The translations under genes and the position numbers were made by a program. Source: Lachnospiraceae bacterium (GTDB lineage Bacteria; Bacillota; Clostridia; Lachnospirales; Lachnospiraceae). Taken from it: a DNA stretch of 64,000 bases. How positions within the stretch are numbered: position 1 is the first letter of the stretch; each line of letters begins with the position of its first letter. Location: assembly GCA_016284355.1 (NCBI GenBank), contig JAEEOQ010000004.1:62001-126000 (forward strand), given 5' to 3'. Shown in pieces: positions 1 to 64,000 of this stretch. The notes below the pieces were generated by a model. It searched no databases. It saw nothing but the letters and a program-made list of their open reading frames with translations, and had not been told where the DNA came from.

Positions 1-150
1 CATTTTAAAGCAGAGAAATTTGACGTTAAAGCAAAACTTTATACAGATATAAAGACATTTTTAAATGTCTTAAATCTTAAAGAAATAACCGAAGAAGAAA
101 TGGAAATCCTTAAAAAAGAAAGGGAGTCAATGGAGTATTTCATTGTCTAG
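1..150 (+). CDS. C-terminal fragment of an unidentified CDS (start lies outside the window)
   Basis: Open frame 1 from base 1 (HFKAEKFDVKAKLYTDIKTFLNVLNLKEITEEEMEILKKERESMEYFIV) to TAG at 148-150. Confidence 0.6.
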   Translation, partial: HFKAEKFDVKAKLYTDIKTFLNVLNLKEITEEEMEILKKERESMEYFIV

Positions 151-162
151 TAAAACTTTTGT

Positions 163-1140
163 ATGAAAGAATTCACTGTTTCAAAAAAGGAGGCCGGTAC
201 CAGATTTGACAAATATCTTTTAAAGATACTTAAGAATTGCGGTAGCGGCCTTATTTATAAGAGTCTTAGAAAAAAGAACATAACTTTAAACGATAAAAAA
301 GCTGACGGCAAAGAAAGTCTGTCTGAAGGAGATATAATAAAGATCTTCTTTTCAGATGAGACCTTTGAAAAATTCAGCAATGGTAACGATTTAAATTCGG
401 ATAGATCAGACGAAAGCCTAAAAATGCCAAATGACTTTAAGGCCCCTGATACCATATACGAAGATAACGATGTGCTTATTTTAAACAAGCCTGTAGGTGT
501 TCTTTCTCAAAAAGCAAAGGCTGATGATTATACCATTACCGAGTGGCTTTATGAGCGGGTTGGTATGTCCGGTACATTTAAGCCTGCTGTATGTAACAGG
601 CTTGACCGTAATACTAGCGGTATTATATTTGCAGGCAAATCCATAGCAGGCCTTCAGATGCTTTCAGACTGCCTTAAAAGCAGAAAAGTACACAAATACT
701 ACATAACTGTTGTCTGCGGCAAAGTAACAAAAAAAGAGTGTATAGAAGGCTATCTTCTAAAAAAAGAAGCACATAACACGGTAGAGATATATAAAGAAAA
801 TGTGCCGGGTTCCTCTTTTATTAAGACCGAATACGAACCGCTTTGTACAAATGACGAATATACCTTGCTTAAAGTAAATCTTATCACAGGAAAATCGCAT
901 CAGATAAGAGCCCACCTTGCAAGTATAGGTCACCCTATAATCGGTGACGGCAAGTACGGACTACGCTCTGTTAATGAAAAATTCAGAAAAAAAGGGCTTA
1001 CCTCTCAGCTTTTACATGCGTATGAAACTGTATTTGATAAAGATGATGATTTAATCGAGTTATCCGGAAAAAACTTTAAGGCGCCGCTTCCTGCCTTGTT
1101 TAACGATATTATAAAGAATTTATTTAACTATAATCTGTAA
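163..1140 (+). CDS. RluA/RluD-family pseudouridine synthase
   Basis: S4-like N-terminus; catalytic-region motif CNRLDRNTSGI; TGKSHQIRAHLASIGHPIIGDGKYG. Confidence 0.92.
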   Translation: MKEFTVSKKEAGTRFDKYLLKILKNCGSGLIYKSLRKKNITLNDKKADGKESLSEGDIIKIFFSDETFEKFSNGNDLNSDRSDESLKMPNDFKAPDTIYEDNDVLILNKPVGVLSQKAKADDYTITEWLYERVGMSGTFKPAVCNRLDRNTSGIIFAGKSIAGLQMLSDCLKSRKVHKYYITVVCGKVTKKECIEGYLLKKEAHNTVEIYKENVPGSSFIKTEYEPLCTNDEYTLLKVNLITGKSHQIRAHLASIGHPIIGDGKYGLRSVNEKFRKKGLTSQLLHAYETVFDKDDDLIELSGKNFKAPLPALFNDIIKNLFNYNL

Positions 1141-1150
1141 GGGTGATAAT

Positions 1151-1681
1151 ATGCCATCTTGGAATTCAAGAGGTCTTCGGGGTTCGGCCCTTGAAGAGCT
1201 TATTAACAGGTCAAATGAAAAATATCTTGAAAAGGGTCTTGCTTGTATACAAAAGATCCCTACTCCCATTACGCCAATTAAGATAAATCCATCAAACAAA
1301 CAGATCACCCTTGCATATTTTGATAAAAAATCAACCGTTGATTATATAGGTGTTGTGCAGGGGGTTCCTGTATGTTTTGATGCAAAGGAATGCGTACCCG
1401 ATACCTTTGCCCTTGCCAACATTCATGAGCACCAGATTGAATTTATGAAAACATTTGAAAAACAGGATGGCATCGCTTTTTTACTTATCCATTTTGTTAA
1501 CCGTGATAAGCTCTATTTTATGCCTTTTTCAGAGGTAAATAAATTCTGGGAAAGAGCCAAAGAGGGCGGCAGAAAAAGCTTCAGATACGATGAACTTGAC
1601 GAAGGCTTTGAGGTGCTTTCATCTGAAGGCGTGCCTGTTCATTACCTTGAAGCATTGCGAATGTATCTTGAGCGCCAATAA
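1151..1681 (+). CDS. recU: Holliday junction resolvase RecU
   Basis: N-terminal NSRGLRGSALEELINRSNEKY; FDAKEC...HQIEFMKTFEKQDGIAFLLIHF typical of RecU. Confidence 0.9.
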   Translation: MPSWNSRGLRGSALEELINRSNEKYLEKGLACIQKIPTPITPIKINPSNKQITLAYFDKKSTVDYIGVVQGVPVCFDAKECVPDTFALANIHEHQIEFMKTFEKQDGIAFLLIHFVNRDKLYFMPFSEVNKFWERAKEGGRKSFRYDELDEGFEVLSSEGVPVHYLEALRMYLERQ

Positions 1682-1707
1682 TTTTCGATTGATTTTGTAA
1701 TTTTTTC

Positions 1708-1736
1708 TTGACATTCTGTCTGATATTATATAATAT
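1708..1736 (+). promoter_or_regulatory. Putative sigma-A promoter for the his operon
   Basis: TTGACA at 1708-1713, AT-rich TATAAT (1729-1734) / TAATAT (1731-1736). Confidence 0.55.
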
Positions 1737-1817
1737 AAATCCATTCAATTTATCTTAGTAGCATGATAGCATATTAGCAGAGTAAAGTGCTAAAGTGGCC
1801 GGAAGGGAGAATTAAAT

Positions 1818-3017
1818 ATGGGAAAATCATTACTTCATACTCCTGAAGGAGTAAGAGATATATACGGTTCCGAGTGCAAGGCTAAACAGTTTGTAACCGA
1901 TAAGATACTGCGTCGTATGCAGCTTAGCGGTTATGAACTTATTGAGACCCCGGGCTTTGAATATTTTGATATTTTCAGAAAAGAGCGAGGTACTGTAGAT
2001 CCAAAGCTTATGTACAGATTTTTTGACAGAGACGGCGAGACACTTGTTATAAGACCTGACGTTACTCCATCTATAGCTAGATGCGCTGCAAAGTATTACA
2101 AGAACGAGACTATGCCTTTAAGGTTTTGCTATAAGTCAAACACCTATATAAACAGCGGTGTTTATCAGGGCAAGTTAAAAGAAACTACGCAGATGGGTAT
2201 AGAGCTTATAAATGACAACAGTGTTTACTCCGATGCAGAAGTTCTGGTTTGCGCCATTTCATCTCTTCTTGATGCAGGTCTTTTGGAATTTCAGCTTGAA
2301 GTCGGTAATGCTGCTTTTTTTGATGAACTTATAAAAGATCTTGATCTTGATGCAGATACATTAACAAAACTTCGAGGATTTATAGAAGAAAAATTTGGAT
2401 ACGGAGTAGAGGCACTGCTTGAAAAGTATGATAACATTCCTGAAGAAACAAAGACTATCCTTAGCAAGCTTTCAGATTCTTTTGGTTCTATAAAGCAGCT
2501 TAAAGAAAGCGAAGCCATAAAGCTTTCACTTAAAAACAGGAAGGTTAAAAAAGCTTTTGACAGACTTGTGGCCCTTGATAAAGTTCTTGCAGGTTACGGG
2601 CTAGACGGATATGTTACCTACGATCTTTCCATGCTTGGAAAACTCGGTTATTATACAGGTATCATTTTTAGAGGATACACCTATGGTACCGGAGAGCAAA
2701 TATTATCAGGCGGCAGATACGATAATCTTGTATCTCAGTTTGGACTTGATGCACCGGCAGTCGGTATGTCAATTACCGTAGATTATCTTATGGCGGCCCT
2801 TTCCCGTCAGAAAAAGGAGATTTCTCCAAGAGAGGAAAAGATACTTATTATAGCTTCCGAGAAAAATGTAAAAGAAGCTTATAAGAAAACCTCAGAATAC
2901 AGATTTAAGGGCATAAATACAACGTTACAGGTAACAAACAAACCTGTTTCTACCGAAGAACTTGAAAACTATATGGATAAGTTTTCATTTACAAAAGCGG
3001 AGGTAATGTATGAATAA
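1818..3017 (+). CDS. hisZ: ATP phosphoribosyltransferase regulatory subunit HisZ
   Basis: HisRS-like: [27 protein letters not shown]; paired with short-form hisG. Confidence 0.93.
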
Positions 3018-3675
3018 AGAAAATATGAGATATATTACCATAGCTCTTGCAAAGGGCAGACTTGCAGGAAAGACAATGGAAGTATTTAACAGGCTTGGTA
3101 TTAACTGCAACGAGATGAACGACAAGAGCACAAGAAAACTTATATTTGTTAATGAGGAATATAAGCTGAAGTTTTTCCTTGCAAAGGCAAATGATGTACC
3201 GACTTATGTAGAGTACGGTGCAGCTGACATTGGCTTTGTGGGTAAAGATACCATCGCAGAAGAAGGAAGAAAGCTGTACGAGGTCCTTGATCTTGGCTTT
3301 GGTAAATGTGATTTTTGCGTAGCTGGGCCGCCTGAAGCAGGGGCGCTTCTTGAAAAGGGAGAACTTATAAGAGTAGCCACAAAGTACCCGAATATAGCAA
3401 AAAAATATTTTTACGATGAAAAGCATCAGACAGTTGAGATAATCAAACTTAACGGTTCAATTGAGCTTGCTCCCATAGTTGGGCTTTCCGAAGTTATTGC
3501 AGATATAGTTGAAACCGGTGCAACCCTTCGCGAAAACGGCCTTGTGGTACTTGAAAAGATCATGCCTTTATCTGCAAGAATGATCGTAAATCAGGTCAGC
3601 ATGAAAATGGAAAAAGAGAGGATAACTAAATTAATACAGGAAATCAAGGGGGTAATTGAAAATGAGAACGCTTAA
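3010..3675 (+). CDS. hisG: ATP phosphoribosyltransferase catalytic subunit (short form)
   Basis: [29 protein letters not shown]; 221 aa short form needing HisZ. Confidence 0.95.
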
Positions 3676-4954
3676 ACTTACTGAAGAAACAAAAAACAAC
3701 ATACTTGAAAATCTTTTAAAAAGAAGTCCTAACCAGTACAGAGAGTATGAAGACAGAGTTAACGAAATCCTTGCAAATGTCAGAGAAAACGGCGATAAGG
3801 CAGTGTTTGAATATACTTTAAAGTTTGATAAGGCAGATCTTAACAAAGACAACTTAAAGGTAACCAAAGCTGAGATAGAGGAAGCCTATACAAAAGTAGA
3901 TGAAAAACTCATTGATGTAATAAGAAAAGCCATTGCAAACATAAGAGATTATCACGCAAAACAAAAGCAGTACAGCTGGTTTGATTCAAAGGATAACGGA
4001 ACGATCCTTGGCCAGAAGGTTACGCCGCTTGAGTCTGTAGGAGTATACGTTCCCGGCGGCACAGCTGCATATCCTTCAAGCGTACTTATGAACGTACTTC
4101 CGGCAAAAGTTGCAGGTGTTAAAAACATCTATATGACAACCCCTTGCGGAGCTGACGGAAAGGTTTATCCCGTTACACTTGTAGCCGCAAATGAGGCAGG
4201 AGTAGATACCATTTACAAGATCGGCGGAGCGCAGGCTATAGCAGCTCTTGCCTACGGAACAGAGTCTGTTAAAAAAGTAGATAAGATCTGCGGCCCGGGA
4301 AATATCTATGTTGCTCTTGCAAAAAAGGCTGTATACGGCTTTGTAAGTATCGATTCAATTGCAGGGCCTTCTGAGATAATGGTTCTTGCAGATGAGAGCG
4401 CAACTCCAAAGTATGTGGCTGCGGACCTTTTAAGCCAGGCAGAGCATGACCCTCTTGCCTCAGCTATTCTTGTTACCACAAGCGAAAAGCTTGCGGGCGA
4501 AGTATCTGAGTGGGTAGATAAATTTACAAAAGAGCTTTCAAGAAAAGATATAATAGAAAAATCTCTTGAAAATTACGGTTATATCCTTGTTGCAGATAAT
4601 ATGGAAGATGCTGTAAATACAGTTAACGATATAGCAGTCGAGCACCTTGAGATCATCACAAAGAATCCTTTTGACACCATGACAAGAGTTAAAAATGCAG
4701 GAGCTATTTTCCTTGGTGAGTATTCAAGCGAGCCTCTTGGAGACTATTTTGCAGGTCCTAACCACATATTACCTACAAACGGAACGGCAAAATTCTTTTC
4801 ACCGCTTTCTGTAGATGATTTTATTAAAAAATCAAGTATTATATCTTATTCAAGAGAAGCACTTGAAAAAGACTATAAAGACATAGTATACTTTGCTAAA
4901 GCGGAAGGTCTAACGGCACACGCAAATTCCATTAGTGTAAGGTTTGAAGACTAA
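3662..4954 (+). CDS. hisD: Histidinol dehydrogenase
   Basis: [53 protein letters not shown] track begins at TTG 3656; ATG at 3662 is likelier. Confidence 0.95.
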
Positions 4955-4977
4955 AGTCTTTAAGGGGAGATTTTAAT

Positions 4978-5571
4978 ATGAGAGAAGCAACAATTAACAG
5001 AAAGACAAAAGAAACCGATATCACACTGTCGCTTGATCTTGACGGTAAGGGTATATCTGAGATCGATACAGGTATCGGATTTCTTGACCATATGCTGACA
5101 GGCTTTGCAAAGCATTCTTTTATCGACCTTAAAGTAAAATGCAAAGGAGACCTTAATGTAGACGGTCACCACACTACAGAAGATATCGGTATCTGTCTTG
5201 GAGCTGCTCTTAAGCAGGCCATAGGAGACAAGGCAGGCATAAACAGATACGGTTATTTCATTATGCCTATGGACGATGCTCTTATCCTTTCTTCTGTAGA
5301 CCTTTGCGACAGACCTTATTTTAATTACGATCTTAAGATACCTTCTTACAAAGTGGGAGACCTTGAAACAGAGCTTGTAAGAGAATTCTTTTATGCTGTT
5401 AGCTACAGCGGCGGCATGAACTTACATTTAAAGCAGCTTGACGGTATCAATTCGCATCACATTATCGAAGCTGCGTTTAAAGCTTTTGCCAAAGCCATAA
5501 GCCAGGCAGTTTCCCTAAACCCAAAAGTAGAAGGCACACTTTCATCTAAAGGCTCGCTAAATATGCTTTAA
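4978..5571 (+). CDS. hisB: Imidazoleglycerol-phosphate dehydratase
   Basis: [36 protein letters not shown]. Confidence 0.96.
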
Positions 5572-5588
5572 CAGGAGGATGTTTCAAA

Positions 5589-6851
5589 ATGAAAAAATGT
5601 ATCTATGCCGATATAAACGCAGTTGCCATCAAAGAGGCTTCGTTAAAGGAACTTGTAAATACTTATATTGAAAATGGCATTGACGGTTTTTATATCTATG
5701 ATTTTGCTTCCGTAGGAGATGAAAAAGAAAAATTCATCTATATGGTAAGAGATGTTATGGAAAATGTGAGACTTCCGTTTTTTATCGGAATAAACGTTGA
5801 TCATTTTGAAGATATCAAAAAGGCTTTATACACAGGTGCAAAGACTGTATTTGTGAGATACAGAGAAAACAAAGTTGCCATAAATGCCGGTTTTATGAGG
5901 TTTGGTGCTGAAAAGATCGGCCTTGAGCTAAACTATGCCAAAGATGAGTGCAGCGAGGAATCCTTAAATCTTATTGCAGAGACCGGATTTAAAAAACTTA
6001 TGATAAAACATATCGAACTTATCGATAAGGTTAAAATAAGATTGAATAATTCAGACAGATTTGATATCATCATTAGAGATTCCCTTGTAAGAAACGATCT
6101 TACCGACCTTCTTTCAATGTCTTCCGTTAGGGGCGTAGCTACCAACTTTTACGATGGCAAGAACCTTTCGGAAGTTAAGAGTTCACTTAAAGAAATGGGT
6201 TTTGAAACAAACGCAGTATCAAGCGCGGTTCCATTTTCTAATCTTAAGACAAACGATGCAGGCCTTATTCCCGTTATAGTTCAGGATGCTAAAAACGATG
6301 AAGTTTTGATGCTTGCATATATGAATGAAGAGTCTTATAATAAGACGGTGGAAACGGGACTTATGCATTATTACAGCAGGAGTCGTAAAAGCCTTTGGCT
6401 TAAAGGAGAGACCAGCGGTCATTTTCAGCATGTAAAAGAGCTCTTTATAGACTGCGATAATGACACCATTCTTGCAAAAGTAGACCAGGTCGGAGCTGCC
6501 TGCCACACAGGCAACAGGTCCTGTTTTTACAGAGGGATTTCAGGCAATGAAGATGCAGGCGTAAATACCGAATCGCTTTCAATTCTTAAAGAAGTGTATG
6601 ATACCATTGCAGACAGAAAATTAAATCCTAAGGAAGGCTCTTATACCAATTATCTTTTTGAAAAGGGTATAGACAAGATACTTAAAAAATGCGGAGAAGA
6701 ATCTACAGAGATCGTTATTGCCGCAAAGAATCCTAACCAGATCGAGCTTAAGTATGAGATAGCAGACTACTTATATCATCTTATGGTCCTTATGGTTGAG
6801 ACAGGCCTTTCCTGGGAAGAGATAATGGAAGAACTTTCAAACAGGCATTGA
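5589..6851 (+). CDS. hisIE: Phosphoribosyl-AMP cyclohydrolase / phosphoribosyl-ATP pyrophosphatase with an N-terminal HisA/HisF-like domain
   Basis: His[10 protein letters not shown]...[19 protein letters not shown]...[10 protein letters not shown]; His[23 protein letters not shown]...[14 protein letters not shown]; ~215 aa N-terminal TIM-barrel-like domain. Confidence 0.9.
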
Positions 6852-6869
6852 TTTATACGGAGGTTATTT

Positions 6870-7001
6870 ATGAGTGAATTTTGGATTCAAGTAGGATTAA
6901 AAGCAGTCAGATTTATTGCATCAGCCGGCGTTTTTACCCTTGCTATCGTGCTTGGTAAGATTGCTGCAGAGCACAAGAAGAAAAAAGAAAGTAATATTTA
7001 G
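6870..7001 (+). CDS. 43-aa predicted single-pass membrane microprotein (MSEFWIQVGLKAVRFIASAGVFTLAIVLGKIAAEHKKKKESNI)
   Basis: Intact ATG-TAG frame, RBS CGGAGG upstream, hydrophobic core and Lys-rich tail, fills the hisIE-alaS gap; below the 60-aa ORF cut-off. Confidence 0.65.
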   Translation: MSEFWIQVGLKAVRFIASAGVFTLAIVLGKIAAEHKKKKESNI

Positions 7002-7013
7002 GAGGCACTTGTT

Positions 7014-9668
7014 TTGAAACCGTACGGAGTAAATGAACTTAGAAAGATGTATCTTGAGTATTTTGAGAAGAAGAATGGTCATCTTTGCATGAACAGCTTT
7101 TCGCTTGTTCCGCATAACGATAACTCTCTTCTTCTTATTAATGCCGGAATGGCCCCATTAAAGCCATATTTTACCGGCCAGGAGATACCGCCGAGAAAAC
7201 GTGTTACCACTTGCCAGAAGTGTATCAGAACCGGAGATATTGAAAATGTTGGTAAGACAGCACGTCATCTCACATTTTTTGAGATGCTCGGCAACTTTTC
7301 TTTCGGTGATTATTTTAAAGAAGAGGCTATTACCTGGAGCTGGGAGTTCCTTACAGAGGTAGTTGGAATGGACCCTGAAAGGTTATATCCTTCCATTTAC
7401 TCTGAGGATGACGAAGCATTTGAGATATGGAATAAAAAGATCGGCGTTCCTGCTGAAAAGATCACAAGATTTTACCGTGATGAGAACGGCGATTGCGACA
7501 ACTTCTGGGAGCATGGCGCAGGTCCTTGCGGTCCTTGTTCCGAGATCTATTATGACAGAGGCGAAAAATACGGTTGCGGAAAGCCAACCTGTAAGGTAGG
7601 CTGTGACTGCGACAGATATATGGAAGTCTGGAACAACGTATTTACCCAGTTTGAGTCAGACGGACACCACAACTATACTACATTAAAACAGAAGAACATC
7701 GATACTGGTATGGGTCTTGAAAGACTTGCCGTAGTTGTACAGGATGTAGATACAGTATTTGATATCGATACCATGAAAGCTATCCGCGATCATGTATGTA
7801 AGCTTGCAAATACTGAGTACGAAACAGACGAGAAAAAAGATGTTTCCATAAGACTTATTACAGATCACATCCGTTCAGTTACCTTTATGACAAGTGACGG
7901 TATCCTTCCTTCAAACGAAGGCAGAGGATATGTTCTTAGAAGACTCCTTAGAAGAGCTGCAAGACACGGAAGACTTCTTGGGATAAACGGTCTTTTCCTT
8001 GCAGAGCTTGCAGGTACCGTTATCAGAGAATCAGCTGACGGTTACCCTGAGTTACTTGAAAAGAAAGATTATATCCTTAAAGTCATCACTACAGAAGAAG
8101 AGAACTTCAACAAGACTATAGATCAGGGTCTTGCCATCCTTTCAAAGATGGAAGAAGATCTTAGCGCTAAAGGCGGTAAGGTTCTTAGCGGTGATGACGC
8201 ATTTAAGCTTTATGATACATACGGTTTCCCTATCGATCTTACAGAAGAGATCCTTCTTGAAAAGGGTTATACCGTAGATACAGAAGGCTTTGCAAAGGCT
8301 ATGGAAATTCAGAAGAAGAATGCCCGTGCCGCAAGAGCCGTAACCAACTATATGGGAGCAGATGCTACCGTATATGACAGCATTGATGTAAATATCACCA
8401 GCGAATTTGTTGGTTATACTGATAATGAGTGCGAGTCTGAAGTTCTTGTTCTTACTACAGAAACAGAGCTGACAGATGTTCTTGCAGAAGGTCAGACAGG
8501 TACCATCATTACAGCAAAGACTCCTTTCTATGCTACCATGGGCGGTCAGGAAGGTGATAAGGGTACTATTTCAAACGGAAACTTTGAGTTTGAAGTAAGT
8601 ACTACCTTAAAGCTTAAGGGCGGAAGAGTAGGCCATGTAGGTAAAGTCGTTAGCGGTATGGTTAAAAAGGGCGATACTGTTAAGCTTTCTATAGATACAG
8701 CAAACAGAACTGCTACAGCTAAAAACCACAGCGCAACCCATCTTCTTCAGGAAGCATTAAGAAGAGTACTTGGTTCTCATGTAGAGCAGCAGGGTTCATT
8801 TGTTAACGGCGAAAGACTCAGATTTGACTTCTCACATTTTGCAGCTATGACAGAAGATGAGATTGCCAAGGTTGAGAAGATCGTTAACGATCAGATAGCT
8901 GCAGGTTTAACCGTAGAGACCAAAGAGCTTCCTATAGAGGATGCTAAAAAGACCGGTGCAAAGGCTCTTTTTGGTGAGAAATACGGCGATGTGGTACGAG
9001 TTGTTTGTATGGATGAATTCAGTAAGGAATTCTGCGGCGGTACTCATGTAAAGAATACATCTGTTATCACATGCTTTAAGATACTTTCAGAAAGCGGTGT
9101 TGCAGCAGGTGTTCGCCGAATCGAAGCTATCACAGGCGACAACGTATTTGCTTATTACAAAGATATCGAAGAAAAATATATGGCTGCCGCTGCTGAAGCT
9201 AAGTGCGAGCCTGATAAACTTGCAGGCAAGATCGCTTCAATGCAGGCAGAGATCAAATCATTATCTTCAGAAAACGAAAGCCTTAAGACTAAACTTGCAA
9301 ATCAGTCTATGGGTGATGTAACAGATAAAGTAACTGAGATCAAGGGCGTTAAAGTTCTTGCAACTGCAGTACCTGATGTAGATATGAACGGACTTCGTAA
9401 TCTTGGCGATGAGATGAAGGCTAAGCTTGGCGAATGTATCGTTATCCTTGGTTCAAACAAAGACGGTAAGGTTAGCCTTCTTGCCATGGCTACAGATGAG
9501 GCCATGAAGGCAGGTGCTCACGCAGGCAACATCATTAAAGCCATTGCTCCTGTTGTAGGAGGTGGCGGTGGCGGCCGTCCAAATATGGCTCAGGCAGGCG
9601 GAAAATCACCTGAAAAACTTCAAGATGCCATAAATGAGTCTTTAAAAGTAATTGAGTCCATGTTATAA
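7014..9668 (+). CDS. alaS: Alanyl-tRNA synthetase (TTG start)
   Basis: NSFSLVPHNDNSLLLINAGMAPLKPYF; NHSATHLLQEALR; CGGTHV; SD AGGAGG upstream of TTG. Confidence 0.97.
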   Translation: MKPYGVNELRKMYLEYFEKKNGHLCMNSFSLVPHNDNSLLLINAGMAPLKPYFTGQEIPPRKRVTTCQKCIRTGDIENVGKTARHLTFFEMLGNFSFGDYFKEEAITWSWEFLTEVVGMDPERLYPSIYSEDDEAFEIWNKKIGVPAEKITRFYRDENGDCDNFWEHGAGPCGPCSEIYYDRGEKYGCGKPTCKVGCDCDRYMEVWNNVFTQFESDGHHNYTTLKQKNIDTGMGLERLAVVVQDVDTVFDIDTMKAIRDHVCKLANTEYETDEKKDVSIRLITDHIRSVTFMTSDGILPSNEGRGYVLRRLLRRAARHGRLLGINGLFLAELAGTVIRESADGYPELLEKKDYILKVITTEEENFNKTIDQGLAILSKMEEDLSAKGGKVLSGDDAFKLYDTYGFPIDLTEEILLEKGYTVDTEGFAKAMEIQKKNARAARAVTNYMGADATVYDSIDVNITSEFVGYTDNECESEVLVLTTETELTDVLAEGQTGTIITAKTPFYATMGGQEGDKGTISNGNFEFEVSTTLKLKGGRVGHVGKVVSGMVKKGDTVKLSIDTANRTATAKNHSATHLLQEALRRVLGSHVEQQGSFVNGERLRFDFSHFAAMTEDEIAKVEKIVNDQIAAGLTVETKELPIEDAKKTGAKALFGEKYGDVVRVVCMDEFSKEFCGGTHVKNTSVITCFKILSESGVAAGVRRIEAITGDNVFAYYKDIEEKYMAAAAEAKCEPDKLAGKIASMQAEIKSLSSENESLKTKLANQSMGDVTDKVTEIKGVKVLATAVPDVDMNGLRNLGDEMKAKLGECIVILGSNKDGKVSLLAMATDEAMKAGAHAGNIIKAIAPVVGGGGGGRPNMAQAGGKSPEKLQDAINESLKVIESML

Positions 9669-9682
9669 TTAAATACAGTAAA

Positions 9683-9720
9683 CAAAAGCCGATAAGCTGA
9701 TATGTTTATCGGTTTTGTTT
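9683..9720 (+). terminator. Rho-independent terminator after alaS
   Basis: AAAGCCGATAA...TTATCGGTTTTGTTT inverted repeat. Confidence 0.75.
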
Positions 9721-9766
9721 ATTATTTATGAATTTTCAAAAAATATAAATTTGAGGGTGTTTTATA

Positions 9767-11191
9767 ATGGGTGAGAACCGTAGGAAGAAAATAGCGGTAC
9801 TTGGTTGCAATATGATGCATCGCGAATACGGAAGAGAAATGCTTAAAGGCATTATCAATTCTGCAGACAGAAAAGATTACGACCTTTATATCTTTAAGAC
9901 ACAATTTAATTCAAATAACGCAAGCTTAAACAATGCAGGTGAAATGGCTTTATTTGATGTGGCAAACCTTAAAAGCTTTGACGGTATTATCTTCTTTGGC
10001 AGTGTTATCTATGATGAAGAAGTGAGGTCTTATCTGGTTGATAAAATACTTAAGTCAGGTGTTCCTTGTGTCAGTGTTGACGACAAGATCGAAGGTATGA
10101 CTTTTGTGGGCGGCGAAAATGTCAACTCTATGTTTGAGCTGACTTCTCATCTCATCAAAGTACATGGTTGCAAGTCTTTTGTTTTTCTTGCAGGAGCCCC
10201 TGATAATATTGACAGCAACGAAAGAAAGCTTGGTTTTCAGCTTGCTCTTGAAGATAACGGTCTTTCTTTTGATGAATGTACCAACTTCTACTACGGTGAC
10301 TTTTTAAAGCATTACGGCGTAAGGATAGGAGAAAAACTGGTCTCAAAGCCTCTTCCGGATGCAGTTGTCTGTGCATCTGACTGGATAGCTCAGGGTGTAT
10401 TGCTTGTTTTTCAGCAGCATGGTATACGCGTACCTGAAGACGTTATCATAACCGGTTTTGATTACGATTTTGACGGAAGAAATTCCGTACCTCGTATTAC
10501 AAGCATTAACAGAGACGTATACGCTTCAGGTAAAAAAGTACTGGAAACCATGGCAGATATAATAGACGGTAAAGAAATTGACGAGGTAAGATCCGAATGT
10601 CACCCTGTTTATCTTGAAAGCTGCGGCTGTCATAATGATATTGATAACAACATTAACGAACTTAGAAAAATATATTCCTTTGACAGAAATATGACTGTTG
10701 ATATAGGCATAGCTTCTATGGAGATGATAGCAGATCTTTCAGAGCAAAAGAATCTCGTAAGCTTTAAGTCTCATCTTCAAAGCCACGTTAAGATGCTTGG
10801 TGCATATTCTTTTTATTTTTGCATGCCGGAAAACCTTGTGGCGTCCTTAGAATCAGGTTTTGAAGATTACGAGTTTTCAGGTAACATTCCTGACAAAATG
10901 GTTTCGATCCTTTCTTATGAAAACGAAGATTTTGTGGATCTTCCTGCTTTTTCGTCTTCAGATATGGTACCGCATGTGATAGAAAGAGAGGGCTTAAGTC
11001 ACGTATATGAGTTTTTCCCTCTTCACATCAAAAATTATTTTACAGGATATGTCGTTATAGACAGATGCACATTTACAGAAAATGAGCTTATGTCTGATAT
11101 TTATATGCGTGAGATCAATACCGCACTTGATCTTTTGATCAAGCACAACAGACTTACAAGAGCATTGTATAAATTTGAAGAACTTCCGTGA
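9767..11191 (+). CDS. LacI/PBP1-like ligand-binding protein without N-terminal HTH, plus C-terminal linker region
   Basis: KKIAVLGCNMMHREYGREMLKGI; SFDGIIFFGS; PDAVVCASDWIAQGVLLVFQQHGIRVPEDVIITGFD typical of LacI-type periplasmic-binding folds. Confidence 0.75.
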   Translation: MGENRRKKIAVLGCNMMHREYGREMLKGIINSADRKDYDLYIFKTQFNSNNASLNNAGEMALFDVANLKSFDGIIFFGSVIYDEEVRSYLVDKILKSGVPCVSVDDKIEGMTFVGGENVNSMFELTSHLIKVHGCKSFVFLAGAPDNIDSNERKLGFQLALEDNGLSFDECTNFYYGDFLKHYGVRIGEKLVSKPLPDAVVCASDWIAQGVLLVFQQHGIRVPEDVIITGFDYDFDGRNSVPRITSINRDVYASGKKVLETMADIIDGKEIDEVRSECHPVYLESCGCHNDIDNNINELRKIYSFDRNMTVDIGIASMEMIADLSEQKNLVSFKSHLQSHVKMLGAYSFYFCMPENLVASLESGFEDYEFSGNIPDKMVSILSYENEDFVDLPAFSSSDMVPHVIEREGLSHVYEFFPLHIKNYFTGYVVIDRCTFTENELMSDIYMREINTALDLLIKHNRLTRALYKFEELP

Positions 11192-11217
11192 TTTTTTTCT
11201 TCAAAACAAAAAAATGC

Positions 11218-11246
11218 TTGACAAACGTGGGTTTACCATATATGAT
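11218..11246 (+). promoter_or_regulatory. Sigma-A-type promoter for rpsU
   Basis: TTGACA (11218-11223) - 17 nt - TATGAT (11241-11246). Confidence 0.8.
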
Positions 11247-11321
11247 TGATTATGTGCTATAAATAAACCCAAACAGTTGTTAGCACAATCTACAACTGGA
11301 GGGGAGGTTAGGTGTGAGTTT

Positions 11322-11498
11322 ATGTCAAACGTTATCGTAAAAGAGAACGAATCATTAGACAGTGCTCTTCGCCGTTTCAAGAGAAACTGCGCAAAGGCAG
11401 GTATCCAGCAGGAGATCCGCAAGAGAGAGCATTATGAGAAGCCATCTGTTAGACGTAAGAAGAAATCAGAGGCTGCTAGAAAACGTAAATATAAGTAA
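11322..11498 (+). CDS. rpsU: 30S ribosomal protein S21
   Basis: [56 protein letters not shown]; start corrected from ORF track. Confidence 0.96.
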
Positions 11499-11507
11499 TT
11501 CAAAAAG

Positions 11508-11536
11508 AAGACCACATTTTCTGTGGTCTTTTTTAT
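11508..11536 (+). terminator. Rho-independent terminator after rpsU
   Basis: AAGACCACA-TTTTC-TGTGGTCTT followed by T-run. Confidence 0.9.
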
Positions 11537-11590
11537 TTTAATATGTTAGAATATTTAGAGTAAGAAAACTAGCAAAAGAGGTAGTAAATT

Positions 11591-13036
11591 ATGGAAATTA
11601 AATCATTAAAACCGGCAAAGGTTTTCGAATATTTTGAGTATTTATCCAGTGTTCCTCATGGTTCGGGTAACACCAAAGCCATTAGCGATCTTTGCGTTAA
11701 ATTTGCTAAAGAACATAACCTTAAGTACATTCAGGATGACATGAACAATGTTATCATCTATAAGGATGCATCTGCAGGCTATGAAAACAGCGCTCCTGTT
11801 ATTTTACAGGGACATCTTGATATGGTTTGCGCAAAAGAAGATGATTATGATATCGATATGGCTGTTACACCTATAAAGCTTATGTGTGACGGTGAATTTT
11901 TATATGCCGACAGAACATCTCTTGGCGGAGATAACATCATAGCCGTAGCTTCAATCCTTTCGATCCTTGATGATCCTGCCGTTAAAGCACCTGCCATTGA
12001 AGCAGTATTTACGGTTGATGAAGAGACAGGTATGTTTGGGGCTGCAGCTCTAGATACTTCTGTACTTAAGGGTAAGACTCTTATTAATCTTGACTCAGAA
12101 GAAGAAGGCGTATTTACTGTAGGCTGTGCAGGCGGAGCCAGATATAATGCTGATTTTCCTGTTAACAGAGAAGATGCATTTTCAAGCAAGTATTTTGAGA
12201 TAGTTATAGACGGACTTCTTGGCGGTCATTCAGGCTGTGATATCGATAAAGAGCGTGGTATGAGCCACAGACTTATGGCAAGGATGCTTTTTGATGCATC
12301 AAAGCATGTTAATTTAAGGCTTGTAAAGCTTTACGGCGGTAAGTTTGACAATGTCATTCCTCTTAAGACAACAGCTGTTGTTTCAGTAAAGAGAAAAGAT
12401 GTTGATCTGTTCCTTAATATTGTTAATGAATATTCAGAGATATTTAAAAATGAATTTAAGACATCAGACCCTGATATCAGAACCTCTGTAAAAGAGATAG
12501 ACTGCAATGAAAAAGCCGTTAATTCAGGTGATACCGTTAAGATCCTTAAGCTTCTTAACATACTCCCTTACGGCATTCAGAACATGAGCATGGATATAAA
12601 GGGCCTTGTTGAAACTTCTCTTAATATGGGCGTACTTGAGCTTAAAGATGACAGCCTTCATTTCTCTTACTCAGTAAGATCAAGTGTCGGTAGCAGAAAA
12701 GAAGAGCTTCTTGCCCGCCTTAACACTATTGTAGAACTTTTTGGCGGAAGATACGAAGTAAGCGGTAAATATCCTGCCTGGGAATACTCAAAAGAATCAC
12801 CTATCCGTGATCTTTGCTGCAAAGCTTATAAAGATATTACAGGTAAAGATGCCGTTATATCAGCTACTCACGGCGGACTTGAGTGCGGCCTTCTTATAGA
12901 TAAGATGCCGGGTCTTGATGCCATATCATTTGGCCCTGATCTTAGAGACGTACACTCGGTAAGAGAAAAACTTGGCATTAAGTCTACAGAAAGAATGTAT
13001 GAACTTGTACTTAAGATCCTTGAAAACTGTAAATAA
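11591..13036 (+). CDS. pepD: Aminoacyl-histidine dipeptidase (M20 family, PepD)
   Basis: LQGHLDMVCAK; VDEETGMFGA; GLLGGHSGCDI; HGGLECGLL. Confidence 0.92.
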   Translation: MEIKSLKPAKVFEYFEYLSSVPHGSGNTKAISDLCVKFAKEHNLKYIQDDMNNVIIYKDASAGYENSAPVILQGHLDMVCAKEDDYDIDMAVTPIKLMCDGEFLYADRTSLGGDNIIAVASILSILDDPAVKAPAIEAVFTVDEETGMFGAAALDTSVLKGKTLINLDSEEEGVFTVGCAGGARYNADFPVNREDAFSSKYFEIVIDGLLGGHSGCDIDKERGMSHRLMARMLFDASKHVNLRLVKLYGGKFDNVIPLKTTAVVSVKRKDVDLFLNIVNEYSEIFKNEFKTSDPDIRTSVKEIDCNEKAVNSGDTVKILKLLNILPYGIQNMSMDIKGLVETSLNMGVLELKDDSLHFSYSVRSSVGSRKEELLARLNTIVELFGGRYEVSGKYPAWEYSKESPIRDLCCKAYKDITGKDAVISATHGGLECGLLIDKMPGLDAISFGPDLRDVHSVREKLGIKSTERMYELVLKILENCK

Positions 13037-13071
13037 ATACATATTGCTTAAAAAGGGGAAAAATATAACTT

Positions 13072-14061
13072 ATGGCAATACTTGAACAAATACTCGATAT
13101 TCCTGCCGAACACCAGAATAATGTGTTTGGCTCCTATGACTCCTATGCAAAAAATATCGAAAAGACCTTAAATGTTACTTTGGTTGCCAGAGATAACGGG
13201 ATTAAACTTATTGGTGATGAAACCCAGGTTGTTAAGGCATCAAGGGTTATTAATCAGCTTATAGAACTTTCAAAAAGGGGAAACGAGATAACAGAGCAGC
13301 AGGTTAATTATGCTCTTTCTCTTACCTTTGACGAAAAAGAAGAAGTATTAACAGAGATCGATAAAGATCTTGTTTGCAGGACAATCGCCGGCAAACCTAT
13401 TAAACCAAAAACCTTAGGTCAGAAGAAATATGTTGATAACATCAGAGAAAAGATGATAGTATTTGGAGTCGGACCTGCAGGTACAGGAAAGACTTATCTT
13501 GCTATGGCTATGGCTATTGCAGCTTTTAAGAGCGACCAGGTAGGTCGTATCATCCTTACAAGACCTGCTATAGAAGCCGGAGAAAAGCTTGGCTTTTTGC
13601 CGGGAGATCTTCAAAGCAAGGTTGATCCGTACCTTCGTCCTTTATATGATGCTCTTAATACCATTATGGGCGCAGAGTCTTTCTTAAGGAACAGCGAAAA
13701 GGGGCTTATTGAAGTTGCTCCTCTTGCTTATATGCGTGGCCGTACTCTTGATAATGCTTTTATCATTCTTGATGAGGCGCAAAATACAACCCCTGCACAG
13801 ATGAAGATGTTCCTTACAAGAATAGGTTTTGGCTCAAAAGTTGTTATCACAGGCGATCAGACTCAAAAAGATCTGCCAAGCGGTCAGGTCTCAGGTCTTG
13901 ACCAGGCATTAAAAGTACTTGGCGGAATTGATGATATAGGATTTTCATTTCTTACTAACAAAGACGTTGTAAGGCATCCGCTTGTACAAAAGATCGTTAA
14001 GGCATATGATGATTTTGACGCTAAAAATGCTTATAAAGAACGCAGAAAGGTAAATAAATAA
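13072..14061 (+). CDS. PhoH-family ATPase
   Basis: Walker A GPAGTGKTYLAMAMA; IILDEAQNTTPAQMKMFLTRIGFGSKVVITGD. Confidence 0.94.
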   Translation: MAILEQILDIPAEHQNNVFGSYDSYAKNIEKTLNVTLVARDNGIKLIGDETQVVKASRVINQLIELSKRGNEITEQQVNYALSLTFDEKEEVLTEIDKDLVCRTIAGKPIKPKTLGQKKYVDNIREKMIVFGVGPAGTGKTYLAMAMAIAAFKSDQVGRIILTRPAIEAGEKLGFLPGDLQSKVDPYLRPLYDALNTIMGAESFLRNSEKGLIEVAPLAYMRGRTLDNAFIILDEAQNTTPAQMKMFLTRIGFGSKVVITGDQTQKDLPSGQVSGLDQALKVLGGIDDIGFSFLTNKDVVRHPLVQKIVKAYDDFDAKNAYKERRKVNK

Positions 14062-15476
14062 TGGAAGATAAAGTGGCAAGTACAAATCATTACAGACTTT
14101 ATGACAACCTCATGGCTCTTGCTATGGCGGTGGTGGGCTTTTTTACCGTTTTTGTTTTTTCTTTCTTTAAAGAAATGAGCTTTGTAGAAGTTTCAAGGGC
14201 TGTTTTGTTTTTGTTTCTGTTAACTTTTATCACAGTTTTTTACATTAAAAGTTCAAAATTTCAATGTACTTTTAAACATTACAGATGGGTGATCGCCGCA
14301 GGCTTTTGCCTGTCTGTTGTGTTTTCTTTTATTAACGGGATCTTTGATATTTATTTTTTATGGATAACCGGAGCGGTTCTTGTTGCATCATTTGTAGATA
14401 TTTCTCTAAGCTTTTTTATTGCTGTTTTATCCATATTTCTTATGTCCGTTTCAACAGGAGATCCAACTGAAGCCATGGTATACAACTTTATCATGTGTGC
14501 CATAGTTATTATGGTCTCAAAGTTTTTTAAGGGCATTAAAAACCTTATTTACGTTTGTATTATCCTTATTTCATGCAATGTAACCCTTAAACTCATAACC
14601 TGTAGTTTTGACATAAACAGACTTATGGATTCGGGGCTGATATACGATATTGCAACTCTTCTTGGTGCAGTTTTATTTGTTTTTATTTTGCATTCCGTCT
14701 TAAGTAAAGACACCGAAGAAAAGATTAATGTTCCTGCAAAGGAAAGCTTTGATGCGGTGGAAACAATTATAGCCATGGAAGAAATCGAAAAAAACAAAGA
14801 ACAGATAAATATGCCTTCTTTGGCTGATGAAAATACATCTGCTAAAAGTCCTGTTATTGAAGAAACCAAAGCAGAAACAACAAAAGAAGCAAAAGCAGAA
14901 GTCAAAGAAGAGGTTATTGCAGAAGATAAATCAGAAGAAAAGCTTATCACAGAGCTTACCGCCATACTTGCTCCGGAATATAAGCTTCTTGCGGAATTTA
15001 AAGAAAAGTGCCCTGATATTTATGCCCACTCTCTTAAATGCGCGAGTATTTCCGCAAAAGCCGCAGCTCTTATAGATGCCGACGATCTACTTGCAAGAGC
15101 GGGCGCCATGTATCACGAGATAGGAAAGACCGTCAGTGCAAACTACATTAAAGAGGGTATTATACTTGCAAAGAAAAATAACTTTCCTGTGGAAGTTATA
15201 AATATAATCAAAGAGCACAACTCTAAAGTAGGCGCTCCCAAATCGCCTGAAAGTACCATAGTAATGCTGTCTGACAGCATATTAAGTTCTCTTGAATTTA
15301 TGAACAGCACTTCAGGAGAAAAGAAGATCTCATTATCCCCAGAAAAGCTTGTAAACGGCATTTTTGATTCAAGATTACAGACAGGTATTCTAGATTCCTG
15401 CGGAATATCACTTGCAGATTATAAGACATTAAAAACATTTTATATAAAAGCTGTAAAAGAAGGAGGCATGGCTTAA
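14061..15476 (+). CDS. Membrane protein with C-terminal degenerate HD domain (PgpH/YqfF-position protein)
   Basis: Hydrophobic N-terminal half; HSLKCASISAKAAALIDADDLLARAGAMYHEIGK; located between phoH and ybeY. Confidence 0.7.
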   Translation: MEDKVASTNHYRLYDNLMALAMAVVGFFTVFVFSFFKEMSFVEVSRAVLFLFLLTFITVFYIKSSKFQCTFKHYRWVIAAGFCLSVVFSFINGIFDIYFLWITGAVLVASFVDISLSFFIAVLSIFLMSVSTGDPTEAMVYNFIMCAIVIMVSKFFKGIKNLIYVCIILISCNVTLKLITCSFDINRLMDSGLIYDIATLLGAVLFVFILHSVLSKDTEEKINVPAKESFDAVETIIAMEEIEKNKEQINMPSLADENTSAKSPVIEETKAETTKEAKAEVKEEVIAEDKSEEKLITELTAILAPEYKLLAEFKEKCPDIYAHSLKCASISAKAAALIDADDLLARAGAMYHEIGKTVSANYIKEGIILAKKNNFPVEVINIIKEHNSKVGAPKSPESTIVMLSDSILSSLEFMNSTSGEKKISLSPEKLVNGIFDSRLQTGILDSCGISLADYKTLKTFYIKAVKEGGMA

Positions 15477-15988
15477 TGACAGTAAACATTGAGATAGATG
15501 AAGTTAAAGACGTTAAAGTGCCTGATTTTGATTACGAAACAGTTATTAAAAATACAATTAATGCGGCTCTTGACTTTGAAAAATGCCCATATGATGCGGA
15601 AGTTTCCGTTCTTCTTACAAATAACGAAGTTATAAAAGAAATAAACAAAGAAAACAGAAACATTGACAGGGCTACAGATGTTTTATCGTTTCCAAACAAC
15701 GATTTTCCGGCTCCTTCAGATTTTTCAAAGCTTGAAGATGAGTGGGAAGGTGCATTTAACCCGGAGACCGGAGAACTTTTACTTGGAGATATTGTTATTT
15801 CTACAGATAAGGTTTACGAACAGGCCGAAAGCTTTGGACACAGCCCTCTTCGTGAACTTGCTTTTCTTGTGGCACACAGCATGCTTCATCTTTTTGGCTA
15901 TGACCACATGGAAGATGATGAGCGAGCCGTTATGGAAGATAAGCAGAATGAGATATTAAACAGCATTGGCTATACAAGGGATATCTGA
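15476..15988 (+). CDS. ybeY: Endoribonuclease YbeY (rRNA maturation)
   Basis: RATDVLSFP; LGDIVIS; HSMLHLFGYDH metal site. Confidence 0.95.
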   Translation: MTVNIEIDEVKDVKVPDFDYETVIKNTINAALDFEKCPYDAEVSVLLTNNEVIKEINKENRNIDRATDVLSFPNNDFPAPSDFSKLEDEWEGAFNPETGELLLGDIVISTDKVYEQAESFGHSPLRELAFLVAHSMLHLFGYDHMEDDERAVMEDKQNEILNSIGYTRDI

Positions 15989-15989
15989 T

Positions 15990-17171
15990 ATGGATGTTAT
16001 CATTATAGGCGGCGGAGCAGCAGGCCTTTTTGCAGCGCTCCTTTCAAGAAACAAAAAAATGAATGTGACACTTCTTGAGAAAAATGAGGTTTTTGGAAAG
16101 AAATTATCGCTAACGGGAAGCGGACGATGCAATTATACCAACCTCAATATAGGCAAAGAATGCTATTATTCAGATGATATCGAAAAAACAATGGAGATCA
16201 TTGAAGCTTTTGGGCCTGAAGATTCCATCAGTACATTTAAAAGCATCGGTATAGAGCCTTATTTTAACGGCAGTTACGTGTATCCTATGATGCGAAATGC
16301 CGGAGAGTTTACTGATGTAATCATTTCTGCATTAAACGCATCACCTGTTAAGTGCAAGACAAATCAGAATATAGTATCAGTTACATATGATGAAGGAACT
16401 TCAAGATTTAATGTAAATACAGATTCTTACAGCTATACCTGCGATAAAGTTCTTGTATGCACAGGCGGCCTTGCTATGCCAAAGTCAGGTTCTACGGGCC
16501 TTGGATACAAGATCGCAGAAAGCTTCGGGCACAAAATTGTACCTGAAGTTCCCGCACTTAGCGGTTTTTATTTTGATGATATGTGCCTTAAAAGCTTATC
16601 AGGTCTTCGAATAAATGCTGCAGTTTATACAGATTCGGGTCTTTTTGATAAAGGCGAGATCCAGTTTACTCAAAATTCAATAAGCGGAATACCTGTTATG
16701 GATATTTCAGGCTACATAGATAAAAACATAACCTTATATCTTGACCTTTTGCCGGAGCTTAGCAAAGAAGACACTTTCAGCTTTTTAACTGAAAGAGTAA
16801 AAACTCTCTCAGCTTTTCCGGTAAGGACCTTTTTTGACGGGCTATATGCCAAAAGCCTTGGAAGACTACTTCTTAATAATTTAGATAAAAATAAGGATAT
16901 TGCATGCATCAGTGAAGCTGAGCTTTTATCCCTTGTAACACTTATCAAAAAATTCCCTGTTTCAGCAAAAGAGAAAAAGGGATTTGATGATGCACAGGTT
17001 ACACGAGGCGGAGTTTCCCTTTTCGAAGTAACAGACAACCTTGAATCACGATATAGAAAAGGCCTGTTTTTTGCAGGTGAAGTATTAAATACAGACGGAA
17101 TATGCGGCGGTTATAATCTCCAGTGGGCATTTGCCTCCGCATATAGAGCCATAAAAGGAATTATTATATGA
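15990..17171 (+). CDS. YhiN/HI0933-family NAD(P)/FAD-dependent oxidoreductase
   Basis: DVIIIGGGAAGLFAALLS; KLSLTGSGRCNYTN; VTRGGVSLFEV; FFAGEVLNTDGICGGYNLQWAFASA. Confidence 0.92.
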   Translation: MDVIIIGGGAAGLFAALLSRNKKMNVTLLEKNEVFGKKLSLTGSGRCNYTNLNIGKECYYSDDIEKTMEIIEAFGPEDSISTFKSIGIEPYFNGSYVYPMMRNAGEFTDVIISALNASPVKCKTNQNIVSVTYDEGTSRFNVNTDSYSYTCDKVLVCTGGLAMPKSGSTGLGYKIAESFGHKIVPEVPALSGFYFDDMCLKSLSGLRINAAVYTDSGLFDKGEIQFTQNSISGIPVMDISGYIDKNITLYLDLLPELSKEDTFSFLTERVKTLSAFPVRTFFDGLYAKSLGRLLLNNLDKNKDIACISEAELLSLVTLIKKFPVSAKEKKGFDDAQVTRGGVSLFEVTDNLESRYRKGLFFAGEVLNTDGICGGYNLQWAFASAYRAIKGIII

Positions 17172-18748
17172 TAAGGATCAATCAGATAAAACTTACCAAA
17201 GACGAAAGTGAAGACAAGCTTAAATTTAAGGCTGCGTCAAAACTTAAGATACCGGTAAGTGATATTAAGTCATTAAAGATAGTTAAAAAGTCCATAGATG
17301 CAAGAAAAAAAGACAGTATCTTTTATACGTATTCGCTTGATATTGCAGCAAATAACGAAGATAAGATACTAAAAAAATGTAAAGAAGCCACAAGATCAAA
17401 TGAAGTAATATATAAAGTTACAAGTCTTAATAAAGAGCCCGGGGCAAGGCCTGTTATAGTAGGCTGCGGTCCTGCAGGGCTTTTTTGTGCCTATGTTCTG
17501 GCGTTATCAGGTTTTAAACCAATAGTGCTTGAAAGAGGTGGTAGCGTAGATGAAAGAGCAAAAAAGGTGGACGCTTTCTGGGAGACAGGAAAGCTTGACC
17601 CTGAGACAAACGTACAGTTTGGAGAGGGGGGAGCAGGTACTTTTTCTGACGGTAAGCTTAACACCATGGTTAAAGACACCTTTGGCCGTATACGTTTTGT
17701 ACTTGAAACTTTTGCAGGTTTTGGCGCAGATCCTTCCATCGTATATTTAAACAAGCCTCATATTGGAACCGATGTTTTACGCAATGTTATTAAAAATATG
17801 CGTGAAAAGATAATTCAAATGGGCGGAGAATTCCATTTTAACACAAAAGTAGCAGAGCTCCTTTATTCAAACAGTCATATAACCGGTGTTAAATGTGAGG
17901 ACGGAAGCGTATATGAAACAGATAACGTTGTTCTTGCTATAGGGCATTCTGCAAGAGACACATTTATAATGCTTTCAAAGTCACTAAAGATGGAGCCAAA
18001 AGCATTTGCAATGGGAGTAAGATGCGAACATCTTCAGGACACAATAGGTAAAAGCCAATACGGAGATGATTATAAAAGTTATCCTCCTGCAGATTATAAG
18101 CTGACTTATACCACAGAAAAAGGCAGAAGTGTATACAGCTTTTGCATGTGCCCCGGAGGCTACGTAGTTAATGCGTCTTCTGAACAAGGCAGGCTTGCGG
18201 TAAACGGAATGAGCTATTCAAAAAGAGACGGCAAAAATGCAAACAGTGCTATAGTTGTAAATATTACCCCAGATGATTTTAAGGGTGAGCTTTTTGGCGG
18301 TATGGAGCTGCAGCGTTCTTTAGAAGAGGCAGCATACAATTGCGGCAACGGCAGTGTTCCTGTGCAAAGATTTGAAGATTTTAAAGAAAACAAAAAAACT
18401 GAAAGCTTTGGCAGCATTACTCCATGTATAAAAGGCGATCATGCCTTTGGAAATTTGCGAAATGTCTTGCCTGATTTTATATCAGAAGCTATAATAGAGG
18501 GCATAAATGCCTTCGGAAAGAAAATATCGGGTTTTGATGATGGCGACGCGCTTCTTGAAGCCGTTGAAAGCCGAACATCAAGTCCTGTTCGTATCCTTCG
18601 GGATAACTTAAGCCTTATGGCAAATATAAATGGTGTATATCCCTGCGGAGAGGGCGCAGGATATGCAGGCGGTATAACTTCAGCCGCCGTCGATGGCATA
18701 AAAGTAGCGGAGAGTATAATTAATAAGGAGAATAGCGTCAATGTCTGA
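17168..18748 (+). CDS. Uncharacterised FAD-dependent dehydrogenase (COG2509-like)
   Basis: VIVGCGPAGLFCAYVLA; FGEGGAGTFSDGKLNT; GEGAGYAGGITSAAVDGIKVAE. Confidence 0.9.
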   Translation: MIRINQIKLTKDESEDKLKFKAASKLKIPVSDIKSLKIVKKSIDARKKDSIFYTYSLDIAANNEDKILKKCKEATRSNEVIYKVTSLNKEPGARPVIVGCGPAGLFCAYVLALSGFKPIVLERGGSVDERAKKVDAFWETGKLDPETNVQFGEGGAGTFSDGKLNTMVKDTFGRIRFVLETFAGFGADPSIVYLNKPHIGTDVLRNVIKNMREKIIQMGGEFHFNTKVAELLYSNSHITGVKCEDGSVYETDNVVLAIGHSARDTFIMLSKSLKMEPKAFAMGVRCEHLQDTIGKSQYGDDYKSYPPADYKLTYTTEKGRSVYSFCMCPGGYVVNASSEQGRLAVNGMSYSKRDGKNANSAIVVNITPDDFKGELFGGMELQRSLEEAAYNCGNGSVPVQRFEDFKENKKTESFGSITPCIKGDHAFGNLRNVLPDFISEAIIEGINAFGKKISGFDDGDALLEAVESRTSSPVRILRDNLSLMANINGVYPCGEGAGYAGGITSAAVDGIKVAESIINKENSVNV

Positions 18749-19547
18749 CAGAAGTAAATTAAAAAGCAAAAAACGTATTGTTGTCAAAGTAGGTTCTTCG
18801 ACCCTGACCCATAAAAACACAGGGAAGATCAACCTTCTTAAGATGGAAAAACTGGTTAGAGTCCTTACAGATCTGCATAACAGCGGAAAAGAAGTAATAC
18901 TTGTAAGTTCAGGTGCCATAGCTGCAGGAAGAGACCTTTTGGGGCTTAAGAAAAAGCCGAAAGAAACATCCGAAAAGCAGGCCTGCGCAGCAGTAGGTCA
19001 GGCAAGACTTATGACCATTTACCAAAAGTTTTTTAATGAGTATCACAAAAATACAGCTCAGGTTCTTATGACTAAATACACAGTGGATGATGAGACAAGT
19101 AAAAGAAATGCTGTAAATACCTTTGCCGAACTTCTTAAATTCGATGTTATTCCTGTGGTAAATGAAAATGATACCGTAGCCACAGACGAGATCGATTTTG
19201 GTGATAACGATTCCTTAAGTGCCATTGTTGCCTCGCTTACAGGTGCAGATCTTCTTGTGCTTTTATCTGATATTGACGGTCTGTATACAGACAACCCTAA
19301 AGAAAACCCTGATGCAAAGCTTATAAACGAAGTAACAGAGCTTTCTGACAGCATTATGTCTATGGGAAAAGGAGCAGGCTCAGATGTTGGCACAGGAGGC
19401 ATGGCCGCAAAGCTTAAGGCCGCAGGCATAGCTGCTGCCGCAGGAATAGATATGGTTATAATCAACGGCGAAAATGTGAATACCTTATACGATGTTATTG
19501 AAGGGAAAAATGTTGGTACACTTTTTCACGCCGGACAAAAAGGATGA
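18741..19547 (+). CDS. proB: Glutamate 5-kinase
   Basis: KKRIVVKVGSSTLTH; FGDNDSLSAIVASLTGADLLVLLSDIDGLYT; GTGGMAAKLKAA. Confidence 0.95.
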   Translation: MSDRSKLKSKKRIVVKVGSSTLTHKNTGKINLLKMEKLVRVLTDLHNSGKEVILVSSGAIAAGRDLLGLKKKPKETSEKQACAAVGQARLMTIYQKFFNEYHKNTAQVLMTKYTVDDETSKRNAVNTFAELLKFDVIPVVNENDTVATDEIDFGDNDSLSAIVASLTGADLLVLLSDIDGLYTDNPKENPDAKLINEVTELSDSIMSMGKGAGSDVGTGGMAAKLKAAGIAAAAGIDMVIINGENVNTLYDVIEGKNVGTLFHAGQKG

Positions 19548-19553
19548 TATAAT

Positions 19554-19766
19554 ATGAATATGGATGAAAGAATAGCCCGTATCAACGAGCTTTATCATAA
19601 GTCTCAAAATGAAGGCCTAAACTCCGAAGAAAAAGAAGAGCAGGCTAAACTTAGAAGAGAATATATTGAATCTGTTAAGATGAATCTTGCAGGCCAGCTT
19701 GATAACATCAGCATTGTTAATGAAGATGGCAGTATTACAAAAGTTCATAAGAAAAATCTTCAATAA
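19554..19766 (+). CDS. DUF896/UPF0291 family protein (YnzC-like)
   Basis: RIARINELYHKSQNEGLNSEEKEEQAKLRREYIESVKMNLAGQLDNI. Confidence 0.92.
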   Translation: MNMDERIARINELYHKSQNEGLNSEEKEEQAKLRREYIESVKMNLAGQLDNISIVNEDGSITKVHKKNLQ

Positions 19767-19788
19767 TGAACTTTAGGGGGAAATATAT

Positions 19789-20385
19789 ATGGGTGATATG
19801 CTGACAAAAAATGAATACAGAGAACTTGTCAAGAATCAGCGAATGATGCTGGGTCTTGAAAATATCAATCAGCTTTCGCAGGTTATAATCGATGAGTACT
19901 GTCAGCTTGAAAGTTATAAAAACGCAGACGTTATCATGCCATATTGTTCCAAAGACTATGAGATAAACACCAGAAGTCTTATTAAAAGAGCAATTGAAGA
20001 TGGCAAGATAGTAGCTGTTCCAAAGCTTATAATAGATGAATTTGGCGAAGGTTATATGGTATTTGTAAAGATCAATGAAAATACCCCATTCATCAAAGTA
20101 AAATATAATCTTGAAGAGCCTGACAGCAACGATACCTATTACCCAAACAGGTCTCAGAGTATTGAGTATATTATGCCGGGGCTTGCCTTTGACCTTAATG
20201 GCGGCAGGATTGGATACGGCGGCGGGTATTATGACAGATACCTTAGCAAATACGATATGCCAAATCTTCACAAAGTAGCTCTGGCGCTTGACTTTCAGAT
20301 CTTTGACGAACTGCCTTGCAATGAATACGACAAAAAATATGATACATTGATATCAGAAAACAGATATTTTTTCAGAAATTTTTAG
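19789..20385 (+). CDS. 5-formyltetrahydrofolate cyclo-ligase
   Basis: VIMPGLAFD-like IMPGLAFDLNGGRIGYGGGYYDRYL. Confidence 0.92.
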   Translation: MGDMLTKNEYRELVKNQRMMLGLENINQLSQVIIDEYCQLESYKNADVIMPYCSKDYEINTRSLIKRAIEDGKIVAVPKLIIDEFGEGYMVFVKINENTPFIKVKYNLEEPDSNDTYYPNRSQSIEYIMPGLAFDLNGGRIGYGGGYYDRYLSKYDMPNLHKVALALDFQIFDELPCNEYDKKYDTLISENRYFFRNF

Positions 20386-20416
20386 GGAAATTGTTTTTAT
20401 AAGGGGAGATATAAAA

Positions 20417-21667
20417 ATGAGCGAGTATTTAATTAATATTGGTAAAAGAGCAAAAAAGGCAGCCACAGAACTTTCAAATCTTACAGAAAAAGAAAAGAAC
20501 GATATACTTATCAAGGCTGCCGAAGGTCTTAAAAAAGACAGCTCAAAGATAATTGCTGCAAATGAAAAGGATTACGCAAAAGCTAAAGAATCCGGCATGT
20601 CAGAAGGGCTTCTTGACAGGCTTATCCTTAACGATCAAAGAATAACGTCTATGGCAACCGGTCTTTGTGACCTTGCCGCTCTTAAAAGTTCTCTTGGTGA
20701 AGTAATGGATACATACACCAGAGAAGACGGTCTTGTTATTGAAAAAGTGCGGGTTCCTATGGGAGTTATCGGAATCATTTACGAATCAAGGCCTAACGTA
20801 ACTTCAGATGCCTTCGGAATTACCTTTAAGATGGGAAATGCCTGTATTTTAAGAGGCGGTTCAGATGCAGTTAACTCCATGATAGCTATTGCTGATTCCA
20901 TAAGGAATACTTTAAATGAAAACGGAGTTGATCCAAACTGCATTCAGGTCATTGACAATACAGACAGAGAAATAGTAAATGAGTTTATGAAGCTTAAAAG
21001 CTATGTGGATCTTCTCATTCCAAGAGGAGGAGCAGGCCTTATTAATAACGTGGTAAATAATGCCACCATACCAGTTATTGAAACAGGTACAGGAAACTGC
21101 CACATATATATTCATGAAGACGCCGATCTTAATATGGCCGTTCCGATCATAATCAACGCAAAAACTCAAAGGCTCGGTGTCTGTAACGCTGCTGAATCTT
21201 TGGTTATTCACAGTAATATCTTAAAAAAAGCTCTTCCTGTTATAAAAGAAGCTCTTTTTGCTGCAGATGTAGAGATAAGAGGTGATGAAAGAGCAAGAAA
21301 AGTTTGCCCTGATATAAACGAGGCAACAGAGGAAGATTTTTACAAAGAATATCTTGCGCGAATTATTTCTGTCAAAACCGTTGACAGTCTTGATGAAGCC
21401 ATAGAGCATATCAATAAATACGGAACTCACCATTCCGACAGTATTATTACAAATGATGATCTTGCAGCAGAAAAATTCCTTAAGGAAGTTGATTCTGCCT
21501 GCGTTTATCATAATGCATCCACCAGATTTACAGATGGATTTGAATTCGGTCTTGGTGCCGAGATCGGCATAAGCACGCAAAAGCTTCATGCCAGAGGCCC
21601 AATGGGTCTTAATGAAATGACAACATATAAATATTTGATTCATGGAAACGGAAATATCAGAAAATGA
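20417..21667 (+). CDS. proA: Gamma-glutamyl phosphate reductase
   Basis: VPMGVIGIIYESRPNVTSDAFGITFKMGNACILRGG; LIPRGGAGLI. Confidence 0.96.
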   Translation: MSEYLINIGKRAKKAATELSNLTEKEKNDILIKAAEGLKKDSSKIIAANEKDYAKAKESGMSEGLLDRLILNDQRITSMATGLCDLAALKSSLGEVMDTYTREDGLVIEKVRVPMGVIGIIYESRPNVTSDAFGITFKMGNACILRGGSDAVNSMIAIADSIRNTLNENGVDPNCIQVIDNTDREIVNEFMKLKSYVDLLIPRGGAGLINNVVNNATIPVIETGTGNCHIYIHEDADLNMAVPIIINAKTQRLGVCNAAESLVIHSNILKKALPVIKEALFAADVEIRGDERARKVCPDINEATEEDFYKEYLARIISVKTVDSLDEAIEHINKYGTHHSDSIITNDDLAAEKFLKEVDSACVYHNASTRFTDGFEFGLGAEIGISTQKLHARGPMGLNEMTTYKYLIHGNGNIRK

Positions 21668-23055
21668 AAGCTTGTGTAATGACATTTGGCTGTCAGATGA
21701 ACGCCAGAGACAGTGAAAAGATTGCCGGCATTCTTGAAAGCTTCGGTTATGAGATAACCGAAGACGAGAATGCCGATTTTGTCGTATATAATACTTGTAC
21801 AGTAAGAGAAAACGCAAACACCAAACTATACGGTCATCTTGGATTTGCAGGAAAATACAAAGAAACAAATAAGGATATGGTGATCGCTATCTGCGGATGT
21901 ATGATGCAGGAGCCTGACGAAGTTGAAAAGATAAAGAAAAGCTATCCTTTCGTTGATCTTATCTTTGGTACCCATAACCTTTACAAATTCAAAGACCTTG
22001 TAAATGAGCTTTTTGAAAAAAGAGAGTACAACAAGGCTCATCCTGTTAAAAAGAACGGTAAGCTTAAGGTTAAACATGCTCTTATATGTGATGTCTGGCC
22101 TGAGGGAAAACCTATTGTTGAAGAAGAGCCTATAACAAGGATCAAAGAAGACAAGAGAAAACTGCCGTTTATGGCAAGTGTAAATATCATGTACGGATGC
22201 AACAATTTCTGTACCTACTGCATTGTACCTTATGTAAGAGGAAGAGAAAGAAGCAGAACTCCGGAGGCTATTTTAGCCGAAATTAAAGCTTTAGCTTCTG
22301 ACGGAGTAAAAGAGATAATGCTTCTTGGACAAAATGTTAACTCATACGGAAAAACACTTGCAGATCCTGTAAGCTTTGCAAGTCTTTTAAACGAAGTCTG
22401 CAAAATTGACGGAATCGAAAGAGTAAGATTTATGACAAGCCATCCAAAGGACCTTTCAGATGAGCTTATAGATGTGATCGCAAAGAACCCTAAGGTCTGC
22501 AGACATATACATCTTCCTGTTCAGTCAGGTTCTACAGAAGTGCTAAGAAGGATGAACAGAAGATATTCAAGAGAGCACTACCTTGAACTTATAAAAAAGA
22601 TTAGGGCTGCAATCCCTGAGATAGCTATAACCACAGATATAATCGTAGGTTTCCCGGGCGAAACGGAAGAAGATTTTATTGATACCGTTAACCTTGTAAA
22701 AGAATCACATTATATAGGAGCCTATACTTTTCAGTACAGTAAAAGAAGCGGAACTCCTGCTGCCTCAATGGAAGATCAGGTCCCGGAAGATGTTATCCAA
22801 AACAGATATGAGCGTCTTATGAAGGTGGTTAATGAAAGTACTCTTAGTGAAACCGCTAAACTTACCGGGAAAGAAATGACTGTCCTTGTAGAGGGTGTTA
22901 ACGAAGAAAACAAAGACCTTCTTACCGGCAGACTTTCAAATAATCTTCTTGTACATTTTAAAGGCGACGATTCTCTTATCGGCAAATTTGTTACGGTTAC
23001 ATTAGATGAATGCAAGGGCTTTTATTTTATGGGCTCTGTAACAAATAGCAATTAG
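21664..23055 (+). CDS. miaB: tRNA-2-methylthio-N6-dimethylallyladenosine synthase MiaB
   Basis: MTFGCQMNARDSEKIAG; radical SAM CNNFCTYCIVPYVRGRERSR; HLPVQSGS; TRAM-like C-terminus. Confidence 0.95.
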   Translation: MKACVMTFGCQMNARDSEKIAGILESFGYEITEDENADFVVYNTCTVRENANTKLYGHLGFAGKYKETNKDMVIAICGCMMQEPDEVEKIKKSYPFVDLIFGTHNLYKFKDLVNELFEKREYNKAHPVKKNGKLKVKHALICDVWPEGKPIVEEEPITRIKEDKRKLPFMASVNIMYGCNNFCTYCIVPYVRGRERSRTPEAILAEIKALASDGVKEIMLLGQNVNSYGKTLADPVSFASLLNEVCKIDGIERVRFMTSHPKDLSDELIDVIAKNPKVCRHIHLPVQSGSTEVLRRMNRRYSREHYLELIKKIRAAIPEIAITTDIIVGFPGETEEDFIDTVNLVKESHYIGAYTFQYSKRSGTPAASMEDQVPEDVIQNRYERLMKVVNESTLSETAKLTGKEMTVLVEGVNEENKDLLTGRLSNNLLVHFKGDDSLIGKFVTVTLDECKGFYFMGSVTNSN

Positions 23056-23084
23056 TCATTGATTTTTATTTTAATTTATGATTT

Positions 23085-23132
23085 AATAACCCTCGGTGTT
23101 TATCAAAATTTTAAATAACGAGGGTTATTTTT
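23085..23132 (+). terminator. Terminator-like hairpin abutting the sulP start codon
   Basis: AATAACCCTCG (23085-23095) / CGAGGGTTATT (23119-23129) then T-run; ATG at 23133. Confidence 0.75.
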
Positions 23133-24797
23133 ATGAAATCAAATGAAAAACTAAAGCCGAAGCTTTTTTCGGTAATGAAAACTTATTCTAAAGAGCAGTT
23201 TATAAAGGACCTTGTTGCAGGTATCATCGTCGCAATAATTGCCCTTCCTCTTTCTATAGCACTTGCTCTTGCTTCAGGTGTAACTCCTGAAAAAGGTATA
23301 TATACTGCTATTGTTGCAGGTTTTGTTATATCTTTCCTTGGCGGAAGCAGAGTACAGATAGCAGGCCCAACGGCAGCGTTTGCAACGATCGTTGCAGGTA
23401 TTGTTGCAAAAGAAGGAATGGACGGGCTTATTATAGCAACAGTTCTTGCAGGTATAATCCTTATCCTTCTTGGACTTTTCAGGCTCGGCAGCCTTATTAA
23501 ATATATCCCGTATACAATTACAACAGGATTTACTGCAGGTATCGCTTTAACTATCCTTATCGGACAGATCAAAGATTTTATGGGCCTTACCATTGTTTCT
23601 GATGAGCCTCTTATAGAAACAGCAGATAAGCTTAAAGGTATCTTTTCAAACCTTAATACTATCAATATTTCAGCACTTATCGTAGGACTTGTATGTCTTT
23701 TTGTGCTTATTGTCTGGAACTATGTTCCGGGATTTTTAAAGAAGATACCCGGTTCTCTTATTGCTGTATTTGTTGGTATAATAATGGTTAAAGGTTTTGG
23801 CATGAAAGTTAACACCATAGGAGATCTTTATACCATTTCAAGCAAGCTTCCTGCATTTACACTTCCTTCTCTTACAAAAGAGAGCATAATAACAGCGCTT
23901 CCAAACGCATTTACAATAGCTGTACTTGCTGCTATAGAGTCACTTCTTTCTGCAGTTGTTGCAGACGGAATGATAGGAAGCAAGCACAGAAGCAATCAGG
24001 AACTTATAGCTCAGGGCGCAGGCAACATCGCTTCAGCATTATTTGGCGGCATTCCTGCCACAGGTGCTATCGCTAGAACTGCAGCAAACATTAAAAACGG
24101 CGGAAGAACACCTATAGCCGGTATGGTTCATGCAATAGTGCTTTTACTTGTACTTGTTGTGCTTATGCCATACGCAGCACTTATACCTATGCCTACAATA
24201 GCAGCAATACTTTTTATGGTTGCTTATAATATGTCAGGCTGGAGACAGGTTGTACATCTTCTTAAAACCGCATCATTCTTTGATAACCTTATACTTGTGG
24301 TTACTTTTGTATTAACTGTAGCTTTTGACCTTGTTGTTGCAATAGGAGTAGGTCTTGTTCTTACATGCGTACTCTTTATGAAGAGAATGAGCGACCTTAC
24401 AGAGATTGAAAGCTGGAAATATGTGGATGAAGAAAATGATCCTGAATCTCTTTCTTTAAAAGAGGTTCCTCCTCATACTTATGTATATGAGATCAGCGGA
24501 CCTATGTTCTTTGGAGCCGCAAACAAGCTTTTTGATATTATCTCAGATGAAAATGACACATGTGTCATCTTAAGAATGAGATGTGTAAACGTTCTTGATG
24601 CCACCGCACTTCACACCATGGAGCAGATAAAAGAAACCTGTGAAAAGAAAAACATAACACTTATTCTTTCACATGTTAATGAGCAGCCTATGAAGGCTAT
24701 GGAAAAGGCCGGATTTGATAAAAAGATCGGCAAAAACAATATCTGCAGACATATTGATGAAGCTCTTGAAAGAGCGTATGAGATAAATCCGGTATAA
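23133..24797 (+). CDS. SulP-family inorganic anion transporter with STAS domain
   Basis: DLVAGIIVAIIALPLSIALALASGVTPEKGIYTAIVAGF; C-terminal STAS-like VCILRMR...DATALHTMEQI. Confidence 0.93.
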   Translation: MKSNEKLKPKLFSVMKTYSKEQFIKDLVAGIIVAIIALPLSIALALASGVTPEKGIYTAIVAGFVISFLGGSRVQIAGPTAAFATIVAGIVAKEGMDGLIIATVLAGIILILLGLFRLGSLIKYIPYTITTGFTAGIALTILIGQIKDFMGLTIVSDEPLIETADKLKGIFSNLNTINISALIVGLVCLFVLIVWNYVPGFLKKIPGSLIAVFVGIIMVKGFGMKVNTIGDLYTISSKLPAFTLPSLTKESIITALPNAFTIAVLAAIESLLSAVVADGMIGSKHRSNQELIAQGAGNIASALFGGIPATGAIARTAANIKNGGRTPIAGMVHAIVLLLVLVVLMPYAALIPMPTIAAILFMVAYNMSGWRQVVHLLKTASFFDNLILVVTFVLTVAFDLVVAIGVGLVLTCVLFMKRMSDLTEIESWKYVDEENDPESLSLKEVPPHTYVYEISGPMFFGAANKLFDIISDENDTCVILRMRCVNVLDATALHTMEQIKETCEKKNITLILSHVNEQPMKAMEKAGFDKKIGKNNICRHIDEALERAYEINPV

Positions 24798-24827
24798 AGC
24801 TATTAGTATAATTAATATAAAATAATA

Positions 24828-24856
24828 TTTACAAAGCAAACTTGTTATGACATAAT
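24828..24856 (+). promoter_or_regulatory. Putative promoter for the pyrR leader
   Basis: TTTACA (24828-24833) - 17 nt - CATAAT (24851-24856). Confidence 0.5.
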
Positions 24857-24871
24857 AATAAAGGTTTAAAG

Positions 24872-24990
24872 ATTCCTTTAAAATTCGGTACAGAGAGACC
24901 GGCAAGGATACATAATAGAAGTCTGTATATATGCAGGCATATTTAAGTGTGTACTCGCTTTGGTCTTAATGGCCAAAGCGTTTTTTATTA
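24872..24990 (+). promoter_or_regulatory. PyrR-responsive attenuator leader (PyrR binding loop plus intrinsic terminator)
   Basis: CGGT-ACAGAGAG-ACCG loop inside ATTCCTT...AAGGAT stem, then terminator CGCTTTGG...CCAAAGCG-TTTTTT (24956-24986), directly upstream of pyrR. Confidence 0.85.
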
Positions 24991-25010
24991 CTAAGATCAA
25001 GGAGGAAAAC

Positions 25011-25547
25011 ATGGCAAATTATAAAGCAACCATACTTGATGAAGCAGCAGTACTAAGAGCATTAAAAAGAATATCCCATGAGATCCTCGAAAAAAACAAC
25101 GGTCCTGAAAATGTTGTTCTTGTGGGTATCAAACGCCGAGGCGTTCCTATTGCAAAGATTATTGCAGATAACATCAAACAGATAGAAAATACAGAGGTTC
25201 CCGTAGGAGAGATCGACATTACCTATTACAGAGACGATCTTAAAAAAGAAGCTACAGAGCCTGTTATCCATGACTCAAAGATCGACATAAACATTAAAGA
25301 CAAAAAAGTGATAATGGTTGATGATGTTCTTTATACCGGCAGAACAGCAAGAGCCGCTATGGAAGCCCTTATTTCAAACGGCAGACCTTCTGCCATACAG
25401 CTTGCTGTCCTTGTAGACAGAGGTCACAGAGAGCTCCCTATAAGAGGAGATTTTGTAGGCAAAAATGTTCCTACATCCAAATCAGAGATCATAAAAGTAA
25501 AGATCCCGCCTTACGAAGACAGTCTTAGCGTTGAACTTTTCGGTTAA
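25011..25547 (+). CDS. pyrR: Bifunctional pyr regulatory protein / uracil phosphoribosyltransferase PyrR
   Basis: [24 protein letters not shown] site; [26 protein letters not shown]. Confidence 0.95.
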
Positions 25548-25549
25548 TT

Positions 25550-25567
25550 CGCGGTAAGCCGCGTTTT
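25550..25567 (+). terminator. Short GC hairpin between pyrR and uraA (possible weak terminator)
   Basis: CGCGG-TAAG-CCGCG-TTTT. Confidence 0.45.
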
Positions 25568-25620
25568 AATAAATATTAATTCGCATCAGTGTGTGCGAAA
25601 TATACGGAGGTTAATGAACC

Positions 25621-26964
25621 ATGAAACTTACTTATGATGTAAACGACAAACCGGGATTTGCAAAGACCCTTGTTTTTGCATTCCAGCAGCTTCTTGCTAT
25701 CCTTGCTGCAACAATCGCCGTTCCTGCTATTATCGGCAACGGCATGTCTACAAGCGCCGCACTTTTTGGTGCAGGTGTCGGAACTATTGTGTACCTTCTT
25801 TTTACACAGTTTAAGAGCCCTGTATTCCTTGGTTCTTCATTCGCATTTATCGGTTCCATGTTCGCCGCATTTGCAGGCGGTGTATCAATGTCACTCGGTT
25901 ACCTTGGCCTTATCCTTGGTGCCGCATTTGCAGGTCTTGTTTATGTTATCCTTGCTATTATAGTTAAGGTATCAGGTGTAAACTGGATCAACAAACTTAT
26001 GCCTGCAGTCGTAATCGGACCTACAGTTGCTATCATCGGTCTTTCACTTGCAGGAAATGCAGTAGGCGATCTTACAACAGGAAAAGTATTCGGTGCCGAC
26101 GGTGCCCAGCTCGCTTCTCCATATATCTGCCTTATCTGCGGTCTTGTAACTCTCTTTGTTACAATGCTTTGCTCGGTATACGGCAAGAAGATGTTCAAGA
26201 TGATCCCATTTATCATCGGTATATGCGCAGGTTATGTACTTGCTCTTATCCTTACTCTTATCGGAAACAGTGCCGGAATTGATGCTCTTAAAGTTATTGA
26301 TTTTTCCGCATTTTCAAATATGAAATGGTATCCTGATTTCACATTCCTTACAGCATTTAAAGGCGGTTATGAATTTGGTGAAGCAGGCAGCATGGGTGCT
26401 TATATAGGAACAATCGCAGCAGCTTATGTTCCTGTTGCATTCGTAGTATTTGCAGAGCATATCGCAGATCACAAGAACCTTTCATCAATCATCGAAAAAG
26501 ACCTTCTTGAAAATCCGGGCCTTCACAGAACACTTCTTGGTGACGGTGTGGGTTCAATGGTTGGTGCATTCTTTGGCGGATGTCCAAACACAACATACGG
26601 CGAGTCAGTCGGCTGCGTGGCTATCTCAGGAAACGCTTCTGTAGTAACTATCCTTACAACAGCAGTACTTGCCATTGTATCATCTTTCCTTGCTCCTTTT
26701 GTAACTGTACTTGCCACAATCCCTAACTGTGTTATGGGCGGTGTTTGTGTTGCACTTTACGGATTTATCGCTGTATCAGGTCTTAAGATGATCCAGAATG
26801 TTGATCTTAACGACAACAGAAACCTTTTTGTAGTATCTGTAATCCTTATCGCAGGTATCGGCGGACTTTCTGTAAGCTTTGGATCAGTAACCATCACTTC
26901 AGTAGCTTGTGCGCTTATCCTTGGTATCGTTACAAACCTTATCCTTAAGAAAAAAGAAGCTTAA
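25621..26964 (+). CDS. uraA: Uracil/xanthine permease family transporter (uracil permease)
   Basis: NCS2 signature: VAFVVFAEHIADHKNLSSII, GCPNTTYGESVGCVAIS; linkage to pyrR. Confidence 0.93.
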   Translation: MKLTYDVNDKPGFAKTLVFAFQQLLAILAATIAVPAIIGNGMSTSAALFGAGVGTIVYLLFTQFKSPVFLGSSFAFIGSMFAAFAGGVSMSLGYLGLILGAAFAGLVYVILAIIVKVSGVNWINKLMPAVVIGPTVAIIGLSLAGNAVGDLTTGKVFGADGAQLASPYICLICGLVTLFVTMLCSVYGKKMFKMIPFIIGICAGYVLALILTLIGNSAGIDALKVIDFSAFSNMKWYPDFTFLTAFKGGYEFGEAGSMGAYIGTIAAAYVPVAFVVFAEHIADHKNLSSIIEKDLLENPGLHRTLLGDGVGSMVGAFFGGCPNTTYGESVGCVAISGNASVVTILTTAVLAIVSSFLAPFVTVLATIPNCVMGGVCVALYGFIAVSGLKMIQNVDLNDNRNLFVVSVILIAGIGGLSVSFGSVTITSVACALILGIVTNLILKKKEA

Positions 26965-26987
26965 AATAATATAAGATAATACTTTCG

Positions 26988-27023
26988 CAAAAAGCCGGGA
27001 TTTAATTATCCCGGCTTTTTGCT
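26988..27023. terminator. Bidirectional-looking Rho-independent terminator after uraA
   Basis: CAAAAAGCCGGGA-TTTAATTA-TCCCGGCTTTTTG. Confidence 0.9.
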
Positions 27024-27068
27024 TTTAAAAGTTCTATTTATTTTTCGTGTTTAATTTTTCGTACACGC

Positions 27069-27097
27069 TTGTTAAATAGCTGAAATTAGTATATAAT
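27069..27097 (+). promoter_or_regulatory. Putative promoter for pta-ackA
   Basis: TTGTTA (27069-27074) - 17 nt - TATAAT (27092-27097). Confidence 0.65.
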
Positions 27098-27132
27098 TTA
27101 GATAATTACGGACTTTGAAAGGAGATAATAAA

Positions 27133-28134
27133 ATGAGTTTTATTGATGAGCTTAAAGCACGTGCAAAATCCGATTTAAAGACTATCGTTCTTCCTGAGAG
27201 TGAAGACGCCAGAGTTCTTAAAGCAGCTGCAGATATCTGCAAAGAAGACTTTGCAAATGTTGTCCTTATCGGTAATGAGGAGACTGTTAAAGCTGACGCT
27301 GCAAAGGGCGGCTTTGATATCAGCAAGGCAACTATCGTTGATCCTCTTAAGAGCGACAAACTTGATTCTTATGTTGATCTTTTTGCCGAGCTTCGTAAAT
27401 CAAAGGGTATGACACCTGAAGAGGCAAGAAAGATCCTTACTACAAGCAATACATACTTTGCTGTAATGATGGTAAAGGCAAAAGACGCAGACGGCGTTGT
27501 TTCAGGTGCCTGCCACTCTACAGCAGACACACTTCGTCCTTGTCTTCAGATCCTTAAGACAAAACCTGGTACAAAACTAGTATCTGCATTCTTCCTTATG
27601 GTTGTTCCAAACTGTGAGTTTGGTGAAAACGGTACATTCGTATTTGCAGACTGCGGTCTTAACCAGAATCCTAATCCTGAAGAGCTTGCAGCTATCGCAG
27701 CATCATCTGCAGAGAGCTTTAAAGCACTTGTTGGAAAAGAGCCAAAAGTTGCTATGCTTTCACATTCTTCAAAGGGTAGCGCAAAGCATGCCGATGTAGA
27801 TAAGGTTGTTGAAGCTACAAGAATTGCAAAAGAAGAGCATCCTGAGCTTAAGATTGACGGCGAGCTTCAGCTTGATGCAGCTATCGTTCCTGAAGTTGCA
27901 GCTTCAAAAGCTAAAGATTCTGAGGTGGCAGGTAAGGCCAACGTTCTTGTATTCCCTGATCTTGACGCAGGAAATATCGGTTACAAGCTTGTTCAGCGTC
28001 TTGCTAAGGCTGAGGCTTACGGTCCTATGACTCAGGGTATCGCAGCTCCTGTAAACGATCTTTCAAGAGGTTGTTCAGCTGATGATATCGTTGGTGTTGT
28101 TGCCATTACAGCTGTTCAGTGTCAGATTCAGTAG
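27133..28134 (+). CDS. pta: Phosphate acetyltransferase
   Basis: DGVVSGACHSTADTLRPCLQILKTKPGTKLVSAFFLM; VLVFPDLDAGNIGYKLVQRL; linked to ackA. Confidence 0.95.
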   Translation: MSFIDELKARAKSDLKTIVLPESEDARVLKAAADICKEDFANVVLIGNEETVKADAAKGGFDISKATIVDPLKSDKLDSYVDLFAELRKSKGMTPEEARKILTTSNTYFAVMMVKAKDADGVVSGACHSTADTLRPCLQILKTKPGTKLVSAFFLMVVPNCEFGENGTFVFADCGLNQNPNPEELAAIAASSAESFKALVGKEPKVAMLSHSSKGSAKHADVDKVVEATRIAKEEHPELKIDGELQLDAAIVPEVAASKAKDSEVAGKANVLVFPDLDAGNIGYKLVQRLAKAEAYGPMTQGIAAPVNDLSRGCSADDIVGVVAITAVQCQIQ

Positions 28135-28159
28135 ATTTTATATAGAAAGGTAAAATGTA

Positions 28160-29350
28160 ATGAAGATTTTAGTTTTAAACTGCGGATCATCATCTCTTAA
28201 ATATCAGCTTATCGATATGGATAATGAGAGCGTACTTGCAAAAGGTCTTTGCGAAAGAATCGGAATTGACGGTTCAAAGCTTACTCACAAGCCTGCCGGC
28301 AAAGATGAATTCGTTCTTGAAACACCTATGAATAATCACGAAGTAGCAGTTAAGCTTGTGCTTGACGCTCTTGTAGACAGCGCTCACGGCGTTATCGGAA
28401 GTGTTGACGAGATCTCAGCAGTAGGCCACAGAGTACTTCACGGCGGCGCTACATACAGCGAGTCAATCGTAGTAGATGCAGATGTTAAGAAGGTAATAAG
28501 AGAGTGCTTCGAACTCGGACCTCTTCACAACCCTGCAAACCTTATCGGTATCGAGGCATGCGAAGCAGCTATGCCGGGCAAGAAAAATGTTGCTGTATTT
28601 GATACAGCTTTCCATCAGACTATGCCTGAAAAATCATACCTTTATGGTATTCCTTATGAGTATTATGAGAAATATCATATCAGAAGATACGGATTCCACG
28701 GCACAAGCCATTCTTTCGTATCAAAAAGAGCTATAGAGCTTCTTGGTCTTGACAAGAACAACTCAAAGGTTATCGTTTGCCACCTTGGAAACGGTGCCAG
28801 CCTTTCTGCAGTACTTAACGGAAAGTGCTTTGATACAAGTATGGGCCTTACTCCTCTTGAAGGTCTTATCATGGGTACAAGATCAGGCGATATCGATCCT
28901 GCAGTTATCCAGTTTATAGCTAATAAAGAGGGCAAAGATATTAACGAAATGCTTAACATCTTAAACAAGAAGTCTGGTGTTCTTGGTATGAGCGGTGTTT
29001 CAAGCGACTTCAGAGATGTTGCAAAAGCAGCAAAAGAAGGAAATCACCAGGCAAAGGTTGCTCTTGAAGCTTATGTACAGAGAGTACTTCGTTACATCGG
29101 TGCATACGTAGCAGAGATGAACGGTGTTGATGCCATCGTATTTACAGCCGGAGTAGGAGAGAATGACGGCGGAATGAGAAAAGCATTCTGCGATAATCTT
29201 ACATATCTTGGTGTTAAGATCGATGATGAAAAGAACAAGCTTCGCGGAGAAGAAGTAGTTATTTCTACTCCTGATTCAAAGGTTAAGGTTGCTGTTATCC
29301 CAACCAACGAAGAACTTGCAATTGCCCGTGAAACACTTGCTTTAATTTAA
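28160..29350 (+). CDS. ackA: Acetate kinase
   Basis: [45 protein letters not shown]. Confidence 0.97.
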
Positions 29351-29353
29351 TTG

Positions 29354-29382
29354 TTGACAAATGCGGGACTAACTTGTATAAT
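29354..29382 (+). promoter_or_regulatory. Consensus sigma-A promoter for DUF177-rpmF
   Basis: TTGACA (29354-29359) - 17 nt - TATAAT (29377-29382). Confidence 0.85.
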
Positions 29383-29440
29383 ATGTCAATGTGTGAATAT
29401 TGAAGTCATTTTTAGATTTCAATAAATGGAGAGTGAATCG

Positions 29441-29950
29441 ATGATTATTTCTTTATCCGAAGTTTGTATGACTCCCGGAGAAGTTAAATCTCTTGAATGT
29501 CCGCTTGAGCTTGAAAACCTTAAGTTTAACGGCAATTCATACAAGATTACGAACAAACCTCCAATGCACCTTAACATTACCGCTTTATCCAAGACTTCGG
29601 TCAGTATAAAAGGTAATGCAGACTACACTATTAATATTCCGTGTAGCAGATGTCTTGAAGACGTTGCATGTGAAGTTAACTGTGATATAGATCTTGAATA
29701 CGATCTTAACGGCAGTTACGATGAAGAGATGGCTTATATTGAAGGCAACAGCCTTAATACCGATTCTCTTATCGCAGAAGAACTTATGCTTAATCTTCCG
29801 GATAAAGTGTTGTGCATGGAAGACTGCGCAGGACTTTGCCCTGTGTGCGGAAAGAATCTAAACCGTTCGAAGTGTGATTGTGATACTTTTGTTCCGGACC
29901 CTAGGATGGCAGCGATTCAAGATATTTTTAAGAATTTTAAGGAGGTGTAA
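29441..29950 (+). CDS. YceD/DUF177 family protein
   Basis: CSRCLEDV; LCMEDCAGLCPVCGKNLN; immediately upstream of rpmF. Confidence 0.92.
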   Translation: MIISLSEVCMTPGEVKSLECPLELENLKFNGNSYKITNKPPMHLNITALSKTSVSIKGNADYTINIPCSRCLEDVACEVNCDIDLEYDLNGSYDEEMAYIEGNSLNTDSLIAEELMLNLPDKVLCMEDCAGLCPVCGKNLNRSKCDCDTFVPDPRMAAIQDIFKNFKEV

Positions 29951-29957
29951 ATAAAAA

Positions 29958-30137
29958 ATGTCAATTTGTCCAAAGAATAAATCTTCTAAGGCAAGAAGAG
30001 ACAGCCGTAGAGCTAACTGGAAGATGACAGCTCCTAATCTTGTTAAATGCAGCAAGTGTGGTGCTCTTATGATGCCACATCGTGTTTGTAAGGCTTGTGG
30101 TTCTTACAACAAGAAGGAAATCATCGCTCAGGATTAA
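29958..30137 (+). CDS. rpmF: 50S ribosomal protein L32 (59 aa, absent from ORF track)
   Basis: MSICPKNKSSKARRDSRRANWKMTAPNLVKCSKCGALMMPHRVCKACGSYNKKEIIAQD, zinc-ribbon L32. Confidence 0.96.
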   Translation: MSICPKNKSSKARRDSRRANWKMTAPNLVKCSKCGALMMPHRVCKACGSYNKKEIIAQD

Positions 30138-30150
30138 TTTAAGAATTTTT

Positions 30151-30180
30151 GAGGCAACCTTTATGGTTGCCTCTTTTTCT
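30151..30180 (+). terminator. Rho-independent terminator after rpmF
   Basis: GAGGCAACC-TTTAT-GGTTGCCTC-TTTTTC. Confidence 0.9.
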
Positions 30181-30190
30181 TTGCGTTATT

Positions 30191-31276
30191 CTAGTGTAAT
30201 AAATGATCTATAATATGTCTTGTATAAGCTGAGATCTGTTCTGTATTATAAAGAAATTCAGATGTTGTCTCCACATAAAGAACCGTATCGTGATAGTCTA
30301 TCTTAAAGTAAGGAGATATGATCTCGTCAAATTCAGGAACAAAGCTTCCTGTGTGCTTACTGTAACAGTTTGCTGCCTTGGCTTTTGTGCGATACTCTTT
30401 ATCTACGTAAAAAGATACGCTTTTATGTATGGCGATATCTTCAGACGGAACATAATAATAATCCTTATAGTTCGGATAGAAAAATTTTAATTCGTCGTGA
30501 TACAAAGGCACTGTAAGTTTGCATTTATTGCCGGATACGACAAGTGAAATACCATCTCTTTCTGCTTTAAACCTTTTATCCATATTGATGCAGATAGGAA
30601 ACGTAACCGAAAGCACATTATTTTCATAATCAAGCTTTGCTCCGCCCACAACAAACGGTTCTGAAATATTTTCAAGCAGTTCAAGAAGTTTTGATAGCTT
30701 AACAAGCCCTTTTAAGTCGTCTTCGTTATGTAATATAAGAAGATCGTACATAGAAGAGCATTCAGGCTTTCCAGCTACTTTTGCCATAAGATATGAACCA
30801 TATACTTTTATAAGATCGCCGCCTGAATACTTGTCATCGCGGTTTATACCCATAAATACTTCAATTGTCTTTTGCTTTAAATTTTCCAATTTGAAAAGAT
30901 CTTTATATGGTCTTACAAGCTTATAAAGGTCAAGATGATTAAGACTTGAAAGAGGAGAAGGGATGCCGTATTTATTACATCTTTTATCGATAAAGTTTAC
31001 ATCAAAGGCCACTCCGTTAAAAGATACAAGGGTGGTATCTGCTGATAATCTTTCAAAAAAGCTGTTTATTATCTTTTCTTCAGAGCGTCTGTCATCAGCA
31101 AACCACTGATAAAGCACCCATTTATCATCTTCATAAAGTACCGCCCCAAGAAGGTACATGGTAGATACGTCAGCCGCAAAACCTGTGGTTTCGATATCAA
31201 AAAAGACTATTTTTTCTTTTGATATTCCAACAGGAATATATGGCGCTATATCAAGATCAAGTTTTCTTGTGATCAT
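30191..31276 (-). CDS. RNase H-like/DEDD 3'-5' exonuclease family protein (YprB-like, COG3359)
   Basis: FFDIETTGF; LVSFNGVAFDVNFI; HLDLYKLVRP; only substantial minus-strand gene. Confidence 0.85.
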   Translation of the reverse strand: MITRKLDLDIAPYIPVGISKEKIVFFDIETTGFAADVSTMYLLGAVLYEDDKWVLYQWFADDRRSEEKIINSFFERLSADTTLVSFNGVAFDVNFIDKRCNKYGIPSPLSSLNHLDLYKLVRPYKDLFKLENLKQKTIEVFMGINRDDKYSGGDLIKVYGSYLMAKVAGKPECSSMYDLLILHNEDDLKGLVKLSKLLELLENISEPFVVGGAKLDYENNVLSVTFPICINMDKRFKAERDGISLVVSGNKCKLTVPLYHDELKFFYPNYKDYYYVPSEDIAIHKSVSFYVDKEYRTKAKAANCYSKHTGSFVPEFDEIISPYFKIDYHDTVLYVETTSEFLYNTEQISAYTRHIIDHLLH

Positions 31277-31449
31277 TTTTCTTACCCCGTCTCTAATATA
31301 TAAAGCAAATAGATTTCCCTTATGCTTTCTTGTCCCACAGATAAATTGTAATTTGTATTTTTAAATAAATCAAGTGGTTTTATGGACTTTGAAGCGCTTT
31401 TGGTGTATATTTAATAGAGTATTTGAAAAGAAAAAAAGAGAGGCTAGAT

Positions 31450-32247
31450 ATGTGGACTTTTGAAATATTCGGATTATCATTCTTTTATATATTTTATTTC
31501 TTTTTCATTACAGCTTTTATCGGATGGGTCTACGAAAGCTGCTTTGTGTCGATTAAAAATCACAAGATCACGAACAGAGGCTTTCTAAACGGTCCCGTTA
31601 TCCCTATATACGGTGCCGGCGGGACAGCAATAATGCTTGCCACAACTCCTTTTAAAGACGATCTTGTACTGGTATTTTTTGCAGGCATGTTCGTTGCTTC
31701 TTTGCTTGAATACGTTACAAGTTATCTTATGGAAAAACTGTTTCACGCCAAATGGTGGGACTATTCAGACTGGAAGCCGAATCTCAATGGAAGGATATGC
31801 CTTTGGGCTTCGCTTTTTTGGGGTGTTCTTTCTGTTTCCATGCAGCTTTTTATAAAACCTGCCATTGATAAACTTATCGGAAAGATTCCTGAGTTTGAAG
31901 GAAAGATAGCAGCGTATATTATTTTTACCTTATTTACTGCAGATATCGTTTATACCGTAATCTGTACTGTACAGTTTGATAAGAAGATCGCAGCCATCAG
32001 AAGCAGCTACGAAGGCTTTAAGACTGAACTCAAAGACAGCTATGCAGGTCTTAAAGAAAACTATGAAGGCTTTAAGGTTGAACTTAAAGACAGATATATT
32101 GAAAGCGCCAACAAGTTCAGTTTTGTTGAAAAACGTCTTGTTAACGCTTTCCCGGACTTAAAATTTACTAATGTAGACGACGAACTTAAAGAATGGATCA
32201 ACGAGAGGATTGACAAAAAAATTGAAAAAAGAAACAATGAAAGGTAG
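31450..32247 (+). CDS. Putative ABC-transporter type IV (CmpB-like) membrane protein with C-terminal repeat tail
   Basis: FFITAFIGWVYESCFVSIKNHKITNRGFLNGPVIPIYGAGG; LEYVTSYLMEKLFHAKWWDYSDWKPNLNGRICL. Confidence 0.8.
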   Translation: MWTFEIFGLSFFYIFYFFFITAFIGWVYESCFVSIKNHKITNRGFLNGPVIPIYGAGGTAIMLATTPFKDDLVLVFFAGMFVASLLEYVTSYLMEKLFHAKWWDYSDWKPNLNGRICLWASLFWGVLSVSMQLFIKPAIDKLIGKIPEFEGKIAAYIIFTLFTADIVYTVICTVQFDKKIAAIRSSYEGFKTELKDSYAGLKENYEGFKVELKDRYIESANKFSFVEKRLVNAFPDLKFTNVDDELKEWINERIDKKIEKRNNER

Positions 32248-33778
32248 ATTTAAAATACATATCAGCGGCATAATAAGAGCACTTGTTATAGCGTCTCTTG
32301 TTTTTGCACAGATCGGGCTTATAGTGTTTGTTACAAGCCTTATTCAGGAATATGCCGTATTTTTCTATTTTTCCATAGAAGTACTAAGCTTTGTAGTTAT
32401 CCTGACCCTTGTAAATTCTTCTTTAAGCAACTCATATAAAATTGCCTGGATCAGTATAGTTCTTATGCTCCCGATGACGGGGCATATTATGTTCTGGCTA
32501 TGGGGCAAGTCAGACAGCAAGAAAAAGATTGAAAAGAAAGTACTTAGGAAGCTTAAACATGGTAATACTTTTCTTGAGTTTAATAAAGACAACGAAAAAT
32601 TAGTTGAAGATAAGCATGTATATTCATCAAAGGTATCAAAATACCTTGTAAAAGAAGGCTTTCCTGTATATAAAAACAATAAGGTAAGCTATTTTCCATT
32701 TGGCGAGACAGCCTTTGAGAGCATCTTTAAAGATATAAAAGAAGCCAAAGAATATATAATGATAAACTTTTATATTGTTGCAGAGGGTGCCATTTGGGAC
32801 AGGATGCATGAGCTTTTACTTGAAAAGATAAGTGAAGGCGTTAAAGTCATGTTTATGTATGACGACTTTGGTGCCATGTTCAGAACATCAAATGATTTTG
32901 ATAAAAAACTTATATCAGAAGGCTTTGATGTAAGAGTCTTTAATCCTATACACAAATACGTAGATAAGCTTTACTTAAATTACAGAAGCCATCAGAAAAA
33001 TATAGTCATTGACGGTGTTATCGGTTATACCGGCGGTATCAACCTTGCAGACGAATATGCAAACCTTATAAGACGTTTTGGGGTCTGGAAAGATACTGCC
33101 ATAAGAATAGAGGGAGATGCGGTCTGGGGGCTTGCCGTTACTTTCCTTAAGATGTGGGAAGTTTGCTCAAAAGGAGAGTTAATAGATTATTCTCCTTTTA
33201 AAAGGACAGCTTCTGACCTTACAGTTAATGATACCTGTCTTCAGGTTGTTTCAGACGGGCCTGCAAATCACCCTCATAATCCGATCGAGAGCATGTACAG
33301 GCAGCTTATAGAATCTTCAAGAAAATACTGTTATATAACTACGCCTTACCTGCTGCTTGAAAACGCCATGACTGATGCTCTTTGCGAGTCGGCTAAAGCA
33401 GGAGTTGATGTAAGGATAATAACACCAAATATTCCCGATAAAAAATATGTTAAACTTCTTACAAATTACAATTACGGAAAGCTTCTTAATTCGGGCGTTA
33501 AAATATTTGAGTATACACCCGGTTTTATACATGCTAAAATGATATTAAATGAGGAATCTGCCTGCGTAGGTACCATCAATATGGATTTTCGAAGTTTTTA
33601 TCTTCACTACGAGTGCGGAGTACTTATTATTGACAACAATGAAATAAAGCCTATTTATGATGACTTTTTAAAGATTTTTGATGAAAGCAGAGAAGTAACA
33701 TACGAAGAATGGACAAAAAGACCTTTGTTTCACAAGATGGTCCAGCCGCTGCTTTATTTGTTTTCACCGCTTATGTAG
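32237..33778 (+). CDS. cls: Cardiolipin synthase (PLD family)
   Basis: Two HxK motifs: HQKNIVIDGVIGYTGGINLADEY and HAKMILNEESACVGTINMDFRSFYLHYE. Confidence 0.92.
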   Translation: MKGRFKIHISGIIRALVIASLVFAQIGLIVFVTSLIQEYAVFFYFSIEVLSFVVILTLVNSSLSNSYKIAWISIVLMLPMTGHIMFWLWGKSDSKKKIEKKVLRKLKHGNTFLEFNKDNEKLVEDKHVYSSKVSKYLVKEGFPVYKNNKVSYFPFGETAFESIFKDIKEAKEYIMINFYIVAEGAIWDRMHELLLEKISEGVKVMFMYDDFGAMFRTSNDFDKKLISEGFDVRVFNPIHKYVDKLYLNYRSHQKNIVIDGVIGYTGGINLADEYANLIRRFGVWKDTAIRIEGDAVWGLAVTFLKMWEVCSKGELIDYSPFKRTASDLTVNDTCLQVVSDGPANHPHNPIESMYRQLIESSRKYCYITTPYLLLENAMTDALCESAKAGVDVRIITPNIPDKKYVKLLTNYNYGKLLNSGVKIFEYTPGFIHAKMILNEESACVGTINMDFRSFYLHYECGVLIIDNNEIKPIYDDFLKIFDESREVTYEEWTKRPLFHKMVQPLLYLFSPLM

Positions 33779-33786
33779 GAGCTAAT

Positions 33787-34047
33787 ATGGAAGTATGTCA
33801 TTGCAGATACTGCAAAAAAATATTCAGAAGTACAATAAGACGAACCTGCTGCAATGAATGCAGGGAAAAAGACGACAAATTCTTTGAGAAAATTATCGCA
33901 TACCTTGATATGTACCCAAACAGTAATGCTATCCAAATAGCAGAAGGTCTTGAAGTTGATGTTACAGAGATAGTGCGTTTTATTGACGAAGGAAGACTTA
34001 CTGTGGTTAAGGGAGATTTTTTAAAGACTGACAAAGGAGAAGAGTAA
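33787..34047 (+). CDS. Small Cys-rich protein resembling flagellar-region YvyF family
   Basis: CRYCKKIF...CCNECREKDDKFFEKIIAYLDMYPNSNAIQIAEGLEVDVTEIVRFIDEGRL. Confidence 0.6.
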   Translation: MEVCHCRYCKKIFRSTIRRTCCNECREKDDKFFEKIIAYLDMYPNSNAIQIAEGLEVDVTEIVRFIDEGRLTVVKGDFLKTDKGEE

Positions 34048-34655
34048 TGATAGCTTACATTAAGGGTATTTTAACAAACGAAACCCCTGACACTGTATGG
34101 GTTGAAACAGAAGGCGGGGTAGCTTACGAGATATTTGTGCCTTCATCGATCTTTAACTTTCTTCCTCCCCTTAACGAGGAAGTAAAGCTTTACACCTATC
34201 TAAACGTTAAAGAAGACCTTATGCAGCTTTTCGGGTTTATAGACAAAGACGAACTTGATATGTTTAAGCTTCTTATAACGGTAAACGGTATTGGACCTAA
34301 AGGAGCTTTAAGTATTTTATCTTTTATATCGCCTGATGACATAAGATTTGCAATTCTTGCAGGAGATTCAAAGACTATATCAAAAGCTCCCGGAATCGGC
34401 GCAAAAACAGCAAGCAGAGTGATACTTGATCTTAAAGACAAGGTTGACCTTGAAGATACTTTTGAAAACTCACTTAATAAAAAAGGCGTGGCCGCAGGCT
34501 CAGGCAGCTTTAACGATATAAAACGAGACGCTATAGAAGCTCTTACAGCTCTTGGCTACAACGGCACCGAGGCAATGAAATCAATCAACAAAATTTCAAT
34601 TACCGAGGGCATGACAGCAGAAGATCTTATAAAAGCAGCTCTTAAGGAGATTTAA
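34047..34655 (+). CDS. ruvA: Holliday junction branch migration protein RuvA
   Basis: [64 protein letters not shown]. Confidence 0.96.
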
Positions 34656-34657
34656 AA

Positions 34658-35665
34658 ATGCAGGGGAAGAGACGTATAATTAGCGCCGGCCTTACAGAAG
34701 AAGACATCCGGATTGAAAACAATATAAGGCCAAAACTTCTTTCCGATTATATCGGTCAGACAAAAGCAAAAGAAAACCTTAAAATTTATATAGAGGCAGC
34801 AAAAGAACGAGGTGAATCACTTGATCATGTTCTTTTATACGGACCTCCTGGGCTCGGGAAAACAACACTTGCAGGCATTGTGGCAAACGAGATGGGTGTC
34901 AACATGAAGATAACTTCAGGCCCTGCCATTGAAAAGCCGGGAGATATGGCATCTATCTTAAACAGCCTTCAGGAAGGAGATGTACTCTTTGTAGATGAGA
35001 TACATCGTCTTAACAGACAGGTTGAAGAAGTTTTGTATCCTGCCATGGAAGATTATTGCATCGATATAATGATCGGAAAAGGCGAATCGGCAAGGTCTCT
35101 TAGGCTTGACCTTCCTAAATTTACTCTTGTGGGCGCCACCACAAAAGCCGGCAGCCTTACAGCTCCTCTTCGCGACAGATTCGGTGTTGTACACAGGCTT
35201 GAATACTACACTGTAGATGAGCTTTTAACCATTGTAAAAAGATCGGCAAAGATATTAAAAGTTGAGATCACAGACGACGGCGCTTACGAGATAGCAAGGC
35301 GTTCAAGAGGTACCCCTCGTATAGCAAACAGAATGCTTAAAAGAGTCCGTGATTTTGCTCAGATAAAATATGACGGCAGGATCGATACAGATGTAGCTGC
35401 ATACGCACTTACAAATCTTGATGTGGATGAAGAAGGACTTGATAATATTGACAGAGAGATCTTAAGGAGCATGATAACCAAGTTTGACGGCGGTCCTGTT
35501 GGTCTTGACACCATCGCCGTATCAATAGGAGAAGACACAGGGACTCTTGAAGATGTTTACGAGCCTTACCTTATCCAGGCAGGTTTCCTAAAGAGAACAC
35601 CTCGAGGCCGTATGGTAACCGAAAATGCTTATAAACATTTAAATATGCCCTATCAGGCAAAGTAA
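34658..35665 (+). CDS. ruvB: Holliday junction DNA helicase RuvB
   Basis: LRPKLL-like [49 protein letters not shown]. Confidence 0.97.
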
Positions 35666-35680
35666 AGGAAGGCAATTAAT

Positions 35681-36052
35681 ATGAATATGATGAATGATCT
35701 TGAAGTGATCATAAACAATAAAAGATACACCATAAGCGGATATGAAAGCGAAGAATATCTTCAGAAGATAGCCTCATACCTTAACTCTAAGTACTCTGAT
35801 TTTAAGACTAAAGAAGGGTACAATCATCTTGACCTTGATCTTCGCAATGTGCTTATGCAGATCAATCTTGCTGATGACTATTTTAAGATGAGTGAAAACA
35901 GCAAAAATCTTGAGGCAGAACTTGAGAAAAAAGATAAGGAAATGTTTGAATTAAAGCATAACCTTGTATCTGTTCAAAAAAAGCTCGAAGAGCTTACCGA
36001 AAAATACGAGGCTGCTACTAAACAGACAGGCAATAAACCTGTTAAGAGATAA
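35681..36052 (+). CDS. zapA: Cell division protein ZapA
   Basis: LEVIINNKRYTISGYESEEYLQKIASYLNSKY plus coiled-coil C-terminus. Confidence 0.88.
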   Translation: MNMMNDLEVIINNKRYTISGYESEEYLQKIASYLNSKYSDFKTKEGYNHLDLDLRNVLMQINLADDYFKMSENSKNLEAELEKKDKEMFELKHNLVSVQKKLEELTEKYEAATKQTGNKPVKR

Positions 36053-36061
36053 AGGGTTCTT

Positions 36062-38320
36062 ATGAAAAATGTTGAGATTCTTGCCCCTGCAGGTAACTAT
36101 GATTGTTTTTTGGCTGCGGTAAACGCAGGAGCCGATGCAGTTTACCTCGGGGGAAACATGTACGGAGCAAGAGCATTTGCAGGTAATTTTTGTAAAGAAG
36201 ATCTGCTTAAGGCTCTTGACCATGCACATGTTTTAGACAAAAAAATATACCTTACCGTTAACACATTGCTCAGCAACAGCGAGATTGACAACGGTTTATA
36301 TGACTTTATAGCGCCGCTTTATGAAAACGGTCTTGATGCGGTTATCGTTCAGGATCTTGGAGCGGCCTATTTTCTTCACGAAAATTTTAAAGACCTTCCT
36401 CTACATGCAAGCACTCAGATGACTATAACTAATCCCGGTTATTTAAATACTTTAAAAGAAAACGGATTTACAAGGATAGTGCCTGCAAGAGAGCTTTCGC
36501 TTAACGAAATAAAAAAACTTTCAAATTCCTCAGACCTTGAAATAGAGTGCTTTGTACACGGCGCCCTATGTTATTGCTACTCAGGTCAATGTATGCTAAG
36601 CTACAGCAGAGGCGGAAGAAGCGGCAACAAAGGAAGGTGCGCTCAGCCATGCAGACTTTTATACGAAACTGCAGGCAAGGAAAGCTATTATCTTTCGCCT
36701 AAAGATCTTTGTGTGCTAGACTGCATTCCTGACCTTGTAGACGCGGGAATTGATTCCTTTAAGATCGAAGGGCGAATGAAAAAGCCTGAATATGTTGCAA
36801 ACGCTGCTTATTTATATAAAAAATGGACAGACAGATATCTTAGTCTTGGCAAAGAAGAGTTCGCAAATAAAGCAGATTCTTTTAAATCCGAGATGAGAAA
36901 TGACCTTATAAGGCTTTCTGATATGTATAACAGAGGCGGATTTACTAAGGGCTTTTATTATATGCATAACGGTCCAGAGATAATGTCTGTAAACAGACCT
37001 AACCATTTCGGTACATTTGTGGCAGAAGTAGTTAAAGTTACCGGAAAAGACATGACTTTGCTTGCTAAAGAAGACATTAATGCTCATGATGTTATAGAAG
37101 TAAGGAAAAACGATAAAGAAATTTACGAATTTACTACGGGCAAAAGTTATAACATAGGTGATCAATTTGTTATGAACTACAAGAAAGGCCTTAAGATAGA
37201 CCAGAGCTGTCTTTGCTACCGTATAAGAAACAATGAGCTTATTGAAAAAATAAATGATGATCTTAAAAAATATCCTGCAAAAAGAGATATAAGCATAAGC
37301 TGCGTTCTTACTCCCGGAAGCGAAGCTTTGTATACCGCAAATGCAGGAGACATTAGCTATGAGCTTAAAGGAGACATAGTACAGACCGCCGCAAACAGAC
37401 CGGTAGAAAAAGAAAGAATACTATCTGCGCTTAGCGCAACCGGAGATACGCTGTTTAATGCAGCAAAAACAGAAGTGACTTTAAACGGTGATGTATTTAT
37501 TCCAATAGGGGCGCTTAAAGAAGCAAGAAGGAACCTGTTAAAAGGGTTACAGGAAAAAATAACAGACAGTCATAAACGGACTTTAGGAAAAAGAGCAACA
37601 ATAACCGGCTTTGCCAAAAGAAACACCGATATAAAACAGGCTGTCTCAAGGCTTGTAAGAAATATAGACGATCTTGAAACAGCAGTTAAATGCCAAAATT
37701 CTGACCTTATTTACATCCCGCTTGATGAACCGAATTTTTATGATTCATATGACCTTATCTTTAACAAAGTTAAAGAAGCAGGGAAAAAGCTTGGGGTAGT
37801 GCTCCCTGTCATTTTCAGGGAGAAATATAATGATATAAGCTATATGCCAAAAGATGCAGATATTTACCTTGCTTCAGATATCGGTGAACTTGGTTATCTT
37901 GATAGCCTCGGAATACCAAAGTCTAAGGTTCGCCTTAATCACAACCTTTATGTTTGGAACAGATATACATACCTGTTTCATAAGAAAAACGGTTATGATA
38001 ATTTCACGGTTAACCTTGAGCAGCCTTTTGAAGAATCAAAAGCACTTTTAAGCGATCCTTTAGTAGATCCTTTAGATTTTGAATATGTAGCAAAAACAAG
38101 ACTTCCTCTTATGACAAGTGCGGGCTGTATAATAAAGACCACAGGAAGCTGTGTTAAAACAGGTGCAAGAAGGATACTTAAAGCAGGAAATGATGATCTT
38201 GAAGTAGTATGCAATTGCAAGCATTGCTATAATATGATCTTTGACAGCAAGATCACCGATAACTCAGAATTTGCTAAAGATAACTCAGATCTTATACGTT
38301 ATTTACGCTATGATAATTAA
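36062..38320 (+). CDS. Peptidase U32 family protein (with DUF3656-like extension)
   Basis: EILAPAGNYDCFLAAVNAGADAVYLGG; ELSLNEIKKL; FVHGALCYCYSGQCMLSYSRGGRSGNKGRCAQPCR. Confidence 0.93.
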   Translation: MKNVEILAPAGNYDCFLAAVNAGADAVYLGGNMYGARAFAGNFCKEDLLKALDHAHVLDKKIYLTVNTLLSNSEIDNGLYDFIAPLYENGLDAVIVQDLGAAYFLHENFKDLPLHASTQMTITNPGYLNTLKENGFTRIVPARELSLNEIKKLSNSSDLEIECFVHGALCYCYSGQCMLSYSRGGRSGNKGRCAQPCRLLYETAGKESYYLSPKDLCVLDCIPDLVDAGIDSFKIEGRMKKPEYVANAAYLYKKWTDRYLSLGKEEFANKADSFKSEMRNDLIRLSDMYNRGGFTKGFYYMHNGPEIMSVNRPNHFGTFVAEVVKVTGKDMTLLAKEDINAHDVIEVRKNDKEIYEFTTGKSYNIGDQFVMNYKKGLKIDQSCLCYRIRNNELIEKINDDLKKYPAKRDISISCVLTPGSEALYTANAGDISYELKGDIVQTAANRPVEKERILSALSATGDTLFNAAKTEVTLNGDVFIPIGALKEARRNLLKGLQEKITDSHKRTLGKRATITGFAKRNTDIKQAVSRLVRNIDDLETAVKCQNSDLIYIPLDEPNFYDSYDLIFNKVKEAGKKLGVVLPVIFREKYNDISYMPKDADIYLASDIGELGYLDSLGIPKSKVRLNHNLYVWNRYTYLFHKKNGYDNFTVNLEQPFEESKALLSDPLVDPLDFEYVAKTRLPLMTSAGCIIKTTGSCVKTGARRILKAGNDDLEVVCNCKHCYNMIFDSKITDNSEFAKDNSDLIRYLRYDN

Positions 38321-38324
38321 ATGC

Positions 38325-38353
38325 TTGCAATATAGGCATAAAGATGTTATAAT
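38325..38353 (+). promoter_or_regulatory. Promoter for rplS
   Basis: TTGCAA (38325-38330) - 17 nt - TATAAT (38348-38353). Confidence 0.75.
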
Positions 38354-38433
38354 GTCAAATGTTGTGAAAATAGATGGTCCTCTGGGTGCAAATGGCATTT
38401 AAGAACATCCCATATTTGAAAGGAGATCTTACG

Positions 38434-38778
38434 ATGAACGAGATCATTAAGAACATTGAAGCTGAGCAGCTTAAAAAAGAAGTAGAAGACTTCAATGTAG
38501 GCGATACTGTTAAAGTATACGCAAAAGTTAAAGAAGGTAACAGAGAAAGAACACAGGTCTTCGAGGGTACAGTTCTTAAGAGACAGAACGGTGGAGCCAG
38601 AGAGACATTTACCGTAAGAAAGTTCTCTAACGGTATCGGTGTTGAGAAGACATGGCCACTTCATTCTCCATCAGTTGAGAAGATCGAAGTAATCCGTCAC
38701 GGTAAAGTTAGACGTGCTAAACTTAACTACTTAAGAAGCAGAGTAGGTAAGTCTGCTAAGGTTAAGGAAGCAAAGTAA
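38434..38778 (+). CDS. rplS: 50S ribosomal protein L19
   Basis: [82 protein letters not shown]. Confidence 0.97.
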
Positions 38779-38801
38779 TTTAACATAACCAAGGCTGTAT
38801 T

Positions 38802-38838
38802 AAAGGATAACTATTACTTGATAGTTATCCTTTTTTAT
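38802..38838 (+). terminator. Rho-independent terminator after rplS
   Basis: AAAGGATAACTAT-TACTTG-ATAGTTATCCTTTTTT. Confidence 0.9.
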
Positions 38839-38881
38839 TGTATTATTTAATTTGGAATATTGTTAAAATAAGGCGGAAAAT

Positions 38882-39496
38882 ATGGCTAAACATAAATATA
38901 AATATAAAGTGGAAGTCGAGCCGCAAGTCATTAAAAGACGAAAGATCATAAAAGAACTTATCATCTGGACCCTTGAAACCGTATTTGTGATCTTTGCCGC
39001 GTATTACATTTCCTTTTTCTGGCTTGAAAAGACATCCGTTGTCGGTACGTCTATGCAGACTACCCTTAGCGCAGGCGACACCATTCTTATAGATAAGTTT
39101 ACTTATATGATAAGCAGTCCAAAGCGCTTTGATATCATTGTTTTTAAACAAAGTAACAAAGAACATAATTACTACGATATCAAAAGGATCATCGGCCTTC
39201 CCGGCGAGACTGTCCGTATTGACGGTAATGGCGATATTTACATAAATGATAATCTTATAACTGATATTGTGATCGCAGATAAGATGACAAACGGAGGGCT
39301 TGCAAGTACAGGTATTACCCTTGATGATGACGAATACTTTGTGGTCGGTGACAATCGCAACTACAGCGAAGATTCAAGATTTGCAAATGTAGGAAACGTT
39401 ATTAAAGACGACATCATCGGAAAAGCTTTTGTTAAGCTTAAACCTTTTACCCTTATAAATGAAGTTAATATCAAAAAAGATGAAACAGAAAGGTAA
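38882..39496 (+). CDS. lepB: Signal peptidase I (copy 1)
   Basis: VVGTSMQTTLSAGDTILIDKF; YDIKRIIGLPGETV; VVGDNRNYSEDSR. Confidence 0.93.
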   Translation: MAKHKYKYKVEVEPQVIKRRKIIKELIIWTLETVFVIFAAYYISFFWLEKTSVVGTSMQTTLSAGDTILIDKFTYMISSPKRFDIIVFKQSNKEHNYYDIKRIIGLPGETVRIDGNGDIYINDNLITDIVIADKMTNGGLASTGITLDDDEYFVVGDNRNYSEDSRFANVGNVIKDDIIGKAFVKLKPFTLINEVNIKKDETER

Positions 39497-39499
39497 TCT

Positions 39500-40339
39500 A
39501 TGAAATTACAGTGGTATCCGGGTCATATGACCAAAGCAAAAAGGCAGATGCAGGAAGACTTAAAGCTTATCGACGTTATAATCGAGCTTGTTGATGCCAG
39601 AATACCATATTCCAGTAAAAATCCCGATATAGACGGGCTTGCAACGGGAAAGTCAAGAGTTCTTCTTGTAAATAAAACCGACCTTGCAGACCCGGCTGTT
39701 ACAAAAGAATGGGTTAATTATTATACAGATAAAGGCTTTTTTGTTCTTGAACTTAACAGCAAAACAGGAACAGGCATTAAATCCGTTAATGACGTAATAG
39801 CAAAGGCTTGTGCAAAAAAGATTGAACAAAACCGCAAAAAAGGTATCATTAACAGACCTATGAGGGCTATGATCGTCGGTATACCAAATGTGGGCAAGTC
39901 CACATTTATTAACAGCTTTTGCAAAAAGGCTGTGGCTAAAACAGGAAACAAGCCCGGTGTAACCAAAGGCAAACAATGGATAAGGCTTAACAAAGATGTT
40001 GACCTTCTTGATACCCCCGGTATCTTATGGCCAAAATTTGAAGACGAAACCGTTGGTACAAATATTGCATTTATCGGCTCTGTAAGTGACGAAATAGTAA
40101 GCATTTCAGACCTTGCTTTTGAGCTTATAGTTAAGATAAAAAGTCTTGGATCTGACGCTGTATATGAAAAATATGGTGTTGAGAAAAAGGATGACGCATG
40201 GGAGACCCTTCGCGATATAGCTATAAAGCGAGGATGTCTTGCAAAGGGCGGCGAGCCTGATATAGATAAAGCAAGTGCTTTTATCATAGACGATTTCAGA
40301 AACGGACGTATCGGAAGAATAACACTTGAAAGGCCGTAA
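39500..40339 (+). CDS. rbgA: Ribosome biogenesis GTPase YlqF/RbgA
   Basis: WYPGHMTKAKRQM; circularly permuted GTPase NKTD...GIPNVGKSTFINS...DTPGILWPKF. Confidence 0.95.
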   Translation: MKLQWYPGHMTKAKRQMQEDLKLIDVIIELVDARIPYSSKNPDIDGLATGKSRVLLVNKTDLADPAVTKEWVNYYTDKGFFVLELNSKTGTGIKSVNDVIAKACAKKIEQNRKKGIINRPMRAMIVGIPNVGKSTFINSFCKKAVAKTGNKPGVTKGKQWIRLNKDVDLLDTPGILWPKFEDETVGTNIAFIGSVSDEIVSISDLAFELIVKIKSLGSDAVYEKYGVEKKDDAWETLRDIAIKRGCLAKGGEPDIDKASAFIIDDFRNGRIGRITLERP

Positions 40340-40341
40340 AA

Positions 40342-41058
40342 ATGTCAGAAGGTTTTAAGACTAAAAGTGAAGAAATTGAAGACAGTCTTGAATTTTGCAG
40401 AGATATAGACATTTATTACAAAGGCGGTAAAAACGAAACCCCTTCTTCCCCTGCATTTTCATATAAACCTGTATACGTAAACGCTCCCGACACTTCAGGC
40501 TATGCTCCTGAAGAAAATTACGAGAGCGTTACAAGTGTTATCATTTCCAATATTATTCACCTTTTAGTCTGTGTCGTTATTGCAGCCGTCATTTCAAGAG
40601 GCATAAACAAATACATTCTTCAGCAGGTATCTGTTGACGGAAGCTCCATGGAAGCTTCTCTTTATGACGGCGACAGACTCCTTATGAACAAATTTGACTA
40701 CAGATTTAATGACCCAAAAAGATTTGATATTGTCATTTTCCCTTTTGAAGATGACGTTTATCTTATTAAAAGAGTTATAGGGCTTCCGGGTGAAACCGTA
40801 CAGATAATAGACGGTTATGTGTATATAAACGGTGAATTTTTACAAAACGATATTTACTGTGACGACACTATAGAAACCGCCGGAACTGCTATGCAGCCCC
40901 TTAAGCTTGGCGATGACGAGATATTTGTTCTCGGAGATAACAGGAACAACTCCCTTGACTCAAGGTATACCGCTGTTGGCAATATTAAGCTGTCAGACAT
41001 TATGGGGAAGGCTTTCTACCGTGTTTATCCATTTGACAGATTAGGAAAGGTTGAATAA
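40342..41058 (+). CDS. lepB: Signal peptidase I (copy 2)
   Basis: VDGSSMEASLYDGDRLLMNKF; YLIKRVIGLPGETV; VLGDNRNNSLDSR. Confidence 0.92.
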   Translation: MSEGFKTKSEEIEDSLEFCRDIDIYYKGGKNETPSSPAFSYKPVYVNAPDTSGYAPEENYESVTSVIISNIIHLLVCVVIAAVISRGINKYILQQVSVDGSSMEASLYDGDRLLMNKFDYRFNDPKRFDIVIFPFEDDVYLIKRVIGLPGETVQIIDGYVYINGEFLQNDIYCDDTIETAGTAMQPLKLGDDEIFVLGDNRNNSLDSRYTAVGNIKLSDIMGKAFYRVYPFDRLGKVE

Positions 41059-41819
41059 TGGCATCAAGACAGGTAAGCGAGATAAAAAACATATTAAAAG
41101 AGGCAGACGTAAGCGAGCTTCCACTTCTAATAAAAGAATTTGAAGAAGACGAGAGAGCCGGAGTTAAGTCTGCTATAGAATCAGCTAATAAACGTATTTC
41201 TAAATACGAAGAAGAGATGAAAAGGGTAGAGAGTATGTGTTACTTTGAAAAAAAGTACTCTGCTTTTACCAATATATGCGGTATAGACGAGGTTGGAAGA
41301 GGTCCTCTTGCAGGCCCTGTTATGGCAGCCGCGGTTATATTGCCAAAAGATCTTCGCATCCCTTATATTAACGATTCAAAAAAGCTTACCGCTGCAAAAA
41401 GAGAAGAACTCTACGATATTATCTCAGAAAAAGCAATTGCCATAGGTCTTGGTATGGCGGGGCAGGAAAGGATAGATGAGATAAATATACTCCAGGCTAC
41501 CTATGAGGCTATGAGGGATGCAATTCATCATCTTAAAGTTCCTGCTGATTATCTTCTTGTGGATGCAGTACATATTCCAAAGGTTGATATTCCTCAGGCA
41601 GGTATCATTAAAGGTGATGCAAAGAGCATAAGTATTGCGGCAGCAAGTATAATTGCCAAAGTTACAAGAGACCGCATTATGACAGATTATGACAAAGTGT
41701 ATCCGGAGTACGGATTTGCAGGAAACAAAGGATATGGTTCCGCAGAACACATTGAAGCATTAAAAAAATACGGTCCATGTCCGCTTCACAGAAGATCATT
41801 TATAAAAAACTTTATTTAA
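41058..41819 (+). CDS. rnhB: Ribonuclease HII
   Basis: ICGIDEVGRGPLAGPVMAAAVIL; DSKKLTAAKREELY; AAASIIAKVTRD. Confidence 0.96.
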   Translation: MASRQVSEIKNILKEADVSELPLLIKEFEEDERAGVKSAIESANKRISKYEEEMKRVESMCYFEKKYSAFTNICGIDEVGRGPLAGPVMAAAVILPKDLRIPYINDSKKLTAAKREELYDIISEKAIAIGLGMAGQERIDEINILQATYEAMRDAIHHLKVPADYLLVDAVHIPKVDIPQAGIIKGDAKSISIAAASIIAKVTRDRIMTDYDKVYPEYGFAGNKGYGSAEHIEALKKYGPCPLHRRSFIKNFI

Positions 41820-41846
41820 TCTTAAGCCAAAAGGGGTTTATGTTAT

Positions 41847-42152
41847 ATGGCTGAGGAAAAAAACTTTGAATTTAAAAAGTTTAATAAAGAAGAGCCTAAA
41901 ACCGCAGTTGCCCTTCGTTACGATGAAAATCAGGACGAGGCCCCGAGAGTCATAGCCGCCGGTAAAGGAAAAATTGCCGAAAAGATCATAGAAAAGGCAA
42001 AAGAGAGCGATGTCCCTTTACATAAGGACGCAAAGCTTGCAAAAAGCCTTTCAAACCTTGAGATCGGAGACAATATTCCCCCTGAGCTGTACGAAGTAGT
42101 TGCGGAAGTACTTGTATTTATTAACAGAATGGACACATTAAGGAGCAGATAA
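41847..42152 (+). CDS. FlhB/EscU C-terminal-domain-like small protein (YlqH type)
   Basis: AVALRYDENQDEAPRVIAAGKGKIAEKIIEKAKESDVPLHKDAKLAKSLSNLEIGDNIPPELYEVVAEVLVFI. Confidence 0.85.
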   Translation: MAEEKNFEFKKFNKEEPKTAVALRYDENQDEAPRVIAAGKGKIAEKIIEKAKESDVPLHKDAKLAKSLSNLEIGDNIPPELYEVVAEVLVFINRMDTLRSR

Positions 42153-42153
42153 T

Positions 42154-42510
42154 ATCAAACAGGAAAACAGAATAAAAGGAAACAGAGGCGAAGAGCTTGC
42201 AGCAAACTTTCTTATAAGATCCGGTTATGAGATCATTGAAAGAAATTATTACCTAAGAAGCGGCGAGATTGACATAATAGCTTATTCGCCTGAAAGAATA
42301 CTTACTTTTGTGGAAGTAAAATACAGAAGCAGCAGAAGCTTTGGCGATCCGGCCCTGGCCGTTACCCCCGCCAAGCTTCAAAAAATAGTTAGAACAGCAA
42401 AACATTTTATGCTTGTAAGAAAGATCCCTATGGAGACACCCTGCAGTATAGACGTGATTTCAATTACCGGCGACCTGATTGAGCATTATAAAAATGTTAC
42501 GGGATATTGA
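42154..42510 (+). CDS. yraN: UPF0102/YraN-family putative endonuclease with apparent non-canonical (ATC) start
   Basis: Frame from 42142 reads GADN-I-KQENRIKGNRGEELAANFLIRSGYEIIERNYYLRSGEIDIIAYSPERILTFVEVKYRS; conserved YraN N-terminus lies upstream of the ORF-track start at 42310. Confidence 0.85.
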   Translation: MKQENRIKGNRGEELAANFLIRSGYEIIERNYYLRSGEIDIIAYSPERILTFVEVKYRSSRSFGDPALAVTPAKLQKIVRTAKHFMLVRKIPMETPCSIDVISITGDLIEHYKNVTGY

Positions 42511-42513
42511 CAG

Positions 42514-43854
42514 ATGAGATTATTTAAGAAAAAAGAAACAAAAGAATATAAACATGTACATAAGATAACAAAAATAGAAGAAGATTCAATAGCTGAGGCT
42601 CTTAAGATAAAGCCGGGTGATGAACTCCTTACCATCAACGGGCAGGAAATGGCAGATGTCCTTGATTATCATTATCTTATACACGACGAAAACATTGAGC
42701 TTCTCATTAGAAAGCCAAACGGCAAAGAAAAGCTTTTTGAATTTGAAAAAGATTATGATGATGATCTTGGCATCGAATTTGAAGACGGACTTATGGATGA
42801 TTACAAGTCCTGCCACAATAAGTGCATTTTCTGTTTTATCGATCAGATGCCAAAGGGAATGCGTGAAACGCTTTATTTTAAAGATGATGATTCAAGGCTT
42901 TCCTTCCTGCAGGGTAACTATATTACCCTTACAAATCTTTCGGAAGCTGAGATAGACAGGATGATAAAGTATAAGCTAAGTCCTATAAATATCTCTGTAC
43001 AGGCCACAAATCCCGAGCTTCGCTGCAAGATGCTAAACAACAGATTTGCAGGAAACATCATGGACATAATCGGCAGATTTGCAGATGCCGGCATTATGAT
43101 GAACACTCAGGTTGTACTTTGTAAGGGATATAATGACGGCGCAGAACTTGACAGAACAATTACAGATCTTTCAAAATATGCTGATAACATAATAGGTCTT
43201 TCCGTAGTTCCTGCAGGTCTTACCAAATTCCGCGAAGGTCTTGCAAAGCTATACGAATTTGACGAAAAAGAGTCCATGGATGTTCTTATCCAGATTCATA
43301 ACTGGCAGGAAAAAATGCTTAAGACCTGCGGCTCAAGATTTGTATTTGCAAGTGATGAATGGTACATAAAAGCAAATCATCCGATTCCGCCGGCTTCATA
43401 TTATGAAGGTTACGGTCAGCTTGAAAACGGTGTGGGCATGATAAGAAGCCTTGTAGATGAAGTACATGAGGCTATAGGTAATTACAGCTATGAGGGCCGT
43501 GAAAAACTTGTTTCCATAGCCACAGGCGTTATAGCTTACCCTTATATAAAAGAGCTTGCAGACTTTGTCTCAGACCATTTTCCTAAAGTTAAGGTTAATG
43601 TATATAAGATAATCAATAACTTTTTTGGTGAAAGCATCACTGTAGCAGGTCTGATCACAGGAAAAGACCTTATTGAGCAGCTTACAGGAATAGAACTTGG
43701 AGAAAAGCTTCTTCTGACAGAAACAATGTTTAGAAGCGGCGAGGAAACACTTCTTGACGATCTGACAAAGACAGATGTTGAAAACGCTTTACAAACCGAA
43801 ATTGCTATTGTAAAATCAGAAGGCGATGCATTTATTAGTTCAATATTAGAGTAA
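42514..43854 (+). CDS. DUF512 radical SAM protein with N-terminal PDZ-like region
   Basis: [74 protein letters not shown]; upstream of der. Confidence 0.93.
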
Positions 43855-43868
43855 AGGTGTTGATAAAT

Positions 43869-45194
43869 TTGAGTAAACCCATAGTTGCCATTGTAGGAAG
43901 GCCAAACGTAGGTAAATCTACTCTTTTTAACCTTCTTGCAGGCGAAAAGATATCTATAGTAAAAGATTATCCGGGCGTTACAAGAGACCGTATCTATGCA
44001 GATGTTAACTGGCTTGATAAACAGTTTACTATTATAGATACAGGTGGTATTGAGCCTGAGAGTAAAGATATGATGCTTAAGTTCATGCGTGCCCAGGCAG
44101 AGATTGCCATCGAAACAGCAGATGTCATCATATTCCTTACAGATGTAAGACAGGGACTTGTTGATGCAGATTCAAAGGTTGCTGATATGCTCCGAAAATC
44201 AAGAAAGCCTGTTGTACTTGTAGTAAATAAAGTAGATGATTTTAAGAAATTAACTCCTGATGTATACGAGTTTTACAATCTTGGCATAGGCGAGCCTATC
44301 CCAATTTCATCTTCTTCAAAGCTTGGTATAGGCGATATGCTTGATGAGGTGATAAAGTATTTCCCTGAAGGAAGCGCAGAGGCGGAAGAAGACGACAGGC
44401 CAAAGATCGCTGTTGTCGGAAAGCCTAACGTAGGTAAGTCATCCATTATCAATAAGCTCCTTGGCGAAGACCGTGTTATCGTTTCAAATATCGCCGGCAC
44501 CACACGCGATGCCATAGACACAGAGGTCAAATGGAACGGTAAAGAATATGTTTTCATTGATACCGCAGGGCTTAGGCGAAAAAGCAAGATCAAGGAAGAG
44601 ATAGAGAAGTTCAGTATCATCAGAACTGTTTCTGCTGTAGAAAGAGCAGATGTAGTTGTTCTTGTTATAGATGCTACAGAAGGCGTTACAGAGCAGGACG
44701 CAAAAATAGCCGGAATTGCACACGAACGCGGCAAAGGCATGGTTGTGGCGGTAAATAAATGGGATGCCATCGAAAAAAATGACAAGACCATGTATGAGCA
44801 CACAAACAAGATAAAAGAGATCCTTTCTTTTATGCCTTATGCTGAATATATTTTTATATCGGCTCTTACAGGTCAGCGTCTTCCAAAGCTTTTTGAGACA
44901 ATAGACGCAGTTATAGAAAATCATTCGCTTAGAATAGCAACAGGTGTATTAAACGAGATCCTTACCGAGGCAGTTTCTCTTCAGCAGCCGCCTTCCGATA
45001 AAGGTAAGCGCCTTAAGATATTCTATATGACTCAGGTTTCCGTTAAGCCGCCTACCTTTGTTATCTTTGTTAACAGCAAAGATCTTATGCATTTTTCATA
45101 TACCAGATATATTGAAAACAAAATAAGGGAGGCCTTTGGTTTTTCGGGTACCCCTCTTAGATTTATAATTAGAGAAAGAAGCGAAAAAGGCTGA
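43869..45194 (+). CDS. der: GTPase Der (EngA), likely TTG start
   Basis: Two G domains: [13 protein letters not shown] and [17 protein letters not shown]-like C-terminus. ORF track extends to 43857. Confidence 0.95.
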
Positions 45195-45201
45195 TAAGAC
45201 T

Positions 45202-45858
45202 ATGAACATTTTATATTCTGTTATTGTTTTTGTATGTGGATCCTTATTCGGTAATATTTCTACCGGATACTTTATAGCTAAAAAGAATCATGTTGACATT
45301 ATGCATGAGGGAAGCGGTAATGTAGGCAGTACAAACGCCATGAGAACCATGGGTACAAAATTAGGTCTTATAACACTTCTTGGAGACATAATAAAAGCTG
45401 TTTTACCTTTATGTCTTGTAAGATTTGTATTTTTTAAAGACCTTGCAGGGCTTTCAAACGGAGCATTTTCAACTGACTACTTTGTACTATTAACAGGTCT
45501 TGGCGTTGTAGTCGGACATTGCTTTCCATTCTGGCTCCATTTTAAAGGCGGAAAGGGTATCGCATCCACAGGCGGCAGCATTATAGTGTTTAACCCACTT
45601 ATGGCAGGTATCCTTTTTAGTATATTCTGTGTTATTGTAGCTATTTTCAGATACGTATCTTTAGGTTCACTTATAGCGATCCTTGGAGTACCTGTTGCAA
45701 TAGCTTTCATGTACCCGGGCAAATGGGTCCTTATAATAATAGGTGCCTGCTATACCCTTGTGGCTTATTATCAGCACAGAGGAAATATTGACAGACTGAT
45801 CCATCACAATGAGAGAAAGTTCTCATTTGGCAAAAAAGACAAAAAAGAGGAAAACTAA
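45202..45858 (+). CDS. plsY: Glycerol-3-phosphate acyltransferase PlsY
   Basis: GSGNVGSTNAMRTMGTKLG; GHCFPFWLHFKGGKGIAS. Confidence 0.95.
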   Translation: MNILYSVIVFVCGSLFGNISTGYFIAKKNHVDIMHEGSGNVGSTNAMRTMGTKLGLITLLGDIIKAVLPLCLVRFVFFKDLAGLSNGAFSTDYFVLLTGLGVVVGHCFPFWLHFKGGKGIASTGGSIIVFNPLMAGILFSIFCVIVAIFRYVSLGSLIAILGVPVAIAFMYPGKWVLIIIGACYTLVAYYQHRGNIDRLIHHNERKFSFGKKDKKEEN

Positions 45859-45859
45859 T

Positions 45860-46879
45860 ATGAATATTGGAATACTTGGAGCAGGAAGCTGGGGAACAGC
45901 GATCGCCATCCTCCTTGCAAATAACGGACATGAAATTACACTTTGGTCTGCGCTTGAAGCAGAAGTCAAAGAACTTACAGAAAAAAGAGCACTTCCGTCA
46001 AGACTTCCGGGCGCTCATCTTCAAGATAACATAACAGTAACAGGTGATCTTAAGACTGCCTGCGAAAATAAAGATCTTATAGTTTTTGCGGTAGCTTCTC
46101 CGTTTGTAAGAAAGACAGCAAATACTGCAGCTCCTCTTATTGACAGAAAGATCCCTGTGGTAAATGTGGCAAAGGGTATCGAAGAAGGCTCCCTTATGAC
46201 TCTTACTGAGATCATAGAAGATGAGTTTAAAAAAGATAATGGCAATCCCGGCAACGTTTCTGTTCTTTCCGGGCCAAGTCACGCCGAAGAAGTAAGCCTG
46301 GGTGTTCCTACCACATGTGTAGTAGGATCTAAAGATAGAGAAACAGCATGCCTTATACAGGATGCTTTTATGACAGAAGTGTTCAGAGTTTACACAAGCC
46401 CTGATATCACAGGTATTGAGATAGGCGGTTCTTTAAAGAACGTTATCGCACTTGCTGCAGGAATCTGTGATGGTCTTGGATACGGAGACAACACCAAAGC
46501 CGCACTTATGACAAGAGGTATAAATGAGATAAGCCGTCTTGGCATCGCTATGGGCGGAAAAATAGAAACCTTTGCAGGTTTATCCGGTATAGGCGATCTT
46601 ATAGTTACCTGTACTTCACATCACAGCCGTAACTGGAATGCAGGAAATCTTATCGGAAAAGGCTATACGGCAAATCAGGCCATGAGAGAAGTGGGTCAGG
46701 TCGTAGAAGGTGTTTTCTGTGCCAAGGCTGCACTTGAACTTGCCAAAAAGTATGAAGTTGACATGCCGATAGTTGAGCAGATGAATGATATCCTCTTTAA
46801 TAACAAAATGGCTAAAACTGCTGTATCTGAGCTGTTTTGCAGAGATAAGAGAGTAGAGAATTCGCACCTTAAGTGGTAG
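45860..46879 (+). CDS. gpsA: Glycerol-3-phosphate dehydrogenase [NAD(P)+]
   Basis: MNIGILGAGSWGTAIAILLANNGHEITLW; LSGPSHAEEV; GSLKNVIALAAGICDGLGYGDNTKAALMTRG. Confidence 0.96.
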   Translation: MNIGILGAGSWGTAIAILLANNGHEITLWSALEAEVKELTEKRALPSRLPGAHLQDNITVTGDLKTACENKDLIVFAVASPFVRKTANTAAPLIDRKIPVVNVAKGIEEGSLMTLTEIIEDEFKKDNGNPGNVSVLSGPSHAEEVSLGVPTTCVVGSKDRETACLIQDAFMTEVFRVYTSPDITGIEIGGSLKNVIALAAGICDGLGYGDNTKAALMTRGINEISRLGIAMGGKIETFAGLSGIGDLIVTCTSHHSRNWNAGNLIGKGYTANQAMREVGQVVEGVFCAKAALELAKKYEVDMPIVEQMNDILFNNKMAKTAVSELFCRDKRVENSHLKW

Positions 46880-46998
46880 TTTTTCTTACATCTATTTGTG
46901 TCATTTTTGTTTCAAGCCTATACTTGTAGAATGCATAAAAAGAGAAGGCGTGAAACATTTGTGAAATAAATAAAGTTCACAAAAACCGTCAAAAATAT

Positions 46999-47032
46999 CA
47001 ACCTTCGTGAGTTTTTCGCGAAGGTTTTTGTT
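46999..47032 (+). terminator. Rho-independent terminator after gpsA
   Basis: ACCTTCG ... CGAAGGT followed by TTTTTG. Confidence 0.75.
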
Positions 47033-47083
47033 TACTTTCACCATATATTTTTACCTTTCGCACCAAAAAGTTCTGCCATAATG

Positions 47084-47112
47084 TTGACAAATTTAACCTC
47101 AGTTGATATAAT
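47084..47112 (+). promoter_or_regulatory. Consensus sigma-A promoter for the NlpC/P60 gene
   Basis: TTGACA (47084-47089) - 17 nt - TATAAT (47107-47112). Confidence 0.85.
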
Positions 47113-47179
47113 TAGCATATAAAAGTTAATACTTTTGTAACAATCTTTAATTTTTTGGTAATGTGACCGGAGGTTAATA

Positions 47180-48229
47180 ATGAATTTTGCAGCTAAATGC
47201 TCACTGGCTTTACTTGCAGGGATTACAATTACGGGAATTACATACGGCAAGGCTTACGCAGCTCCAAGTGCAAGCATCGGAGAAAGAAGCGTTGCAGGTA
47301 TTACAAAGTGTATAGATCAGTATTATGAAAAGCAGATCGAAAAGGAGAGTATCCAGACCTTATCTCTCGAAGATCAATACGAAGACAACCTTGGTATTGC
47401 AGATGTAGATAATCATCTTAATATCAGATCCGGTGCCGGAACTAATTACGGTATCGTAGGTAAGCTTCCTAAAGATGCGGGCTGTTATATTTACAAGATC
47501 GATGAAAACGGCTGGGCAAAGATCTCATCAGGCGGAGTTAAGGGTTATGTAAAAGCAGAGTACCTTATTACAGGCGACAAAGCTAAAGAATATGCCAAAA
47601 AGGTAGGTTTCTTTGCAGCTACAGTTACTACAAATACTCTTAATGTCAGAGAAGAGCCTACTACAGACAGTTCAATCCTTACACAGATTGGTGACTCACA
47701 GAGTTTTGAAGTTTTAGATGACGACACGATCTCAAAAGACTGGGTTAAGATCCAGGTAGATGACAAAGAAGGTTATGTCAGTGCAGAGTACGTTGAGATC
47801 GAGTTTATGCTTAAGAAAGCCGTATCAGATTACGGTATCACTGTTGGCGGCGTCGGTGGAGTAAGCTCCACAAGAGCAAACATGATCGCATACGGAAAGC
47901 AGTTTGTTGGTAACAGATATGTTTACGGCGGTAATTCCCTTACAAACGGAATCGACTGCTCAGGCTTTACAAAAGCACTTTATGCATATATCGGTTATTC
48001 AATACCTCGTACAGCAGCCACCCAGGCTAACTGCGGCAGAAGGATCAGTTTTTCCGAGATTAAACCGGGTGATCTTGTATGTTACTACAGCGGCGGTTAT
48101 GTAAGCCACGTTGCTATGTATATTGGCAACAATCAGATACTTCATGCTTCAAACCCACGTCAGGGTATCATGATCAGTAACATGTGGTATCAGACTCCAT
48201 ACTGCTACGTTAGAGTTATTAATGATTAA
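47180..48229 (+). CDS. Secreted cell-wall hydrolase: two SH3-like domains plus NlpC/P60 domain
   Basis: N-terminal signal-like segment; LNIRSGAGTNYGIVGKLPKDAG and LNVREEPTTDSSILTQIGD; NGIDCSGFTKALY, HVAMYIGNNQILHAS. Confidence 0.92.
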   Translation: MNFAAKCSLALLAGITITGITYGKAYAAPSASIGERSVAGITKCIDQYYEKQIEKESIQTLSLEDQYEDNLGIADVDNHLNIRSGAGTNYGIVGKLPKDAGCYIYKIDENGWAKISSGGVKGYVKAEYLITGDKAKEYAKKVGFFAATVTTNTLNVREEPTTDSSILTQIGDSQSFEVLDDDTISKDWVKIQVDDKEGYVSAEYVEIEFMLKKAVSDYGITVGGVGGVSSTRANMIAYGKQFVGNRYVYGGNSLTNGIDCSGFTKALYAYIGYSIPRTAATQANCGRRISFSEIKPGDLVCYYSGGYVSHVAMYIGNNQILHASNPRQGIMISNMWYQTPYCYVRVIND

Positions 48230-48238
48230 TCTATATAA

Positions 48239-48270
48239 AAGAAAGCGGATTTTTCCGCTTTCTTTTTTTC
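48239..48270 (+). terminator. Rho-independent terminator
   Basis: AAGAAAGCGGA-TTTT-TCCGCTTTCTTTTTTT. Confidence 0.9.
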
Positions 48271-48322
48271 TCCAATTTTGATACAATATCTTGGGACATT
48301 TTAAACTCGGGGGTACTACATA

Positions 48323-50998
48323 ATGGATGAAGATCTTTCAAAATTTTCTCCTCTGATGCAGCAATATTTTGCCATCAAAAACGAATATAAAGATTGTATA
48401 TTATTTTACCGTCTCGGAGATTTTTACGAGATGTTTTATGATGATGCGGTTCTTGTTTCAAAAGAACTGGAACTTACACTTACGGGAAAGAATGTAGGTC
48501 AGCCTGAACGTGCTCCTATGTGCGGTATTCCTTTCCATTCTTATGAAAATTATCTTACAAGACTCATAGATAAAGGCTATAAGGTAGCTATCTGCGAGCA
48601 GGTAGAAGACCCAAAGACTGCAAAGGGTCTTGTAAAACGCGAGGTTATACGTATCGTAACACCCGGAACAAACCTTGTTACCTCTTCTCTTGACGAAAGC
48701 CGTAATAATTATCTTATGGCAATTGCCATGATGGATGACTGTTTCGGATTATCCGTAATAGACATAACCACCGGCGATTTTCTTGTTACAGAGATAGATT
48801 CGGAAAGAAAGCTTCTTGATGAGATATCAAAATTTGAACCATCAGAGATCATTTGTAATGAAGCCTTCGGTATTTCAGGCATACTTTCAGATGAGATGAA
48901 AGAAAAGATGCATATAACACTTTCATCTTTAGAGAAGAAATATTGTAACGATGAAACTTGCAAGAAAGTTCTTCTTGACCATTTTAATATACATAGTCTT
49001 GAAGGCCTGGGGCTTTCAGATTATTCAGTAGGTATAATCGCCTGCGGCATGACCATAATGTATCTTCTTGATACTCAAAAATGTGAACTTTCAAACATTA
49101 TAGGTATCACTCCTTACACCAGCGGTAAGTATATGATACTTGATTCTTCAACAAGAAGAAACCTTGAACTTACAGAGACATTAAGGGAAAAGCAAAAGAG
49201 AGGCTCCCTTCTTTGGATCCTTGATAAAACAAAGACAGCTATGGGTGCCAGACTTCTTAGAAGTTATATAGAGCAGCCTCTTTTAGATGAAACCCTTATT
49301 AACGAAAGGCTTGATGCAATAGAAAGTTTTTCATCAGATATTATCACAAGAGAAGAGATACGAGAATATCTTAATCCTGTATACGACCTTGAAAGACTTA
49401 TAGGAAAGGTGAGTTTTAAAAGTGCAGGGCCAAGAGATCTGCTGGCTTTCCATCAGTCTCTTTCCATGCTTCCATTTATTAAAAACCTTCTTTCAGAGTT
49501 TAACTGCAAGCTTTTAAAGGATCTGTATAACAACCTTGATCCTCTTACAGACCTATACGATCTTATAGATGCATCAATAAACGAGGATGCTCCTCTTACC
49601 GTAAGAGAGGGAGATATTATCAAAAACGGCTATAATGAAGAGGTTGACAGGCTCAGAAAAGCAAAAACAGAGGGTAAGACCTGGGTTGCCGAGATTCTTG
49701 AAAAAGAAAGAGAAAGAACAGGTATCAAAAACCTTAAAGTAAGCTTTAACAAAGTTTTTGGTTATTATCTTGAAGTCACAAATTCCTTTAAAGATATGGT
49801 GCCTGCGGAGTGGATACGAAAACAGACCCTTACAGGCTCTGAAAGATATATAACTCCTGAGCTTAAAGAGCTTGAAGACACAATACTTAATGCAGAAGAA
49901 AAGCTTGTAGCTCTTGAATACAATCTTTTTGTAGAGATACGAGAAAAAATAGCAAGCCAGATGACCCGTATCATGGCAACTGCAAAGGCGGTTGCCGCAG
50001 TTGACGTATTTACCGACCTTTCTTTGGTTGCTGAAAAGAACGATTACGTTAGACCAAATATAAATAACGCCGGAGTCATAGATATAAAAGACGGAAGACA
50101 TCCGGTGGTTGAAAAAATGATACCCGATTCCACATTTGTGGCAAATGACACTTACCTTGACAATGAATCCAAACGTGTATCTATAATCACAGGCCCAAAT
50201 ATGGCAGGTAAATCAACCTATATGCGTCAGAGTGCACTTATAGTTCTTATGGCTCAGATAGGATGCTATGTTCCTGCAAGAGAGGCAAATATCGGTATCT
50301 GCGACAGGATATTTACAAGAGTAGGAGCTTCTGATGACCTTGCCAGCGGCCAAAGTACATTTATGGTAGAAATGAGTGAAGTTTCAAATATTCTTCGAAA
50401 CGCCACAAAAGACAGCCTTCTAATCCTTGATGAAATAGGCCGAGGAACAAGTACTTATGATGGCCTTTCTATTGCCTGGGCTGTTGTTGAATATATTGCA
50501 GATAAGTCAGTGCTTGGCGCAAAAGCTCTTTTTGCCACCCATTATCACGAACTTACAGAGCTTGAAGGCAAGCTTTCAGGCGTAAATAATTACTGCATTG
50601 CCGTAAAAGAGCAGGGAGATGACATCATTTTCCTCCGAAAGATAATCTCGGGAGGGGCAGATAAGTCTTACGGAATCCAGGTTGCAAGACTCGCCGGCGT
50701 TCCTGAGACTGTACTTGAAAGAGCAAAGGTAATTGCAGATAAGCTCGACCTTAATGATGTCAGAAACTCTGACAGGACCAACGTTATTTCCTTCCTTGAG
50801 GAAAATGCAGATCTTACCAAATCTGTATTTAAAGTTTCAAAGAAACGTCCTGATGAGAACCAGCTTTCACTTTTTGGCTCTTCATTAAACGAAGACGTGA
50901 TCATAGAACTTAGGGATATGAATTTATCTGAGATATCCCCTATAGACGCTTTAAATAAGCTCTATCAGATGCAAAAAACTATCAAATCGAGGACTTAA
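48323..50998 (+). CDS. mutS: DNA mismatch repair protein MutS
   Basis: SPLMQQYFAIKNEYKDCILFYRLGDFYEMFYDDA; ITGPNMAGKSTYMRQ; LDEIGRGTSTYDGLSIAWA. Confidence 0.97.
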   Translation: MDEDLSKFSPLMQQYFAIKNEYKDCILFYRLGDFYEMFYDDAVLVSKELELTLTGKNVGQPERAPMCGIPFHSYENYLTRLIDKGYKVAICEQVEDPKTAKGLVKREVIRIVTPGTNLVTSSLDESRNNYLMAIAMMDDCFGLSVIDITTGDFLVTEIDSERKLLDEISKFEPSEIICNEAFGISGILSDEMKEKMHITLSSLEKKYCNDETCKKVLLDHFNIHSLEGLGLSDYSVGIIACGMTIMYLLDTQKCELSNIIGITPYTSGKYMILDSSTRRNLELTETLREKQKRGSLLWILDKTKTAMGARLLRSYIEQPLLDETLINERLDAIESFSSDIITREEIREYLNPVYDLERLIGKVSFKSAGPRDLLAFHQSLSMLPFIKNLLSEFNCKLLKDLYNNLDPLTDLYDLIDASINEDAPLTVREGDIIKNGYNEEVDRLRKAKTEGKTWVAEILEKERERTGIKNLKVSFNKVFGYYLEVTNSFKDMVPAEWIRKQTLTGSERYITPELKELEDTILNAEEKLVALEYNLFVEIREKIASQMTRIMATAKAVAAVDVFTDLSLVAEKNDYVRPNINNAGVIDIKDGRHPVVEKMIPDSTFVANDTYLDNESKRVSIITGPNMAGKSTYMRQSALIVLMAQIGCYVPAREANIGICDRIFTRVGASDDLASGQSTFMVEMSEVSNILRNATKDSLLILDEIGRGTSTYDGLSIAWAVVEYIADKSVLGAKALFATHYHELTELEGKLSGVNNYCIAVKEQGDDIIFLRKIISGGADKSYGIQVARLAGVPETVLERAKVIADKLDLNDVRNSDRTNVISFLEENADLTKSVFKVSKKRPDENQLSLFGSSLNEDVIIELRDMNLSEISPIDALNKLYQMQKTIKSRT

Positions 50999-51003
50999 AG
51001 CTT

Positions 51004-52926
51004 ATGATCATTAATGTTTTAAACCAGGATACCATCAACAAAATAGCTGCAGGAGAGGTTATAGAGCGCCCCAGTGCAGTTATAAAAGAGACTGTTGAAA
51101 ATGCAATAGACGCTAAAGCAAATCAGCTTACCGTCGAAACAAAAGAGGGCGGCACTACATTTATAAGGATCACGGATAACGGCTCCGGAATTGAAAAAGA
51201 TGATATTCCTCTTGCTTTTAAGAGCCACGCCACTAGTAAGATAAAGGATGCTGACGATCTTCTTGCGGTTTCTTCTTTTGGCTTTAGAGGCGAGGCGCTT
51301 TCATCCATCGCGGCGGTTTCAAAAGTGGAGCTTATAACAAAAAAATCCGCCGATTTTACGGGCTACAGATATGTTATAGAAGGTGGCATAAGCGAAGATC
51401 TTCTTCCTGTAGGTTGCCCCGATGGTTCAACGTTTATAATCAGAGACCTTTTTTATAACACGCCGGCAAGACTTAAGTTTTTAAAATCCGCTCAGACAGA
51501 GAGTAGCTATATACAGGAGATTCTTGAAAAAATTGCTATTTCTCACCCGGAGATCACTTTTAAATATATTGCTGACGGAAAGGTTAAACTTCAAACTCCC
51601 GGCAACGGAAAGCAAAAAGATGCCATTTACTATATATTCGGCAGAGAGATTGCTTCAAACCTTTTTCCTGTTGAGTATGATGAAAGCGGAATAAAGATAA
51701 CCGGCTTCATTGGAAAGCCTGTCGTTACAAGGGGTAACAGGAACTACGAAAACTACTACGTAAACGGCAGATTTATTAAAAACAACGTAATAAACAAAGC
51801 TATAGAAGAGGCATATAAGCCGTTTATCATGCTGCACAGATATCCTTTTACCTCACTTATGATAGATGTTGACCCTGAAGCAGTTGATGTTAATGTACAT
51901 CCACAAAAAGCTGAGGTAAGGTTTTCTGACGGCGAGGCGATCTATTTAGCTGTTTATCATGCAGTAACAAAGGCTTTAAGAAGCGAAGAGCTTATTCCCG
52001 ATGTAACTGTGGGAAAGGAAGAAAAGCCTGCGCCAAAGCCTGTTATGCCTGATATTCCGATTAATAAATTAAAAGTTAATGAAGAACAGGTTTCTTATAA
52101 AGCCGAATCTTTTGCACCTTCGCCGGCTGTTACACCTTCATGTACACCTGAAGTTACGCCTACGCCTGAAGTTGCTTTAAAGCCTGAACCTGCGCCGGCT
52201 GTTTCTATAAAGCCTGCACCTGAGCCGGCTCCTATGCATGATCAGGAACCGGTGGTTTTAGATACTTTTACAGAACCCGTCATTAAGACCGAGCCGGCAA
52301 AAACATCTGAAAAGCCTGTGCAGCTTAACTTCATTTCAGAGGAAGCCAAAGAAAATGTTAAGATAATCGGACAGCTTTTTGATACATACTGGCTCTTTTC
52401 CCTTGGGGATACCTTTTATATGATGGACCAGCATGCTGCACACGAAAAAGTGATGTATGAGCACTTTGTTAAGGCATTTAACGATAATACGGCAAATACC
52501 CAAAGGCTTATGCCTCCTATTATCGTATCTCTTTCAGAGCGTGAAAAGACAGCACTTGCTGCCTTAAAAGAATACCTTGCAAAATGCGGCTTTGAGATAG
52601 ATGCCTTTGGCGGACATGAATACGCCATTTCAGGTGTTCCTACCGAAACCTACACTATGGATCCTAAAGAGATGCTTACAGCCATACTTGACGAATATGT
52701 AGATTCAGAACGTATCACCACTCCAAAAGAGGTATACGAAAAGATAGCGTCAATGTCCTGCAAAGCAGCTGTAAAGGGTAACAACACCCTTTCTATGGAT
52801 GAAGCAAGAAAACTTTTTGACGAGCTTCTTACACTTGATAATCCTTATAACTGCCCACATGGCAGACCAACTGTAATAAGAATGTCAAAATATGAGATTG
52901 AAAAGAAATTCAAAAGAATAGTGTGA
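51004..52926 (+). CDS. mutL: DNA mismatch repair protein MutL
   Basis: INKIAAGEVIERPSAVIKETVENAIDA; FGFRGEALSSIAAVS; DQHAAHEKVMYEHF. Confidence 0.97.
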   Translation: MIINVLNQDTINKIAAGEVIERPSAVIKETVENAIDAKANQLTVETKEGGTTFIRITDNGSGIEKDDIPLAFKSHATSKIKDADDLLAVSSFGFRGEALSSIAAVSKVELITKKSADFTGYRYVIEGGISEDLLPVGCPDGSTFIIRDLFYNTPARLKFLKSAQTESSYIQEILEKIAISHPEITFKYIADGKVKLQTPGNGKQKDAIYYIFGREIASNLFPVEYDESGIKITGFIGKPVVTRGNRNYENYYVNGRFIKNNVINKAIEEAYKPFIMLHRYPFTSLMIDVDPEAVDVNVHPQKAEVRFSDGEAIYLAVYHAVTKALRSEELIPDVTVGKEEKPAPKPVMPDIPINKLKVNEEQVSYKAESFAPSPAVTPSCTPEVTPTPEVALKPEPAPAVSIKPAPEPAPMHDQEPVVLDTFTEPVIKTEPAKTSEKPVQLNFISEEAKENVKIIGQLFDTYWLFSLGDTFYMMDQHAAHEKVMYEHFVKAFNDNTANTQRLMPPIIVSLSEREKTALAALKEYLAKCGFEIDAFGGHEYAISGVPTETYTMDPKEMLTAILDEYVDSERITTPKEVYEKIASMSCKAAVKGNNTLSMDEARKLFDELLTLDNPYNCPHGRPTVIRMSKYEIEKKFKRIV

Positions 52927-52927
52927 T

Positions 52928-53848
52928 ATGAATAAACTCATTGTTTTAACAGGTCCTACAGCTGTCGGTAAAACAGGGCTTTCCATCGGGCTTGCAAAAA
53001 AAATAGGCGGAGAGATAATCTCTGCTGATTCCATGCAGGTTTATAAAGGAATGGATATCGGGACCGCAAAGATAAAAGAAGAAGAAATGCAAGGTGTAAA
53101 GCATTACCTCATTGATGTCCTTGATCCTAAGGATGATTTTAATGTTTATACCTTCCAGAAAATGGCAAAAAAGGCCTTAACAGATATTTACGCCAAAGGA
53201 AAAGTCCCCATTATCGTTGGAGGTACCGGGTTTTATATCCAGGCTCTATTATATGATATTGATTTTACTACAGAAGGCGATGACGAAGAGATAAGAAATG
53301 AACTTACCCTGTTTCTTGAAAAAAACGGTGTTGACGAGCTTTATAAGCTGCTTTATGATATAGACCCGGAAAGCTGTAAGATCATCCATAAAAACAACAC
53401 AAAAAAAGTTATAAGAGCCATCGCATTTTACAGATCTACAGGCACAAAGATCTCAGAGCATAACGAGGTTCAAAAAGAAAAAGAATCGCCCTATGATTTC
53501 AGATATTTTGTGCTAAATGATAATAGAGACAAGTTATATAACAGGATAAACGAACGCATTGATGAGATGATAGATGAAGGCCTTGTAAAAGAAGTGGAAG
53601 GTCTGCTTAAAAAAGGGCTTAACGAAACAAATATCTCAATGCAGGGGCTTGGCTATAAAGAGATAGTAAAATATCTTAAAGGTGAATGTTCATTAGAAGA
53701 AGCCATATATGAGCTTAAGCTTAATACCAGGCATTTTGCCAAAAGGCAGCTTACCTGGTTTAAACGTGAGAAGGATGTAATCTGGGTAAATAAAAACGAA
53801 TTTAAAAGCGAAGATGAGATCATGTCTTATCTTTTGTCCTTTATTTAA
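52928..53848 (+). CDS. miaA: tRNA dimethylallyltransferase
   Basis: LTGPTAVGKTGLSIGLAKKIGGEIISADSMQVYKGMDIGTAK; QGLGYKEIVKYLKG. Confidence 0.97.
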   Translation: MNKLIVLTGPTAVGKTGLSIGLAKKIGGEIISADSMQVYKGMDIGTAKIKEEEMQGVKHYLIDVLDPKDDFNVYTFQKMAKKALTDIYAKGKVPIIVGGTGFYIQALLYDIDFTTEGDDEEIRNELTLFLEKNGVDELYKLLYDIDPESCKIIHKNNTKKVIRAIAFYRSTGTKISEHNEVQKEKESPYDFRYFVLNDNRDKLYNRINERIDEMIDEGLVKEVEGLLKKGLNETNISMQGLGYKEIVKYLKGECSLEEAIYELKLNTRHFAKRQLTWFKREKDVIWVNKNEFKSEDEIMSYLLSFI

Positions 53849-53872
53849 TTTATGGACTAGAAAGGAAATTTT

Positions 53873-55171
53873 ATGTCGACTTACGAACAATATGAAGCAC
53901 TTGGTGTTTCAAAAGAGGTATATGATTATTGTACTTATCATGACAAAAAACTTAAAGAAAGATTCGATGCCATCGATGAGGTGGCTGAATATAACCAGCT
54001 TAAAGTATTAAATGCCATGAGAGAAGCACGGGTGTGCGCGCAGGATTTTAATCCTTCTACCGGATACGGCTATGATGACGCCGGCAGAGAAAGAGTAGAA
54101 GAAGTTTACAGCAAAGTATTTCATGCTGAGGATGCTCTTGTCAGACCTGCGATCCTTTGCGGAACTCACGCTCTTACTGTAGCGCTTTTTGGTAATCTTC
54201 GCCCGGGAGATGAGATCCTTTCTCCTGTCGGCAAGCCATATGATACTCTTGACGGGGTGATCGGTATAACCGAGCAAAAGGGCAGCCTAGCAGAATACGG
54301 AGTTACATACAGCCAGGTTGACCTCCTTCCAAACGGTGATTTTGATTTTGACGGCATAAAGAAAGCACTAAATGAAAAAACCAAGCTTGTTACTATCCAG
54401 CGTTCAAAAGGATACGCTACAAGAAAGACCTTATCCGTTACAGAGATAGGTGAGCTTATCACTTTTATAAAGAATATAAAACCTGACGTTATCTGCATGG
54501 TTGATAACTGCTACGGTGAATTTACGGAAAAGATCGAGCCGACAGATGTGGGCGCTGATATGTGCGTAGGTTCACTTATTAAAAACCCGGGCGGCGGTCT
54601 TGCACCTATAGGCGGATATATAGTTGGGAAGAAAGAATGCGTAGAAAATGCGGCTTACAGGCTTACTTGTCCGGGCCTCGGAAAAGAGGTCGGTGCATCC
54701 CTTGGTATAAACGGAACTTTCCTTCAGGGACTTTTCCTTTCCCCTACAGTAGTTGCAGGTGCATTAAAAGGAGCTATCCTTGCTGCAAACATTTACGAAA
54801 ATCTCGGTTTTCCTGTTGTTCCAAACGGCACTGAAAGCAGACACGACATTATCCAGGCAGTGACACTTAAATCTGAAGCTGCCATGGTGGCTTTTTGTAA
54901 AGGTATCCAGGGTGCTGCTCCTGTTGACAGTTTTGTGGATCCTGTGCCGTCTGATATGCCGGGCTATGACAGCAAGGTTATAATGGCTGCAGGTGCTTTT
55001 GTACAAGGGTCATCGATAGAGCTTTCTGCTGACGGTCCTATAAGAGAACCATACGCCATCTATTTTCAGGGTGGTCTTACCTATTATTCTGCCAAAGCAG
55101 GAATAATATATTCGGTTCAGAAGATGTATGAGGCAGGCTGTATACAAAAAGAACAGATTATGATAAAATAA
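53873..55171 (+). CDS. Methionine gamma-lyase/aluminium-resistance-like PLP enzyme (YnbB type)
   Basis: GYGYDDAGRERVEEVYSKVFHAEDALVRPAILCGTHALTVALFGNLRPGDEI; MVDNCYGEFTEKIEPTDVGADMCVGSLIKNPGGGLAPIGGYI; next to miaA. Confidence 0.9.
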   Translation: MSTYEQYEALGVSKEVYDYCTYHDKKLKERFDAIDEVAEYNQLKVLNAMREARVCAQDFNPSTGYGYDDAGRERVEEVYSKVFHAEDALVRPAILCGTHALTVALFGNLRPGDEILSPVGKPYDTLDGVIGITEQKGSLAEYGVTYSQVDLLPNGDFDFDGIKKALNEKTKLVTIQRSKGYATRKTLSVTEIGELITFIKNIKPDVICMVDNCYGEFTEKIEPTDVGADMCVGSLIKNPGGGLAPIGGYIVGKKECVENAAYRLTCPGLGKEVGASLGINGTFLQGLFLSPTVVAGALKGAILAANIYENLGFPVVPNGTESRHDIIQAVTLKSEAAMVAFCKGIQGAAPVDSFVDPVPSDMPGYDSKVIMAAGAFVQGSSIELSADGPIREPYAIYFQGGLTYYSAKAGIIYSVQKMYEAGCIQKEQIMIK

Positions 55172-55200
55172 TCTTTGTGTATTGTCTCATATAAAATTAT

Positions 55201-55884
55201 ATGAATAAAAAACTAAATAACTATTTAGCGGATGAAAAGCCCTACGAAAAGGTGTTAAAAAACGGCGCTGAAAGCCTTTCTGACACTGAAGCTTTAGCAG
55301 TTATCCTAAGAACCGGCTACAAAGACATCGACGTCTTGACGCTTGCAAGAGATGTGCTAAAAAAAGCAGGAGGTTCCCTTATCGGTATTCATGATCTTAC
55401 CATAGAAGAGCTTACCAAGATAAAGGGAATCGGAAAAGTTAAGGCAATAGAGTTAAAATGCATTGCAGAGCTTAGCATAAGGATGTCTTCTTTAGAGAAA
55501 CACACCGGTTTTACTGCATCTTCTTCATCCGTTATAGCCGAAAGATATATGGAAAGGATGCGACACCTTAACGTAGAAAAGGTGTATGCTCTGTTTCTTG
55601 ACAGCAAATTGCAGCTTATAAAAGAGGTGATTGTTTCTTCCGGCACCGTTAATTCTTCGTATCTGCCAGAGCGCGAGATCTTATCATGTGCACTTAAAGC
55701 AGATGCGGTAAATATGGTGCTTTTACATAATCACCCTTCAGGTGACCCCACTCCAAGCAGAAGCGACATATCATCTACTCTTTCAATAGCAAAAGCAGGA
55801 GAGCTTATCGGAATCAAGCTTCTTGACCATATAGTTATCGGCGACAAAAAATATATCAGTATCAAAGACATGGATCTTTTCTGA
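55201..55884 (+). CDS. radC: RadC family JAB-domain protein
   Basis: ILRTGYKDIDVLTLARDVL; GIGKVKAIELK; LLHNHPSGDPTPSRSDI. Confidence 0.95.
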   Translation: MNKKLNNYLADEKPYEKVLKNGAESLSDTEALAVILRTGYKDIDVLTLARDVLKKAGGSLIGIHDLTIEELTKIKGIGKVKAIELKCIAELSIRMSSLEKHTGFTASSSSVIAERYMERMRHLNVEKVYALFLDSKLQLIKEVIVSSGTVNSSYLPEREILSCALKADAVNMVLLHNHPSGDPTPSRSDISSTLSIAKAGELIGIKLLDHIVIGDKKYISIKDMDLF

Positions 55885-55909
55885 TAAATCCAAATCCGGG
55901 GGAACATTA

Positions 55910-56950
55910 ATGGGTACTAAAGTTATCGGAATTGACCTTGGAACAAAGGTCTTAAAACTTTACAGAAAAAATGACGGTATCATTTACGATGAACAAAACG
56001 TCATCGCGATAGAAGACGGCAGAAAAATACTTGCCATAGGAGACGAGGCTGCCGAAATGAGCGAAAAAGCTCCTGAAGGCATTGAAGTAGTTTATCCTGT
56101 TACAAACGGTATCATAGCAGATTCCGGCAAGATGATAAAGATGTTTAACAAGATCTTTGAAAAGCTTTACGGTGCTCCTAAAAAAGCCCATAAGCCAAGA
56201 TTCATCATTGCCATTCCAACCGACATAACAGAAGTGGATAAACGTTCCTTTGTTGATCTTATAATGTCTTCAGATCTTAAGAGCAACAAGGTTTCTCTTG
56301 TAGATAAGCCAATCTGTGTGGCTCTTGGCGCAGGACTTGACGTTACCAACGCCAGAGGTATCATGACAGTAGATATTGGCGCAGATACCACCGAAGTTTC
56401 TATCCTTTCTCTTGGAGGCATCGTGCTTTCCAAACTTATCAATGTCGGAGGAAATGATATTGATGAGTCCATAAAGCTTTATGTAAAGAAAAACTATAAT
56501 CTATACATAGGTTCAAAAACAGCAGAAAAGATCAAGAAAGAGCTAGCCTGTGCGGTTCCTCTTTCTGAAGTAAAGACCATAAAAGTATACGGAAGAGACG
56601 TTGTTAAAGGTCTTCCTATCGAGGCCGAGATCTCTTCAGCCATGGTCTATGATGCAATTGAAAATCATTTTGGAGCCATCGTTGATGCTGTAAGGACTAT
56701 CTTAGAGCGTACTCCGCCTGAGATCTCCTCAGACATAATCGATTCCGGCATCTATATTACCGGCGGCTCTGCAAACATAAAAGATATCGATAAATTGTTT
56801 AACCAGAAGACTGACCTTAAGATAAACCTTATTCCTGACCCTGACAACTCAGTAGTTAAGGGTCTTGGCAAGATAATGGATGAGGATAAGTTCGAAACCC
56901 TTCCATATGTTTATCATCAGACAAATTATTCCATCAGAATGAAGGATTGA
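55910..56950 (+). CDS. mreB: MreB/Mbl-family rod-shape protein (sequence-divergent)
   Basis: IGIDLGTKVLKLYRKNDGIIYDEQNVIAI; MTVDIGADTTEVSILSLGGIV; ITGGSANIKDIDKL; upstream of mreCD. Confidence 0.88.
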   Translation: MGTKVIGIDLGTKVLKLYRKNDGIIYDEQNVIAIEDGRKILAIGDEAAEMSEKAPEGIEVVYPVTNGIIADSGKMIKMFNKIFEKLYGAPKKAHKPRFIIAIPTDITEVDKRSFVDLIMSSDLKSNKVSLVDKPICVALGAGLDVTNARGIMTVDIGADTTEVSILSLGGIVLSKLINVGGNDIDESIKLYVKKNYNLYIGSKTAEKIKKELACAVPLSEVKTIKVYGRDVVKGLPIEAEISSAMVYDAIENHFGAIVDAVRTILERTPPEISSDIIDSGIYITGGSANIKDIDKLFNQKTDLKINLIPDPDNSVVKGLGKIMDEDKFETLPYVYHQTNYSIRMKD

Positions 56951-56956
56951 CCTTAG

Positions 56957-57832
56957 ATGCGAAAACCAAAAAGTGATATTGAGATCAAGCCAAGCATATT
57001 TTTAATCATCGGTCTTATCATCTGCGTGACGCTTATTTTCTTTTCATTCAGATATAAAGAGAAATTTGCGCCAATAAGAACCTTTGCTGGCGATGTTATA
57101 AGTCCTATGCAAAAAGGCTTAAATTCCATCGGGAAAAAGATCTCAAACAGATTTGAAAACGCAAAAACAATAGAAGAACTGTTAGCCGAAAATGCAAAGC
57201 TTAAAGATCAGCTCTATAATCTTGATTACGAAAACAAGATCCTGCTTCAAAACAGGTATGAGCTTGAAAATTTCCGTAATCTTTACAGCCTTGATCAGAC
57301 CTATGCCGATTATCCGAAAGTAGCTGCAAGAGTTATCGCCAATGATTCAACCGGCTGGTATTCGGATTTTCGTATAGACAAAGGCAGCAAAGACGGCATC
57401 AAGAAAGATATGAATGTTATGGCAGGAAACGGTCTTGTGGGCCTTGTTACAGAGGTTGGTACAAACTGGGCCAGGGTTCGTTCCATTATTGACGACGCAA
57501 GTTATGTCTCGGGTATGTTCATTAAAACAAATGATGTCTGTGTTGTAAAAGGAAATCTTGAGACTCTTGACAAAGGCTATATAGAGGTAGAAGACATCAT
57601 TAAAGATGCGGAGATAGATGACGGATATGAAGTCGTTACTTCATACCTTTCCGACAAATATCATCCCGGCATCCTGGTTGGTTATATCAGCAATATTAAA
57701 ACCGCTCCTTCAAATATGACCAAAAATGCTCTTCTTACTCCGGCTGTTGATTTTTCTTCTCTTGATATGGTACTCATCATCACCGAAGAAAAGGAAAAAT
57801 ATACAGACACAAACACTAAAGAAGGAAAATAG
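56957..57832 (+). CDS. mreC: Rod shape-determining protein MreC
   Basis: N-terminal TM; AARVIANDSTGWYSDFRIDKGSKDGIKKDMNVMAGNGLVGLVTEVGTNWARVRSIID. Confidence 0.93.
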   Translation: MRKPKSDIEIKPSIFLIIGLIICVTLIFFSFRYKEKFAPIRTFAGDVISPMQKGLNSIGKKISNRFENAKTIEELLAENAKLKDQLYNLDYENKILLQNRYELENFRNLYSLDQTYADYPKVAARVIANDSTGWYSDFRIDKGSKDGIKKDMNVMAGNGLVGLVTEVGTNWARVRSIIDDASYVSGMFIKTNDVCVVKGNLETLDKGYIEVEDIIKDAEIDDGYEVVTSYLSDKYHPGILVGYISNIKTAPSNMTKNALLTPAVDFSSLDMVLIITEEKEKYTDTNTKEGK

Positions 57833-57834
57833 AC

Positions 57835-58353
57835 TTGAGAAAGTGGATCACTGCCTGCGCCCTTCTTCTTGTAATGTATCTTCTAGAGACCACATTGCTT
57901 CAGGGGTTAAGTATAGCAGGCGCAGTACCTAATTTAATAATAATACTCCTGGTGGTAATTTCCTTTAGATACGGTCAGGTAAATGGCCTTATATTCGGAT
58001 TTATCGCCGGACTTTTTACAGACCTGATGGACGGAACCTATTTAGGTCTGTTTGCTTTGCTTTATATGTCCCTTGGGTATCTTCTTGGTTTTGCCAACAG
58101 GATATATGACAAGGACGATTATACGATACCGCTTATCTTAACCGGACTTACCGATATTTTATATAATTTTGGGATCTTTATTGTTGGATTTTTGTTAAGG
58201 AACAGGACACATCTGTTTTTTTATCTTCGTTCCATAGTTCTTCCCGAGGCTATTTATACAGTAGTGGTATCGGTACTTTTATACAGAGCGATCCAAAAGC
58301 TCTTTATACTCCTTGAGCCAAAGGAAACAGAAAAGGAGGTAACCGGGGATTGA
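57835..58353 (+). CDS. mreD: Rod shape-determining protein MreD (TTG start)
   Basis: Hydrophobic; VPNLIIILLVVISFRYGQVNGLIFGFIAGLFTDLMDG. Confidence 0.9.
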   Translation: MRKWITACALLLVMYLLETTLLQGLSIAGAVPNLIIILLVVISFRYGQVNGLIFGFIAGLFTDLMDGTYLGLFALLYMSLGYLLGFANRIYDKDDYTIPLILTGLTDILYNFGIFIVGFLLRNRTHLFFYLRSIVLPEAIYTVVVSVLLYRAIQKLFILLEPKETEKEVTGD

Positions 58354-61199
58354 TAGATAATATTCTCGACGCATTTAAAAGAATAGTCAAAACCCGTATC
58401 ATCTTTATTGTAGTCGCTTATTCACTGCTTTTTGTTGCTCTTGTTATAAGACTTTTTAATCTTCAGATAGCAACAGGTGAAGAGATAATAGAAGAGGCTG
58501 AAAGCCAGATAACCAAAGAACGTGAGATCAAGGCTACAAGGGGTAATATATACGATTGCAACGGAAAACTTCTTGCATACAATGAGTTTTCTTATACCGT
58601 AACCCTTGAAGACAACGGTGTACTTACCACCAATGACGAAAAAAATGCCATGATCCACAGGCTTATTGAAATTCTTGAAGAACACGGCAATAAAATAGAT
58701 ACGGAATTTTATATAGTTCTTGATAAAAAAGGAAACCTTGCATTTAACGTAGACAACGAATCTTCAGAACTTCGTTTTAAAAAGAACGCCTATGCAAGGA
58801 AAAATGTGGATCAGCTTACAGACGAAGAAAAAAACGCCACTGCGGCAGAAGTATATGAGCATCTTCGAACAGGTACCTATATGTTTGGTATCTCAGACGA
58901 ATACTCCGTTGAAGATACTCTTAAGATAATGAATATCAGATATGCCATGTGGATGAATACATACGCTAAGTATGTGCCTATTTCAATTTCTTTTGATGTA
59001 GATGACAGGACAGTTGCGGCTATCAAAGAAAATTCCGTGGATCTTCCTGGCGTTGAGATAATGACGGAGACCCACAGAGTATATAATGACAGTCTGTACC
59101 TTTCCCACGTACTTGGATATACCGGGCTTGTAAATGAGAAAGAACTTGAAGATACTTATTACAGTGCCACGGACCAGATTGGAAAAACGGGTCTTGAGAG
59201 GATCTTTGAAGAGTATCTTCGAGGCAAAAAGGGCGGAGAAGTAGTTGCGCTTAATTCCTCTTACAGAGTAAAGTCGGTTCTTGAAAGCAATGACCCTGTT
59301 GCGGGGGATAATCTGTACCTTACTATAGATATCGACCTTCAAAAGGCCTGCTATCATTTACTTGAAAAAAACCTTGCAGCCATCCTTATCACCAGGATCA
59401 AAAATTCGGCTACTGCAGGTAATACCGCAAAGACCACATCATCAAACCTTAACATACCTATATATGATGTATATTATGCCCTTATCGATAACAATATAAT
59501 AGATATATCTCATTTTAACGCAAAAAAAGCTACAGATACCGAAAAAGCCGTATTAAAGCTGTATAAAGACAAAGAGGCATCTGTTGCCGGAAAGCTTTCA
59601 GAAGTTTTAAGCTTTGGAAGCAAAGTTACCACTCCAAAGACAACTTCTGAGATACAGGATTATATCTATTATTTTTACAGTTTTCTTCTTGATAAAGGAT
59701 ATATAAACAGATCCGCTTTAGACAGATCAGATGAAAACTATAAGAAATATGCTGCTGACAGCATATCCCTTTCGGAATTCCTTGAGTACGTAATATCAAG
59801 TAACTGGCTGAATCTTTCAAAGATCGGCATCGGAGATTCATATTACAGTACAGAAGAGATATATAATATCCTCATAGACAAGGCCATGACGGAATTCAGA
59901 GAAGATCAGACCTACGAAAAGATGATATACAAAACACTTGTATATAATTATTCTTTATCCGGCCGCGATCTTTGTATACTTCTTTTTGACCAGAAGGTAC
60001 TTAAAAAGAATGAGGAAGATTATAACAAGATAGCAGGGGGCGTGATAAGCCCATATAACTTTATTATAAGCAAGATAAAAAGCCTTGAGTTAACACCTGC
60101 CATGCTTGCTCTTGACCCTTGCAGCGGGTCTATGGTAGTAACAGACCCTGATACCGGTAAAGTAAAAGCTCTTGTTACTTATCCAAGCTATGACAATAAC
60201 AAGCTAGCAAATAAAGTGGATGCGGAATATTATGCAAAGCTCACATCAGATAAATCCCTTCCTCTTATAAACAGACCTACACAGCAAAAGACAGCTCCCG
60301 GTTCTACGTTTAAGATGATTTCTTCTGCGGCAGGCCTTGAAGAAGGTGTAATAAGTCCAAGCGAGACCATACTTGATACCGTTGTATACACCCTTCCAGA
60401 TACAACGCAGGCAACCTGCTGGAGCAATTCTTCACACGGACACATTAACGTAAGACAGGCTATCGAGATGTCATGTAACGTGTTCTTTTATGAAGTTGGC
60501 TACAGACTTTCCTGTAAGGGTGTAGGTTCGTACTCATCTGTAAACGGTCTCGAAAAGCTTGCAAAATATGCTGCAAAGTTCGGTCTTAAAGAAGACGAGA
60601 CTTCAGGAGTTGAAACCTACGAATATACTCCTGACATTTCGGATATAGACTCCATCAGATCTGCCATAGGTCAGGGCTCCTGGTCATTTACACCTACACA
60701 GATCAACAGATACACTCTTTCTATTGCAAACGGCGGAACATGTAATTATCTGACCCTTGTCGATCATATAGAAGATGTTAACGGCGTTCCTGTTGCCAAC
60801 ACAGTATCTACCGCTAAGACAAAAGAGGCTCCTGTTGTTGATATCAGCGATTCAACCATGAAGGTCATAAAAGATGGTATGGATCTTGTTATAAACGGTC
60901 CTGACAGCTCCTATAAGAGCCTGTTTTCAGACCTTAACGTAACAGTAGCAGGAAAGACCGGTACCGCTCAGATCGTAAAAACAAGAGGTAACCACGCGCT
61001 GTTTACTTCATATGCGCCGATAGATAACCCGGAGCTTGCGGTCACTGTTGTATTACCTTATGCATATACATCTACAAATGCAGCAAAAGTAGGATCGGAT
61101 TTTTACGAATTTTACTATGGAAAACGTAATTTAGATGATATAATAGATAGTGATGTTGATACAAGCGATGCTTCATATCAGACCAGAGTAACAAACTAA
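58350..61199 (+). CDS. Penicillin-binding protein 2-like transpeptidase with large internal insertion (TTG start, TTGA overlap with mreD stop)
   Basis: Dimerisation domain ATRGNIYDCNGKLLAYNEFSY; STFK catalytic motif; SCN; KTGTAQ. Confidence 0.93.
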   Translation: MIDNILDAFKRIVKTRIIFIVVAYSLLFVALVIRLFNLQIATGEEIIEEAESQITKEREIKATRGNIYDCNGKLLAYNEFSYTVTLEDNGVLTTNDEKNAMIHRLIEILEEHGNKIDTEFYIVLDKKGNLAFNVDNESSELRFKKNAYARKNVDQLTDEEKNATAAEVYEHLRTGTYMFGISDEYSVEDTLKIMNIRYAMWMNTYAKYVPISISFDVDDRTVAAIKENSVDLPGVEIMTETHRVYNDSLYLSHVLGYTGLVNEKELEDTYYSATDQIGKTGLERIFEEYLRGKKGGEVVALNSSYRVKSVLESNDPVAGDNLYLTIDIDLQKACYHLLEKNLAAILITRIKNSATAGNTAKTTSSNLNIPIYDVYYALIDNNIIDISHFNAKKATDTEKAVLKLYKDKEASVAGKLSEVLSFGSKVTTPKTTSEIQDYIYYFYSFLLDKGYINRSALDRSDENYKKYAADSISLSEFLEYVISSNWLNLSKIGIGDSYYSTEEIYNILIDKAMTEFREDQTYEKMIYKTLVYNYSLSGRDLCILLFDQKVLKKNEEDYNKIAGGVISPYNFIISKIKSLELTPAMLALDPCSGSMVVTDPDTGKVKALVTYPSYDNNKLANKVDAEYYAKLTSDKSLPLINRPTQQKTAPGSTFKMISSAAGLEEGVISPSETILDTVVYTLPDTTQATCWSNSSHGHINVRQAIEMSCNVFFYEVGYRLSCKGVGSYSSVNGLEKLAKYAAKFGLKEDETSGVETYEYTPDISDIDSIRSAIGQGSWSFTPTQINRYTLSIANGGTCNYLTLVDHIEDVNGVPVANTVSTAKTKEAPVVDISDSTMKVIKDGMDLVINGPDSSYKSLFSDLNVTVAGKTGTAQIVKTRGNHALFTSYAPIDNPELAVTVVLPYAYTSTNAAKVGSDFYEFYYGKRNLDDIIDSDVDTSDASYQTRVTN

Positions 61200-61219
61200 A
61201 AACGAAAGGAATCATTAAT

Positions 61220-61882
61220 ATGACACAGCCTGTAGTTATCAAAGCGAATAATTTTGGAATATTAGTTGTTCTTGACGGTGAAATACCCTTTAATGAGCTT
61301 ATAACCGCTGTTAAAGCCAAATTTTCCGAATCACGAAAATTCCTTGGCAGTGCTGAAATGGCCCTTGGATTTGAAGGAAGAGACCTTAGCATAGAAGAAG
61401 AGAGCATGATAATATCGGCTATTTCAGAAAGCTCAGATCTAAAGATCATGTGTGTCCTTGATAAAGACGAAGAAAGAGAAAAGTCCTTTAAGAAGGCTAT
61501 AGAAGATAAAGTTTCTTCACTTGATATCAAAAATGCCATCTTTTATAAGGGCTCATTAAGAAGTGGGCAGGTTGCCGAATTTGAAACGGGTGTTATAGTA
61601 ATGGGCGATATAAACCCGGGTGCAAATATTGTATCAAAAGGCAGTATCGTAGTTCTTGGATCTCTTAAAGGAACTGCGGTGGCAGGTCAGTCCGGAAATG
61701 AAAACGCATTTATTTTTGCTCTTGATATGAAGCCGATGCAGCTTCGTATAGCTGATTATGTAGGCAGAGCCGGAGACGACGGTGATGAGGGTCTTAAAAC
61801 TGCCATAGCCTATGCGCAGGACGGCGGCATCTATATCGACAGCTACAACAAAAATGTTCTTGCCAACATAAAAATTGATTAA
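61220..61882 (+). CDS. minC: Septum site-determining protein MinC
   Basis: C-terminal FYKGSLRSGQVAEFETGVIVMGDINPGANIVSKGSIVVLGSLKGTAVAG. Confidence 0.94.
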   Translation: MTQPVVIKANNFGILVVLDGEIPFNELITAVKAKFSESRKFLGSAEMALGFEGRDLSIEEESMIISAISESSDLKIMCVLDKDEEREKSFKKAIEDKVSSLDIKNAIFYKGSLRSGQVAEFETGVIVMGDINPGANIVSKGSIVVLGSLKGTAVAGQSGNENAFIFALDMKPMQLRIADYVGRAGDDGDEGLKTAIAYAQDGGIYIDSYNKNVLANIKID

Positions 61883-61963
61883 TATTTTTGTTTAATTCAT
61901 GTAAGTTTTATAGTATTATAGTACTATATGATTTTTAAATATTTTAATTGGAGGAATCTTTAG

Positions 61964-62755
61964 ATGGGAGAAGTAATCGTAGTTACTTCCGGAAAAGGTG
62001 GCGTAGGTAAAACAACCACGACTGCCAATGTCGGAACCGGCCTTGCCATGCTTGGCAAAAAAGTTGTCCTTATCGATACCGATATAGGACTTCGTAATCT
62101 TGATGTTGTTATGGGTCTTGAAAACAGGATCGTATACAACCTTGTAGATGTTATCGAAGGAAACTGTCGTATCAAACAGGCTCTTATTAAAGATAAACGT
62201 TATCCAAATCTTTATCTTCTTCCGAGTGCACAGACAAGAGACAAAGATGCCGTTACACCGGATCAGATGAAGATGCTTGCAGAGCAGCTTAAAGAAGAAT
62301 TTGATTATATCCTTCTTGATTGCCCGGCAGGTATTGAGCAGGGCTTTAAGAACGCAATCGCAGGTGCTGACAGAGCGCTTGTAGTTACAACTCCTGAAGT
62401 TTCTGCCATTCGTGATGCAGACCGTATCATTGGTCTTCTTGAAGCTAATGAGATGAAGCAGACCCATATCATCGTAAACAGATTACGTATGGATATGGTT
62501 AAACGCGGCGATATGATGAGCAGTGATGATGTTGTTGAGATCCTTGCTGTTGACCTTATCGGTGTTGTTCCTGATGATGAAAGCATCGTAGTAGCCACCA
62601 ACCAGGGCGAGCCTTTAGTGGGAAGCGACTGTCTTGCAGGAAAGGCTTATATGAATATCTGTAAAAGGATCCTTGGAGAAGAAGTTCCTTTGCTTGATCT
62701 TGAAGCAGGAAACGGTTTCTTTAAAAAGCTCGGTGGTCTATTCAAGAAAAAATAG
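61964..62755 (+). CDS. minD: Septum site-determining protein MinD
   Basis: VVTSGKGGVGKTTTTANVGTGLAMLGKKVVLIDTDIGLRNLDVVMGLE; amphipathic C-terminal tail FFKKLGGLFKKK. Confidence 0.97.
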   Translation: MGEVIVVTSGKGGVGKTTTTANVGTGLAMLGKKVVLIDTDIGLRNLDVVMGLENRIVYNLVDVIEGNCRIKQALIKDKRYPNLYLLPSAQTRDKDAVTPDQMKMLAEQLKEEFDYILLDCPAGIEQGFKNAIAGADRALVVTTPEVSAIRDADRIIGLLEANEMKQTHIIVNRLRMDMVKRGDMMSSDDVVEILAVDLIGVVPDDESIVVATNQGEPLVGSDCLAGKAYMNICKRILGEEVPLLDLEAGNGFFKKLGGLFKKK

Positions 62756-62767
62756 GGGGAACAAACT

Positions 62768-63040
62768 ATGAGTTTAGCAGATCTTTTTAGAAAAAAATCC
62801 TCCGGTAATATAGCAAAGGATCGTTTAAAACTTGTTCTCGTTTCAGACAGAGCAAACTGCTCACCGGAGATCATGGAGAAGATCAAGAATGATATCATTC
62901 AGGTAATCTCCAAATATGTAGAGATTGACCTTGAGGGTCTTGATATCAAGATCACTCAAACGGAGTCCGATGGAAACAACGGAACCGTTCCGGCACTTTT
63001 TGCCAATATTCCTATTAAGGAAGTAAAGAATAAGAATTAA
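62768..63040 (+). CDS. minE: Cell division topological specificity factor MinE
   Basis: KSSGNIAKDRLKLVLVSDRANCSPEIMEKIKNDIIQVISKYVEIDLEGLDIKI. Confidence 0.95.
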   Translation: MSLADLFRKKSSGNIAKDRLKLVLVSDRANCSPEIMEKIKNDIIQVISKYVEIDLEGLDIKITQTESDGNNGTVPALFANIPIKEVKNKN

Positions 63041-63055
63041 CTTTTAGGTAGAAAT

Positions 63056-64000
63056 ATGTTCAGCTTCAAATTATACGACTTTAAAAAATATGATGTTATA
63101 TTGCTTGCTTCAGTCCTTATCCTAAGCGCTTTGGGTGCTTTCTGCATTTATAATTCCGATGGGCAGAGCATGTTTAAACATCAGATTATGGGTATTTTTT
63201 TAGGTCTTTTGATAATAGTATTTCTATCCATTGTTGACTATCATTTTATTTGTAAATTCGTCATACTGTATTATCTCGTGGGAGTGGCGGTCCTTTTTAT
63301 GGTAAGGTTTACCAGATTCGGAGTTGACCACACCACGGGTGCTTACAGATGGCTTAATGTAGGTTTTACGGAGGTTCAGCCCTCTGAGCTGGTTAAGATA
63401 ATTCTTATTTTGACCATGGCCGCCTTTTTAAACAAGTTCCAGAACAAGATGGACAAATTCTATGTTTTTGTGCTTGCATGCATTATTACGGCCATACCTA
63501 CATTCCTTATACTCATACAGACGGATCTTTCCTCAAGTATGGTTATGCTTTTTATATTTGTTATTATGATCTTTTCTGCGGGCTTAAGTTTTAAGATCAT
63601 TATACCTGTTGTTGCAGTAGGCGTGCCCGTTGCTGTTTCGCTTTTCTGGTATGTTCAGCAGCCTTTCCAAAAACTGCTTACATCATACCAGCAGGAACGT
63701 ATCTTAAGCTTTTTAAATCCTGAGACCTATGCAAACTCAGGTCAGTACCAGCAAAATAAATCAATAATAGCAATTTCCTCAGGGGGACTTTACGGGAAGT
63801 TTTTTACAGAAGGCGCAGAAAGTGCCGCCAGAAAATACAACTATGTATACGTAAACGAAAGCGATTTTATTTTTTCAGTACTTGGAGAAGAGCTGGGATT
63901 TTTCGGATCTCTTCTTGTTATAGCTTTATTTGCACTTATCATTATCAGATGTATAATGATAGCAAATAGATCTGCGGACCATGAAGGACGTATGATAGCT
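63056..64000 (+). CDS. rodA: FtsW/RodA/SpoVE family protein, 3'-truncated by window end
   Basis: Open frame to 64000 (315 codons): GAYRWLNVGFTEVQPSELVKI; ERILSFLNPE; SGGLYGKFF; YVNESDFIFSVLGEELGFFG. Confidence 0.92.
   Translation, partial: MFSFKLYDFKKYDVILLASVLILSALGAFCIYNSDGQSMFKHQIMGIFLGLLIIVFLSIVDYHFICKFVILYYLVGVAVLFMVRFTRFGVDHTTGAYRWLNVGFTEVQPSELVKIILILTMAAFLNKFQNKMDKFYVFVLACIITAIPTFLILIQTDLSSSMVMLFIFVIMIFSAGLSFKIIIPVVAVGVPVAVSLFWYVQQPFQKLLTSYQQERILSFLNPETYANSGQYQQNKSIIAISSGGLYGKFFTEGAESAARKYNYVYVNESDFIFSVLGEELGFFGSLLVIALFALIIIRCIMIANRSADHEGRMIA

Follow-up and report, generated by a model that had tools for sequence, protein, structure and literature searches.

Near-cognate start codons appear to recur in the nuclease-family gene yraN of Lachnospiraceae

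The window analysed here, a 64,000-nucleotide stretch of a Lachnospiraceae genome, contains a lepB-like gene, ylqF and a second lepB-like gene, followed by rnhB, flhB2, yraN, a TIGR03279-type radical SAM gene and der; lepB, ylqF and der are what we take these genes to be from their sequences. The flhB2-like gene (41847..42152, + strand) runs from an ATG to a TAA at 42150-42152 and encodes a small FlhB-like protein (flhB_rel / Bac_export_2 C-terminal domain), which in profile searches matched PF01312 (6e-23) and, slightly below the cut-off of that model, TIGR00789 (1.7e-32). Not every family locus has flhB2 inserted between rnhB and yraN: across the window, L127, L348 and other loci, yraN lies either directly after rnhB or after a small FlhB-like gene.

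The yraN frame, on the + strand, is closed upstream by a TAA at 42139-42141 and is open from 42142 to 42507 (stop-to-stop). As a sequence-only reading of the window had claimed, it holds no ATG, GTG or TTG before a GTG at 42310; its codons from 42142 read GGA GCA GAT AAT ATC AAA CAG GAA AAC AGA ATA AAA GGA. Shine-Dalgarno (SD) scoring identified AAGGAG at 42140..42145 (+ strand), within the 3' end of the flhB2-like gene. The AGGAG at 42141-42145 ends 8 nt before an ATC at 42154..42156, and the flhB2-like stop codon ends 1 nt before this ATC, both agreeing to the base with that reading. The ATC is the proposed start; it lies 8 codons 5' of the conserved G of a G...E..A pattern, a distance typical of canonical yraN starts, which usually fall 6-8 codons from that G, and SD spacing was also tested blind (below). 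Initiation there would yield a CDS at 42154..42510 (+ strand) ending in a TGA at 42508-42510. Its 118-aa product, the length that had been proposed, covers positions 1-80 of the 80 in PF02021 (3.3e-28) and matches the YraN NCBIfam models, exceeding the cut-offs of NF009150 and TIGR00252.

The motif given for the YraN / UPF0102 family is E-(V/I)D-E(V/I)K (PMC1189080). In the window, it is spread over three + strand segments: GNRGE (42178..42192), identified in an alignment of relatives, with the conserved G at one end and the nuclease motif's helix-1 E (42190-42192) at the other; GEIDII (42262..42279), with the catalytic D; and the catalytic half-motif EVK (42313-42321). Both the whole-domain PF02021 match and the catalytic motif are thus present, placing the product in YraN / UPF0102, with a predicted nuclease activity. 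The GTG at 42310, the first canonical in-frame codon, encodes the V of FVEVK (42310..42321). A start at this codon would drop the helix-1 E as well as GEIDII, whose loss had been noted before, and retain EVK.

Of the + strand open frames in the window that reach 110 codons or more, no other has its first canonical start as late as yraN. The pattern AAGGAG-N8-ATC occurs once in the window against 0.63 expected, which is not significant alone. Since the pattern is no commoner than chance, significance must come from comparative and homology data. The window genome (G000) is a metagenome-assembled genome (MAG) of 157 contigs, 80% complete, and is the only member of its genus among the genomes compared; the genera of G018, G277 and G055 are likewise singletons in the collection. 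With no sister species at hand, we surveyed yraN across the family instead.

A yraN match was present in 389 of 397 family genomes. We collected DNA for 220 loci, of which one was incomplete, leaving 219 for analysis. These are not strictly a random sample, as 150 were the best matches to the query and 69 formed a second batch, and the strict rate of loci without a canonical start was similar in both (11/150, then 3/69). At each locus, the conserved G of G...E..A served as anchor, and every codon from the upstream in-frame stop to this anchor was examined. Fourteen of the 219 loci were without any ATG, GTG or TTG. The number becomes 16 with two near-equivalents: L115, which has an ATC in start position after AAGGAG and canonical codons only 27-28 codons off, and L275, which has an ACG 9 nt after GGAGGT and whose sole GTG is one codon before the anchor. 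Loci with a nearby canonical start comprised 127 ATG, 48 TTG and 18 GTG.

The codon in start position at the 16 loci was almost always a near-cognate one. ACG was found at about eight loci (L182, L195, L275, L017, L024, L173, L127, L253), ATC at the window locus (L001) and L115, CTG at L202 and L014, ATT at L119 and L232, and ATA at L200, while L226 could not be assigned to one codon. The exact codon is ambiguous in 4-5 loci (L024, for example, may use ACG or TTT, and L014 CTG or ATT), and SDs are weak at some of the calls (L182, L226, L232, L119). Most surveyed genomes are draft assemblies, and start codons were deduced from sequence. On a yraN tree of 111 columns that is poorly resolved, the 30 near-cognate loci required a minimum of 19 state changes, which we take only as a sign that near-cognate starts may have had several independent origins.

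To serve as controls, flhB2, rnhB, the radical SAM gene, ylqF and der from the same loci were put through the same procedure, and 0 of 377 was without a canonical start (Fisher 8e-8 against 16/219 for yraN, 6e-7 against 14/219). The share of ATG was also lower in yraN (127/209) than in controls (306/377; p = 1.5e-7). Outside the family, yraN strictly without a canonical start was found at 0 of 86 loci (0/29 at class level and 0/57 among named-contig loci). As a positive control, infC was examined in 30 family relatives; following GGAGGTG-like sites, its start codon always occupied the same position and was ATT in all but one, which had ATA. The infC of the window genome itself (L357, G000:C59:24200-25800) has an ATT start after GGGAGGTG, as in 29 of the 30 relatives. 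It also has an in-frame ATG a few codons after the ATT, and gene finders would probably pick that ATG.

If these codons serve as starts, they should stand at a proper distance from an SD. In a blind test of near-cognate loci with an SD match of at least 5 nt, the single in-frame codon 7-9 nt downstream was CTG, ATA, ATT, ATC or ACG in 10 of 13, compared with an expected rate of 0.126 (p = 2e-7). SD matches were also longer at near-cognate than at canonical yraN starts (p = 0.001; means of 3.5 nt for ATG and 4.2 nt for TTG). The window locus has the features of this class: no in-frame AUG, GUG or UUG before essential residues, and a strong SD at normal spacing (8 nt).

The same non-canonical codon is found across sister species in two genera, ACG in g67 and CTG in g263; the window genus is represented by a single genome. 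In g67, GGAGG-N8-ACG is retained in all five species, although pairwise comparisons gave a yraN identity of only 58-76%; in one of these species an ATG additionally overlaps the SD. In genus g263, for which L202 was the seed, 15 of 50 yraN loci are without a canonical start, with CTG recurrent 8 codons before the anchor, while rnhB in the g263 loci gave 0/47. Two of these yraN genes lie in near-finished genomes, G450 (L348; one contig, 100% complete) and G403 (L350; four contigs). Before exclusions, 20 g263 loci had no canonical codon at a distance of 4-20 codons from the anchor. Of these, L333 and L370 were not counted, having an upstream motif that indicates probable TTG starts of N-terminally extended genes, nor was L379, where RNase HII and YraN are fused. 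Two more, L324 and L349, are ambiguous, and L340 and L360 were counted as canonical but may start at CTG.

These comparisons bear on the suggestion, raised by the sequence-only reading, of a base error in the metagenome assembly that hides a true ATG. A single base separates ATC from ATG, and the genome is an 80% complete MAG in 157 contigs from a genus without a sister genome. However, a canonical yraN start is missing in 6-7% of family loci, a prior far above any plausible per-base error rate, and never in the neighbouring genes of the same assemblies (0/377), and species of the same genus have the same near-cognate codon in common. We consider a base error improbable.

We regard it as still less probable that yraN is a pseudogene or an untranslated relic in lineages without a canonical start. 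Loss of the start codon is a typical first lesion, and the gene can be dispensable, as UPF0102 is absent from some well-known genomes in the Pfam control set (8/14 ring). But the frame is intact in every locus without a canonical start, a correctly spaced near-cognate has taken the place of the canonical codon in almost every case, and the SD is stronger rather than decayed. In species pairs with CTG, ATT or ACG starts, dN/dS was 0.05-0.19; the catalytic E is kept at 30 of 30 near-cognate loci, and GE-D and EVK are matched in nearly all. This purifying selection and the retained catalytic residues show that yraN genes with near-cognate starts are functional.

Initiation at another near-cognate codon in the window is very improbable: an ATA at 42172 has a weak SD, AGGA 6 nt upstream, but this match is shorter than that at the ATC, and the ATA lies 2 codons before the conserved G, where none of the relatives' canonical starts, which cluster 6-8 codons before it, was called. 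Least probable of all is that ribosomes reach yraN from the gene before it, by frameshifting or readthrough, and need no start there, given that near-cognate loci show mixed frames relative to that gene (12/11/6 in frames 0/1/2), gaps of 1-169 nt and either rnhB or flhB2 as the upstream neighbour, even with an SD-like sequence at the flhB2 end, a 1-nt gap in the window and genuine in-frame RNase HII-YraN fusions elsewhere (L213, L227, L379, L091).

Taken together, recurrence, controls, SDs and dN/dS make base error, pseudogene and frameshifting all unlikely. We conclude that yraN in the window is very probably translated from the near-cognate AUC at 42154, as one case of weak starts that recur across the family. 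Non-AUG initiation at this ATC, proposed from the window alone, is thus the best reading, supported by the survey of yraN against its neighbours; that near-cognate yraN starts are apparently recurrent and family-wide goes beyond what a single window could show.

We propose that the fMet-tRNA (anticodon CAU) would pair imperfectly with AUC, being mispaired at the third base, and that a helix between AAGGAG and 16S rRNA 8 nt upstream would steady the initiator tRNA on this codon. Ribosomes terminating on the flhB2-like gene 1 nt upstream probably help initiation. The product would be a complete 118-aa YraN of the PD-(D/E)XK type, presumably fMet-initiated and made in small amounts. Across Lachnospiraceae, the yraN start may have been weakened repeatedly, from ATG to TTG or GTG and then to ACG, CTG, ATC, ATT or ATA, with the SD retained or strengthened as the start weakened. 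For yraN, we infer initiation at a near-cognate codon, low output and sensitivity to IF3.

Termination-reinitiation coupling needs short distances (PMC10666635). The sequence-only reading had considered coupling probable, and this is plausible for the window gene because the gap to the flhB2 stop is only 1 nt; it does not hold as a general rule, because at other near-cognate loci 45-105 nt separate yraN from the gene upstream. In an IF3 survey that used other initiator tRNAs, Watson-Crick pairing was required at codon positions one and two (PMC10158994), so ACG would be a strongly penalised codon.

To our knowledge, only a few bacterial genes have established near-cognate starts, and each of them uses a single, fixed codon. 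One close parallel is infC, with a near-cognate AUU or AUA after a strong SD, present in the window genome and across the family. However, infC keeps its ATT at a fixed place and autoregulates IF3, whereas the yraN start varies by species (ATG, TTG, GTG, ACG, CTG, ATC, ATT, ATA), with no evident feedback. Streptomyces sigR has a GTC start repressed by IF3 (PMC5472188). Like yraN, it belongs to a two-gene unit and pairs a non-canonical codon with a long SD, an arrangement that is constant throughout a genus and that gene finders misannotate; it differs in being a sigma factor gene whose GTC was tested experimentally, while yraN is a nuclease-family gene with many codons and starts read from sequence. 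In S. aureus, extended SDs precede the starts of infC (AUA), cvfC1 (AUU) and ccpN (AUA), and those reporters that were assayed gave ~10% of AUG in minimal medium (PMC13009471). The cvfC1 and ccpN genes are another instance, in a Firmicute, of conserved near-cognate starts with an extended SD, but there Ribo-Ret showed a single codon for each gene within a single genus, whereas yraN is one gene across a family in which ACG and CTG are prominent. E. coli pcnB (AUU; cited in PMC13009471) encodes an enzyme acting on nucleic acids whose poor start codon holds its level down, as may be so for YraN; it is another gene with another codon, and a single known case where yraN shows recurrent switching.

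SDs tend to be stronger at GUG and UUG starts (Belinky et al. 2017, PMC5622118), and in yraN this compensation appears to extend to near-cognates. Among 61,358 AUG starts, the same study counted no more than 2 switches to CUG and 1 to AUU (PMC5622118), while near-cognates in yraN reach 6-7% of family loci. Our literature search found no paper dealing with ACG as a bacterial start or with CUG as a start in Lachnospiraceae. Near-cognate starts as such are already known (infC, pcnB, sigR); that they recur throughout a family in a single nuclease gene appears to be undescribed.

Two accounts of the weakness both fit: YraN output may be deliberately limited, or so little YraN may be needed that weak starts drift in. 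That several species retain an identical weak codon, and that SDs are stronger, speaks for initiation being maintained; it does not show a benefit of weakness. The pattern points to a nuclease with limited dosage or not under strong demand.

In g263, a conserved element (consensus ACAAAAGATACCTACAT / ACAAAAGA[T][A/G]CC[T/G]ACA[T/C]) precedes yraN in 26-29 of the 50 loci (L322-L351, L360-L379). In 26 loci, its distance to the start downstream is 26-42 nt (33-39 nt in most), and it aligns CTG (9 loci) and ATT (2) exactly with the TTG (9), GTG (4) and ATG (2) of siblings. It occurs almost only before yraN, with 35 matches to the strict pattern when both strands of 364 kb were scanned; of the 219 other family loci, 1 has it, and this locus is from the same genus. 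It is possibly a promoter or operator. Mimicry of the 16S 790 loop, with which it shares AGATACC, was set aside; variants such as AGAAGCC occur. We tentatively raise a broader possibility, which we hold to be somewhat doubtful: selection may keep YraN scarce by repeatedly exchanging its AUG for near-cognates that IF3 discriminates against, with ACG and CUG as regular starts and dosage tied to IF3 and ribosome status, and one genus may add the ACAAAAGATACCTACAT element 33-39 nt before most starts.

The recurrent near-cognates of yraN, ACG and CTG included, offer a natural series for measuring the trade-off between start codon, SD and IF3. Standard annotation likely drops or truncates yraN in a notable share of gut Clostridia; in the window, the 66-aa ORF from the GTG at 42310 loses half the active site.

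RNase HII and YraN share one uninterrupted open frame of 346-398 codons at three family loci (L213, L227, L379) and in a Neomarinimicrobiota MAG (L091), and these natural fusions suggest that the two enzymes act together. Two yraN matches each were found in G113, G058 and G367; those of G058 lie side by side on a single contig and may be the two parts of a gene interrupted by an insertion.
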